This document shows positions 1 through 64,000 of a stretch of 64,000 nucleotides of DNA, piece after piece; position 1 is the first letter of the stretch; every line of letters starts with the position of its first letter. Both the position numbers and the translations under genes were made by a program. Location: NCBI GenBank assembly GCA_963920525.1, contig OY986436.1:178843361-178907360 (forward strand), in the 5' to 3' direction. This DNA comes from Dichetophora obliterata (taxonomy: Eukaryota; Arthropoda; Insecta; Diptera; Sciomyzidae). The notes below the pieces were generated by a model. It had not been told where the DNA came from. It ran no database searches and worked only from the letters and a program-made list of their open reading frames with translations.

Positions 1-104
1 ACACTGGAAGATAGTTATTCTCTGCCAAAAATGACATAAATTTGTTTGTGGAGTTTGAAATATAAAAAGTTATTTGGTTTAATAAGAAATACAATGAATT
101 CTAA

Positions 105-795
105 CAGCCCTATTCTGGCAAAGTGACAATTGTCGCCCAGTTTTCTTAAAATTTCTATGTGTTTGTTGTAATTTTTTGATTTCAAAACAAAATTTGAAGC
201 TCAAAAAACAAAATATTTTTAATGTAAAATGTCACTATCTGAAAAGCAGGTGACAATTTTTATCAAAGTTAATATTTTTGAGCTTCAAATTTTGTTTTTA
301 AATCAAAAAATTACAACAAGTACATAGAAATTTTAAAAATACTGGGTAGCACTCAGTGGGCTTTGGAGCGCTCTTTAAGGGCTTTACGAGCGCTCCTTTT
401 GCAATACAAAGCGCTCCGTCTATATTCCCATCTGCATTGTAATTTTAACATTATATGTCATTGGGAGGGAGCACTACTGCTCCACTTGTACTACAAACTA
501 CATTGAAAGTATAGCACTCAATACTGTGCTCCGAAACTTCTCCTAAACATAGTGTAGCAGGAGCAGTTGTACTTCAGTCGTTCATTCGTAATATCGTCCG
601 TTCTATATAGTTGTTCTTCTGCAATGCTTCTAAGGCTCTCCAAATCATAATGTAGCAGGATCACTTGGACTTCTTCTTCTTCTTTGCCTGGCTTTACACG
701 GAAAGAGCTCAGAAAAGAATATTCTTTAAGCGATCTTGTTAGAAGCACTCTGATTTCGGCCCGTTGGGAACTGTCACATTGCCAGAATAGAGCTT
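105..795. repeat. PIF/Harbinger-like MITE with a 3-bp TAA duplication, carrying an internal insertion
   Basis: The ends are inverted copies of CAGCCCTATTCTGGCAAAG and CTTTGCCAGAATAGAGCT-like sequence. TAA stands on both sides (102-104 and 796-798). The same family recurs complete at 29119-29381 (263 bp, TTA duplication). Positions 139-346 form a foldback matching that copy almost throughout. The extra ~400 bp at about 351-757 is absent from the second copy, so it is a later insertion. It has no coding capacity. The TWA duplication suggests PIF/Harbinger; the transposase donor is unknown. Confidence 0.6.
351..757. repeat. Insertion inside the 105-795 MITE
   Basis: This segment has no counterpart in the complete sister MITE at 29119. 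It holds GAGCGCTC-like words near its left end and an imperfect direct repeat of about 38 bp (537-575 and 635-673, both with TGTAGCAGGA). GCACTC occurs near both edges. No convincing target duplication was identified. The short minus-strand reading frame at 518-748 lies inside it and shows no recognisable domain. Confidence 0.35.
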
Positions 796-798
796 TAA

Positions 799-1716
799 GT
801 CTAACTATGCAAGTTTCTTATTTCATATTATTTCTTTGAGACTAAAGAAACCAAGCATGTTATTAAATTTTAAATATACTTCTTGTTACCAAGAATTTAT
901 TGAACACTTTATTATATAGCAAATTTGATGCTTTCTCTACAAAAATCCTGTAAAAATTTCACCATGATCTTTTGGAAATATGCTAATTAGACAATTCTTA
1001 AAAAAATTAAAATAATATCGGCCATAGAAAGTCATAAATTTTTATATATTTTTCCACTCATGCTAATTCCTGAGTTGTACACGTTTTGATAGTGAAACTT
1101 GGTTTGTAGGTGCTCCAAGTGGCAGTCACTATATCTATAAATGATGCCACGCCCAATTTTACCACCAACAAATCAATATAATTTCTATATATTGGACGAT
1201 TTCCGCTTGTTACCTTACGAGGATAACTTTATGTATTTTTTTTTTTAATTTTTGCGAATGTAATAATTGCTATTAATATTATATTTTTTATGTTATTAAT
1301 CGAGGATAACTGATTAAAATCATAAAACCATTTTAAAAAAATTGCAATTATATTAAAATATTAACTAAAATTTCTGTTTAATGTAATGTAATACCGAACT
1401 AATTTCGCTAAAAACCGAATATTTTTTTACGAGTTATATTTCCATGTGATAATAAAAAATATAAAAAATGTTTAAATGGAAAAATCAAGTTTTTAATACT
1501 GATTTCCGATTTACTGTATGAAAAGAGAATCTAATTAAAATTTTAGCCAATTTCTAACAAAAACAATTAATTTTCTCAAATAAAAACCATTTAGTTATTA
1601 TTCAATCTATTTGATTGATCCATTAACTGAATAAATAGCTATCGAAATATTCGTTTCTCAAATTTTGACAATTCTTTGAAGTCGTATAAATTGGCAACTA
1701 GGCTAAAAAAATAATT
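799..1716. other. AT-rich intergenic or intronic DNA, nothing recognised
   Basis: No open frame, RNA gene or clear repeat boundary was seen. The sequence is very AT-rich with short homopolymer runs. Confidence 0.5.
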
Positions 1717-1724
1717 ATGTACAT

Positions 1725-4700
1725 TAGACTGGTCGCAATTATTTTTTTTTTTTTAAATTTGATTGCTTGCGCTGCTTAAAATATGAGGTTTGGTGTAAAA
1801 AATCATGTCCTAATTTTTCAGCTCACTCCGACGGTGCCTAGTCCTACCTAGTGGGGCCCAAAGTTCCCCATATTATAAAAAAACATCTATTCAATCAGAT
1901 CTTTATAGTTATACTGGTTCAAAAGCCGGCCCCTGTGGAACGATATGTGCTGCGACTGAGCTGCAGTCTTCATTTATGTTTGCCATTTTTTCACAATCTT
2001 CAAGTCGTTAACGTAGCAAGAAGTGCAAATAAATAATCAATCGTTAAGTAAATAAAAAATATAGTGAATTGATCCCGTTAGCAATATGAGTTCAAAAGTG
2101 ATACGAAAAATAAACCTACGCTCTGATGAAGATATTTTTCTAGTGGGGAAAATATGCAAGTAATATTTTAGGAGCCAAACTGCCATCAATAAAGCAAGTG
2201 CTGCAATTATTTTTTTACAAAATTCGTGTAGAAATATGACAGTGACAAAGAGTATGAAATATACTATTGGGGTTGCACTCGAATTTTGGAACAAGGCAAA
2301 AATTCCTACTTTACATGAAACTAATTGTGTGCGGAAATAGAGGAAAATTTATGAAAACTGGAGACATATTCCAAAAAATTGTCAAACCCCATACGAAAAA
2401 TACCGCAAACAAGAACAAGATTTTCGTGACGAGATAGAAAATTTTACATTTGATGTTGCAGCTCCAAATGCTCTAGAGATAATGAAAATACAGGAGGACA
2501 AAGATTTTCTAGTGCTTCAGAGGAAGAGAGGTTGATAGAATTCTAACGCAAAAACAAAAACGTAAAGATAAACTATTGGAAGAAGAAAAAAAGCGTGTTG
2601 AAAAATATAAAGCTCAAGGTGTTTAACTCACAAACTATTATATTTATATAGATTTTATAAAAACAAATTCTCTTATGAATAAAATAGCTGCATTAGCCAT
2701 GAGTGTTGAAGATAACATAGAAGCCGAAATAAGAAATGATTCACCGGACTCCGAAAACGTCTCAGACAATGTAAATGAAATCCAAGAAAAAGATATATCA
2801 CAAACGAAATTATACGGTACTGTTAAATTTATTGACGACAGAATGCTAGCAGGCATGGACAAATGCAAGCTTTCGACAAGAGATGCTATGCATATTGTTG
2901 CTGCAACAATATTGCAATATTGTTGCTAACGCAATTCTGAATAAAGTACAAGATGTTTTCCCTGCTGCTACACCTATCAATTTAGAAAATCTTGTATTAA
3001 ATCGTACCACGCTTCATTTAATGCGAAGAGAATATCGTAGAAGACAAGCTAAGCAGATTATCGATGAATTCAATGTATCATAGTTGATTTTATATTAGGC
3101 TTTATATATTATTTTAAGACTGTTTATTGCAGATTCCTGAAGTATTTGTCCTTCATTGGGATGGGAAACTCCTTCCAGAAATAAAAGGAACAGAAAAGAA
3201 AGATCGACTGGCTCTCGTTGTGACAAGTGAACGTATGGAAAAACTGCTCGGCATACCGAAAATAGAAAATTCTTCTGGGTTTAATATAGCAGAAGCCACC
3301 TACAATTTTTTTGCAACAATGGTCACTTGATGGATTAGTAGAAATAGTGTCTTTTGATACCACAGCCACTAACACTGGAGTTAATAATGGCGCTGCATAT
3401 TTGCTCGAACAAAAATGAGGACGAAAACTACTTTTTCTTCCATGTCGCCACCATATAAGTGAATTGTTGGTCAAATCTGTATTTGAAATGAATTTTGGGA
3501 AAACATCCGGGCCAGAAGTTCTTCTCTTCAACAGATTTGCCAAGTATTGGAAACACATTGAAGCTAGCACCTTCAAGAGTGGAATTTTGGACGAAGAAGT
3601 GGTATGAATTTTAACAACATCATACGTAGATTATTTGAAGAATTTTTGTATAAATGCGTTAAAATTCCATTACGTGCGTGCAGATTATAAAGAGTTGCTT
3701 GAGTTAACACTCCATTTTATTGGGGAGCGTGTGTAACAGATTTTTCACAATTTTGTTTGCCTGGTGCAACATCGCATGCACGATTCATGTCAAAGTGCAT
3801 TTATTGTTACAAAATATTTCTATTTCGCGAACAGTTCAAATTGACAGCAGCGGAATTCAAAAGTCTTCGGAGCATTTGCTTATTTTTGACTATCATATAT
3901 GTTCCTTATTGGTTCCGATGTGTGAATGCTATAGAAGCGCCAAAACTAGATCTTGATTTCATTCAAAACGTTGTATCTTATTTTGATAAAGAAGTTTCGA
4001 CCGCATTATTGCAAAAAATAAGGAACCATTTGTGGTATTTGTCAGAAGAAACTGTTGGCCTTGCATTTTTTGATGAAAGCGTGCCGTTGGAAATAAAAAA
4101 GATGATAGTCCAAAAACTCGACATCGGCAATGACATACACGGAAATAATGAAACAATTTCGAAAAGGAATGTTGTCAATATGGATGAAATTTTCTCTTAC
4201 GCGTCAAGAGATATATCAGATTTCGTTTCTCCACTGACAAAGAAATTTTTTTCTCGATTAGCCATAGATCCAAAATTTTTAGAATCGGAACCTTCTCAAT
4301 GGCAGCAGAGGGATGATTATTGTGCTGGAAAAGCTGTCTGTCAACATTTGAATGTTGTGAATGATGCAGCAGAAAGAGCAATTAAACTCATCACGGATTA
4401 CAATAAATCGTTAACATACGATGAGAAAGATAAGCCGTACTTACTCAAAGTTGTTGAACACTATCGCCATTTATATCCTTCTCACAACAAATCTTCTCTT
4501 ATAAATTAATCAACTCAATAAAATTAATCAAATAAATATACTCAAAATAATATAGTCAAATTTATATATATTTTTTTATCATCATATTAACTTTCAAAAC
4601 CATTAATAAATTAAATTTATATTTGATGCACATTATTCAATATAACTATAAATATCTGATTGAATAGATGTTTTTTTATAATATGGGAACTTTGGGCCCC

Positions 4701-4831
4701 ACTAGGCATGACTAGGCACCGTCGGATTGAGCTGAAAAATTAGGACATGATTTCTTACACCAAACCTCACATTTTAAGCAGCGCATACAATTTAATTAAA
4801 AAAAAGTCCCATACAAGATGCGACCAGTCTA
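1725..4831 (+). mobile_element. Complete hAT-like DNA transposon, 3.1 kb, with ~190-bp inverted repeats
   Basis: The palindromic octamer ATGTACAT flanks the element exactly (1717-1724 and 4832-4839). It fits the hAT target pattern nTnnnnAn. The ends are TAGACTGGTCGCA and its complement. The inverted repeats run about 190 bp (1725-1915 and 4645-4831) with a few small indels. The interior carries a broken transposase gene on the + strand. It lies upstream of the first visible P-protein exon. Very long TIRs are unusual for hAT elements, so superfamily assignment rests mainly on the 8-bp duplication and the TAG start. Confidence 0.75.
2341..4509 (+). pseudogene. Degenerate transposase of a multicopy arthropod family (hAT-like element)
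   Basis: Fragments in several frames line up in order with a protein family I recall as widespread and multicopy in arthropods and cnidarians. They are an N-terminal part near 2341-2540 ending in two stops, 2675-2929, 2940-3074, 3133-3330, 3331-3600, and a 250-residue C-terminal block at 3757-4509. Recognisable features are VFVLHWDGKLLPE, a SFDTTATNTG motif (candidate catalytic Asp), CRHHISE, HLWYLSEETVGLAFFDES and VVNDAAERAIKLI. A probable 58-bp intron lies at 3075-3132 (GTATCA...TTGCAG). Frameshifts near 2910 and 3325 and in-frame stops near 3415 and 3735 make it inactive. The superfamily is inferred from the element ends, not from the protein. Confidence 0.65.
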
Positions 4832-5144
4832 ATGTACATTCTTTCCGGTCCCATACAGTTACAATTAACCCAATTATAAACAAAATCCAGAACCTGACAT
4901 TCTTTTTGTTGTCTGCTTCACGTGAAATAAGATACAAGATACAAGATTTTATAATAAATATAAAATATAAATAACTATTTTCAAAGTATTCTTTCCCAAT
5001 AGGAGTAAAATACTACCATGGTAGCACTTTCAGAAACTCTGAGGGATATAACCTGCGTAGTGTTCCTCTCGTAGTTGTTATCTTTCTTACTTTACTGTTC
5101 CCAAATCGTATGTGAGCATATTTGATAATATGATTTTATTTCAG

Positions 5145-5202
5145 AGACCTCGATGATGACAAAGAAGTGGTGGATGAAATAACGGATGCTCCACCTAATA
5201 AG
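5145..5202 (+). CDS. hoe: P-protein exon 1 (of those visible): acidic cytoplasmic segment
   Basis: Acceptor TTATTTCAG precedes it and donor GTTTTTTAAC follows. It encodes [19 protein letters not shown] and enters with one leftover base. The preceding exon must therefore end in phase 2. An acceptor-like site at 5002 and a GTATGTGAG donor at 5108 border a possible upstream exon. That segment has stops in the required frame, so it could only be non-coding. Confidence 0.75.
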
Positions 5203-8200
5203 GTTTTTTAACATAAATTACTTAAATTAAAACAGAATAACTCTTAACTCCAAACTTCTTATTGCAGCTTGTAGTAATACTAAAATGGCTTAAGATAATC
5301 ATACTCACCATTGTGTGGTGCATATTCACAGTATTTTTGATGTTAGCCAACGAGCATGTCGAGACACCAAGATTATTGACCGTACCTGCAGAGACTAGCA
5401 GAGGTAAGATAAACATTCAGTAATTTTTGAAAACCTTCACGAACACCATTTCTCTGAATTATATTAGATATTTCAATAAGTGACTGGACATCAGGCAGCT
5501 TAGGCGTAACACTAAAAGGTGCATTTGTGCTGCATGAGACAGTTTATGACCTAGGTGATCGCGAAAGGCCTATCCTAACGCTTCAGTTGCAGCGTCTCTG
5601 CTATGACACAAAAGACACTTTGATATACACCCAGAATATTTCGGAAACATGGCAATTGGATCTTGCGAATGATATGGACTCTGCCAAAGAATTGACAGCG
5701 AAAAAATCGTTAGAAGTTAATGCCGATGACGATGATAAGAGCAAAGCGGCCCACTTAACAAGAATAGTCCTTCGGTTACAGACAAACATCGACGACGAAT
5801 TGCCGCTCCAGGTAACATTAAATCAAACACCTATTGATAAGAGAGAAGGTGTCATCTATGCGGCAATCGTGCTATGCGGGCTCTACATTATGATAATTTG
5901 GGATATAGTCCATCGCACATTTGCTGCTATGATTGCCTCATCGCTAGCGATTGGTATTTTAGCCGCCCTCAATGCTCGGCCCTCTATGGCAACAATTATG
6001 GGTTGGATTGATGTAGAAACTCTGTTATTGCTCTTTGGTATGATGATATTAGTGGCGATCTTGTCGGAGACAGGAGTCTTCGACTATCTGGCTGTGTATG
6101 CATACAAGGTATGTATCCCAGAGCTGCTAAATTAAAGAGTTTTTTCCACAAATATTCAGCAGTTGTCAGAATGTTGTCAGAGATTTTACAGATCTGATTG
6201 ATGTGTCTTCCAAGTCATATTTTTTATGGGAAAGTGGCTGTTTCATTAAGTTATCAAGAGTTATCTCGTATAAGATTGAAGTAGCTTTGAGCTTTTTGCA
6301 ATTTTTACTAAACTTTTAATACTTGCCAGATGCAACATTTTTTATAATGTAACATTTGAAGACATGAGTGGACGAAGGTGATATGCCGCAAGCAACCATG
6401 TTTGTGGCTATTTTAGAAAATAGCTTCTTCACAAAATTTGATTTAGTATAGTTTTCTCGAAATTAAAATTTTGCGACATATCACCTTCATCCACTCATGT
6501 CTTAATTTAGTTCAGTAATTTTTCTACCTTGACAATACACTCTTTCTTAACATGCTTCTCCATGTTATAATCACATAGATAGAGATTAGGTTAAAGGAAG
6601 ATTAATTTGCAGTTCCATTTTTGGAAAAGTGCAAAAAAATCTAAGAATAACTTAAAAACAGGTTGCGAAAAAATTTGTTCGCAATTGATTAAAATACAAT
6701 CTTCTTGTTCTCACCATTTCCCACCTCTTCATATGTAGGGTAGAACGGGGTAAAACAACCACTTTTGTGTTTGGCACTCTGTAAAAATTTTGTTTATGAT
6801 AATAATTTGAAAATTTCAACTGTTCATTGAACCGTTGGTTTAAAAATTCCTAAGAACATTTTTTTTCAAACTCGCATTGTTTATCCGGTATTTGCATTTG
6901 AAAAAAAAGTGTGAAATGGTTGTTTAACGCCACCAGGTAGGGTAAAACAACCAAACTTTCTATTTATAATAAAAGTGATCAACATTGTTACTTTTAGGCT
7001 TTTTATTTCATCAGAATTTTACAAAACGTTACAAAAGAACAAAATTAACTTGAAAAAGTTTCTCTGGAGCTTCATTATTTGCTAGCGTCACTTTCCTTTA
7101 CAAGGTATACTTTTCTTGGACGACCTCTTTTGGAGCGACGAGTATCATTTTTGGCTGCCGTGTCTTGGTTTTTTTGCTCAGAAAATTTCTTTAGAATCCT
7201 TTTTTCCGACCTTCGCATGGTTGCCAATGACTGTTTCTCCTTCTTCTTGGCCACATTTTCCTGCTCCTAGCGGAAAGTCTCCAATACAGTTTCGTCGGTC
7301 AACACCGTGGATTTTCTTTTTTTCCAGCCTCGAGTTGTTGTTTTTCTCGGTGCAGCTTTGGGAGGGGGTTGCAGATTCTCCAAAATTGCTTCCGCACTGA
7401 GGTTTTGCTCATCGTCATGTGTTTCATCATTGTGTGAAATCTTTTCTCTCTCCCCGTCGAATGCTTCCGGTATGCGGCTCCGCAAAACTGCTCTTGGCAA
7501 CTCATATTTGGCAGCAACAGCGAGCACTTTTTCGCCATTCTGAACTTCCTGAAGAGCTATTTCAATTATCTTCTCGTCTGGTTTGGGCGTCTTCCTCGCG
7601 CAATGACGTGGCATAATGCTAGAAAAAATTATAAGTTTTGCTACATTTTCATGTACATTAATAAGTGGTTGTTTTACCCCACTTGTTGACTGGTTATTTA
7701 ACCCCACTTGCTTCTATTTTTTTAAGACGGATAACTTTTTAACAAATTTAAATCTTGTAAAACCAATTACAGATTTGGATTCAGCATGTAATTCTGCTCT
7801 TAGAAAACATTTACCTTTCTTTCTGCACTTTACTGATTTGTGGAATTTTGAACTTTTGCCGACTGAAAATATCGCGGCGAGAACGCGTCAAATCTTTCTG
7901 TCGTCAGAACTCAGGTTATAACACACGTGCGGTAGTGGAACCTTTTGCCAAAGTTGCGTTGTATCGATCACTATCTGTTGTACCAACGGTCGTTCGATTC
8001 GACTTTATTAAAAAAAAAATAGAGGCAATTGGTTGTTTAACCCCGTTCTACCCTATATATTTAGAAATGGACGAAAAAATATTTGCTGAGTTTTGTTTTG
8101 GTACAAAAAAAATTCTTAGAAAGTTATGGCTCTGATTGCAATGATAGAACATTTTATTTTCTTGTTACCTTATGTAATGGAGATTGGCTCACGACTTGCA

Positions 8201-11200
8201 CAAAGCACTCCTTGCTAAGCTAGTGTCAAAACTCGTCAGTTTCGAATTTTAGAAATACATTCAATCAAATAAATCTTCGATTTTCCCTGCAGTTGACAAT
8301 TTGTAGGTAAAGGAATAAATGAATCTAACAATATTCATTATAGTCAAAACCAGTGCTGGGCATTTTGCAATTACAATTACTTTCTGATTACAATTGCAGT
8401 AATCGTAATCTATGAATATTAACAATAACAATGACTGTAATTGTAATGCAAAAAAGTATTATTACGATTACCGATCCATAAACACACAAATTACAATTGC
8501 GATTACTGTAATTCTAATCGTTATCAATGACATCGTTGATATCAGTAATCATTATCAATGAAAATTACATTTACGATTACTGTAACCGGAAACCGGAGGC
8601 AAACCTTAACAAGGTAGCAAGTCTGACTGTCTCAACTAACAAAACCCTTGTGAAATCGTCTCAAGCCGACTCAAACATCCATGTGGTGTTTCCTGGCAAC
8701 GTCAAAACTGGCATCAGTTATTTTGGCGGCTAATCTGAGCGGCGGGCCCCCCTAGGCTTAAAACAAGTTGTACGTCGGGTTTGAAGCCCACCCGTAAAAA
8801 CAATTTCAATGAAAACATAAGGATCTAAGAAAAATTATCCCCAAATCTGAAGACGACTACCGCAAACGAAAAACTGATAATGATTAAAGGATATGCACCT
8901 GGAATGTCCGAACTCTTAACCCTTTTATGAACGCATTGAAATGAGGTCAGAAATTTAATAATCATTTCTCAAATATGAGCTGACTAAATTTGTAAAGTCC
9001 TTGGCGCTTGGGTTCGTTAGTTACAGGGTGTTGCTTATTTGCAACGTTGGGCATTTATTGAACAAACTAAACATTTTTCTCATGATTGCTTTTTGTGAAT
9101 ATAACTCTCTTACCTTTATTTATTTATAGTGTGCACTTAGTTTTACAACCATTTTAATGTTTTTAAGCACTTTTTGTATATACACTTTTTTTGCAAGACG
9201 ATCCCGATCTTGATTTCGACCATTTTACTCTATGGAAAACAGCTACTGGATGCACCCGTGCAAAGCTTTCAATAGAACAAATAGCTGTTAGCTTGCACAG
9301 CGCATAAAGCTACATGATGCAAGAAATCACTGGTTAAAAAAATTAAAATGACGGGACTTAGAAGCCTATAAGTGCAATGTTGTTTATAAGCAACATTGCG
9401 CATGAAAGGGTTAATTGGGAATTGTTTATAAGAAATCTATCGAACTGACTGATGTCTTGAAAAGATACAAAGCTGATATCACTGCTATCCAAGAAATGCG
9501 ATAGAAGGGACAGGGTTGCATTCGGCATGCACCCTGTGATTTCTACTGCAACGTCCATGCGGAGAAGCACGAGTTTGGATGCGGATTTGTAGTTGGTCAG
9601 AGTCTACGGCCCAACGTCCTGCGATTCACACCTATGAACGAACGGCTTGCCATAATCCGCATCAAGGTTAATATAATTGTTTAATATAAACTTAATATAA
9701 TTCCTATGAGACTAAGGAAATTCTCTACGAGCGCCTTGAAAATGCTTACGAGCGCTGCCCCCGTCACGATGTAAAAATCGTGCTTGGTGATTTCAATGCT
9801 AAGGTGGGCAAGGAAAATATATTTGGTCCAACAGTCGGAAAGTTCAGCCTCCACGACAACACCTACGATAACGGAATGAGGCTGCAGCACGCAACATGGT
9901 CGTAAGTAGCACTAGAAGTAGACTAGAAGCATCTCAATATTCATACAACCACCTGGATGTCCCCTGATCAAAAAACCAAATTAATCACTTTTTGATCTAC
10001 GGAGGGCACTCTGGAAGAGTATTGGATGTACACAAGATCCATGGTGCAAACATTGACTCGGATCACTATCTTTTCGCAGCCAAGATTACATGCTAAGAAT
10101 GCACGCAACCCCGTACAGAGAAAGCTAGACGTTGAAAAGCTGCAATCAAAACAAACAGCCAAGCTTACGCCACTCGACTCTCACTCCTGCTTCAAAGCAC
10201 TCTTCCGATCGATGGTATCGGGTTAAGCCATCTTAATATCGCATATAAGGTCCTGTCGAGCGTTTTATGTGAAAGATTGAAGCCCATTGTAAACGAACTG
10301 ATCGGACCTTATCAGTGTGGCTTTAGACCTGGAAAGTCCACCATCGACCAGATTTTCGCGCTACGACAAATCTTGGAGAAGACTCAAGAAAAACAATTCG
10401 ACACCCACCATCTTTTTGTCGACTACAAAGCCGCCTTCGACAGCCCAACAAGAAAGCATCTGTACTCCACCATGTCTGAATTTAGTATTCCTGCAAAACT
10501 AATACGATTTTGCAGAATGACACTGAGCACGAGGTTTCAAACAAGGTGATTCCTTATCGTGCGACTTTTTCAACCTACTGATGGAGAAGATCTTAGCTGA
10601 TCTCAGACATAGTGGCACAATATGCTGCTTGCGTATGCTGATGACATCGATATCATTGGCCATAATACGCGCAAAGTGAGTGCAGCATTCTCCAGATTAG
10701 AAAGAGAGTCAAGTCAAATGGGTTTGGTAGTGAATGCAGATAAGAAGAAATACTTGGTGTCATCAAACGAACAGTCCCAGCGTCTGGAAACCCACTTTAC
10801 ACTTGAAAATACCTCCTTCGAGGTTGTGAAGGACTTCGTTTGTCTGGCATCCAGCATAAGCTCAACCAACGACAGCAGAGTCCTCTCTCGGCGAACGAAA
10901 ATCGCGATCTATAAATCGCTCATCATGCCCGTCCTACCTTATGCATCACTGACCTGAACGCTGAGTAGTTCAGATAAAAAGACTTTCGAAGCCTTCGAGA
11001 GAAAGATTCTTCGTAAGATCTACGAACCAATCTGCGTCAATGGCGAGAACCGAATACGGTGGAATGATGAACTGTACGAGCTGTACGCTGACATCGACAT
11101 AGTCAAGCTGAATATAGGTCATGTTCAGCGTATGAAAGACGATGCTCCAGTGAAGAAAATATTCGATTCGGTACCCAGCAGCGGTCAACGCAGAAAAGGA

Positions 11201-14200
11201 CGACCCCATCTTCGTTGGAAAGAGCAAGTAGGGGACAACCTGACGAAGCTTGGATTTTCCAGTTGGTTCCGGCAAGCGAGACATTTTTTTTATTAAGATA
11301 ATAGTTGTCTTTGTTCTTCAAAATTACAATTACAGTTACTGTAATGTATGTACTGTAAAAAAGAAAACTGCAGAAAAAATTATTCCAAAACTATATAAAT
11401 TTTTTTATTTCGAACAATATGTTTTTTAAGTGATATAAATCAAAACGAAGTCAATAATTAAGAATTTATGAATTGATACGAGCGAACAACAATTTAAAAA
11501 TTATTATTTGAAACATTTCAAATCAATATTTGCCTTTAATTAGACTAATTTTTTAAATGAGAAATCAGAAAGAACGTTTCGTCATAAACTTTTCACTATT
11601 CACTATCACGGTGTGATGAATTATTTTTCATCAGAATATATTCCATATGTGTTTCGGTTTCGACACACATTATTCAGAATGGTTTAAGTCGAAAATAGCT
11701 CCAAAATGACCTATAATTTATTTCCGCAATATCTAGCTAGAGGTCAAATATATTTAGGTCTTAAGGCAATTTTATTCTCCTTAGGAATGGAACTTTCAGA
11801 AAATGGACACACACTGAAGTATTTTAACATTTTTGCAAAGTAACTAGTCTGGAATATTGTTATTTAAACGTGCCCGCAAGTGACTTTAAAGTTGAAAATC
11901 TGGTAAAAAGGTTCTCTTTTTACCAAAAAAAAATCGCTATTACTCGTTATGAAGTATGAATTCGTTTTTCAATTTATTTTTCTGCAAAAGGTGTTATTAA
12001 ACGTGAAAATTAGACAAAAACTATCAGAGTTGTGGTTTTTTTATTTTCGAAAAAAATCAAATTTTTTCTTATTCTATTCAAAAAAATCGCTAAAATCTAA
12101 ATAGGACAGTGTTTGAATAAATTGCAGAGGAAATATTTTCTGAAACTATGGCTAATACTGACGCAAAAAATGGTGCGATTACGTTCAACATGGTCGTTAT
12201 GAAAGTTTTTCCTAGAAGTGTCGAGAAAATTTTGAGTCTGAGTTTTTCGTTTCGTTTCGAATCGTAAAACAAGGTGGCACAGTTTTTTGTTTTACAACGT
12301 ATCTGCATTCAAATTTACGCCTCTCCGCAAGGCAGCTGTAGTAGATATCATTGTAGTAGATAGTTGAGAGTAGCCTTGTAATTTCCATCGCATCTTCTGG
12401 ATGGCGGTGATATCAGCCTTTATTTCGAGGGCTTCCGCCACCTAAAAGCTTCACCAACCACCAGTAGGGGAAATCTTTATAGTTTCTGTTAAATTCATAA
12501 TTATGTTTTAAAAATAGTGTCTAAAAAATAAGTCTAAACCCTTTGTAAGGCCGTGTAATAGAACTGTAACAAACCGAATAAGTTAGGGGTTGATCTAAAA
12601 ATAGCTACTGCTTTAAATGTCATATGATTAAGTGGCCGATGAGAACGTTAAAATTCTTACGAATTTGTTCGAACAGGTATCAAAGCATATAAGACTTTAA
12701 CAGTGGGTTAGTCGCAGCTGAATCACTCAAGACTACTGAAGAGAGGAAATGTAGCAATTTCCAAAATAGGCTTTCTAGTCTGCTGTGTGATTGACTCTAT
12801 ACAGTGTTTTTGTTGCCTTCTTCAAACTTACTTGATCTCACAATTAAATCATGTAAAATTTCAAGGAATAGATCACAATTAATAAAGAATAAGTTCCTAC
12901 TTAAACACTTCATGGTCCATTTAAACCAAAAAATAATTTAAGTCAGAGAGGGAAAAACTACTTGAGTTTTTTTACTAATCATATAAAGTTCGTATTTGTA
13001 AAAATAATATGTGATCAAAGAATTATGTGCAAAAAACAGAAAATTAAACAGAATAAATACAAAATATTGTGATAAGATCAATACTGAGTAAAGTGTTCTA
13101 AAAATTGATTGAATTAGCTAAACACATGTTCACAATTTTAAAAAAAAACGAATTTTTAGCCCAAAGCGTGTTCAGAAATTTTGTTGTGTTTCTCGTTTCT
13201 TTTAAAATAAAATCCGAATAAATTGAACATATATGTTTTCAATTTGGTTTTTCTTATTAAAATCACTATTTTTATCAATTTAAATGTTACATTTCGAAAA
13301 ATAAGCACATGCCATATAAGGGTTAAACATTTGAATGAGCATTCGTAGTTTGTCTCATATTGTCTCATCAGGTCCTGTAGAGAGAATGTATTTAATACTT
13401 TTTTGTCTGCATTAATGCTGTAATCTTTTTCAAATCTTCCTCTACTGAAGTTAAATTAATTGAATCGTCACCAATCTTCATTTCATTTAATACTTTTTTT
13501 ATCTCTCTCTTTTCAATACTAGATTACAAATGGGCATATTTGGCCGCTTATAAATTGCCTTTGCATATTTACCGCTGTACTCTCTTCTTTTTTGGATAAT
13601 GTAACGACGGTGCTGCTTATGACACCTGTGACAATACGTCTCTGTGAGGTGATGACTATAAATCCGGTGCCGATATTGATGTGTATGATTATCTACTCCA
13701 ATATTGGTGGTGCACTGACACCAGTTGGTGACCCACCAAATGTTATAATTGCTTCAAACAGTTACATATCATCGAACGTAAGAGTGTTGGGAATAGTTTT
13801 AATTAAATAAAACAAATAACTTTTCACTTTTAGGGCATTAATTTTACTGTTTTTACGTTGCACATGCTGCCCGCAGTCCTTTTGGTCATGTTGACAACTT
13901 ATATTCAGATACGTATTATATATCGTGACCTAGGCAAATTGAAGTTTAAGGACTCTGCTGAAGTGGAAGATTTGAAACACGAAATCAAAGTGTGGAAACG
14001 TGCCGCTCAAAGTATGTCCATCTATTCGAAGGACGAAGATCATATGCGCGATACACTGCTTAAGAAGGTGAATCGCTTGAAGCGCAACCTCGCAAAGTCG
14101 ATGAAGACAAGTTCACAGCCGGCACCAAACTATCAGGAAACGCTGGATCAACTGCTGATCAAGGTAAGTTGGAGATTTTTTTAAAAGGGTCATGATCACA

Positions 14201-17200
14201 AATAATAGTTCACCTCTCTTAGTATCCGATACGCAACAAGGTTTTGCTCATCAAAAGCGGTGTGGCTTTGACCTTCGTCATCGGTTTGTTCTTCCTGCAT
14301 TCTATACCTGCATTTCAGCGTGTGTCCTTGGGTTGGACTGCGCTCTTGGGTGCCATATTGTTGCTCATTCTGGCCGATATCGAAGATATTGAAACCATTT
14401 TGGCACGCGTAGAATGGTCTACGCTGTTGTTCTTTGCGGCGCTATTCATTCTTATGGAGGCTCTTGCGGAATTGGGTCTGATTGAGATGATTGGACGCAT
14501 GACTGAAAGCGTTATCTTAGGTGTGGGCACAGAATCACGACTTATGGTAGCGATTCTATTGATACTCTGGGTGTGTAGATTCTTGATACATCTCCATCAA
14601 GTTTTTATTTTTAATTTTTTAATGAACAGGTTTCTGCTATTGCATCAGCTTTTGTGGACAATATTCCCTTGACCACAATGATGGTGAAAGTAACCATATC
14701 ACTAGCTCAGAATGAGACGCTGGACTTGCCGTTGCAGCCTCTAGTTTGGGCACTTGCCTTGGGTGCTTGTCTGGGCGGTATGTAGAAATGAGTTACAAGG
14801 GGCATTCGATACAAAATTTGCCACCAACATTTTTTTGTTCATACAGTTTTTTATGGTTTATTAGTCAACAATATTTGATAAGTATTTTTTATTTCAATAT
14901 AAAACAAGGAGTTTTGCAAAAAAAAATTTTTTTAAACTAACGATTTAAAAAAAATTGCTTTTTTCTATCGCTTACACTGCAATAACTGATGAAGATAGAA
15001 AAATTTGTCTTAAGGAAGACTAGTGCGCCTTTTTCTTAGCCTTCAAATGATGTTTACTTAAACTTAATCATATTATTTTTTTTGCGAAAAATAGAAATTT
15101 GCAACAAATTGTTTTTATTTTAATTGAAACCCAAGTTTTTTTTTTTTTTTGTTAAAAATAAAAGTCAAAACATTATTCTTAATACAGGTAGAATTTAAGA
15201 GTGGATACTTGAATACTTACGGAGCAATGAATTTTTCACTACTAACTTATACGTGCGAAGCGTACCGCAGCGTGCTTTTCTAAACTTGTTTATTTGTCTA
15301 AACTTGTCAGTTTAATCTAATCTCCTAATTTCTAATCTCCTTGATTTCACTACATTCTGCTTAAAATCTATTGATTCTGGTAGCCAGGTCGATTGTATTT
15401 ACACTGATTTTAGCAAAGCTTTTGATAAATTACCACATAATCTAATTTTATTTAAACTTAAATTAATGGGATTCTCACAATATTTTGTAAACTGGATCAA
15501 ATCGTATTTGATGGAGCGATCTTATCAAATACGGTTCCGAGGCGTGTTGTGTTTTTGAATTTGTTGCAGAATCGGGTGTTCCTCAAGGAAGCCACCTGGG
15601 CCCACTTCTGTTTATTTTGGCAATTAATGATGTTACCCACGTCATTAAACACTCTCATTTGCTTATTTATGCAGATGATATGAAAATATACAGAACAATT
15701 GATTCTAATGACAATTCAGACCTGCTCCAGTCAGACTTGAACTCTTTTGAGGTTTGGTGTTCTAAAAATAACATGTTTTTAAATCCAGATAAATGCCAAA
15801 CTATGACCTTTTCGCGTAAAAGGAACAATTTTATTTTTGATTACAAAATTAAAGATACTGCTTTAAGTCGTGTAACTACCGTCAAAGACCTTGGTATATG
15901 CATGGATTCTAAATTGTCGTTTAACATGCATATTGATACAATTTGTAAAAAAGAGTCTTCTATGCTTGGTTTTATAAAACGGTGGGCCAAAGAGTTTGAT
16001 AGCTTAATAACAACTACAACTCTGTATTATTCAATCGTGCCTCCTCACTTGGAGTACGCAAGTCAAGTATGGTCCCCACATTACAATGTGCATGTTGATC
16101 GTATAGAAAGAATTCAAAAACGTTTTGTTCGGTTTGCTCTAAGAGGCTTGAGTGGAACTGACACATTTAACCTTCCTCCATATGAGGATCGTTTGAAATT
16201 ATTAAAAATGCAATCTTTAAGTGAGAGAAGAAAATCTGCTGAAATCGTCTACTTACACCAACTCATTAATGGTGTATTCGACTCTCCAGAGCTTCTTTCT
16301 CTTGTAAATTTTAACACTAACCGTAGAAGCAGTAGAAACTCTAACAACTTGATTTATTTACCATTTAGTAGAACAAATTATATGTTAACTGCTCCATTAA
16401 ATCGCATGAATACCTTCGTTAACAACTGTAACGTGTTTGATGTTAACTTGTCGAAAGGTCAACTCAAAAGTAGATTGAAAACTAATGTATGATTAGATCT
16501 ATGTAAACGCATGGTTAGTTGTTATGTCTTGTGTTGTCCCTGAGCCCAACCCATATTATGGTGGGTAAATTTTTCTCCCTTTTGGTTTTTTATTGGACCA
16601 CTTTTATCGATATCTTTGAGTTATTTCAATGATATTGGATTGGTTCTTAAAATGATCTATTGCGGAGAAAGTGTGAAAAAGCTGTAGTAGCTGAACTCTA
16701 TTGTTATTGCATGTTTTGTAAAAAAAAAAGTTTATTGTCTACTAGCTGAAACCCGGCGCGTTACTGCCACGCTCCCTTGCATGTGTAAATTGAAGTCGAA
16801 TACTGAGTTCCGACGCTGTGCGACAAATAACTCAGAATCTATTCGATATCGCAAATTTGGGTTGTATGGGAGGTGTCACTCTCCCTTGTCCAACGCCCAA
16901 AAAATGTTACCAATGAAAGTGCATGTGTAAATTCGGATTGAATACTAAATTCCGACGCTGTGCGACCTATAATTCCAAAGCTATTCGGTAGCACAAATCT
17001 GGGTTGTATGGGAGATGCCAGTCCCTGAATACTGAATTCCGATGCTGTATGACCTGTAACTCCAAAACTATTCGATATCGCAAGTTTTGGTTGTATCGGA
17101 GGTTCCACTCCCCCTTGTTTAACTCCCATAAAATGTCAACATGTGTAAATTGTGGTGCAATATCGAATTTCAAGGCTGTGCGACCCATAACTCCAAAGCA

Positions 17201-19863
17201 ATTTGATATCGCGAATTTTTTATATATTTGTGGGCGGTAAAAGGGGGTGTGGCAATTTTTTCTTAAACCATTTCGTACTCGAAACAAATCCACTGCCAAA
17301 ATTTTAGCTCGATCGGGCCATTAATTTCGAAGTCTCTTTATCTTTTTTGAAAGTAGGCGTAGCTATAGTGGGACCACGCCCATTTTAAGTATAGTTACCG
17401 ATAGTTATCATACGAATTTAATTACCAAAATTTAGTTTAATACGACAAAAACTGTCTAAAATATAGCTTTTTTATTGATTTGTGGGTGCTAAAAGAGGGC
17501 GTGGCAAATTTTAAATATGCCTATATTGTCCGCGTAAGTGCAAGCAATAAGTTGACAAAGTTTTATAGCAATCGGATGAACGGTATTGCAGCGCATAGCA
17601 AACGAACAAACAAACATTCATTTTTATATATTGGGATTGCTAAAAACGTTCTGGTGACGTTGTCAGAAATGTCGTGTTCTAAATTCAAAGACCGCTGTTG
17701 CAATCTATTTGGCGTGAAAAATTCATTGCTCCCTTAGCATTCAAGTGTCCACTCTTAAATTGTACCAGTATTAAGAATAATGTTTTTGCTTTTATTTTTA
17801 ACAAACAAACAAAAAAAAATTCGGTCTGGCCTTAGGAGCCTTCCGAACAACTCCCATTACAAACATGCAATTCGAATCCAATATAATGCCAATCCGGAAA
17901 AGGACAGAATTCATGATTGCTAAACTATTCAAATCACTGTTAAATGGTCATAATTCTCCCTTAACTAAAATAATTGCTACGAGAAAAATTTCAAAAATAC
18001 CACAAAAAATCCCATCATTAGTTAATAAAACAATTCAACTGTGTGAAAAATTCGGAATTCCTTCTAACCCCTTAAAACCACCAAATAGTAGACACCCACC
18101 TTGGCTGCTAACCGCTTCCACTATAAATACATCCCTTCGAAAATTCCACAAACCTTCTATTTTTTTTCAATGCAAATTCCGTGAAATTAAAGAAAAGTTA
18201 TCCAAAGTTTCTATTATATACACCGACGGCTCTAAATCAGTCAACAACTGCAGCTTCAGTATAACCACAGAAAATAGTATTATTAAAATATCACTTCTAC
18301 CAGATTATTCCACTACATTCTCCTCAGAAATAATAGCCATCCATGAAGCTATAAATACGCTCTAAGCCAATCTTCCAAATTTGTAATATGTACCGATTCA
18401 CTATCATCACTGGACGCCATAAAAAACTTAAACAATCACGAATACTACCCATCTCTTATAAGAAACATTCTTATCGATTACTTCCCAAAAATAATACTAA
18501 TTTGGATACCATGCCACGTTGGTATACCTGGCAACGAATATGCCGACTTTGCTGCTAAATTTGCCGGCAAAGCTCCCCTCACGTTAACTGAAAACCGCAA
18601 TAGTAAAGATATTATTCGCTTTTTAAAAGATCACTATAATTCAAACCACACCCTATCTTGGCGACATACATCACAATGGTACCAACAAATAAACACGAAC
18701 AAAATCAACATCAAAACATTCCTTAAAATTAACCTCATAGACCGATTATCCAGAAAAGACCTAATAAAATTCGAACGCCTAAGACTTGGCCATACCTCTT
18801 TAACTCATAGTCACCTTATTGATCCTCAAATCTCCTCTTTATGCCCATATTGCAACACAAATTCTCCTATTTCCTTACTACACATTCTCAATGATTGTCC
18901 ACATTTCAATAACTACAGAATAAGCATTTTCCATAACACTGTTCCCACGTCCTTACTACCTTTCCCTACTGTACAAAATATAACTAAAATCGTTACGTAT
19001 CTCAAATGTTCCAATATTTTTTTACTTATTTAATGTTTGAATATGTAGTAATGTACTCTTCTATTATTGTATTACTTTATTATTATTAACTTTCAATTTA
19101 CTGAAATATCTATGATTTGATTTAATCTATAAGCTGAAGGCCATTGTTGCTATTGCTTTCCCTTCTTAATTAGTTTTTTAATTTTAATTATAAGCTAATT
19201 TGTTTTAAATAAATAAATAAATAAATAAATAAATTCGGTCAAAATTAAAAAAAAACCGATTTGTTGCAAATCTCTATTTTTCAAATGAACTTTTTCAAGT
19301 AAATTAAAAATTTTTTGCAAAACGCCTTGTCCTGTTTCGTATTGAAATAAAAAAATACACATCAAATTTTTGACTTATGAACCATAAACTTAATTAATTT
19401 TTTTGGGTCAAAAAAATGTTGGTGGCAAATTTTGTATGGAAGGCTCCATATATAATGTTGTTGTTAAATTGCTCATTGCCAATCCTTCCTTCTTTCAGGC
19501 AATGGAACACTTATTGGCGCCTCAGCTAACGTTGTTTGTGCAGGTGTTGCCGAGCAACATGGATACAAATTTACGTTCCTACAATTCTTCAAGTGAGTTG
19601 AAATGGTATTTTATTAGTTAGTTTAAAAAAATAAAAAAATAATGTGCTTGATGTGTGCCGCCTTATAAAGAAATTAAATAAGCTTTTGAACTAAGATATA
19701 TTTCAGGAATAGTAAATTGAAATAGTTTTTCCATTTTTAATTCTTATCCTTGCCTTTGCTGTATATTTTCTTCAACAGAGTGGGTTTCCCCATCATGATA
19801 ACCAGCATCATCTTCAGCACGTTTTACCTACTCATCGCTCACGTTGCTTGTTCGTGGCATTGA
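5145..19863 (+). CDS. hoe: P protein / OCA2 homologue (hoepel family), nine visible exons, 5' end not found
   Basis: Exons are 5145-5202, 5268-5403, 5468-6108, 13523-13777, 13834-14163, 14223-14570, 14630-14777, 19499-19592 and 19779-19863. All have GT/AG borders and compatible phases, giving about 698 residues to a TGA stop. The protein belongs to the ion-transporter (ArsB/NhaD/SLC13-type) fold of the human OCA2 P protein, a melanosomal anion channel. Drosophila has two copies, hoe1 and hoe2; I cannot say which is the orthologue. Visible features are a first membrane helix in exon 2, a large loop with a NIS sequon in exon 3, and the paired family motifs [13 protein letters not shown] and [29 protein letters not shown] and [14 protein letters not shown] follow. 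No frameshift or stop was seen. Upstream exons and the start codon are missing or lie left of the window. Confidence 0.9.
5268..5403 (+). CDS. hoe: P-protein exon 2: first transmembrane helix
   Basis: TTATTGCAG precedes it and GTAAGAT follows. The translation starts [17 protein letters not shown] and runs as one hydrophobic span, followed by a polar segment ([11 protein letters not shown]) that begins the lumenal loop. It ends with one base of a split codon. Confidence 0.85.
5468..6108 (+). CDS. hoe: P-protein exon 3: lumenal loop and membrane helices
   Basis: The exon has 641 bases and restores phase at its donor (AAG|GTATGT). It encodes the loop with the sequon NIS, then [19 protein letters not shown] and further helices. 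It ends in [25 protein letters not shown], a segment strongly conserved in P proteins. Confidence 0.92.
6359..6503. repeat. 145-bp MITE in P-protein intron 3
   Basis: The ends are 33-bp inverted repeats differing at about two positions, starting AAGACATGAGTGGA. No clear target duplication was found. Confidence 0.6.
6736..8055. mobile_element. Non-autonomous pogo-like element, 1.3 kb, TA-flanked
   Basis: The ends are TAGGGTAGAACGGGG and its complement, with TA at both outer edges. The motif GGGTAAAACAACC, or a near variant, recurs inside both termini (about 6939, 7667 and 7692). These look like sub-terminal transposase-binding repeats. The element lies in P-protein intron 3 and contains an internally deleted minus-strand transposase remnant. 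Assignment to pogo/Tc1-mariner rests on the TA duplication and the helix-turn-helix protein. Confidence 0.7.
7075..7614 (-). pseudogene. Internally deleted pogo-type transposase remnant
   Basis: The frame starts [20 protein letters not shown] and continues with an N-terminal Psq/CENP-B-like helix-turn-helix region ([19 protein letters not shown]). A stop follows FR at 7267. The same strand then continues with a basic tail containing the AT-hook-like KRGRPRK before a stop at 7075. The whole DDE catalytic domain expected between these parts is absent. The relic therefore keeps DNA-binding parts but cannot transpose itself. Confidence 0.6.
8351..8585. repeat. Low-complexity repeat of TTACAATTAC-like words
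   Basis: Imperfect repeats of ATTACAATT/GATTACTGTAAT run through this stretch. Related sequence resumes at about 11318-11350, just after the RTE insertion. The RTE may have landed in an older element of this kind. The left edge reads CAGTGCTGGGCA, which resembles a hAT-type end, but no matching right end was found. Confidence 0.4.
8590..11290 (+). mobile_element. Degenerate RTE-clade LINE (endonuclease and reverse transcriptase)
   Basis: The order is CTWNVRTLN at about 8896, then an AP-endonuclease region 9430-10090 ([38 protein letters not shown]). The reverse transcriptase region is 10230-11280 ([63 protein letters not shown]). Motifs and spacing are those of RTE elements. Stops and frameshifts are frequent, the region between endonuclease and RT is deleted (about 10200), and the 3' tail is missing. 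It sits in P-protein intron 3 on the gene's strand. Confidence 0.85.
8920..9410. repeat. piggyBac-like MITE (TTAA) inside the RTE endonuclease
   Basis: TTAA flanks it at 8916-8919 and 9411-9414. The ends are CCCTTTTATGAACGCA and its near complement TGCGCATGAAAGGG. Near-copies of GTTGCTTATTTGCAACGTTG occur inside both ends (about 9030 and 9380). It splits the RTE endonuclease just after the TWNVRTLN motif, so it is younger than the LINE. Confidence 0.75.
11351..13522. other. Rest of P-protein intron 3, mostly unrecognised
   Basis: AT-rich DNA with no supported open frame. The only recognised piece is the RTE fragment at 12310-12450. Confidence 0.5.
12310..12450 (-). pseudogene. RTE endonuclease fragment
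   Basis: The reverse strand reads [19 protein letters not shown], matching the endonuclease motif of the RTE at 9465. It is a short 5' fragment with no intact frame beyond about 40 residues. Confidence 0.6.
13523..13777 (+). CDS. hoe: P-protein exon 4: first DN-TT signature
   Basis: The exon has 85 codons between a pyrimidine-rich acceptor and GTAAGAGTG. It holds [19 protein letters not shown] and [18 protein letters not shown], the most conserved stretch of the family, thought to line the transport path. Confidence 0.93.
13834..14163 (+). CDS. hoe: P-protein exon 5: helix and long charged cytoplasmic loop
   Basis: The exon has 110 codons. After [17 protein letters not shown] comes a charged region ([30 protein letters not shown]) typical of the central cytoplasmic loop. 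It is preceded by CTTTTAG and followed by GTAAGTTGG. Confidence 0.9.
14223..14570 (+). CDS. hoe: P-protein exon 6: second half of the transporter core
   Basis: The exon has 116 codons with several helices, including [34 protein letters not shown] and [20 protein letters not shown]. The donor is GTGTGTAG. Confidence 0.92.
14630..14777 (+). CDS. hoe: P-protein exon 7: second DN-TT signature
   Basis: It encodes [20 protein letters not shown], the inverted-repeat partner of the motif in exon 4, then reaches LGACLG with one spare base before GTATGT. The downstream intron is filled by a giant foldback element. Confidence 0.92.
15330..16495 (+). pseudogene. CR1/Jockey-type LINE reverse transcriptase fragment
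   Basis: Translation gives [18 protein letters not shown], then after a frameshift near 15560 [25 protein letters not shown] and [12 protein letters not shown] long thumb/C-terminal region runs to a stop at 16492. The core RT motifs including YADD are present, but the 5' half of the element is missing. The clade is not resolved between CR1 and Jockey groups. A relative lies on the minus strand at 62460-64000. Confidence 0.8.
16741..17640 (+). repeat. 'ACTAGC' interspersed repeat with internal tandem units
   Basis: It starts ACTAGCTGAAACCCGGCGCG and ends in a T-rich TTTTATATATTGGG tail. About three diverged ~120-bp units (GCATGTGTAAATT, CTATTCGATATCGC, TTGTATGGGAGGTG) precede a second block with GGGCGTGGC. 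It is homologous to 41021-42432. Such non-coding tandem-bearing elements may be non-autonomous rolling-circle (Helentron-like) elements; that is inference. Confidence 0.6.
17827..19230 (+). mobile_element. 5'-truncated I-clade LINE with RNase H, inserted in the foldback arm
   Basis: The duplication AAATTCGGTC flanks it (17817-17826 and 19231-19240), and the 3' end is an (AAAT)n run. The translation begins LGAFRTTP (end of RT). Next comes an RNase H domain ([52 protein letters not shown]), then a C-terminal cysteine-rich tail with CPYCNTNSP...LHILNDC. A frameshift at about 18362 breaks the frame. An RNase H domain downstream of RT points to the I superclade. Confidence 0.8.
19499..19592 (+). 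CDS. hoe: P-protein exon 8: [13 protein letters not shown] motif
   Basis: The split glycine codon joins exon 7 to [20 protein letters not shown], another family hallmark. The acceptor is TTCTTTCAG and the donor GTGAGTTG. Confidence 0.9.
19779..19863 (+). CDS. hoe: P-protein terminal exon and stop codon
   Basis: A split lysine codon joins exon 8 to [19 protein letters not shown], the last helix, then a short tail ending in TGA at 19861-19863. The acceptor is TTCAACAG. Confidence 0.88.
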
Positions 19864-20560
19864 TAAAGGCCTTTTAAGAGTTGACTACCAGCAAGGCAAG
19901 TCAACTCTCACTCTCGCTGACCTTGCTTTATTGTATCTCTATCTCCAAGGAAAGCCACAAATTGATGTAAAATTTAAGTTGAAGAAAATCTTCCCACACA
20001 CTGAGCCTTTTAGTTAAAACTTAGCATAATCTAAGTGGTATTTCAATTTATTCGCCTGAAATTAATTTGGGAAATGGAAAAGTATTAATTGATATCAACA
20101 AACTGGAACCAGCCCAACCGCGTCAATCACATGATAGTAAAATTGAAGTGCCGTAGAAGTGAAAAAGAAAAATTTTGTGATTTTATATTAAATCATTTTG
20201 AACTCAAAGTTCATATTTGTTGGATTGTTTATTTTTTTGTTGTTGTTAAGTTTATCTTAAATCCTCAAACTCTATTTGTACTAAAACAACAAAAAACAAA
20301 AAATATTGATTGTTACACTGCATCAAAACAAAACAAAACAATGGTTCAAAACTACAAAAATAAAATAAAAGTACATTTTTTGTTATTTTTACAATATATG
20401 TATTTGTAAAAAATAAAAATTAAAAACATAACAAAAATAAGATTGAAACATCAACTATTTACTTTTTATTTAAATATAATTATGTTTGTTATAGTTAGAT
20501 TGTAATGTAATTTATATATTTTAAATTTAAATAAATAAAAGCAAAAAACCACACAACGAT
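19864..20560 (+). terminator. hoe: Likely 3' UTR and polyadenylation region of the P-protein gene
   Basis: AT-rich non-coding DNA follows the TGA. AATAAA-type hexamers occur near 20410 and at 20529-20537 (AATAAATAAA). The actual cleavage site cannot be set from sequence alone. Confidence 0.45.
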
Positions 20561-21216
20561 TTTATTTAAGAGTTTTTTTAATGGAAATTATAGAAAGCTT
20601 TACATTAAAAAACTAAAAATTTTCAATTATTTTAATCAGAGATTTAAAGATATATCAAGTTTTAGTAAGATACGGAAAAACTGTAAAAACTTTTTAGAAA
20701 ATCTAAAAAATTGAGATGTCAAAACTTATTATATTCATATTTTTTTTTTTTTTTGATCAGTTCGATCAATATAAATCTTAAAGGCAGCTGTCATATCATT
20801 CCTTCTTTTAATGAAAAGAAAATAATAGTATTTCAGCAAAATCGGATTCAGCAATTAAAAATTAATTTTCGTTTCTACTTTTATAACTTCTCAGTTTATA
20901 TTTCACTAAAAAAAGTAAGTAAGTAAAAAATAAAAAAGCTTTACCATATTATTTACTCTTTTTCTTATGAATGTTTAAATTAATAATAATAAAAATAATA
21001 ATATTTTTATTAATTAAAAAATTAAGAATATATTTTATAAGTATAATAACATCTATACTATATACTAGGGGTGTCCAAAGTCACCCGTACGGGCGTTTTG
21101 CCCATACAGGCGTTTTGCCCATACGGGCGTTCTGCCTGCCCGCAGATACACGAAGGGACATACACGAAGAGAATGAGAAAGAGCGTAAGAAAAAGCGCCA
21201 TTTATATCGTGATCAG
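20561..21216. other. AT-rich intergenic DNA, nothing firm
   Basis: No gene seen. At 21067-21150 the phrase GGCGTTTTGCCCATAC is repeated. TAGGGGTGTCCAAAG there resembles a hAT end, but a convincing partner end was not found. Confidence 0.4.
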
Positions 21217-21664
21217 TGTTGCCAGTTAAATGTTGAGCCTGTAGCTAAAAATAGCTAACCATTTTTTGTAAGCTAAAAAAATTAATTAATAGCAAACACA
21301 ACTGCTATATTTAATCAATTTATCAGATTAATCAGTTTATCAATCATATTGATTGATTTGTGAATGCAATGTATTGCTGCATAAAAAATTATTAAAAACT
21401 ATCTTTATTCAATTTTATATACACAAATTACAAAAAATTGATAAAATTGTATGTATATTAAATTGAATAAAGGTATTTTTGATAATTTTTTTTTTAAATT
21501 TTTAAATATAGTTTAATAGTGACCTTTATTAATAAATAAATGTAGTTGTTAAAAATAGCTAAGCTCTAAAAGAAAAAAGCTTGAAAAAGTAACTAGGAGC
21601 TAAAACGCAATTTTTTAAAAAGTAAGCAGAATCTAGCTATAAAATAGCTGAACTGGCAGCTTTG
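21217..21664. repeat. Possible hAT-like MITE
   Basis: The left end CAGTGTTGCCAGTT and right end AACTGGCAGCTTTG are inverted, and both sides carry repeated AATAGCTA words. No 8-bp duplication was found, so the boundaries are tentative. Confidence 0.4.
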
Positions 21665-21956
21665 ATGGTGAGTGTGAGAGTCTACTTTACAAAAGTCATA
21701 ATATATCTCATTAATGTATACAGGGTTACCACATTTTTATTATTAAATACTTTATAAATTAAATCATTTAAAAGTTTCAAAAATATCTTATAACTGATAG
21801 CTAGTGTGTAAAATCATATTGAGTTTAATTTAATTGTGGTTTTAAAAATGTTTTTAATGCAATGTGGTGGCATGGAGTATTATTTATCCCAAGCTGATGT
21901 CAGAATTTTGACTTCCCAAACGTCAGTATATTTTGAACTGTTCAAATTGAGATTAA

Positions 21957-22632
21957 AGGCTCAAACATAATAGGCTCGAGCTGGCTGTAGCTAATGTTAA
22001 AAATCAACGAAAAGCTAGCTCAAGTTCTGCTAAATACTCAATTTGAACGAAAAGACACGATCGAGCTCGTCTTTAAACGCCAGTTTTTCAGTACGAGTTT
22101 AAGGTCTAGTCAAATTGAGCAGACCTTAATTCACCAAAATTGGACGTTTTAACTCTGTTTAGGCAAAAAAGAAACACACTTTTTGATAATTTAAGTCAAT
22201 TTAATTTCAACGAATGCTAAAATATCTAGTTAAAACGAGTTTAAACGTCCGATTTTGGTGAGTAAAGCTAGGTTTAGTTTGACTAAAGTTTAAACTCGTA
22301 CTGAAAAACTGGCCCTAAGTCATTGAAAAAATTCGCCAATGTGTATATTAATTAGTTTTGTTGGATTTGTTCAGTTGAATTTGTGATAACAGGATTTGTG
22401 AATCGCGAAAATAAGGTGATGTTAATTTCATTTACATTCGTTTAAAAGAAAAAAACATCTGATTCCTTACGGAATATTCGATTTTAATTGCTTTGACTGC
22501 AGTCAGATCAAGTTAACGAAAATTGACGAGAAAGCTGACTTGAGCAATTATGGTTTGTACGCATCATTTCTATGTAGTTGCATAAAATTTGACATTAGCT
22601 GCAGCCAGCTCGAGCCTATTATGTTTCGGCCT
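21957..22632. repeat. PIF/Harbinger-like MITE, TAA duplication, with a nested MITE
   Basis: TAA flanks both ends (21954-21956 and 22633-22635). The inverted repeats run about 38 bp, sharing AAACATAATAGGCTCGAGCT. A second MITE (22077-22315) sits inside. Confidence 0.65.
22077..22315. repeat. Nested PIF/Harbinger-like MITE, 239 bp
   Basis: TAA at 22074-22076 and 22316-22318. The ends share CCAGTTTTTCAGTACGAGTT. The interior is a foldback with TTTGGTGA words. It is the same family as 24672-25774. Confidence 0.7.
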
Positions 22633-23563
22633 TAAGACTGAGTTTCGAGGCAATTAAAACAATTAAAATTATATTCTCCAAGTTAACGGTTCCAAAAAAC
22701 AAATTTTTGACTGAATGCTTTAATTGAATTGTTCATTTCATAAATTTATTTTTTTTTTACATTAAGGTCAAGTTTAAAGAAGAAGTTTTCTATAATTTTA
22801 AATCGTTATATTATTAATAATAGTATAATATTATGTTTGATGGAAGAAGTATTAATATATTGAATTAAAAATATATCGTTTGTATCCTTAAAAAAATAGT
22901 TGCATGGTAACCCGCTCAGAGCCGCCTAAAATCAATGATGCATCCTCAGTGACATAAAAATCGGGAGCTTTATAACTGTAATCGTAAATACTGTGCATAT
23001 TATCTAGTTACCGTATCGAGTACGTATTTTGTCATAAAAAACAAAAAATTTTCATAATATTTTGACTGTTTAAATATTGAGAAAAAATATTTATTTTGTT
23101 TTTTATTATATAACGCAAAAATAAAACTTGAAATTTTGCCTGATTTCTGCCATGTGAGAGGTTATAATTGTACCTGCGGAAAAAGTTTACGCAATTTTAT
23201 CAATATTCGCCACATAACTGATATTTTATTTTATATTTTATCTTTGAACGTTGAATATTAAAGGCTGTACGTTTACCCCAAAGTTTGTTCAAAAACAAAC
23301 AAACAAATTTGCGCCATAAGACGTAATTATACGTCAAAGCAACATCGCTTTTTGCAGCTATGTCAAATAATAAAAACCTTTTTAAAAAAAAATATGCAGA
23401 ATGTGCAACACTGCTTTTTCATTACAGCATGATCTCGCTCTTACGTGTTCTGTACATCCACGCTCTTCATCCTTTTAAAACGTTCCGCTCCTTTTTCCGC
23501 TTCATCCCCGAATTCATCCAAAGTGCACTGCTTGCCCTATGTCGACGCACGGGCTGGAATTCT
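22633..23563. other. AT-rich DNA, no gene recognised
   Basis: The reading frame beginning at 23360 (95 codons) overlaps the GC-richer stretch around 23440-23570 and shows no known domain. Confidence 0.4.
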
Positions 23564-23571
23564 GGACGGCC

Positions 23572-23871
23572 CATGGTAAAATTATTTGACAAGGTAGCTG
23601 TGACAGTTTTTTGGCGATTGGTAGTTGTCAAAAACAGCAAAAACTAGCTATGTGCTTATTTTTAAATTTTCTTTGATTCAGTAAATTTGCTCTCGAAGTT
23701 TATTGGAATGTTTTTAGTTTGCTGCGATTGACTAGCTGTCGTTTAAGTCGTTGCTTATTTTTTCACATTTCTTTGATTAATTGCATGAACAGCTAATTTT
23801 GACAACTACCCATCGCCGCTCGTGAGTAAAAAGCCTGTCTACGCTACTACCTTGTCAGTAATTGTGCCATG
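23572..23871. repeat. P-element-like MITE, 300 bp, 8-bp GC-rich duplication
   Basis: GGACGGCC stands directly outside both ends (23564-23571 and 23872-23879). The ends begin CATGGTAAAATTA and CATGGCACAATTA, and the repeats continue through GACAAGGTAG. A sub-terminal inverted pair shares GGTAGTTGTCAAAA. The CATG start, 8-bp GC-rich duplication and sub-terminal repeats match the P superfamily. No coding sequence is present. Confidence 0.6.
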
Positions 23872-24671
23872 GGACGGCCCTACTCTATACCATTGGTCCC
23901 CATTTCATAGTTTGCGAACTCGAGTTCGAATTCGAACATTACACCGACACGATCACACGTACGAAGTTATTTTATTCAGTTGGCCCTGAGACTTCAAACG
24001 AAAAGGTTTACACCGCTTGATCAGCTTATCCACTGTACAAAAATAAATCGGAATACGAATATGATTTTTTATTTGCAGAAAATTTTGAAGGACTGCCATA
24101 ATGCTTGGTTTGCCAACGCACAGTGGCACATTGGAAAATATTTTTTTTAAAGGAACTATGGAGATATGGATCCTCAATATTCGCTTGTGGAAAATGAATA
24201 ACGTAATGCGTTAGTTCAAAACTAGAGAAAGAATATCTAGACAAATTGATACAAATTAAAAAAGGCTTCCCATTTTTGTTTCTTTATAATAATAAAATAC
24301 TAAAAATAGTTTTTTTCATAATAATAATACAATCCTTGATTAATACCTGCACAACAATTTATGGCAGTGCAGAGAGTGAGAGTGAGTGCAGAGAGGGCAC
24401 TGCTCTATACTATTATATAAAAGGCTTCTCATGTATCTTTTTAAAGTTAAAACGACGCTAAACTTAAAAACTACTGAACCGATTTTAGTAATTTTACTAA
24501 TCTTACTAAAGCTGCATATTTAACTTAAATCTTGCATTATTTATTTTTTTAAAACCACTCTTAAAAGTCATTAAAATTTAAATTTGTAAAGTAGCCAAAA
24601 AACCGAACACAAAAATCATAGCTTCATTGAATTGTTAGATACACAAGCAGCATAAAGCTTTATCTTTCTTA

Positions 24672-25774
24672 GGGACAATTTTTTAGTGTGAGTTTAACTC
24701 TGTTTCTGGTTTAAACTAAGTATAAACCAAGGAGCAAGTTTTACAGTGAATATTGACTGAAGTTTAAACTAAGGTTAAACGGCCAATATTGGTGGGTTAA
24801 ACTTTAGTTAACTTGCCATATGATTTTGAAAGATTATTTGTTTGGTTAATTTATGCAAAATTTTTCATTCGCTCTTTTTAAACTTAAATTAAAAAGAAAT
24901 TAAAATGCCTTCAGATGAAGAAAATATAAGTGATGCTGAAATATATGTTGTTTTAAATAGAACATGTGTTGAAATCCTTTTCAACATTTTTCCACGCATA
25001 TTTTATAACACTTTTATATTTGCTTATTGTTGCAAGCAAAAACTCAATTTCCTTACATGAAAAATTGCTGCTTCTCTTTTTGTTATTCATTTCAATTAAA
25101 TTGCAATGAAGCATAAGAGCCCGAACAGAACCAAAAGTCGTAACGACTTGTGATGTCGAACACTCAACAGAACACATGCAAGTTAACGAAGCCGTCCAAA
25201 ATGAAATCGCTGAGCAAGAGTCGTAGCGACTTATCGCTAGAGTAATATTGAATAGAATCTATTCTATTTTTTCTCTAACGACCGGCGATTTCCTCTCTGA
25301 GTACAATTAGTGGTGCCATATTTTGCAAACAATTGGGTATGTTCAAAGACAATTTCATAGTTTTTGCTATGTTCTCACGTTTCTTTTTTGTTTCTGTTTC
25401 ACTTACACAACAACGAAAACATGGCTGCTAACAAAACTATGCTATATAAAAGCAACCCTGCATCGTCAGTCGCAATCGCTTTCATTCTGGACGGGTTCTG
25501 CGTGTCTGGCGACCAGAGAGGATCGCCGGTAGTAACGACTTTTGATTCTGTTCGGGCTCTAAAGCTGGTAAGTTCAGCACCAGATGTTAAAATAATCGAA
25601 AAATCGATTATTTTTTGACGTTTAAGGTGTTGCCAGATCAATAAACACGAAACTGGTATTAACTTAACCAAGCACTGAAAAAGTGATTGCGTAGTTAAAC
25701 GCTGTTTAACTTTAATCTACGATTAGCTAAACTCTTGTTAACTGGGGTTTAAACTAGCACTGAAAAATTGGCCC
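24672..25774. repeat. PIF/Harbinger-like MITE (TTA) carrying another element
   Basis: TTA flanks it (24669-24671 and 25775-25777). The terminal repeats share AATTTTT.AGTG and GTTTAA, and are related to the 22077 family. A second inverted-repeat element (25114-25564) lies inside. The pre-insertion site is visible by comparison with 56920-57290. Confidence 0.65.
25114..25564. repeat. Foldback MITE with AGAGCCCGAACAGAA ends
   Basis: The arms at about 25114-25230 and 25465-25564 are inverted and imperfect, sharing GAGCCCGAACAGAA, CAAAAGTCGT and CCGTCCA.AATGAAA. The short frames across it are by-products of the repeat. Confidence 0.6.
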
Positions 25775-25956
25775 TTATCCTCTGCTATAGAGTTTCTCAT
25801 TGTTTCTCTCCCATATTGAGTATGTATTAATGAGCGCTTTAAAGAGCATACTGAAAACAACCGAGTGGTAAATGGAACCAAGTATTTCTTAAATACAATG
25901 ACCCATTATCATAGTCAAAAAAAAGTTGACTCTAAATTAAGTATAAGCTTTAGGGT

Positions 25957-26572
25957 GCATCGTTTTTTGAAGTGAAAACTTCTTTAGGTGCGTTGAACGA
26001 TTTTGGTGGAGGGTAAATCTTTGGTTTGCGTCATGGTATTTTTCTGAGGAACTCTCGTCATCAAAACAGACAGCAAATATAACAAGATAGGAAACTTAGA
26101 AAACATAACCTCAAAAAATGTTTGCATGTATTTTTGCATAAAAAAAATCAACAATGATCGTCACTCTTGTTCTTAATCGGCCGCAAGCTCACAAAGAAAT
26201 CACTTGGCAACTACTGAAATTAATGCATATAATCTGTTTGTTAGTATATAAATACTTAAGTTAGGTTGCAATAAGATGTTTGCAACCAAAACTAATTATT
26301 AATTCGATTTATATTGGTCTATATATGCTTTAAAAGTTTGACAATTTTCACACTTGTTGTATTTGTCAGTGGCTTTTTGCATTCACCACTGCGGCATTTT
26401 ATTTTCAGAGTTGTCAACTATCATTGCTTTATTAATAAATTTTTTCATAAACAACAGGTTTTTTTGAAGTGAAAACTTCTTTCGGCGCGTTGAACGATTT
26501 TGGTAGAGGGTAAATCTTTGGTTTGCGTCATCGTCTTTTTTCGAGTAACTCTCGTCATCAATACAGACAGCG
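25957..26572. repeat. 115-bp direct repeat pair (25957-26075 and 26453-26572)
   Basis: Both copies contain GAAGTGAAAACTTCTTT, GCGTTGAACGATTTTGGT and AACTCTCGTCATCAA. The spacer is 378 bp. The arrangement could be remnants of short terminal repeats or a local duplication. The minus-strand frame at 26383-26847 crosses the right copy and has no recognised domain. Confidence 0.5.
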
Positions 26573-27119
26573 AGTAGGTTTTTAAATGACGCTTTGGATC
26601 TTGACAACCAGGTGTTCAGCAAATGTAGCAAGCAACCATCAAGAAGAGATCTTGCTAGCAGGCAAACAGACAAAATCGCAAGCAAAGTGCTGTATATTTT
26701 CCGCCGCCAATTCGGTTCATCCCCTCTAAAGCTTCGCAACCGCTGGGATCTTGTCATTCTCTTTGCGTTATTGTTGTAGCCTGTACAGTCAGCATATCGA
26801 GCCTTAACCGCAAAACAGGTGTAACCAACACGAAATCCGAAATTCACTTTTTAATGACAAATGATAGTACTATAACAAACCCATCTACTCCCAAAATTTC
26901 AGATCTCTAAGTTAAACCGTTTTTGTTATTTATACCCATCACAAAAATCGAGTTTACATGTACTGCTTATGCAGACAAAACTAGAAAATCGCTTCTCCTG
27001 TAAAATTTGGTTTTTGTTGGTTACAATTTTTATATATGACATCGAACTATTTTAGAAAACAGTTTATACATATGAATTAAAGAGTATATTTAATATTGGT
27101 AAAACTATTTGTTTTTAGT

Positions 27120-27205
27120 AAAAGTGTAATCGTATCGGAAATACATATATGTATATATATATATATATATGTATATACATATAAATGTATATACATATAT
27201 ATGAA
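27120..27205. repeat. (AT)n / ATAC microsatellite
   Basis: An uninterrupted ATAT run is flanked by GTATATACATAT-type units. Confidence 0.85.
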
Positions 27206-27867
27206 CATGTATATGAACAATTTAGCTCATTGAGGAAATTTAATTTTCAGTAGTAATTGAATAACTAAAGTCTGCTTATCATAAATTTTTTAAACTGTTA
27301 AGCATTAATTTCTTATATAAATTAAATATAATTTATATGCTATAGATATTTCTTAACTTTATAATATACACAACGCAATATAGATATGGTGTACATGTAT
27401 ATTGTGTTAGTGTTATGATATAAATAGATATAAATAAGCTGTAATTTATTATATTAATTCAATAATGAAATAATTTAAATAAATTTCTTTAGTTATATGT
27501 ATTTTTGATATGGTAACACTTTTGCTTAAAAGAAATAGTTTCAGTTTCAATTATAAGCTAGCTGCGCCAACAACAATTACCAAGGAAATCTACAAACAAG
27601 GACGCACAGAGAAGAACAAGATCATAGCGGAACTTTTAGAACTTTTTGATTTTCATCCTACATGTAGGACGGGCTGTACTATGAGCTTTCGCACATCTTA
27701 CATGTCCGTCCGACCTGTCAAATCCGTCCTACATGTAGGATAGTCCGAAACCCTGTATTAGCATGAAAATTCTTATATAGCAGCAAGGCGGTCCGTGGCA
27801 GGACAACGTCTTCCAGGGAATAATATTTTATATATAGGTTTTCGCTTCGGTCGGCAGTCCCCTCACT

Positions 27868-28461
27868 GCTATACTTTTTTTTTAATTCTCTGGTGCTTTA
27901 ATTCATAAATAAAAAGCCTGTGCAAGGAGAAAGTCCACAATTGATTTCTTCAGGTGGCGCCACGCCCTAGAATGTCCGCATATCGTAAAAATTCGACTTT
28001 TTCGTAGTTGTTTGATAAATACTGATCTCTATAAAAGCGTATGCTCTGAAGATCAGTGAAACAATTTTTTTATTACTAAAGTATATGTGACTATGTGAAA
28101 AAAAATCGAAATCATAAATATATATACAATTCAATTTTTCAGGACAACATTTTTAATAGATTTTAGAAGAAAATATTTCAAATTCGTGAGAATATTGCAC
28201 TTTATATTTATGATTTCGATTTTTTTCACAAAGCCTACAGATACTTCAGTAATAACAAAAATTGTTTCACTGATCTTCAATGTATACGCTTTTATAGAGA
28301 TCAATATTTATCAAACAACTACGAAAAAGTCGAATTTGGACATCGAAAAGTCGAAAATGCGGACATTCTAGGGCGTGGTGCCACCTGAAGAAATCAATTG
28401 TGGACCTTCTGCTTGCACAGGTTTTTTATTTATGAATTAAAGCACCAGAAAAATGCTATAA
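27868..28461. repeat. Long foldback, arms about 250 bp each
   Basis: The left arm (27868-28130) and right arm (28195-28461) are inverted and highly similar. Shared words include GGTGCTTTAATTCATAAAT, ATTGATTTCTTCAGGTGGC, CACGCCCTAGAATGTCCGCA and ATCGAAATCATAAATAT. The loop is only about 60 bp, so a transcript would form a long hairpin. Confidence 0.75.
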
Positions 28462-28589
28462 GAAGTGAATTTAAAAAAAAGGTTCCACCCTAATAAGCAT
28501 TTTTGACAGTTTTTAATATAATATATTGTCTAAAAGCTTGCACTAAATTTAGAGTCAACTTTTATTTTGACTATGATAATAGGCCAATG

Positions 28590-28682
28590 TAGCTGCGAGT
28601 CCACCAACACCTGTACACAATTCTGAATTGCATTTGTTCAGGCATGGGCGCTAAACAAGTGATAACATCTACATACCTTATT
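28590..28682 (+). repeat. Dispersed ~95-bp repeat (second copy 48238-48335)
   Basis: Both copies contain CAATGTAGCTGCGAG and ACAATTCTGAATT and end with TAACATCTAC. Function unknown. Confidence 0.5.
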
Positions 28683-29118
28683 CTTATAAGACTTAAGGTA
28701 ATTTTTTTTGTGCTCTGATTTATAGTTCAAAATTAAATAAATGTGTTATGGACGGGCTGTCCAAAGCAAACATACCGACAGACGATAGTGTGGAGTATGT
28801 TGGTGTAATGTGGTAAATAGGCGGACATATAAAAATGCAGACGAATAGTTAAAAAAAAACAAATATTTTAAGCTGGAACAAAAATTGACATATGAATTTA
28901 CAGTAAAAGTGGAGCGAAAACTATTGGTTTGTTTCAAATTTTATTTTTCCCGGACGCGGTAAAGTACTAAATGAATGTAAACTTATTATAAAGTGTGTGC
29001 GCATTAGTTAATAGGTATTGCTAAGAAAGTACTGCTAGATGTGATGTTAGGAAATTCATTAGTAAAATCTTTATTCTGAAATTATTGGAACAATTTATAA
29101 CACAAAACTACTTATTTA

Positions 29119-29381
29119 CAGCCCTATTCTGGCGAATTTACAATTTTTAACCATTTTTTTAATATTTCTATGTGCTTGTTGTAAATTTTTGATTTTAAAA
29201 CAAAATTTTAAGCTCAAAAATGATAAATTTTGATAAAAATTGTTAACTGCTTTTCAGTTATTGACAATTTCATTCAAAAATGTTGTTTTTTGAGCTTCAA
29301 ATTTTGTTTTGAAGACAACAAACATATAGATATATAAAAAAAATACTGGTTAACAATTGTTAATTTGCCAGAATAGAGCTG
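29119..29381. repeat. PIF/Harbinger-like MITE, 263 bp (complete sister of 105-795)
   Basis: TTA on both sides. The ends are CAGCCCTATTCTGG and CCAGAATAGAGCTG. The body is a foldback around TTTTGAGCTTCAAATTTTG-like arms. Confidence 0.7.
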
Positions 29382-29904
29382 TTAAAAACATGATTTTAGA
29401 AAATTAAAAATCTTTCAAAAACTTTTTATTCGTTTTAAATAAAACAAAATTAAAGTTTTGTTTTTTATATGAAACGAAAACAGATTCCAGAGAAAAAAAT
29501 ATCGGGATATAGTATATCTATATCTATACTATTATATAAAAGGAGACTCACGAAATTTTAAGAAATTTTAAGACAGATAATTATTTATATTAGTGCCATA
29601 ACTTACTAAGTTTTTCGAAAAGTCTATTCTTTAATTATTACAAAATTCATGTATATTATTATTTGATGCTTACATTCAACAAGCAGCACAATACAACAAC
29701 AAACAAGATATCCTCTCTTTGTCGCTATAGCTTCTCACAATATAACACGACAGCCATGTTGTGTAGTTGCTTCCAGGGAGATTGCTGTCATACAGTGCTG
29801 ATTAATTTTCTTTGCAAATGTTTTGAGGGGAGTTGCCAAAATTCAGTTATAAGCATAAATTATGTTTTGTAGCCTTGCAAGTTAACTTTTTCCGACTTGC
29901 AGTT

Positions 29905-30290
29905 TTATTAGTCTATCATCTATCTATACTATCTAGCTATCTATCTATTAGGGCGGGTCAAATTCTGGCTCAGCGAAATTCGTAAAATACATGTAATTTC
30001 AAGACTTTTTCTCCACTACAGCATACACAAATTCTGAAAAAAAGCTGTGCGGACTTTCGTAAATAGATTCATACACATACATTCATACATTCATATTTTA
30101 TAATTGAGAACAAAATCTATTTACGAAAGTCCGCACAGCTTTTTTTCAGAATTTGTATATGCTGTAGTGGAGAAAAAGTCTTGAAATTACATGTATTTTA
30201 CGAATTTCGCTGAGCCAGACCACCAAAAAATTCGTCCATACAAATTGACCCGCCCTACTATCTATATATCTATATATCTAGCTATCTAAT
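29905..30290. repeat. (CTAT)n microsatellite interrupted by a TA-flanked foldback
   Basis: CTATCTAT units lie at 29915-29950 and resume at 30256-30290. The foldback 29951-30255 was inserted between them. Confidence 0.75.
29951..30255. repeat. Mariner-like foldback MITE with nearly identical arms
   Basis: TA at 29949-29950 and 30256-30257; ends GGGCGGGTCAA and TTGACCCGCCC. The internal arms 29964-30069 and 30114-30219 are both 106 nt and differ at about one position by eye, which suggests a young insertion. Confidence 0.75.
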
Positions 30291-30708
30291 AAAGAGCTGC
30301 ACGGATGTATTTGTAAGACATTTATTTGTTGTTCAAATGCTTTTTCTATTCTACTCTCATATCGAATAACAATGTTTTGGAAATAAATTTTGAAAAGAGT
30401 AAAACGAATACAGAGCAAATCGATTATAGAGTAAAACGATTAAGAGTAAAACATAAAACGAGTACAGAGTAAATCGATTACAGAGTATAACGAAAACAAG
30501 TAAAGCAAGAACATCGGTGAAACAAGCAGATGTAGCTATACTCGAAAGAATCGAAATGATCGATACAATAAAAAGAGTATTTCGGATATTTTTTTTGATA
30601 TATTTATTATTTTCTACATAAACAAATATCTTTGTACTAAAATAATTGAAACATTTCAATTTGAACAAAATGCCAATAAAATTAAATTAATTATGTATAT
30701 ATATTTCA

Positions 30709-31065
30709 GGTTCAATTCCAGCTCAGACGGAAAGTTTTTTCAATTGAATTAATTTTTCTCTTCTGTCGTCACCTCTCTGCAGACAATGGCAAACCTCAGA
30801 GAGTAAAAACTGCAATGTAAAGCGTCTTGAGAACATAAGCCGTTCGAAGTCGGCATAAAACACGTAGGTCTAATACTCGATCATTTGTGATCAATCATTT
30901 AATAACACGCACAACACAATTGATCAATAGAAGCTAGGTCAAAGTCCTTCCAAGGGCTGAAATGGCCAGTTTATTTCAGTATGTTTATTATTACTACATA
31001 TTATCTAACATTCCACAGGAAAAGGGACCTGGACAAGGCCAATTTTTAAGAAGATTAATAAATAG
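30709..31065 (+). repeat. tRNA-derived SINE, tephritid-type
   Basis: It begins with a perfect pol III B box, GGTTCAATTCC; the A box side is lost. The body contains CAATGGCAAACCTC, ATAAGCCGTTCG and GGCATAAAAC, then CTGAAATGGCCAGTTT. From memory this layout matches the abundant tephritid fruit-fly SINE. A diverged tail copy lies at 46340-46500. Confidence 0.65.
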
Positions 31066-32102
31066 TTTGTTGGATCCTTAAAGTAAATTAGTTTTTATTT
31101 AAGCACATGTAAAATTTGGTTTTGATATTTCAAGCTAAAGCACAGAAAAGTAGAAAAAAACGCTTTACTGTAAAATTTGGTTTTTGCACACACGATAATT
31201 TCGCGCAAAAGTGTCGATATGTATTCAATTAATTTACCGCTAACGCTTTAAAAATAACAAAATTAATTGATTATGACATTACTTTGCAATTCTAAAGAAA
31301 TGTTCTCTTTAGAAATGTTTGAGTGTAAGAACATTTATGGTCAACTGTTGCAGAATTATTGCAAATTAATGTTTTCTTTTCTGAAATTAAATTTCTAGCA
31401 GCGGAAAGTGTTCTTTTTTTATTTTTTAATTGATATGTGTGATGAAAAACAAAGTAAAAAATATTTCAATTTATTTTTTCATAAAGTAATTCCTGAAGTA
31501 ATTGTATTTCGAATACTACTCGTTTTCTCCTATTTACTCCTTTGAGCAAAACAAGTAAATAGAGATGGATTTTAAAAACTCGAGTGAGAACAAACAAATA
31601 ATTAGAAAACGAATGTAGTCGAGCAATTACTTTTTATAAGAACATACTCTATGTTATTCGTTCTATTGTGAACAAATGGAGTATAGAGAGTACAAGTAAA
31701 TCGGATACTTGGCTCCCCATACTGTTTCGAATGTATTCTTGCAGCTCTTTACTATCTATCTATATATCTATCTATACTATTAAAAGCATTGTGACAATGC
31801 ACAGATATGTTTGACAATCACGCGAGAACCACTGAACCGATTTAGACGATATAGGTACCAAACTGTTTTTATTTCAACGAAATCGAGATAGGCTATTCAT
31901 ATTTTGCCACTCCTACTTTTCACGTCTAAAATATGATAAAAATTCTATATTTTAGACGGTTTTGGTCGTACAAGCCTAAAATTTGCTAATTTTATTTGTA
32001 TGGCTACTTTCGACAGCTGTATTAAAAATGTATTTCCACGCCCCCTTTGACAGCCAAAAAATCAATAAAAATGCTATATTTAAAACGGTTTTGGTCGTAT
32101 AA

Positions 32103-32492
32103 TACTACGTTTAAATTAGGCCAAATGACTCATTTGGAATCAGTCATTCAAAAGTGCTTACATAGGTTTTTTTTTTGCGAAAGTATCTCATTTCGTTTGA
32201 CAACTGGTTCTTTGTTTGTTTTTTATTGGTTGATATTGATAATGATACACGCGTATAAAATAATTTGTTGTTCGACATTTTGATTCATTTGTAGTGTGCT
32301 CGGATTTGTCTATACTTTCTTCATTGAATGCGTTTGAGTTTGTAATAAGTTTTAAGAACGTATCCAATCTCATTCAATTGTTTTAAATGAGTGGGATTGC
32401 AACTGAGAATTTGTATGGGAAATGAAATGACTTCGTTTCTCATTTAGCTGAATGGACTAAAATGAGTCATTTGACCCAATGTTAACGTAGTA
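32103..32492. repeat. PIF/Harbinger-like MITE, 390 bp, TAA
   Basis: TAA at 32100-32102 and 32493-32495. The ends share TACTACGTT and CAAATGACTCATTT. The host element sequence resumes exactly after the duplication (GGTCGTA then TAAGACTAAA). A reverse-oriented copy is at about 55760-56148. Confidence 0.7.
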
Positions 32493-35118
32493 TAAGACTA
32501 AAATTTGATAATTTAGTTTGCAATATTTGAAATTTTTTCTCACAAAAAATATTTTTTAAGCTGCAGAACATTATACAATAAAATTTTGTCCAATAATGGT
32601 TTTTATGATAAAAACTGTTTGTTGAATTTGGTGTCAAAATTAAGCAATATTTTCAGATATATCTTAATATATATCTGATATAATATATATTTATATATAT
32701 ATACATATATATATAGAAATATATGTACTATGAAAGAGTGGGGGAAATGGAAATTGAAAAAAAAATTGCAACAAAAATAACTTTTGGCCTATTTTTTGAA
32801 CACAAATTGAATATTTTCAAGGTTTTGTATAAAACATTGGATTGGTGATGTAACGGTTAATCTGTACTCATTTCTCCAAATTCACTTAACTGACCTTTTA
32901 GATAAAGAAAATTTGATGGTAATCGATTTAAAAATGGCTGAGATGTTTGCTTGCAAATTAAAAAATTGAATTTTCAATCGGTTTTTTTCTCATTCTAGTT
33001 CTAAAGAAAATGTGTTATATTGATAAAATCTGTAGTTTTTCAGATATCGCAATAATTTTGATGTCATAATATCGGAAATTCTTCAATATACTAGATATAC
33101 GTACAAAATATTTTCGAAAAATCTTTCGTTTACCGTTTTTTTTAATTAATTAAAGACTTTTCATACAAAAATGCGTTGTACTGAGAAAATCTATAGTTTT
33201 CGAGATATAGCCAAAAGTTGGATGTCAGTGCCAAAAGCAAAAAGTAATTGAAATATTACAAAACTTAAGAAGAATATATTCATATTCAGAATCTATGTAA
33301 GTTAAAAAAATTACATTTTTGAGTTACAAATTTTAAAAACTGTTTATCGCCTAGCTAAAGCTAAATCTCTATCGCTTAAATGCTAAAAAAATGCTTCGTT
33401 CAATTCCTTAGCGATTTCGCTAAAATGCGATTCTGAGTTTCAAATCGCCTAGCTAAAAATGTTGCTTCTACTACTTGCCACAGGAAGCGTTGTTTTAGCG
33501 ATTCTTATGTCAAAAAATTTATTTGGTTATGGCTGTGTGCCATTTGGAAACTTTTCACTATTGGTTCTACAGGAAAAAAAAATGTGGAGTTAAAAAAATA
33601 TCTATTTGTTGAATTTAAATTGTAATTTTTTGCTGTGCCAAATGAAACATGAAAATGTTACCCAGAAATTTTGACGTCTACTCATTGAATGAACGAGTTT
33701 TTAAGACGCATTTGACTGCCACGTTTTCTACTACTTATTTTTGTATTCAAAATAATATTATGAGCTACAAGGAATGTGACTGTTTTAAGTAAAATAACTT
33801 ATGAAACCAAAACTTGTGTATACATTAAAAAATTGTAAAAAAATTACAATTTTTATTCATGATTATTTTGTTGTATGTATTTTAATAATTAGCTCTAATT
33901 AGCTTAGAGATGGAATAAATTGAAAACATGTTTTAAAATTATATGTTTAGATTTTACTCCACTTATAAAATATACTGTAGTAAAAAAAGTATCAGTGTTA
34001 AAGTTTTCTTGCCAACTGGACCTAAAAATCCTTAACCTAAACTATACGCGAGGATAAAAATCGCACTATACCTAAAGGTTGCCATACCGGAAATACACTT
34101 ACTGCCAAATTTTGAGCTCAATCGACTGTACGTTTCCTTGAACACGTATATTCAATGTATTAGTTTTGCAAGTTGAATGCAGTAAAGAAAAAACTTAATA
34201 CATTGTGTATATCAGAAGTAATGAACTTCCAAATTTAACATAAATATTTATTTTAAACTCTTTAGCTCCTAAGACTGGCCTAGTTTTCAAATTCTTAAAA
34301 AAGGATTGTAGCAATTTTTATTGACACTAAAATAAATTAAAGACGACTGAAGTGACTCCATGCTTTTTAATTGCTCCTCAAGCCTGCATTTTTAGCCTAA
34401 TAATAAATAATTTCTAAATATTGAAAGCAAAGCACAATCCTTTTTTGTACGGAAACATAAATAAAGTTACTTTTTTCAGAAAAAATACACAACAAAACAC
34501 TGATACTAACACTTTTGTAAGGGTAAAGCACAACCGTTTTGCTTCACTCAAAAATTCTTGTGCCGGTTGTCAAAATTTCTACTAGTTCCCGGGGATACAT
34601 GAATTTTTGACAGTAAAACTCACCTCACTGATATCAAAAATTCTAAAATTCTAAAATTTTCGAGTGAAAAGTTTTCGAAAACTTTATAATGTTTCTTTCG
34701 AACCCTTATTAAATTAATATAATAATTAAAATAAGCTTGTTTCTTATTTTTAAAATGTTTAATAACTGCACCAATATCTAATTAAAAAGTGCAAAATAAA
34801 AACATTCAGTTATTTGAAAAAATTTTAAATAAACTTAAGTTAACATACTTAAAAATTTGTGGTTAATTTTTTAAGTATATTTACACGAGTACTTAATGAT
34901 TTTTCATTAAATATTTTCGTGTTGTCATGGAATAAAACTATGTAAAAACTAGTAAGGATTTATTTTGACTAGTTCAACTTTAAATACCAAAACAGTCGTG
35001 GCTTATAGGAGGCTTAGGTTTCATTCAATTCTTAAAAATTTTGTACTCAGAGTACATTTTACATATTAAAAATTAGGTGCAAAATTTATTGTCAATTAAT
35101 GACTTAATTGCAAACTAA

Positions 35119-35258
35119 CTGCATTATTCTGTGTAACGTAGAAGCACACCAATGATAAGAAAGACACAAGTAGCAATACTTTCTTCCATATAGAATTGTT
35201 TTGCTTCAAGTGTCTTTATTATCGTTGGTGTGCTTCTTCGTGATACAGAATTATCACA
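35119..35258. repeat. Hairpin MITE, older copy, TAA
   Basis: TAA at 35116-35118 and 35259-35261. The hairpin shares TTGGTGTGCTTCTTCGTGAT and GCATTATTCTGTGTAA with the twin MITEs at 49.7-50.0 kb, but its arms are more diverged. Confidence 0.7.
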
Positions 35259-35375
35259 TAAGAGTGTGTCACAACAATTTTAGCTTATTTGCAAACTACC
35301 AATTCATTTAATAAATTTTTATAAAGTTTTAAGAGATGAAACCTTTTTCAAAAAGCATGTTATATGATAACAATA

Positions 35376-35632
35376 GGGGTATTCATGATTCAGTGTATTT
35401 GCACTGAGGACTTTTGCACTTTACAAAATCAAAATACACGTGCGTCAAAAATCTGCACAAGTGCTTTTCTTCTGCAGCCTAAAACTTGAAGATTTGAGCA
35501 GTTGTGCACTTGTGGGCATTGAAAAATTTGACAGCTTGGAAAAAGTGTTAGTGGTTTGTTTACGAAAACCTAACTGCACAACTACACAAGTCCTCAACTG
35601 CACAGGCAAGTGCACTGAAACGTGAATACCCC
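35376..35632. repeat. Mariner-like MITE, 257 bp, TA
   Basis: TA flanks it; ends GGGGTATTCATGATTCAGTG and its near complement. It is the same family as 40466-40729. Terminal repeats of about 50 bp cover TCCTCAACTGCACAGG. Confidence 0.75.
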
Positions 35633-36384
35633 TAATATTAATACAACTGATAACTACAAACAGCAAGTTTTCGGAAAAGTGCTTTAAATTGGTATATTAT
35701 TTTTTAAAAACATTCAAAAGAGACAAAGCATTAATTTTTCTTAATATATAAATCAAAAATTACAATTTTAGTTGAAAAATCTTTTAATTTTTAACTTAGC
35801 GTCAACAAAATATTGGACTCTAAAATTATAGCTAAAAATAAAATTAGAGTTTCTGTAAATCGCTAAAAAAAAGTTTAGAATCGCAGCAATCGCTAAAAAT
35901 TTAGCTATGACAGCTTTAATTTTATTCTTCGTTAAAAGCTCGTTCAGTCTCTAAATTTTTAGCATGAAAATAAGCGATGGAGTTTTTCAGAATAGCAATA
36001 TCGCTAAAAACTATAAATTTAGCTTTAGTGGTGGAGATTTAGCTTTAGCGTTTTTCAGAATCCACCCTCAGGACTTTTTAAAAAATCAAAATACAGAAAA
36101 AGCCAAGCAACCATAACAATTACTGTAAGAAGGTTATTCAAATTATATAAAGTAACTTTTCAATATTTATACCATTTTTAAATTATTAAACAAACAAAAA
36201 TATTTTTATATTTTGCATTTGAAGATAAAACAAAACAATTTAATTTTAAGATTTAAAATTTTTACATGGTATTTAATATTTTTATCGCAGGTGAAGCTGC
36301 GAGTATTTGCTAGTTTAAATAATATTTCTTCCTTTCTTAAAACTAAATTTTATCCTTTCTTGTTTCGGAATTTTATCTAAGTTA

Positions 36385-36603
36385 GGGTCTGTTCGGAAAT
36401 GCATCATGATGCGCAAACTTTTTTCAGCAATTTGATGATGCGCCAATTTTTCAGCACTGCAAACGTCAAACGTTCTAAAATGTAATTTTATATCAAGCGT
36501 CACTCATCTTACGCCTCAAAAGAATTCACGCTGCAAGTTGGACGCTTGAAAAATGCCAATAGTGCGCATACTGCAAATGCAGTATGAATTTCCAAACAGA
36601 ACC
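36385..36603. repeat. PIF/Harbinger-like MITE, 219 bp, TTA
   Basis: TTA at 36382-36384 and 36604-36606. The ends are GGGTCTGTTCGGAAATGCAT and a complement beginning GGTTCTGTTTGGAAATTCAT. The GGGTCTGTT start is typical of this superfamily. Confidence 0.75.
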
Positions 36604-36779
36604 TTAATGAGATTAACTAAAGTGGTCCCCGGTTAATTTCGCCCCGCTTAACCCGCTGGGTTCACAGTTTAACTGAGCTGAGAAGTATGCAAACTTTATA
36701 TTCCTTAGCAGAGGTGGGCACGAGTAAGGCCATCGAGAGCCACATTAAGATTTTCAAAACCTTCCAAAGATCGACACCG

Positions 36780-36985
36780 TAAAGAAAAAATACTAAATAA
36801 TTAAGTATATTATTATTAAATAAGATCAGAATCTTCGTCTTACCGAATCCTGAGCTTAGTAAACAGCTCAAACTGGTTCAAATAGAGATAGGAAAAATTA
36901 ACTCTTGTATCACAATAGGACTCATTGGCCTAAGTGTGTCTCTTTGGAGACAGCCACACTAACCTAACCTAACCTATTAAATAAA
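36780..36985 (+). repeat. LINE 3'-end fragment ending in (CCTAA)n
   Basis: TTTGGAGACAGCCACACTAA followed by ACCTAACCTAACCTATT resembles the 3' tail of fly non-LTR elements. No RT motif is preserved. Confidence 0.35.
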
Positions 36986-37641
36986 AATCTAAATTAATAT
37001 TAATGATGTTCACAACATATGTACACGTGAAAAAAAAGGATGGTCAAATCGAAAAATTACCATTCTTTGATTTAAAGTTTGTTGTTTTAACGAAAACTTT
37101 ATATTCTTATTTTTTTGTTAATTCTTTGTTTCAGCCAAATTACATTCTTTGAACATATGAAGCAGCATGTATAAAAACATTTATTGTTTCCCAAAAAATT
37201 CTTCATTTTTCATAAGTCTGTGCCCAAAGTTTCACGTTTTACTATATCTTTTTATAAGTATTCGTTTAAACCATTTTTGTTAGCAATTCAAACAAATATT
37301 TAGACGAGTCCCGTTATTTTCAGTATATTACGGATCATTCAGCGTGCGCGAATTGTGCGTCTATATAATGTGTATAAAGTGGGAAATAATAAAAGAACGT
37401 GAAGTGAATATTAACTCAATCTAAAAAATCAAAACCTACAGAACTTAATAAAAACAAAAACCTAAAAATTAATTAAGTACAGATTCTGTTTGAAAATTTG
37501 TCCGGAGAACAACGGGTACTTGTCGAGTAGTGCTGCGAAGACTTATTGGCAGATTTCATGGTCAAAAATATTAATATGGATACAATGAAATTTATGACTC
37601 TCGATGACGTGAGTACCTAAGCTAATTCCTCAAACATAAAA
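36986..37641. other. AT-rich spacer, nothing recognised
   Basis: No open frame or paired repeat was found before the transposon end at 37645. Confidence 0.5.
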
Positions 37642-37888
37642 TAACACCGTGTTACACACATTCTGTCCTATGAACCAAATTTACTTTTTCGGAAAGGGAA
37701 TAAAAAATAAAAATACACGTGTATCGGCGATTTTCATGTACACGTCAAAATTTTTTTTTTAAAGTTTGAAGCATATATTTTTTTTTTTAATAGTTATCGT
37801 TTTTTTTAAGGTTTCGTTAAAAAAACAATTTTTTATTACTTTTGTTTTATAAAAATAAAGAATTGTTACATTAAAAATTTTAATGTTT

Positions 37889-39685
37889 TTAAAGAAATTT
37901 AGGCCTTTTATTTTTGCGGTTGTAAGCATTTGCTTCAGTATCGCGACAAATAGACCAACAGTATTCGCCAAGCATATGCGAAATGTCTTTTCCTTTAAAG
38001 CGCTTTTCAATAGCTGCAATGTCCTGATAGAACCTTTCGCCATGCTCATCGCTACAAACTCCTAAATCATCAGGGAAAAAATCTAAATGATTGTGAAGAA
38101 AATGGATCTTTAGCGACATTAAAATGCCCATTTCGCCATATGCCGAAATCATTTCTGCGACAATATTTTTATAATTGGCAGCTCGTTTGTTGCCGAGAAA
38201 CTGCTCAATAACGGCAACAGTACCTTTCCATGCACGTTGTTCGATAGCATTTAATTTTGATGAAAATTCAGAACTTGCAATTATTTGTTATATCTGCGGA
38301 CCATTGAAAACACCTTAAATCAAAGAAATCATGTAAAACATAAAGTTACTGAATGACTTCTTAAAAAAAAATACCTGCCTAAATCTTTTCGCCGCTCAAT
38401 TTCGGAAAAATGTTGCGCAAAGTTGCAATGGCCTCGCCACCACGATCCAGTTTTTTAACAAAATTTGATACGAGACCGAGCTTAATGTGTAATGGAGGCA
38501 AAATGATTTGAGACGGCTGCACCAATGGTAGATTATCTATACTTTCTACGCCTACTTTGTAGCATGTTCGCGGCTTCCATTTAAATTCAGTGTAATGCTC
38601 ATCTCTTTTTCGACCTTCCCATGTACACAAAAAGCACTGGTGGGTTGGAAATCCACGCTTAACACCCATGAGTAAACCGACCACTTTCAGATCGCAGCAT
38701 ATTTTCCAATAATGGTCTTTGTACTTTATCAACTGTATTATTAATTCCATGCCTTCGTACGTTTCCTTGAGGCTTGTGGCATATGCGATCGGTACAGATG
38801 GATGTGTGTTGCCGATATGAAGCAGCACGACTTTAAGGCTGTTGACCGTTGCATCGATGAAAAGTCGCCACTCCTCTGAAATATGTGGGTAACCGATTTT
38901 TGCAAACAGCGAATCAATGTCACAACAATAAGCCAAGTTTTTTCCCGATCTTCGTGCAATCTAAAAAATTGGTCATATGGAATAGTGCTACCTCGATCAC
39001 GAGCGGCTGTTATTTTAAAATCAGCCGCCACTATATTCCACTGCTTAAAGCGTGATCCAAAGAGTTCTGCTGTTCTCCTCGACAAATTTCCGTCTCGTAC
39101 GAGGTCATTTAAGTCGGCTTGCGTTATAAAATGCGGCATTGCAGTCCCAATTTCACTGGGTGTTGCCAAAAATTCCGATACTTGTGGACTCTCGCATCTC
39201 GCATTCGATGGAAGAAAAGTTGATAGCAGTTTTGGTACAACTGTTGATTCTGCATCGCTTATTTCGGGAACATTATCAAAAATCTCCACTGAAACCGCTA
39301 CACGGTCTTCTGGTGAGTATAGAACTGCTGGAATTACCGATTCTACATTAGCGTAGCAAATTTTGTTGCGGTTAATGTATTGGTACCCTTTTGTTTGAGC
39401 AAAAGTTACACAAAAGTAGCACAATTCATTGCAGTGCTCCGTGCGTGGTATCCAAATTGTTTGTACAGCGTACTTTATTGTTGACCTTCCATCAGTAAAC
39501 TTGCACAAATTTCTGTAGCAATAGTCGCACACGACTTCCGGAGTATACCACAAGTAAGGAATATAAGCAGTCTTAAATATTTTCTGAAACGAATTCACCA
39601 CTGTTTTAGTAATATTTTTGAAATTTTTACTTGGTGCGAATAAGCCACAAACGTAACAAAAGTTATTTCGCGTCGGACACTGCAT
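37889..39685 (-). pseudogene. Transposon-borne protein of a multicopy arthropod family, nearly intact
   Basis: The reading starts MQCPTRNNFCYVCG and is about 600 residues over two exons (39685-38375 and 38313-37889), with a 61-bp GT/AG intron at 38314-38374. N-terminal cysteine pairs (CYVCG, CDYCYRNLC, CYFC) suggest zinc binding. The middle has YCCDIDSLFAKIG, EEWRLFIDATVNSLK and CCDLKVVGLLMGV. The C-terminal block has HFLHNHLDFFPDDLG, SDEHGERFYQDI and MLGEYCW. I recall this as an arthropod-wide uncharacterised family. The TIR context argues it is a transposase. Defects are one frameshift at an A6 run (about 38939-38944) and one TAA stop near 38293. Catalytic residues are not assigned. Confidence 0.7.
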
Positions 39686-39770
39686 TTTTTTCAGATGAAA
39701 TATATAGAAATACGTTTTCGCACAACAGAACTTAAAACAATATTGCAATTCCTTATTTCATCTGTCAGAA

Positions 39771-39909
39771 GGGGCCCTCAAACGATACTACATGTCCATC
39801 CGACCTGTCAAGTCATCACACATGTAGTATCGTTCGTGTGCAAGAAATAAAGGCGGATGGACATGTCCGATGGAAATTGGATGGACATGTAGTATCGTTT
39901 GAGGGCCCC
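39771..39909. repeat. 139-bp MITE with ~30-bp perfect inverted repeats
   Basis: The ends are GGGGCCCTCAAACGATACTA and its exact complement, continuing to CATGTCCATCC. An internal AGTATCGTT copy lies at 39827. AGA adjoins both sides as a possible 3-bp duplication. It lies just upstream of the transposon protein start. Related words occur at 27650-27745. Confidence 0.7.
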
Positions 39910-40465
39910 TAGACCAGTTGTAAGTGTTGTAAAAGTCAAAAACTGTTTAGTGTTAGAAGGTTACTATTGATTACTACAACTATATCGAGTAGGATGGGTC
40001 AAAAAACATTTTTTTTCCTAACGCTTTAGTAGTTTAAAAATTTGGAGTCCCTTCAAGTTATGCTAAGAAAAGTGAAAAAAATATTTTTTTTTCAAAAATA
40101 ATAAAAGTTGGGGAAAATCTGAGAATTGATAAAAATTGTTTTTAAAAAAATTGACGTGCTACAGACATTTCCACGAGTCTGCCTGCAAAAAATCAGCTCG
40201 ATTAGATCACTGAAAAAGGGTTAAAAATCGGTCCAAAGGCTTCCACACAGGCCACTACGAGCTTTATACTTCAAACTTAAAAAAAAAAAATTCTGACGTG
40301 TACATGAAAATCGACGATACACGTGTATTTTTATTTTTTCCCCTCTTTCCGAATATGTGCATTTGGTTCATAGGACAGAAAAAATTTATTTTTGTAAAAC
40401 CGTGTAATTGCTGCAAATGAATGCTAATGCATTTTAAATTTATTCTTCCTGTTTCTACTTCATTA

Positions 40466-40729
40466 GGGGTATTCACGATTCAGTGCACTTGCCTGTGCAG
40501 TTGAGGACTTGTGCACTTTACAAAAACAAATTGTACGTGCGTTAAAAATCTGCACAAGTGCTTTTCTACAATTATTTCAACTTGAGGACTTGAGCAGTTG
40601 TGCACTTGTGTGCACTGAAAAATGTTGACAGCTTTGAAATGGTGATGGTGGTGTGTTGACGAAAACCTAACTGCACAATTGCACAAGTCCTCAACTGCAC
40701 AGGCAAGTGCACTGAATCGTGAATACCCC
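40466..40729. repeat. Mariner-like MITE, 264 bp, TA
   Basis: TA at 40464-40465 and 40730-40731. The ends are GGGGTATTCACGATTCAGTG and complement, with ~50-bp terminal repeats nearly identical to each other. It is a better-preserved sister of 35376-35632 and begins only 58 bp from the transposon at 37645-40405. Confidence 0.8.
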
Positions 40730-41020
40730 TATGGTTTTATGTATCTACATGCTGACTTTTAAACATTGTAATAATTATGATTTGGGTCGCCATATAATAA
40801 TATTTTGGCGACGGTATCGCCATATGATATAATACTCGACATGGCAGAATCGCCATGTAAGGATTCGCGATATTATTTATTAAAAAAAAGTATTTATTTA
40901 TTTAGTATTTTTAAGGTCCTGCCTAACATTTTAGCCGGCGTATATTCGCCACTGGCTCTAAATATATTTTTCTTATTTTTACTAGCCGTTCACTTTGTAG
41001 TGCAAAGGATTTTATTTCTT

Positions 41021-42432
41021 ACTAGCTGGAACCCGGCGCGTTGCTGCCACGCCCCCGTTGCCAAACTTCCATAAAATGTTATCAGTGAACCTGCATTGGG
41101 TTGATCTAAATTTGGGTTGAATGAGAGGTGCCACGCCCCTTTGTTTAACTCCCATAAAATTTGATTAGTGAAACGGCATGTGTAAATCGTGGTAGAATAA
41201 TGAATTCTTAGGCTATAACTTCAAAGCTATTCGATATCGAAAACAGCACGTGTAAATTGTCGTCGAATACTGAATTCCGGGGCTGTGTGAATTAAAACGC
41301 AAAAGCTATTCAAAATATTAAATGTGGGTTTTAAGGGAGGTGCCAAGCTCCCTTTCCCAACGCCCATAAAATTTTATCAGTAAAACGGCACGTGTAAATT
41401 GTGGTCGAAAACCCAATTCCATGGCTGTGCGAACTATAACTCAAAAGCTATTCGATATCTCAAATTTGGGTTGTATGGGAGGTGCCACGCCCCCTTGTCC
41501 AACACCATAAAATGTTATCAGTTAAACTTAATGTGTAAATTGAGTTCGAATATTAAATTCCGAGCCTGTGCGGTCTGTAACTAAAAAGCTATTCGATATC
41601 GCAAATTTGGGTTGTATGAGAGTGCCACGCCCCCATTTTTTCTTTCTGTAAAAAACGTTTGTAGACTATTACAAACATTTTAAAAAAGTTAGCCAAATTG
41701 GCGCAGGCGTTCTGCGATTTTAGGTATATATAAAAAAGTGGGCGTAAAAGTGGGAGTGGTCAATTTTTCTTCAGTAAAAACTTAAAATGGATTACTACGA
41801 ACATTTAAAAAATAAATTAGCCAAATCGGTGTAGCCGTTTTCCGATTTTAGATAAATAAAAAAGTGGGCGTAAAAGTGGGCGTGGTCAATTTTTCTTTCC
41901 GTAAAAACTTAAGTTGGACTATTACGAACATTTTAAAAAAATATCCAAATCGGTCCAGCCGTTCTCAACTGATGCAATTACCAACGAACGACATTTGATT
42001 TTTATTTATATAGATATCAAAACAGTGGGCGAAAAAGTGGGCGTGGTCAATTTTTCTTTCAGTAAACACTTAAATTGGATTACTACGAACATTTGAAAAA
42101 AAATTATCCAAATCGGTCCAGCCGTTTTCCGATTTTAGATAAATTGAAAAAAGTGGGCGCAAAAGTGGGCGTGGTCAATTTTTCTTTCCGACAAAACTTA
42201 AATTGGATTACTATGAACATTAAAAAAAAATTATCCAAATCGGTCCAGCCGTTTTCCGATTTTAGATAAATCAAAAAAGTGGGCGCTAAGTGGGCGTGGT
42301 CAATTTTTCTTTCCGTAAAAACCTAAGTTGGACTATTACGAACATTTAAAAAAAAAATTATCCAAATCGGTTCAGCCGTTCTCAACTGATGCAATTACCA
42401 ACGAACGACATTTGATTTTTATTTATATAGAT
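41021..42432 (+). repeat. 'ACTAGC' repeat with two tandem-unit blocks
   Basis: It starts ACTAGCTGGAACCCGGCGCG. Block 1 (41060-41640) has about five ~125-bp units around AAAGCTATTCGATATC and GGGAGGTGCCACGCCCC. Block 2 (41735-42432) has five ~120-bp units around AGTGGGCGTGGTCAATTTTT and CCAAATCGGTCCAGCCGTT. The closing phrase CAACTGATGCAATTACCAAC followed by TTTATTTATATAGAT occurs twice (about 41968-42014 and 42387-42432). That suggests two elements fused or an internal duplication. Confidence 0.7.
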
Positions 42433-43036
42433 TTTCTTAAATTGGTAGCTTTTGAAAAGCTCAGAGACTTAAAAGCAAGAATTAGCTGGCAGCTTAGAAG
42501 CTCAAAAACTAATTAATTTTATTTTGAATTTGTTCTTCCTTTTATACTATACATAACAGTACTTAGTCTTAAACTAGTTAACAATTGTTTGTGTATTTAA
42601 AAAAATGTAAACATAGTCCTATGTTCCTTAATTAGTGTAGGAGCAAAGTAAAATATAATAATCATATGTTTGTAACTAAGCAATATCAATGTAATGTGTG
42701 TGAATGAAATAGATGCTAGTACTGAGCATGAACATATGTTTAATTGTTTGAATGTTCTTAATGTTATTTCTATACACTAAAATAAAATGAGGGTTGCATA
42801 CCGTAAAGGTGTGTAACCTATTACTTTATTTAAATATTTTGCTTATTGTTGTTTGTTTTAATGATATTGTTAATATTGTTAATGTTATTTAAGTATAAAA
42901 TAATTGAATGTAGTTCATACCGTAATGGTGTGTATCCTGCAACATTGTTATAGGCTATCTATTTAAGCTCCGATCCCAAGATAAAAAATAGAATACCACA
43001 AGATAATGTAGTCCGACCCGGAAATATAGGGAAAAA
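42433..43036. other. Unrecognised AT-rich DNA
   Basis: GCATACCGTAAAGGTGTGTA and TCATACCGTAATGGTGTGTA occur as a diverged pair at 42795 and 42915. No gene was seen. Confidence 0.4.
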
Positions 43037-43162
43037 GGATTACTTGAAAGCCAAGCGAACAAAAAAACTTAACCTGAATCTGAGGATCTGAACTTAAAAG
43101 GATTACTTGAAAGCCAAGCGAACAAAAAAACTTAACCTGAATCTGAGGATCTGAACTTAAAT
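43037..43162. repeat. Exact 63-bp tandem duplication
   Basis: GGATTACTTGAAAGCCAAGC begins each unit (43037 and 43100) and the two units look identical. The unit length is a multiple of three, but no gene is evident. Confidence 0.85.
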
Positions 43163-45206
43163 AGCAAACAATGTTCTGAAATAACTTTATAAGATGAGAT
43201 ATGGCTAAAAAAACAAAAAAGGAGATGCATCGCTGGACACACGAATCGAAGTATTTTCGCATTTTCATACGTTTGATAATGTAATGGGTTTTTTAATAAA
43301 AAAATTTTTAAATTCAAACATTTTAAATACCTAAAAAAAATGTTAACAAAAAAAATAATATTCCCACCAGTAAATTTTATTACCTTACATTATTATTTTG
43401 CATTAATTTTTAATTATTTTTGTAAATGTTAATCAGATTATTGTGTTTTAATATTTAAAATATCAAACGCATTTTATAGAGATGTTATGTCATCGATATT
43501 TCTCGCAAATATTACATCAATGGTTGTCCTAATCGTGGTGTGCAAATATTTGGATCGCTTATCATTCCCCAATTATATTTATCAAGACAATTTTTGGTTT
43601 TTTTTTATATATTAAAAGTATAATCTTTCTGACGTTATTTTCACTTCTACAACCATTTTAGTAGATGACGAGCCACAGTGTCTTATCTACATTCATTCTC
43701 TTTATACTCATTTATCTCGAAACTACTTTTTTCGGCATGGTAGGAAAACAAAAATTATTCAGCCGAATCATCTGAAATTTAAATATGCTCTTCATAACAT
43801 CAGTGGCTATCGCTGGAACTAGAATCAAAGTTTTATTGAAAAAACAGCGTATATTTTACACTTAATAAATGGTAAAAACAAGCTGTTTTAGGAACTTAAT
43901 TTTCAATAGCGTGTCATTCTTTCAATTTTTCATATCTTTTTCGAGTGCACTAGAGTGGACCATGAAAGAAAAAAAAATTGTTTAATATTTTCATTTGCAA
44001 TTCCATTTGAAATAAGGAAACAGTTAAGATTTTTTTGTTTTTTCCAAAAAATTTTCAGTTTAATAAGGTTATCACCTCAAATTACTTGAATAACTCAGGG
44101 GGACAAAACTTTAATTTTTGGATTTTCCCAGCAATATTTGTATTATTTTCGACTAATCTTGGTGCGCTGATTTCATCATCATCATGTAATTCATTGTCAA
44201 TTGCAACAGTTTGAGCCCTTGGGGAGGTCTTTTTTAAATAAGGTCCAATCTATAGTGCACTCATAGTGCTTAATAATATTTTTGGTTTTTATTTTTCAGA
44301 TAAATAGAAAAGTCAAACCATTTGAACAAAATCAACAATTTTTTAAATTAAAAAAGTATTTTTTATGATGAATGAGTGCTACAATATACCTTAAAAGTTT
44401 AAATATCGTTGTTCAATATCTTAACTTTTTGAAAAAATCCTAAAATACCTTAAATTTTCGAGCGCTAGACCACCGCTCTTGCCTAAAGTGCCTATGAACA
44501 TTTATATATGAATTCGCAATTAAAATTGACATTTACAACATTTGGCATCTTGTGATAATTTTCAACTTATGGCGAAAGCTGTTTGCCGTTTGACGTTTTG
44601 CAAAAAAACCCATTCAGCAGAAAGTATCACTACCTGAGCACTTTTTCGGCAGGAATGCGGCCATTGTATCGAATTGGACTTCGCCCATTCTATTCGCCAT
44701 TTTTTCTTAGTATAAATGGGTGCGTTCAGAAGGCACAAAATTTACTAAACATGTTGAGTCTTGAATCAGTATTAGTTTCCGCTTCTTTGTGTACCTGCTG
44801 AATGGTTTGTTACATTTTATGTCAGCGCAGTGAAAGAAATAAAATAAAATAACAAATAATCAATAAAACATCGTTCAACAGTTGAGCAACTGTTTCATAT
44901 TCTGAACGCATCGAATCTAACACAGTTAAATCTAAGAAGTTTCGTGGAGTTTTGTGGATTTGTCGAAATTCAACTCAACTCGTGTTTCAATGGTAAGTTA
45001 ATCCCGAGTCAGCCTCGATTTAACTCGCCATGGAAACGTAGTATTTTATCGATAATTGTGATCTGCTGCAATATAGCTTCACGCATTCACAATAGAATAT
45101 GTTGGGCAGCTAAAGAACAATCCCTTTAATAAATTCCTGTCATCTACTGCAACATAGCTTCAGTTAATACTTAATATTTAGTGAATCACATCAATATTGA
45201 TATGAA
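43163..45206. other. Two kilobases without recognised features
   Basis: The longest frame (44583-44801, 72 codons) has no recognisable domain and no splice context I would defend. Confidence 0.45.
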
Positions 45207-45275
45207 GGGTTTTGGTGTAGTGGTTAGTGTGTGGAACTCTCGATCGAGAGGGTGCGAGTTCGATTCTCACTGCTT
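45207..45275 (+). repeat. tRNA-like sequence, probable SINE head
   Basis: A pol III A-box-like TGGTGTAGTGGTTAGTG and a B-box-like GTTCGATTC stand at tRNA spacing. The anticodon arm does not fold properly (a CTCTCGATCGAGAG palindrome sits there) and no acceptor pairing is clear. It is therefore a SINE head or tRNA relic rather than a working tRNA. Confidence 0.5.
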
Positions 45276-45686
45276 ACTTGCAGAAAATATTTTTAATTTT
45301 ATATACTCTTGTTGTAATAAAGGCAAGTAAAATAACAACAATTCTAAGAAAAAGGTGTATGGAAAAAAGTGTCGTTTTTCAGATTTCACTCAAGCAAATC
45401 ACAAAACGAGGCGTAAAAAGCTTCGCTTCAATAAAGAGTCAGAAATTTTGGTGAATGAAAAATGGAGAGTAGCTCAAACACTCCATATGTGACACGTTCT
45501 TGAAGATAAAGTAATTCAAGAGTGGCCAAAACAACAATTTGGAGCCTTATTTGTGAGTTTAATAGAGAAATATATGATATAAATTGCTGCTTAGTCTGTT
45601 AGATAACTCTCTATCAAAGGTGTTTGATAGCAGTGCGGCCCGTTTTGAAAAGTATGTTTCAAGAAAAACGCGTTTAAAGATACTCT

Positions 45687-45790
45687 GGGGCCGAATTACA
45701 GCATCCGTAATCGAGCAAAATTACAAAGGGCACAAGTACCTATCAAGCTTGTACAATTTTGCTCGATCACGGATGCTGTAATTCGGCCCC
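45687..45790. repeat. 104-bp foldback MITE
   Basis: The ends are GGGGCCGAATTACAGCATCC and its exact complement, with about 40-bp arms that continue through GATCGAGCAAAATT. No target duplication was identified. Confidence 0.7.
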
Positions 45791-46339
45791 TGGTTAGAGT
45801 TGAAGTTATTCTGGCGCACCGGGTTTAAAGTGTTGTAGAATCTGTATTATAAGTAAGATTGATATGAAATTTTTTATACATATTCTTGAATAGTTTTACA
45901 ACAATAATCAATTAAGAAAATTCCTTAAAATTGGTGCGTATGTATTTTTTACCATCGCGGCTGAACCACTTAAGCTATCCACCTTATATTCCTGCCATAT
46001 TTTTGCGTGGTGTTCCGTATTTTTGTTTTTGTTAAACCCTTCTTGGTGGTCGATTTATTTAACTATTATTAATTTATTACTTTTTTGAGATAAATTTTTG
46101 TATGAAAACATATAAACTTTTTTTAGGTTGAATTGGGTTCGAGGATTTCATTTCTGGCATCAGTTGTGCTCTAGCTGTGCACGTTTTTATTCTGAAATAT
46201 TATGAAAAAAATTCCTAATGAAAAAATTCACAAAATTGAAAGTGTGATAGGGTTAACCCGAACCGAAAATCGGCCAGGCAACATTGGTTTTATACGTCCA
46301 TACAAATCGACACATTCTTGTATATTTTTTACGAGATTT

Positions 46340-46500
46340 TTGAAAACATGAGCCGTTCGGAGTCAACATAAGCCCCGTAGGTCCAGTTCTATATCCTGTG
46401 TGTACAAACATTTAATTACAAACACAACACAATTGATAATAAGAAGCTCGGTAAACGTACTTTTAAAAGCTGAAATGGCCAATTTGTTTATTCGTTCATA
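46340..46500 (+). repeat. SINE tail, diverged copy of 30709-31065
   Basis: It shares ACATAAGCC-like and ATGAGCCGTTCGGAGTC phrases, CACAACACAATTGAT and GCTGAAATGGCCA with the SINE at 30.8-30.97 kb. Confidence 0.55.
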
Positions 46501-46926
46501 GCCCTCTACACAAAAACATATCTAATACCACGTTCATACTACGGCATACATTACATAATTTGCTGTAAATTACTTCACTTAAATCAACTGCGTTCAAACT
46601 AGCTGTTCGTAATTTGTTTTGACAGTTCGTTGGCAACTCATATATTTGCTTATTTTGTGGCAAAAGTAAGTAAAGCAAAGAAAGTAAATATGCAATCGCA
46701 AGACATTAAAGTGAATTTAAACATTTTTTGTTTTATATAGCATGTCCGACCAGGAAAAAGTGATGTTACCACTATTTTCAATTTTTATATATATATATAC
46801 TGTCCCACTATGTACTTAAAATAAAAAAAAACAAATCAAAAGTTCCATAGTTGCTTTTAAATTTTCAAAATTCTATACTGTAACATGTTGGTTATCTTAT
46901 TGCCTTTCCAACGAGATTTAATATGG

Positions 46927-47561
46927 TTAATGTTGAACGAAATGGGAGCACTTTGTATGACAGCAGAAATATATATGGGAATCAGTGCACATAACTTCGA
47001 GCGTTTGTTTAAGCTCACATCCTGCACGTACTCTTTAAATTTTCCCGGTTGTGACAAGTCAATAACCTTTGATGTAGAACGACACACTTGTGTTAGTCCC
47101 AGCTGGCCAGCATCAAATACACCCCCTAGTTGAGGCCACAACGACGAAAATTCTTCAACATTCAGACTAATTGGTTCGCTGAACGATTTGCGATAGTCAG
47201 AGCTAATGGATGCTCATAGCACAGCTGATGAATGGATTAGAATTTGGGAATACGAATACCAATTTTTCTAGTACTTGGATTGAGGACGATTGCTTAAGTT
47301 ATGTGAACGTTCGATAACTATCGTTCTGGATCCCGGCAGCAAACGTTTCAAAAACGCATCGTTTATATGCTCAGCTTTACCATAGTAACGAAGAGCAGCC
47401 AAGGCTTTCACGCAAATTGCCACTGGTTTATGACAGTCTTGTCCTTTGATTTCATACAACTTTTGTATGGCCTTCTCATTGTTGGCATTGCAGGCTAGAC
47501 CATACACAGTGTCGGTTGGTAGAGCTATAACTTCGCCCAATTGTAAGCAACTTCGTGCTTG
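46927..47561 (-). pseudogene. YRDC: YRDC (threonylcarbamoyl-AMP synthase) pseudogene
   Basis: The minus strand reads GEVIALPTDTVYGLACNANN, KPVAICVKALAALRYYG and LLPGSRTIVIERS. Another frame continues LNPSTRKIGIRIPKF, then PLALTIANRSA, then SLNVEEFSSLWPQLGGVFDA and SKVIDLSQPGKFK, then RVRAGCELKQTLEV. Together these cover the YrdC/Sua5 domain, which makes threonylcarbamoyl-AMP for tRNA t6A37. At least three frameshifts and a stop inside PKF*S inactivate it. No intron interrupts it. Its 5' side is joined directly to the POLR3K remnant. Confidence 0.85.
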
Positions 47562-47916
47562 ATTACAGCATTTTTAAAATGTGGTCATAGGTTCATCAGC
47601 AGGGCGAGTTTGCATTTGCATAAAATAAGTATGTTTTTGTGAGCACAAGCCGGACAATCAGCATCAGTTGAATCTACGATCTCCCAAGCAGCTGCACCGC
47701 CCATAACATGATCCACTTCCTATAACATTGCAGGAATAATAATAATATTTAGTCTCAAACACTTGGATCACTACTCACCTTTAGCCGTAAGGTACGTGTT
47801 GAAATGTTTTAATTGATGTTGCAAATTTAAGGACATGTATTGCATGAAAAGCGATGACCTGTTGTATCTTCCTCTACCATTAAAATATTACCGCAAGTCG
47901 GACAGAACAGCAAAAT
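47562..47916 (-). pseudogene. POLR3K: POLR3K (RNA polymerase III subunit, RPC10/C11) pseudogene
   Basis: Exon 1 (47916-47779) reads LLFCPTCGNILMVEEDTTGH and RFSCNTCP, the N-terminal zinc ribbon. A 59-bp intron (47778-47720, GTGAGT...TTATAG) follows. Exon 2 gives EVDHVMGGAAAWEIVDSTDA and CPACAH and, after a frameshift, TYFMQMQTRPADEPMTTF and KCCN. This covers the subunit except the last nine or so residues with the final zinc ligands. Damage: the initiator ATG is ATT, two TAA stops lie in exon 1, one frameshift lies in exon 2, and the C-terminus is replaced by YRDC sequence. Retention of the intron rules out a simple retrocopy. Confidence 0.88.
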
Positions 47917-48237
47917 ATTTTTGTGAACTTTGAGTTTTGGTTATTTACAAAAATGACAGCTTGTGATGCGATTTCATCGATTATTTATCGAAAAAACTAG
48001 TGCTGACACCGATTGCATCTTAATTTAAATGGTAATTTATGATAAATTACTTATTTTCGAAGTAATTTCATTGACATTTTTTCCACGGCGAAATTACTTA
48101 ATTTGGACATGATTTATGCATAAATTAAGAATGAGCCGTAAATTACGATAGTGAGAACATGGTATAAGTCACTGATGTCACTAATAACCCAGTGGTGATT
48201 GCATAACATGTAATGTCACCAATTATTTCCTGAATAC

Positions 48238-48335
48238 AATGTAGCTGCGAGGCCTGCAACGCCTGTATACAATTCTGAATTAAATTTGTTCGCACATGGC
48301 CGCTAAAACACTAATAACATCTACCTTACACAGTA
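48238..48335 (+). repeat. Dispersed repeat, second copy of 28590-28682
   Basis: It shares CAATGTAGCTGCGAG and the ATTCTGAATT and TAACATCTAC phrases in the same order. The stretch 48336-49711 holds no gene I can support; 48565-48600 contains a small hairpin around TTTAGCCAGAAAAT. Confidence 0.5.
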
Positions 48336-49714
48336 AGCGACGATGAGAGTAGTTTTTCACAAGATAGGATAAAACAAAAACTGAAGCACAAAATTAGAGA
48401 GAACTAAAATAAATTGAACGAAAACTCTCTCTATGCCAAAAATACAACGAAAACGAAAGAGAACGCATCAAAAGAAGCAAACAAAAAATATATGCAAGTC
48501 AGTGTTGGAAATTTAGTCATTTTCTGGCTAGATTTAAACATTTTTAAAAATGTTTAGCCAGAAAATTTTAAAAATACTATTAGCTTTAAGTTTAGTCATT
48601 TTTGCAAAGTATTTTGCCATATTTAAGCCTTCTTAAACTCTTTTTTTTAATATATATATTATGCATTTTAAAAGTGTGAAAAAAAGTTTAACGCCACTTA
48701 TATATGTTTAGATGATGTCAACATGAATCCATGAATCCATAAAAAACATGGCTGGAATCCATAAAAAGTGGGCATTTGCTCCGACTCCACTTCTTAAGTA
48801 AAAAATTCATAAACTCCCTTGATTTTAGCAAATGTTTACTTTTTATGCATTCCACCCAATGACAAACTATTTTTCGAATTTTACAACCATGTACAATAAA
48901 GTAAATGCAACTCTATGGTCATAATTAAAATTGTTGAATTGTACTTAGGTAATGGTTTCATTTCCATGTATTAACGGTTGCTAAAAATGTCCAAAAAATA
49001 TAAAAAAACTTTAAAGCATTGGTTCGTGTACATTAAACTGACAAAACTAAGGAATCAATTCGTTTGGAAAAATTTCAAAGTTTGCATTGGAGCTTTTATC
49101 CCTTCCGAGGTCAAATGCAGATATGGAATGAAGTTTCAGTCAGCTAAATCAACTGAGAATGGATTCCGGTGACGCAACAAATATGGTCACAACTACGATG
49201 CTACGCATCCTTATATTATAAAAATTAGTCCAAATGCAATATATGAAGACAGCAACGAAAACTAGATAAATATATTATAAAGCAAATATGATTTGTTTAT
49301 TTAACTTGTAGTTCATACTATATAAATATTTGCTTTATATTCAAGTACAGATTAAAATAGATATTATAATATTGTTGTCTTTAAATTTAGTTATTTTTAG
49401 CCATTTCTTTGGAAATTTTTAACCAGTCTTTTCCATTGAGAGCTGGCAACCTGATGTGAATAAGACATGAACGAATTAAATACCTTTTATCGAGCATTTC
49501 TAAATTAGTGTCTAATAAAAGTAGTTATTTTATACATAAAACTTTGTTCTGGTTTAAGCATAAAGATTAAAAATTTCAACAAATACACTTCACTGCAAAA
49601 CTTCCTGTCAGAAAACACGATGTTGCTACACAGACGAATAAATTCAAACTGTTGTTTGAACAATGAAAAGAAAATAATGCTAGCACGGACAAGAAGTGAG
49701 CACAAACAAGATTA

Positions 49715-49855
49715 TCTGCATTATTCTGTATCACGAAGAAGCACACCAACAATGAGAAAGACACGAGAAGCAATACTTTCTTCCATACAAAATTGTATTG
49801 CTTCTCGTGTCTTTCTCATCGTTGGTGTGCTTGTTCGTGATACAGAATAATGCAC
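49715..49855. repeat. Hairpin MITE A, TTA duplication
   Basis: TTA at 49712-49714 and 49856-49858. Arms of about 61 nt, sharing GAGAAAGACACGAGAAGCAA and GCATTATTCTGTATCACGAA, differ at only a few positions. The loop is about 20 nt. Confidence 0.8.
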
Positions 49856-49858
49856 TTA

Positions 49859-49998
49859 GGGCATTAATCTGTATCACGAAGCAGCACACCAACGACAAGC
49901 AAGACACGAGAAGCAATACTTTTTTCTATACGAAATTCTATTGCTTCTCGTGTCTTGCTTGTCGTTGGTGTGCTGCTTCGTGATACAGATTAATGCCC
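49859..49998. repeat. Hairpin MITE B, adjacent to A and sharing its TTA
   Basis: TTA at 49856-49858 (also the right duplication of MITE A) and 49999-50001. The arms of about 60 nt look perfectly complementary, starting GGGCATTAATCTGTATCACG and ending CACGAGAAGCAATA. This is the youngest-looking copy of the family. Confidence 0.82.
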
Positions 49999-50332
49999 TT
50001 AGTTTCTACTTACAGTTCTGCATTACAATGCCATCACCGACAAATTTTTACAGGCGGGAATAGTAATGGTGTTTTCATATAAATATCTACTCAAAGCAAA
50101 TAGAGAGGGATGCTTTCATATAACGAACTTATTTTTAAGCCAAGAAGTATGCAATCATTTTCAACAATTTTTTTCGTTCACCAAAAACCGAACGATGAAC
50201 TACGAAATTGTAAATAATTAACAAAAATAACATTAAAGTATGACAGAAGTTATGCATGCAAATGCATTATGAAACAGCAAAACCATAACTAAGTACAGGC
50301 GGCCATAAAAGCAAGCAGTAAAAGGTTGACAG

Positions 50333-51475
50333 CCGTGTTTGACATTTATGTGCATAACGAAAGTGTAAACAAATTGTCTGGAAAGTGCGAACTGCTGGTC
50401 ATTTCAACTTAAAATATATTAAAAACTCTTTTTTGCACTCTTTTTGGTTTTAGTTCATTTCTTGCCTTCGACTAACTACTAAATAATTAGTCAGCTAAGT
50501 TAAGATGTTGCGCATGCGCCACAGTGCACGACAAGTGAAACTCTTTTGAGATGCTGTAAGACGAAGGGCGTTATTCGCTTGACATGCCACAAATATTGTC
50601 AACCAAGCGGCAAGTAAAGCGGCAACAATATGTTAACAAATTGTTTGTCGAAAACCAATGCGATTGCATAATAAATATAAGAAACTAAGAGATATCGAAG
50701 AGAAAATGCATTGTGTAACTGTTTTGTAATGAATATGCACAATATTTTAAAATGTAATTTTTGTTTCAGAAATAATTACTTTTTGCATATGCTATTAAAA
50801 AGTGAATGCATGACTGTAGGTAATAATTGCTAATAGTAATTGCAGATAGTAAAAGCGTGGTTGAATGTTTTAAGAAAATTTGTCAATACTTTTAATAAAG
50901 GCAATGAATTTTTCTTAGGTATAATTCAAAACATATCATAAAGTAAGCCCTATATCTTTTGTTTTAATGTTTCTATAGTTTTAAGGAAAAAATGTTAAGG
51001 GGTAGCCCCATTTGCGGAGCATAAATTTAAGTCATTTTCAAACGATCCATATACGATCTTAAAATACATATATTGAACACCTTTCAGTAATTTTTTTATT
51101 GAAAAAAATTTATTTTCGATAAAAAAATTATTTTAATTTTTATTTGTATTGTGTTACAAATGGCCGTAAAAATTGTGTTTTTGTTTTTGCGTCTTGTGGC
51201 GACGACCATTATGATGAACTGGATTATCTGAAACAAAAAATGTCTATAGATATAAATAGTTAAATAACAACATAAACTAGTATATTTATATTATAATTCT
51301 AAAAAAAATCGTGTTTGACATTTATGTGCATAACAAAAGTGTGAGTAAATTGTATGGAAAGTGCGAACTGCTGGTCATTTCAACTTTAAATATATTTTTT
51401 TTGCACTCTTTTTTTGGTTTTAGTTTATTTATTGCCTTCAACTAACTACTAAATAATTAGTCAGCTAAGTTAAGA
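50333..51475 (+). repeat. Direct repeat pair, ~170 bp (50333-50508 and 51310-51475)
   Basis: Both copies have TGTTTGACATTTATGTGCAT, AGTGCGAACTGCTGGTCATT and CTAAATAATTAGTCAGCTAA in order. The left copy continues into GCGCATGCGCC. The ~800 bp between holds no gene. They could be solo-type terminal repeats of a lost element or a local duplication of a promoter-like segment. Confidence 0.6.
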
Positions 51476-51876
51476 GTTAAGAATCTATCTAGTCTCTAAA
51501 TATAATTTATGGAAAACATTAAAATTCAAAATAAATAAAAAAATCGGTTGAGCAATGAAAAATGTTTCCCGATAAGCTTAAAGGCTGGGAGAAATATCGC
51601 CAAAAGTAAAATCGCCTTAACAATATAAATTTAAAATCATCCAAATGAAAGCAAACGCAAGAACGGGATGAAAAAGTTAAAAAAAATTCACCCAATTACA
51701 TAAAAAAGATGGCAAAAAGTTTTGAAAACGTGATCCAACAATAAAAAAGGAATGTGACAAAAAAAAATGCATAAAAATAATTGGAAAATTAAAAGATTGT
51801 ATGCGCTCTTTGAATTTTTATATATTTAAATGAAAATAAATGGAAATATATGAAGAAAGAAAAATTTTGTATCTTA

Positions 51877-52433
51877 TACTATGTTTCCATATACTCGAAA
51901 TCTTTCGATTTTGGAAAAGTGATTTCGAAGTGTTTCCATCGGGCATGTCATGACAGCTAGATTTCATTTTGCAATTAAGACTTCATTTAACAAATTTAAG
52001 AATGAGCAAATCGTAAAGGGCCAATTGCTTTGTTGCATTTCTTTTGCCATTTCCGGAGAACTTAAAATTGTTTCTCCCAAAATAATTTCTCACTGAAGCT
52101 CTGAAGCACCAAGCCTCTTTATTTTTATATTTCCTTTGATTTGCCTTTTTCATTCTTATTATTATTGTTATTGTTAGTTTTTTGTTAAATAATTTATCAG
52201 TTGTCATTACCAATTGTCAATATGAAAATTTTGACACAAGCTGAATAGTGCTGGTTAGTGATGTATAACTTTTGAGGGATGTTGCATTGCATTTTATGTG
52301 ATTTTGTATTAGATTTTGTTTAAATCACAAGATTTTAAAATCTTAAACCTGTATAAAGAACTCAGTTGATTTCAATATAGATTTTATGAAATCCCTTAAA
52401 ATCTCAAGATTTCGAGCAGGTGGAAACATAGTA
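51877..52433. repeat. MITE with TACTATGTTTCCA ends
   Basis: The ends share TTATACTATGTTTCCA and CTCGAAATC in inverted orientation. Flanks are TTA on the left and TAA on the right, so either the duplication has mutated or TA is the true target. Confidence 0.6.
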
Positions 52434-52454
52434 TAAGCATTTATAAAATGATAT

Positions 52455-53134
52455 CACGGAAAGAAAAAATCAAGCATTCTATGCTTGATTTGAAAAACTC
52501 CCTTTTCTTACTTCAAGTAAGAAAAGTTTGCTTGATTCAAGTAAACAATTTGCTGAAAACTAGAATAATTTGCTTGATTTGAGAAATTAAGCTTCTTCGA
52601 ATTGAGAAAAATTTGCTTGATTTAAGTAAACAGTTTACTGAAAATTAGAATAATTTGCTTGATTTGAGAAATTTATTTACCTAGTAATCTCATTGTCAGA
52701 AGGAGATGCACGAAAACAAAAAAAAATTTCGGAATATTATTTTTTGTATTATTGTCTGAAGTCTCTATGTCTTCTTTATGTCTTTATCTCTATGTCTTTT
52801 CACAATAAATTTTTTAAGTTGAGGTTATTTTATTTTTTCCCTCGTGCAATGTCACCTTAATTCAATAATATTTTTAATAACTTACTCGGCGTTTCCTTAA
52901 ATTAAGAAAATATTTTCTTGATTCAAGTCTTGTTCCAGGTTCTAGAATCAGGTATTTTATTCTTCTTTCAAGCAATCTTTAATTTTACCCAATTTTAGCA
53001 ATTAATGCCCTTTATACATTTTTTTTCTTAATTTTACTTTTTAATGCTTGATGTCAGCAATTGAGACTCAATTTTAAATTATCTTAAATCAAGCAAAGTA
53101 TTTGCTAAATATAAGAATATTATTTCTCTCCGTG
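52455..53134. repeat. Non-autonomous element with CACGGA(G/A)AGAAA ends
   Basis: The ends are CACGGAAAGAAAAAATCAAG and a complement beginning CACGGAGAGAAATAATATTC, flanked by AT. A tandem pair of ~84-bp units around TTGCTTGATTCAAGTAAAC lies at 52530-52675. A terminal copy of the same family ends at 58937. Confidence 0.55.
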
Positions 53135-53186
53135 ATAACAATTGCGAATGGTCGCGGCCGTCGCATATGCGATTTTTTCAATTTAA

Positions 53187-53878
53187 AGGCCTGTTTCCAG
53201 CTCTCAAGTAAAGCTTATTTTCATACATAAATCTGAAAAGTAATCGAAAAGTAATTTTTCCTTCTCAAAATTACTTGAAAGAGAATCCAGCTCGTAAGAA
53301 AAATTTTCTGTTCTTACTACTTTTTTTTCATTGAAAAGTGACAACGGTAACACTGTGAATGTCAAGAAATATATGCAAGTTATATTATTACTTCAAGTAA
53401 AATTTTGGCAACCAACATTCAAAGTTAAATAATTTTATTGATATCACTGATTAATTGATTTAAAATTAATAAAAGAATATTTTAGACATGCACATGAACA
53501 TTTCTACGGAGGGAGAAGAAGAAGCAGTCAATTTTGAGGGGCAGATGTCTTCCGAGAAGCGGTCGAAAGCTGTCCGGAAGAAGCGGTCTGCCAACATGTA
53601 AACAAAATGTAATAAAATGTAAACAAACGCTTTTCTCTATTACTTACCTTTGCAATTCAGCCATTACTCATTTAATGAATTATTTCAATATTTATTGCAA
53701 CAAATTTATTTCAATGTTTGATGAAAACAAATCAGCCTAAATTTTCAATACAAAGTGATACAATGCTGGAACTGTCAAAACTCTCGCCGTCAAAATTACT
53801 TGTCCACTACTTTTTTACACTCAAGAAACTTAAGTAACTTTTTCCTTGAGTAATTACTTGAGAGCTGGATAGAGACCT
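53187..53878. repeat. PIF/Harbinger-like MITE, 692 bp, TAA
   Basis: TAA on both sides (53184-53186 and 53879-53881). The ends share CCAGCTCTCAAGTAA. A 37-codon frame starting at 53489 (MHMNISTEGEEEAVNFEG) lies inside and ends at TAA. It may be coincidental or a captured exon fragment. Confidence 0.6.
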
Positions 53879-53881
53879 TAA

Positions 53882-54640
53882 AGATAAAACGATCAGCTAG
53901 AGACATTTGCATAAGTTTTTTGAAGAAAAATATATTGAAAGTTACAATAATTGGCGTGATCGGTCAACTGCCACTTCTACCTCCCATACAACTTGGAGGG
54001 TGAAGACGGCATTATATTAGGGTTTTGCATGCTAAAAAGGTCAACTATCACTTCTTAAGACCCAAACAATATAGACAAAATGTTACGTAACGAGTAAAAA
54101 CGGAAGTGTTTGGTTAAATAATTTCAATGTTGTTACCCAAAATAAGCAAACGCATCCTATCGAAACTGAACAAAACAGTTTGATGAGGCGTATTATTATC
54201 CCGTATTTTTATCTCTTGTTTCATTGTTGGTTAAAGCTTACTGTAGAAGCGAAAAGAAATCTTCCGTAAGAAATGCATTGTATTTCTGACAGCGAAAAGG
54301 TAGCGAAATTTTTTTTTTTCGTTGGTTAGTAACCGAAAAATTGTTCAATGCAGCCAAGGTCGCAACCATGATTGGAGAGTTAAAATGTCAAAATTTCGCT
54401 GTCTTTTATATGTCCGTGCATTTAATTGGAGTGGAAATTTGACATTCAACAATAATGTTCAACTAGCACATTCAACAAACAGGTTATAGTAAGTATGTGT
54501 TATTGTTGAGTATACACCAAAATTTCGCTTGTAGAATTAAATGCCTAAAAATTTTCGTTCCTACAGCATACCAACCTTAAGACTGTAAACATCCGTAGCG
54601 AGTGCAGGTGTTCGTCAAGTTGCGTCTTTTTGCTCTATTT
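53882..54640. other. No gene; possible degenerate inverted-repeat element at 54239-54572
   Basis: CTGTAGAAGCGAAAAGAAAT near 54241 and a complement near 54570 (CTGTAGGAACGAAAAT) are the only paired ends seen. No duplication is clear. Confidence 0.35.
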
Positions 54641-54644
54641 TTGT

Positions 54645-55240
54645 TGGGCCTTTACTTACTTACTTAGTTGGTACTATAACTGTAGGTCATCAAAGAACAT
54701 GCTGACGCCAGTTATAAATTTCAAGTTTCAACAGGTTGTCCTTAACTTTGTCTTTTCAACGAAGATGTGGTTAACCTATTTTGCATTGAACGTTGCACAT
54801 CCTTTCATGCACTCAACATGACCTAGCCGCTCGATTTGTATGCGCTGACCAACGTCGATGTTGGCATGCAACTTGTACATCATTCCTTCGTCTTTAATAC
54901 TCGCTAATTAAAAATAATATTCCGTAGATCTTATGAAGGATCTTTTTCTCGAAGGCTCCTAAAGTATTTTCATCTAACCGTTGAGGTTTGTGATACATAA
55001 AGTAGGACGAGCAAGATGAGCGATTTTTGTTCTTCGACGGACACCAAGTATTTCGTCCTATCAGCGTTATCTGCAAAGCCCACGTGATTCGACTCTCTTT
55101 CTTATCTGAAGAATGTTGCACTGACTTCGCGCGTATTACAGACGTGATATCTATGTCATCATCATACGCAAGCAGCGTAGCAATTTTATATAAAGTTGTG
55201 CCATTACATCTCCGATCAGCAGCTCGAAGGATCTTATACA
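54645..55240 (-). pseudogene. RTE LINE 3' end with (TAAG)n tail
   Basis: The minus strand reads LLAYDDDIDI (RT motif with a changed A), then AFEKKILHKIYG, then in another frame KLHANIDVGQRIQIERLGHV. It ends in CCAACTAAGTAAGTAAGTAA. The order matches the C-terminal part of the RTE at 8590-11290. It adjoins the start of the 'ACTAGC' element at 55243. Confidence 0.75.
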
Positions 55241-55759
55241 TTACTAGCAAACTCCCGCTGCTTTGCCTGCGATAAAAATATTAAATACCATGTAAAAATT
55301 TGAAATCTTAAAATTAAAGTATTTTGTTTTATCATCAAATGCAAAATATAAATATATTTGTGTTTGTTTAAAATCTATGTTCATTAAATTTCCTTTGTCT
55401 GAAAGGTCAATTAAGTGAATTTGGAGAAATGAGAAAAGGTTAACTGTTCACCAATTCAATGTCTTACATTGTTTTCACAAAACCTCTAAAATATTCAATT
55501 TGTGCTCAAAAAATAGGCTAAAAGTTATTTTTGTTGCATTTTATCTGAATCATTTATCTGAAAAAAGTGCTTAATTTTAAAACAAAATTCAATAACAATT
55601 TCTACCATTAAAAATAATGGGCTAATGGGTTATTTTTTGTATAAAATTTTATTTTTTCAAAATGTTAATATGTTTTTTACAATGTTCTACAACTTAAAAA
55701 ATAATTTCTGTGAAAAAATTTCAAATATTACAAACTACATTATCAAATTTAGTCTAATA

Positions 55760-56148
55760 ATCTGTTCGCATTGAGTCAAATGACTCACTTCAGCCTATTC
55801 AGCTAAATGAGAAACGAAGTCATTTCATTTCCCATACAAATTCTCAGTTGCAATTCAACTCATTTAAAACAGTTGAATGGGAATGGATACGTTCTTAAAA
55901 CTTATTACAAACTATTTTGAACGCATTCAATGGAGAATGTATAAAAAAACACCAATCACACTAAAACCAAAGGTAAAGGTCAAACAACAAATCATTGAAT
56001 ACACGTGTATCATCATCAATATCAACCAGTAAAAACAAAACAAAGAACCAGTTGTCAAACGAAGTGCTAATAGTTACATTCGCAAAAAAAATAACTGATT
56101 TTGAATAACTGATTCCAAATGAGTCATTAGACCCAAAATAAACGTACA
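55760..56148. repeat. MITE, reverse copy of 32103-32492
   Basis: It shares CGAAGTCATTTCATTTCCCA, CAAATTCTCAGTTGCAAT and AAATGAGTCATT with the 32.1-kb copy in opposite orientation, at the corresponding place in the same host element. Confidence 0.65.
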
Positions 56149-56492
56149 CGACTAGAAATCTTGGACTAAATTTTAGTCCTACTGAAATATTACTGCATGT
56201 TTTGAAACCTTGCGGTTTCAAATTGAAACTTTTCAAATACTAACTCATATTTAAAACTTTTCTGTACTAGAATTGAAACCAAAAGAAATATTACAGCATC
56301 AATTTTAGCTTTTTGGTTTCAATTTAAGTACAACTCTGTATTACTTTTTGTTTTTAATAAAAATAATACTAAATTCTAGTACATGTGGATACTAAATTTG
56401 GATTAAGACCCGTAAAAAGTTGGCCTGGCAATGCTGCGACTCAATATTAGGCGACACGGTTCATATGTTTGCTTATCGCGCTTTTTATGTAT

Positions 56493-56562
56493 AAGCCAAT
56501 AGCTCTGTGGTTAAAGTAGTGAGTTTACAAACTCAATGTCGTGTGATCGAATCTCGCGTTGT
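56493..56562 (+). repeat. tRNA-like core inside a TIR element
   Basis: TAGCTCTGTGGTTAAAGTAG (A-box-like) and GATCGAATCTC (B-box-like) stand at tRNA distance, with a foldable anticodon stem (GAGTTTACAAACTC). The surrounding 56150-56745 has TAGAAATCTT-type inverted ends and many AAATTGAAACC words. The 3' side becomes T-rich. A SINE is more likely than a working tRNA gene. Confidence 0.45.
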
Positions 56563-56919
56563 TTGTTATTTATTTTTTTTACATACTTCAATCCCAGCTT
56601 GTACTAAATTTGAAACCAAAGCTGTATTAAAACCATTTTTTAGTATTTTGTAAATACTAGATTTGAAACCAAAGCTGGTATAGACTTATATGTAGTACAG
56701 AAAAGTTTCAATTTTAGTAGAAGATTTCTAACCATGTAGTATTGTACTACCAAAACCGTTGGAAATATTGCATTTTCATTGATTTTTGGGCGGTTAAAGG
56801 TGGCGTTGAAACCCATTTTTAGTACAGCTATCGAAAGTAACCATACAAATAAAATTACCAAATTTTAGTCTCGTGCGACCAAAACCGTCTGAAATATAAC
56901 ATTTACCACTGGGTTGCTT

Positions 56920-57290
56920 TCAGTGTGCTTTTTAAAGCGCTCATTAATACAAACTCAATATAGGAGAGTAGAAATGTGCAAAACTACCCGACTTCACAAT
57001 AGAAACAATGAGAAACACTATAGCAAAGAGAGATAAAGCTTTGTGCTGCTTATGTGTCTAACAATTTAATGAAGCAATGATTTTTATGTATGTTTTTTTT
57101 TTTGATACTTTATAAATTTAAATTTTAGTAACTTTAAAGAGTGGTTTTAAGAAAATAAAGGACGCAAGTTTTTAAGTGAAATATGTAGCTTTATATTAGT
57201 GAAAGAATTACTAAAATCGGTTCAGTACTTTTTAAGTTTAGCGTCGTCGCAGATACGTGAGAAGCCTTTTATATAATAGTATTGAAGAAT
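56920..57290. repeat. Uninterrupted copy of the repeat at 24402-25870
   Basis: From GTGTGCTTTTTAAAGCGCTC to TTTTATATAATAGTATTG it matches the two split halves at 24402-24671 and 25778-25870 in reverse orientation, and so shows the empty site of the 24672 MITE. Confidence 0.65.
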
Positions 57291-58134
57291 TTGTTTTGTT
57301 GCTTAAGACTATTTTTTCAGGATCTAAAAATAATTAGTACAAATGTTGAATATAGTTTATCTAGTTATGCAGAAAATGTTAGTAATTCTTTGACTTATTT
57401 TTGATTTAAAATACATTTAATTTAATGAAATTTACGTTGCGAATGGAAACAGGACAAGGACTTTGAGATTTTTAGCTATTCAAATTTGGTCCACGAGAAC
57501 CAAAACCTGGAAAAACCCCGAGGGATACCGACATCAGAAAATCCAAATTTAAAGGAAAAACAAAAAATTCGATTTTGCTAGTGCAGGATGCTTTATTTAT
57601 CGAAATAAATTTGCCATCAAATAAACATAAAATACTAGTTAGAATTGATGGGAATAAATTTTAAACCGATTGTAAATATTTCTACGAAACATCAACAAAA
57701 ATAAACAAAAATCTGAAAACTACTTCGCGGCAAGACTCGACAGAACATGCAAATGACCAAATTTCGCGAAGCAAAAAATAACGTATGTTTAAAAAAGTCT
57801 AAACTAACAAATGTGCTAAGTTACAAGTTGATAGCATTTTGGGGCTCACCTAGGAAAAATTTTAAAATGACTGGTCGAGTACTCGACCACTGGGCTGGAA
57901 TGGGCTAATGTGGCTCTAATTGACCTCTCTCGGGCCAACCCCTGTTATATGCGATATTAAGAAGGCTTATTCAACAGTGGTTAGTCCACAAAAAATTAGA
58001 TAATTTTGTTAAAAAAATGGCTAAAAAAGCGAATGCGACCAAAACTCTAAATTTTTTGAGATAATACAGAATATGCAAGTTTTGTATAGAAATACATTGA
58101 GAGATTATTTTCATTTCTTTTTTTTCAGTTTTGC
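57291..58134. other. No gene; short RTE-like scrap at 57900-57970
   Basis: On the minus strand CTTCTTAATATCGCATATAA matches the RTE region at 10230, so this is probably a small RTE fragment. The rest is unrecognised. Confidence 0.35.
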
Positions 58135-58138
58135 TTAA

Positions 58139-58501
58139 AGCATAGTACTCTGTTCAGTTTCATTGAAATTCCACTCAAATATCTATACAAAATGTGACAG
58201 CTGCGAAACAAGCGTGGAAATTTTCACAACATTTTCGTCAGAGCAGTACTCTGTTCCGCAGCGTGTAATTAAAGCAACATGTTTCTGGGCAACATTTTTT
58301 CACGACAATTTAATTGTACTGCCTATTTATTTTGAAGTGAAAAGAGAGAGATCATATGAAATCTCCCAACTTATTCTCTGAGTCTCTCTGAGAAACGTTG
58401 CCATAGGAACTCCTCGCAACAAATGTTAAGTCAGAAATTCCACGCAACAAATAAATGGATGTTGCCAGCGAAATTTCACGCAAATGAACAGAGTACTAGG
58501 C
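58139..58501. repeat. 363-bp MITE with a TTAA duplication
   Basis: TTAA at 58135-58138 and 58502-58505. The ends are AGCATAGTACTCTGTTCA and GCCTAGTACTCTGTTCA. A third copy of the end motif (GCAGTACTCTGTTCCG) lies internally at 58245. TTAA suggests piggyBac, or PIF/Harbinger if only TTA is duplicated. Confidence 0.65.
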
Positions 58502-58739
58502 TTAAGAAATAAAACTTCCGCTTTTTATCAAAATTTGTTATTTTAAAATAGGTTTAAAATTGCAATAGTGTGTAATCGAAAAACTGAAACACGGAAATAC
58601 TTGAGCGCTAACAACGTCATTTAAAAATAAACGAAAATCTGTTGTAAAAGCCATTAATTGACAAAAATAGTAAAAATAAATAAACATTTAATTCTATGCC
58701 AAAACCAACAAAGCAAAAAGGCCACAGATTCTCACTCAT

Positions 58740-58937
58740 GCACAAAATTCTGAACTTCAGAATAAAATTCTTAATTCAAGTAAATTTTATAATATAAAAA
58801 TGTTAGAAACAAATTTACATTCCAAGCCTGTTTTCTTATTTTAAGTTTTAAGTTCAAGTAAATTAGGATTGATTTCACACACTCTACAATTATGCAAGAG
58901 AATTTCTCGATACAAGAAAATTATTTCTCTCTGTGAT
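58740..58937. repeat. Partial copy of the 52455-53134 family
   Basis: It ends AAAATTATTTCTCTCTGTGA, matching the right end of the 52.4-kb element, and has similar TTCAAGTAAATT words. The left end is not preserved. Confidence 0.45.
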
Positions 58938-59089
58938 CAAAGCAAAATGTAAATTGTCTAAAAAAAAAAAAAACTAAATCAAATAAAATCATAAAAAATA
59001 TCAGAAAGCCTACAAAAACCATGCTTCATTCAGCTAAAATTTTTGGCTTCCAAAATCAGCTAACCAGTGCAAAACAGCTTTTAAGCCTA

Positions 59090-59215
59090 ATAAAAACATT
59101 TAACTCCCAGCTGCGCATGCGCAACACCCAATGCAGCTTGAACAAGACAAAATACGCTTGAAAAGCAAAAGTGAAGCTTTCAATTTAGTTTTACGTGAGA
59201 CACGGTACGAAAGAG
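59090..59215 (+). promoter_or_regulatory. Promoter-like module 1 with possible non-coding exon and splice donor
   Basis: The palindrome GCGCATGCGC is followed by CCAATGCAGC and AAATACGCTT. Then comes CTTTCAATTTAGTTTTACG and a strong donor at GAAAGAGTT|GTAAGTGAG (59216). The module recurs diverged 720 bp downstream. It could be an alternative promoter or first exon for the exon at 60284. Confidence 0.3.
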
Positions 59216-59799
59216 TTGTAAGTGAGTGGATAGCGCAGGTGGTTACGTCAATTTGTATTTATTTACATCGCGGCTAAGAGCTCAACTTTATTTTTTGTTG
59301 ACGCTATATATTTTTGAAACTAACACAATAACCTGGCTTCGCACTGGTCGGAAAAAACGTTGAAGGTCTTACTTTAAATATTGTAATCCATCATTATCCA
59401 TCATCCAGTAAATCAAACTCAGGACATGCAAACTGGAAAGTGGGATAAAGGACTCGATCCATATTTCTTAAATACTTCAATGATAAGCAAAAAAATTCAA
59501 GTGCCTATCATAAAATATTAAATATTGTTGCTGTTGTTATGTTTGTCGCTTGTGTGAACGTCACGCCATTTGCTACACTATCAACCCTTTCAAAAGTGTG
59601 TTTGTGTAACAAAATAAAACGTTAGCTTAGTTACTTATTTTTAATCATCGTTGGATATTCAACAATTTTGTCAATTTCTCGAATTAATTTTCTCATGAAC
59701 TGCGATAAAGTGAATTTTGTTTTGTTCAATAACTTATATAAACAAATTTATAGCTAATTAAAAAACAAATAACATTCCAAAAATGAAAAAAAATCGTTC

Positions 59800-59990
59800 A
59801 ATACATTTAAACTGACAGCGGCTACGCATGCGCAGAACCAAATGCAGTAAAAAAATATACGCTTTTATTATGTAGTATAAATATTAAGCTTTAGCAAATG
59901 TGTTAAAAAAACATTCAACAAAAAAGTGAGAGTGATTTCAACATGAAGCCGAAACCAATAACAAGAAATACATTGGCCAAGTTGAGACCA
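59800..59990 (+). promoter_or_regulatory. Promoter-like module 2 with TATAAATA
   Basis: CGCATGCGCAGAACCAAATG and ATATACGCTT repeat the order of module 1. A TATAAATA at 59876 follows and a short frame begins ATGAAGCCGAAACC at 59942. The distance to a TCA-type initiator is longer than usual, so promoter function is uncertain. Confidence 0.3.
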
Positions 59991-60283
59991 AGTGTGTAGG
60001 ACGCACACAGCTTTACGTTTACATACATATTACAATACATTCACACATGAGCAAGTAATGGCGTCGAAAAAGTATGTCATAATGTGTTTCAAAAGCTATG
60101 CAGCGAACTGACCAACCTCAAAGTTAGCTTTTGTATCTCAAAGATACTCATTTTTCGACAGCTTAAGCGTTGCAACATCAACAAGCTTTATTAAGCAACT
60201 AACTTTACTAAAAACACAAATAACGTTCTCTTGATTTATCCGTAAAATCAGTTGTAATGTATTTATATCTTTTTATCTTATAG

Positions 60284-60429
60284 AAGTAACTCACATTGCA
60301 TACAAACTAATACCCAAAGAACTCTTAATGCGCCTTGTTGCAGCAATCTTATGTCGCAATCGCTTGGAACACTAGCCTCTAGCAGCTTGTTGCAGCTGCT
60401 GCTGCTGCTACTGTTATACTTTAATAATT
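60284..60429 (+). CDS. Probable first coding exon of a secreted or membrane protein
   Basis: A pyrimidine-rich acceptor (TTTTTATCTTATAG) and a strong donor (ATT|GTAAGTATC) bound the exon. From ATG at 60351 it reads MSQSLGTLASSSLLQ followed by seven leucines and YFNN, a good signal-peptide shape with GCTGCTGCTG leucine codons. An upstream ATG at 60329 opens a 15-codon frame. No downstream exon was found before 64000, so the gene would continue beyond the window after a large intron. The family is unknown. Confidence 0.45.
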
Positions 60430-61744
60430 GTAAGTATCTTAAAGTTACACATAGTTTGTTTTTCTTTAAGTTTTATAAACTACTTATTCTAAGCTTTTGA
60501 CTTATATCAGCCGAGTGTAGACGTGTATCTTCATCAACCGGTTTTGTTGCGTTGAGATACTCTCCTTGTGCATTTTAGAGAGTTAAAAACACGTAAACGG
60601 TTTATTTAAGCAAACACAGTGATGAGCAGCAGCATGTCTGCAGATGCTGACTGCTTTTATAGCCTAGTTTTTGTTGTTGTTGTTGTTGTTACTAACGAAT
60701 TAGCCGGTGGCTTTGTGTCAAGGTCGTTTGCGTTTTATGGCACAGATGACCCCATGGGCATTGACGGTTTTTTTATATTTTTGTGCTGTATTTCAATTAG
60801 TGCAACCTTTTGACCTAAGCTGATTGTATTTTTTCTTTTGATCTACTTCTCAACTGATTCAACTTGTTCGTTTAGTTTACAAAATAACCAAAGATTTCCG
60901 TATACAATTTTTAAATTGCTTCCTTATATTCTCACATTAGATTTTCTTTAAAGTATTACTACATTGTTTGAGTGCAAATTGCATAAAAATTTAAAATTTT
61001 TTAATTCGTTTTGTTTTCATGACAGCTACATACTTTCGATAGCTAAGCCATAGTTTGAATGAGACAACTTGTGGAAAGAATGGACATAAAAAAAGAAACG
61101 AATTTAAATCACTTCAGCTCACAAAAAAAATGAATCACCAAAGACTATAACAAAAATTTGTGTGGTCATGGTTGCATAATTCGCTTAACCGGTTTATACA
61201 CCAAGTAATCGATTCAAGTAATAAGGCAAAGAACGACACACCGTGTAGCACAGCGCAATTTTTTCAATTTTAAAAACACAAAAGTCACACCATTTTTTTT
61301 AATTTCAACAAAATCATGTTTGGGCCACTTTCAAAATTCAGAAAATTCGTCAGAATTTTTTTATGTTTAAATATGTCTTCGCATACAAAACTGGAACAAA
61401 AATAGAAGAACTCCCATGATCATAAAAATGTGTATGCTTGATAAGTTTAAGCTACCAAAAAAAAAAAAAAAAATTAAAAAAGGGGTTGAAATCGGTCAGT
61501 CCTTAGGACCTCTAATCTCCCTTGGACCTCTATTAATTTTTTGCATTATTTTGTACAGGAGATACGTTAGAACCGGTTAGAACGGGCACCTCACGTGGAC
61601 CTTGATTAAGATTTTACATGACTTTGTGTGGGAGGTACATGCAAACGAAAGCTGATCCAAACGAAACTCGGTCAGAAGGATAGGCAAATAGAGTAATAGA
61701 TGGACCTGTTAACTCTTTAAAGACGAACAATTTTTTTACGAACT
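60430..61744. other. Presumed large intron, no exon recognised
   Basis: It holds a (GTT)n run at 60671-60690 and an A-run at 61457. The frame at 60619 exists only because GTT repeats code valine. No splice-bounded exon with a compatible phase was found. Confidence 0.4.
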
Positions 61745-61746
61745 AC

Positions 61747-61900
61747 AGTGAAAGCTCTCATAGACGAACGCTCTAATAAGCGAACATTTCCTATAAGCGG
61801 ACACATTCTTGGGAACCATAAATTTTTGGGTTTTTTCCATAGAAAATGCTCTCCAATACACGGACTTTACGATAAACGGACAAACATGTCTGTCTATTTA
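61747..61900 (+). mobile_element. Pogo/Tigger-like terminal segment
   Basis: TA precedes CAGTGAAAGCTCTCATAGAC. Repeated sub-terminal AAGCGAACA, AAGCGGACA and AAACGGACA motifs follow. This is the terminal design of pogo/Tigger elements. The opposite end was not found in the window. Confidence 0.55.
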
Positions 61901-62459
61901 TGAAAAAAAATCGACAGCTCGAGTTTTTTTTCTCTTTTTACGAAATTACAAATAATGTTTTATTATTAACAATAATATTAACAATAATAATATTTTATTA
62001 GAACTATTCTATGTCCATTTCTCGGTGTTTATTTTCAAAACTTGAATTTTAAATTTTTTCCGTAAAAATACCCAAGCTCGAAATTTCCAAAAACGTACAC
62101 TTCTCGCAAAAAATTTCATAACGACAAACTAATTTAATGTAATCGCATAATTTTTTGTGTCTGTTTTACATATAGTTAAAAAATATTTCCACAACATTTC
62201 AATAAAATTTTTTTCAAATTTGCATATTTGCGATTTTTTTAATACAACAAAGATAAAATTAGATTTTTTTCGAAAAGTAAGAAATTACAGCTCTAGTAGT
62301 TTTTGTCTAATTTTAATGTTTGATAGCTCATTTAAAAGAAAAATTAAATAAAAAACAGGGCGGATACCGGTTTTTTAAAAATGTTCACTTAAAAACTCTT
62401 ATGGGGATTTATTTGAAAAAATAATTTTCCCATATAAATTAGATTTTCAACATAAAGCC

Positions 62460-64000
62460 TGCAAGACACCACGGTACCGTCGACAAATCTAGTCACATTC
62501 ATCATGAAGATATAAGGCAATTGAAGACCCCAGGTTTAGGTCCATTCAGATTATTTAGATGTTCATACACCAAAATTATACATTTTAGGCTTAGGTCCAT
62601 TTATCCATTTAGATTGTTATATTAATGTGTTTACAAATATCACCAGATGCAACAGATATATGTTTGAGAGAACTTAATCATAATCAACGACGGTACTGCA
62701 GGTAATCTAAAATTGTATGTTTGATTGAGTCCATGGATTCACTTAAGGATATAACATCAGATACAAAATTAAAATCACCGCAAGCGCTTCTAAGAGGTTA
62801 ATTTTGCAAATAATTAGTTCTACAAAAGTTCATGTGGAGTAACTCAAAAGTAGGCTTGGGTAGTTCACGAACGAACTAGTTCAATTGAACTATTCGCACT
62901 TAAGAACTATGTGAACTAGCTCGTTGATTCTCGTTCTTTTAGTTCAATCGATTTTGCAGCGAACCAGATCGAAATGAACTAGAAAAAAATTTGTTTCACT
63001 CAACAATGGTTTGAGTCCGTGCTGATACAGTTTTCCACTAATGAACAGTAAAAAAAAAAATTTTTTGCAAAAACAAATTTTTGTGGCAAATATTGTGTGG
63101 AATGCCCCATATGTAGTATTTTTATGTAAATTTCTTCTATGTCCGCAGTTAATGATTGATTCGGTCATATAGTTCGTTTCATTTTATAGATCTGATCATG
63201 AAAGAACAAACAAAACAAACTTAAAGACCTATTGAACTAAAAAATACAACGAGCTAACATACCTAACGATCTAAAACACCAAACAAACTATAAGACCTAA
63301 CGAACTAACAACATGAACGAGTGCACGAAACGAACTAAAAGAGCGAACGAACTAAATGTACTAAAAGAACTATATGAACGAACTAGTTCATTAAACTCAA
63401 CTGAACTAAAAAGAGCGATCTTTTTAGTGAACTAAAATGCCCAAGCCTACTCAAAAGATCTTCTAGGACGAAGAGGAATATTAAAATATATTTTACTCAA
63501 TAAATATGGACTGTTGACATATCCATGTTAAAGTTTTATAATCGAACAAGCATTTATCATAATTCTCTGATTTTTTAAAGAAGGAGGATTTAAGAGTTGC
63601 AACCGATATTCATAAGGTGGTAAGTGAAAATCAGTATTACAATAAAGGTAGCTTAAGCAAAACAAAAGAAATTGTTTCTGCACTAATTCAATGTCGTCTA
63701 TGTAACAACCGTATCGTGGGCACCAAACAACTGAAGCGTATTCTAAGATAGGCCGCACTAGGGAAGTGAATAAGGTTTTCGTTATGAATGGATCATTTAA
63801 CTCTTTTGCCCAACGTTTATTAAATCCTAAAGTACTATTTGCTCTATTTCTTATTTTATTTACATGAATATTAAAGCGTAATTTAGGATCCATTGTAGCT
63901 CCAAGATCATTGAAAATATCTAAGGAATCCAATAGATAACCACAAATTTTGAAGGTACATTTAATTGATGGCTTGCGAGAGAAAGACATATGCTTGCATT
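62460..64000 (-). pseudogene. CR1/Jockey-type LINE fragment on the minus strand, split by a hAT MITE
   Basis: The frame 63989-63528 reads NDLGATMDPKLRF, LGFNKRWAKEL and VRPILEYASVVWCPRY. It then continues past a stop as NSPYLLSKIYFNIPL. After the MITE come FCRTNYLQN and the C-terminal part near 62650. It is collinear with the LINE at 15330-16495. The upstream RT palm lies beyond the right edge of the window. Confidence 0.75.
62851..63449. repeat. hAT MITE, 599 bp, with an 8-bp duplication
   Basis: CTCAAAAG stands on both sides (62843-62850 and 63450-63457) and fits nTnnnnAn. The ends are TAGGCTTGGG and CCCAAGCCTA. Most of the body is made of GAACTAGTTCA and GAACGAACTAAA words. Positions 63055-63108 match the end of the foldback element at 14799. 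It interrupts the minus-strand LINE. Confidence 0.8.

Follow-up and report, generated by a model that had tools for sequence, protein, structure and literature searches.

A multicopy Pack-type transposon, probably of the PIF/Harbinger superfamily, carrying a captured POLR3K-YRDC unit in Dichetophora obliterata

The window, a 64,000-nucleotide stretch of Dichetophora obliterata DNA that was analysed as a whole, contains at positions 46526-48164 a degenerate copy of two host genes, POLR3K and YRDC, fused between short inverted ends. How did the two genes come to be joined there, and what kind of DNA carries them? We argue, with a probability of about 0.95, for a non-autonomous Pack-TIR transposon of the PIF/Harbinger superfamily that carries a captured POLR3K-YRDC unit. 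The window copy is one member of a repeat family in its genome. It is not settled how cut-and-paste transposons of animals acquire genes, and most published cases are single copies. In this one genome the donor survives intact alongside a relative of the parental type, one copy that has changed little (L091), intermediate lineages and the products of a recent burst; all are linked by one junction, so that the capture borders and the order of the damage can be read directly.

Structure of the window copy

The window copy was 1639 bp long; relative to the family consensus of 1,686 bp it had lost 47 bp on balance. TAA was read directly on both sides (46523-46525 and 48165-48167), as target-site duplications. 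The left terminal inverted repeat (TACCACGTTCATACTACGG, 46526-46544, plus strand) was placed by comparison of copies, and the right one (TACCATGTTCTCACTATCG when read inward) occupied 48146-48164 on the minus strand. The first-pass annotation had reported TACCA.GTTC ends with TAA outside each, and both were present. Within the inverted ends, 14 of the first 20 bases paired. Taken alone, these ends and the duplication did not stand out from chance, 71 of 126 random region pairs having an equal or higher score, and the borders therefore rest on full-length copies elsewhere in the genome.

The left arm of the PIF/Harbinger element (46526-46768, plus strand; the inner boundary is approximate in the window) carried ATGTCCGACCAG, with an ATG at 46742. 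This plus-strand feature was considered as a third captured host gene and rejected: the PIF relative described below has the same start, on its transposase side. Between the left arm and the end of YRDC lay about 220 bp of unplaced internal sequence (46769-46988). The unplaced segment of the consensus (244-480, about 240 bp) gave no convincing match to the relative, to the native locus or to the rest of the window (best E 0.013), and is possibly filler DNA from a third place.

The cargo was read on the minus strand. The YRDC pseudogene (46989-47558), identified by alignment to the native gene and by Pfam family PF01300, ran from native codon 46 to near the C-terminus and was 92% identical to the native locus (L047:1602-2176); its open frame at 47268-47573 matched PF01300 at E 4.9e-23. 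At the fusion junction (47558-47560, minus strand), POLR3K codon 100 met YRDC codon 46 with a 1-bp (A) overlap. POLR3K exon 2 (pseudogene, 47559-47719, minus strand; human RPC10 match and native alignment) was followed upstream in the gene by a retained intron of 59 bp (47720-47778, minus strand), the same length as the native intron, and by exon 1 (47779-47916, minus strand), in which stops stood at native codons 30 and 36. The POLR3K read-through matched human RPC10 over 97 residues (E 1.6e-40). A minus-strand POLR3K that keeps its 59-bp intron and continues after KCCN into YRDC in the same frame, as proposed at first reading, was thus borne out by this match, by direct reading of the frame and by the junction seen in the native alignment. 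Compared with the native genes, the window copy was degenerate: the ATG had become ATT, four premature stops and several frameshifts were present, and identity was 90% in the POLR3K block and 92% in the YRDC block.

Beyond exon 1, 15-20 bp of the native POLR3K 5' leader (47917-47935, minus strand) formed the right capture border; the alignment with the native locus began 15 bp before the start codon, and copies, Myb-bearing relatives and the native gene were compared. The right arm (47936-48164, minus strand) corresponds in relatives to the leader of a Myb/SANT gene, and contained AAATTAC motifs at 48032, 48044, 48062, 48091 and 48140. A search of the window against Rfam at gathering scores gave nothing.

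The native gene pair and the origin of the junction

An intact POLR3K-YRDC locus, for which the first-pass annotation had suggested a search, was found on contig C3 (L047) with a Rhagoletis YRDC protein (P0008), of which residues 15-250 were covered with no stop. It contained POLR3K, which encodes 108 aa and has a 59-bp intron, and, after a gap of 35 bp, YRDC, which encodes 249 aa. Among the matches listed (149 of 501 candidates scored), only this locus covered YRDC unbroken, the others being shorter or broken. The native YRDC protein was 52-71% identical to the named proteins among the matches listed, with a best overall value of 72%. A dicistron should present two frames, both intact and on the same strand, with little DNA between them; the native locus shows this arrangement and the transposon copy does not. 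The Drosophila dicistron CG33785/CG33786, named at first reading, is in print, with both frames on one transcript (PMC2276209); as described there, it resembles the native locus in having a 108-aa transcription-type frame upstream of a translation-type frame. That pair is an intact host unit, whereas the element described here bears a fused pseudogene copy on a transposon.

The family consensus was 95% identical to the native locus over 355 columns (POLR3K with its intron) and 94% identical over 611 columns (YRDC). The two native blocks met at one point. A 197-bp deletion had taken away the end of POLR3K (8 codons and the stop), the 35 bp between the genes and the start of YRDC (45 codons), and left the frames joined; this accounts for the missing POLR3K C-terminus and YRDC N-terminus noticed at first reading. 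The capture borders, read from three less damaged copies, lay 15-20 bp upstream of the start of POLR3K and some 20 bp beyond the stop of YRDC.

Two other origins of the fused block were weighed against transposon capture. The element could be a retrocopy of a partly spliced read-through POLR3K-YRDC transcript, with KCCN as a splice junction. It is favoured by two annotated proteins in which POLR3K and YRDC are fused, one from Anopheles culicifacies (P0001, where the join directly follows KCCN) and one from the longhorn beetle Exocentrus adspersus (P0070); the Anopheles protein had prompted us to consider a splice origin of the KCCN junction. That origin was dropped, since native POLR3K has no intron after KCCN, where it reads KCCNQLCGHNWRD and then a stop; a search for exon-2 fragments, for the mapping of introns, found nothing. 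The existing 59-bp intron is also kept in the element, the duplications are of 3 bp, the ends are transposon ends, and neither the intron loss nor the long target-site duplication of a processed retrocopy was seen, which makes this origin highly improbable. The structure of the native gene refutes it, save for an unannotated splice form that joined exactly these two points. The two annotated fusions may be true ones or gene models in which the dicistron was merged, and suggest that the POLR3K-YRDC neighbourhood is old in insects.

In the second origin, the native locus underwent a segmental duplication or a local rearrangement, and the terminal repeats arose by chance. The kept intron fits it, as does the weakness of the window copy's terminal repeats when these are scored alone. 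Homology to the 3.7 kb around the native genes, however, lay only inside the element, at positions 234-1176 of the 1639 of the window copy (minus strand); it did not extend past 46526 or 48164, and the parts of the element outside the gene block had no match within these 3.7 kb, so that the element lacks the native flanks. Against it stand also the numerous copies scattered through the genome with the very same borders, the TWA duplications and the empty sites (below). The borders common to the copies and the TWA duplications refute this reading, to which we give practically no chance.

Copies, insertion sites and PIF/Harbinger relatives

The window element was searched against its own genome (1,312,693,994 bases, 76 contigs), which gave at least 74 matches (40 of 543 candidates scored). 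Matches to full-length copies started and stopped exactly at the borders of the window copy. For comparison, 38 copies were fetched (39 rows including the window copy), and the consensus was built from these 38, with the window copy left out. The termini common to the copies were 19-bp imperfect inverted repeats, with 13 of the first 19 bases pairing in the consensus. Copies began with TACTACGTTCATACTACGG or TACCACG... on the left and ended with CGATAGTGAGAACATGGTA on the right, with scattered substitutions; on the left, most fetched copies read TACTACG... An end was absent or unclear in 8 of the 39 rows. Flank counts were made on the 31 two-ended rows: 26 had identical 3-bp flanks (13 TAA and 13 TTA), 3 had TAA on one side and TTA on the other, and 2 were otherwise different. 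The flanking sequences differed from copy to copy and mark distinct insertion sites. The exact right end followed by TWA occurred at 137 genome places (reversed control: 0), some of which were Myb-bearing relatives.

Empty sites were sought for about 29 copies, by comparison of their joined flanks with the window and with the loci fetched by then. For five copies (L013, L027, L031, L038 and L046), the joined flanks aligned with contiguous empty sites (142-203 columns, 83-93% identical), in which TWA stood only once at the join. The partners were related repeats, located in the window or elsewhere among the loci fetched. The partner of L031 had a 13-base gap shortly before the insertion point, and the partner of L013 read TTA where L013 has TAA. 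The joined flanks of the window copy itself gave no spanning match in this comparison, and matched two different repeats. The window also contributes on the other side of this comparison: its repeat at 9773-9962 was the empty-site match for L031, which lies on contig C6.

A 23-mer spanning the POLR3K-YRDC junction was found, with up to 2 mismatches, at no fewer than 227 genome places, and its reversed control at 0. A junction so widely repeated makes one founder likely, which would be the simplest account of the common junction. The element seen at first reading is real, and it belongs to a family with this junction at 227 places instead of being a lone copy.

Relatives without the cargo connect the family to complete PIF/Harbinger elements. 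At L067 and L087/L090, the exact right end and the right arm were present with no POLR3K. Just inside its right arm, L090 carried a frame that is spliced and no longer intact, in which a Myb/SANT-like domain was recognised (PF13837, E 1.4e-12). A search with the L090 Myb region (40 of 349 candidates scored) gave at least 8 places, itself among them, at which identity was 84-100%, and further ones at about 75%; in many of the other rows the match was confined to the last 76 bases of the query. The best place apart from the query was a parental-type relative of 2,839 bp on contig C3 (161542313-161545151), with TTA on both sides and a left terminus identical to the majority form of the Pack family (TACTACG...). 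Its Myb-like frames, homologous to L090 at 94% DNA identity, lay on one strand, and transposase frames converged with them from the opposite strand. A transposase frame matched PF13359 (DDE_Tnp_4) at E 1e-15, and the upstream (first) transposase frame, tested alone, gave no significant Pfam match. The right arm of the Pack consensus (1463-1686) was 96% identical to this relative and 86-92% identical to L089/L090. Its left arm (1-243) was only 80% identical to the relative, which is therefore not the direct parent. The POLR3K start in the Pack element lay approximately at the Myb start position of the relatives, so that the cargo sits behind the element's leader.

AAATTAC occurred 8 times in the terminal 120 and 200 bp of the consensus, where 0.18 would be expected (0 of 2000 simulations reached 8), and was absent from the 1,366 interior consensus bases. 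In zebrafish Harbinger3_DR, a Myb-like protein binds a 9-bp subterminal motif (PMC9710019); AAATTAC parallels this motif and is a putative site of the same kind.

The TWA duplications, the inverted ends and the relative with DDE_Tnp_4 and Myb genes support assignment of the family to PIF/Harbinger, as judged from sequence features. The first-pass annotation had named a PIF/Harbinger-like MITE as the capturing element. MITEs in the strict sense measure up to about 500-600 bp and carry no cargo. Capture by a non-autonomous PIF/Harbinger element stands, and the term MITE does not: the consensus, at 1,686 bp and with gene cargo, represents a 1.69-kb Pack-type derivative. Host DNA was found between transposon ends, with the donor elsewhere and multiple copies at distinct sites, which places the family among Pack-TIRs. 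The native locus, the TWA duplications, the empty sites and the transposase-bearing relative together bear out the earlier proposal of a Pack-type capture with the intron retained.

The capture can be pictured as follows. Genomic DNA with the presumably dicistronic POLR3K-YRDC unit took the place of the interior of a PIF element some 2.8 kb long, possibly by template switching or gap repair. As its structure shows, the element lost its transposase and Myb bodies and kept about 243 and 224 bp of its ends. The 197-bp deletion, itself observed, welded the two reading frames. Relatives elsewhere may supply transposase and Myb protein in trans, acting on the termini and on the AAATTAC-rich subterminal repeats, with AAATTACTT repeats as candidate sites for the Myb domain. 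The element would have spread in this way by insertion at TWA (the insertions are observed), and its cargo probably decayed as a passenger.

A nested insertion was noted in one copy (L092, C1:195895200-195902000), where another element interrupts the Pack element at 59 bp from the right end. The inserted element had 9 bp repeated on both sides, and contained one frame that we take to resemble a hAT transposase.

Decay of the cargo and relation to known systems

Of the 39 rows, 35 diverged from the consensus by 1.07-3.71%. The other four (L018, L019, L046 and the window copy) diverged by 5.8-8.7% and had diagnostic bases in common. The window copy thus belongs to a more diverged minority of the fetched copies, most others deriving from a more recent burst. 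A tree was built from 60 copies and the native gene; duplicates, loci with a Myb gene or truncated, the short L059, and the copies L060 and L092 did not enter it. L091, which keeps the ATG and the lysine at codon 36, adjoined the native gene in this tree (support 0.765, very short branch). The stop at POLR3K codon 36 was present in 56 of the 60 copies and absent in L063, L064, L069 and L091. A one-base gap near the YRDC end was found in 56 of the 57 copies that cover it, L091 included and L045 excepted. The first-pass annotation had placed the decay after capture; the copy is degenerate, but not all of its damage followed insertion, the codon-36 stop and the YRDC-end gap being common to copies.

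Among the 35 young copies, pN/pS was 0.89 for all differences and 0.75 for unique changes, and arms, intron and exons diverged alike (1.4-1.8%). Measured from the family ancestor along 14 lineages, pN/pS was 0.54-1.34. Damage mostly common to the copies and a pN/pS of 0.89 support the view that the captured genes would be passengers. Could the fused frame have worked as a chimeric gene for a time, kept by selection before the burst? The fusion is in frame and POLR3K starts near the Myb start of the relatives. Between the native gene and the family ancestor, 18 synonymous and 12 non-synonymous changes give a pN/pS of 0.19, by rough arithmetic somewhat below that of a neutral stem. This path includes the constrained native branch, for which reason the value is at most a weak hint of early constraint. 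The near-universal YRDC-end gap and codon-36 stop, and the ratios along the 14 lineages and among young copies, weigh on the other side, and such a working chimera seems quite improbable.

The copies might also be a source of antisense or small RNA acting on the native POLR3K-YRDC transcript. Their abundance and their identity of 90-95% with the native pair would suit this role; the sequence gives no sign of transcription, and we consider it unlikely. The two ideas can be combined: a founder chimera would have been expressed behind the Myb leader and kept, and, once it had decayed, its 200-odd copies would serve as a small-RNA or decoy reservoir against the essential native pair. This is a long shot. 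If true, it would amount to a transposon-borne conflict with the host over its tRNA supply, through the genes for RNA polymerase III and tRNA t6A synthesis.

Passenger cargo in a Pack-type transposon, the reading preferred here, has known counterparts. The survey of Tan et al. (2021; PMC8277862) reports 370 Pack-TIRs in 100 animal genomes, mostly hAT and TcMariner. Almost all are single-copy, with four multicopy cases, and no Pack-TIR at all was reported from the insect reference genomes; Ssk-FB4 of Drosophila melanogaster is described with four copies in fly populations (PMC8277862). As in the Pack-TIRs presented there, host gene DNA lies between cut-and-paste transposon ends with a distant donor, and, as in the multicopy cases, each copy has its own target-site duplication; unlike them, the present family is PIF/Harbinger and has a fused two-gene junction at 227 places (PMC8277862). 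Pack-PIFs are known in maize and rice, where one maize group comprises 72 Pack elements (PMC8903248). The family here is like these in its PIF ends, TTA/TAA duplications, acquired DNA and multi-member clusters; an example given from maize has a 163-bp acquired region, whereas here a nearly complete two-gene unit is carried in a fly (PMC8903248). Insect autonomous PIF/Harbinger elements have short inverted ends, a 3-bp duplication and a transposase plus a Myb/MADF gene, to which the relative corresponds; the Pack element differs as a non-autonomous derivative with neither gene body (PMC9710019).

For a high-copy insect Pack-PIF or a transposon-borne POLR3K-YRDC, no example was found in the open-licence literature, which does not prove absence. 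What sets the family apart is its unusual copy number, the superfamily and the fused two-gene cargo, the Pack-TIR kind itself being already known. It shows that in an insect a two-gene unit, almost complete, can travel inside a PIF element and reach at least 227 places.

Other features were noted in the window. Self-comparison revealed long, foldback-like inverted repeats with arms 82-92% identical (27886-28452, 29964-30219 and 49717-50003). Open frames at 5458-6132 and 13523-14669 presumably belong, as exons, to a gene for a P/OCA2-type transporter that has a long intron. Tandem arrays at 41240-42380, whose diverged units repeat every 126-142 bp, were related to 16779-17218. A 63-bp unit was present in two perfect tandem copies (43033-43161), probably a recent duplication.
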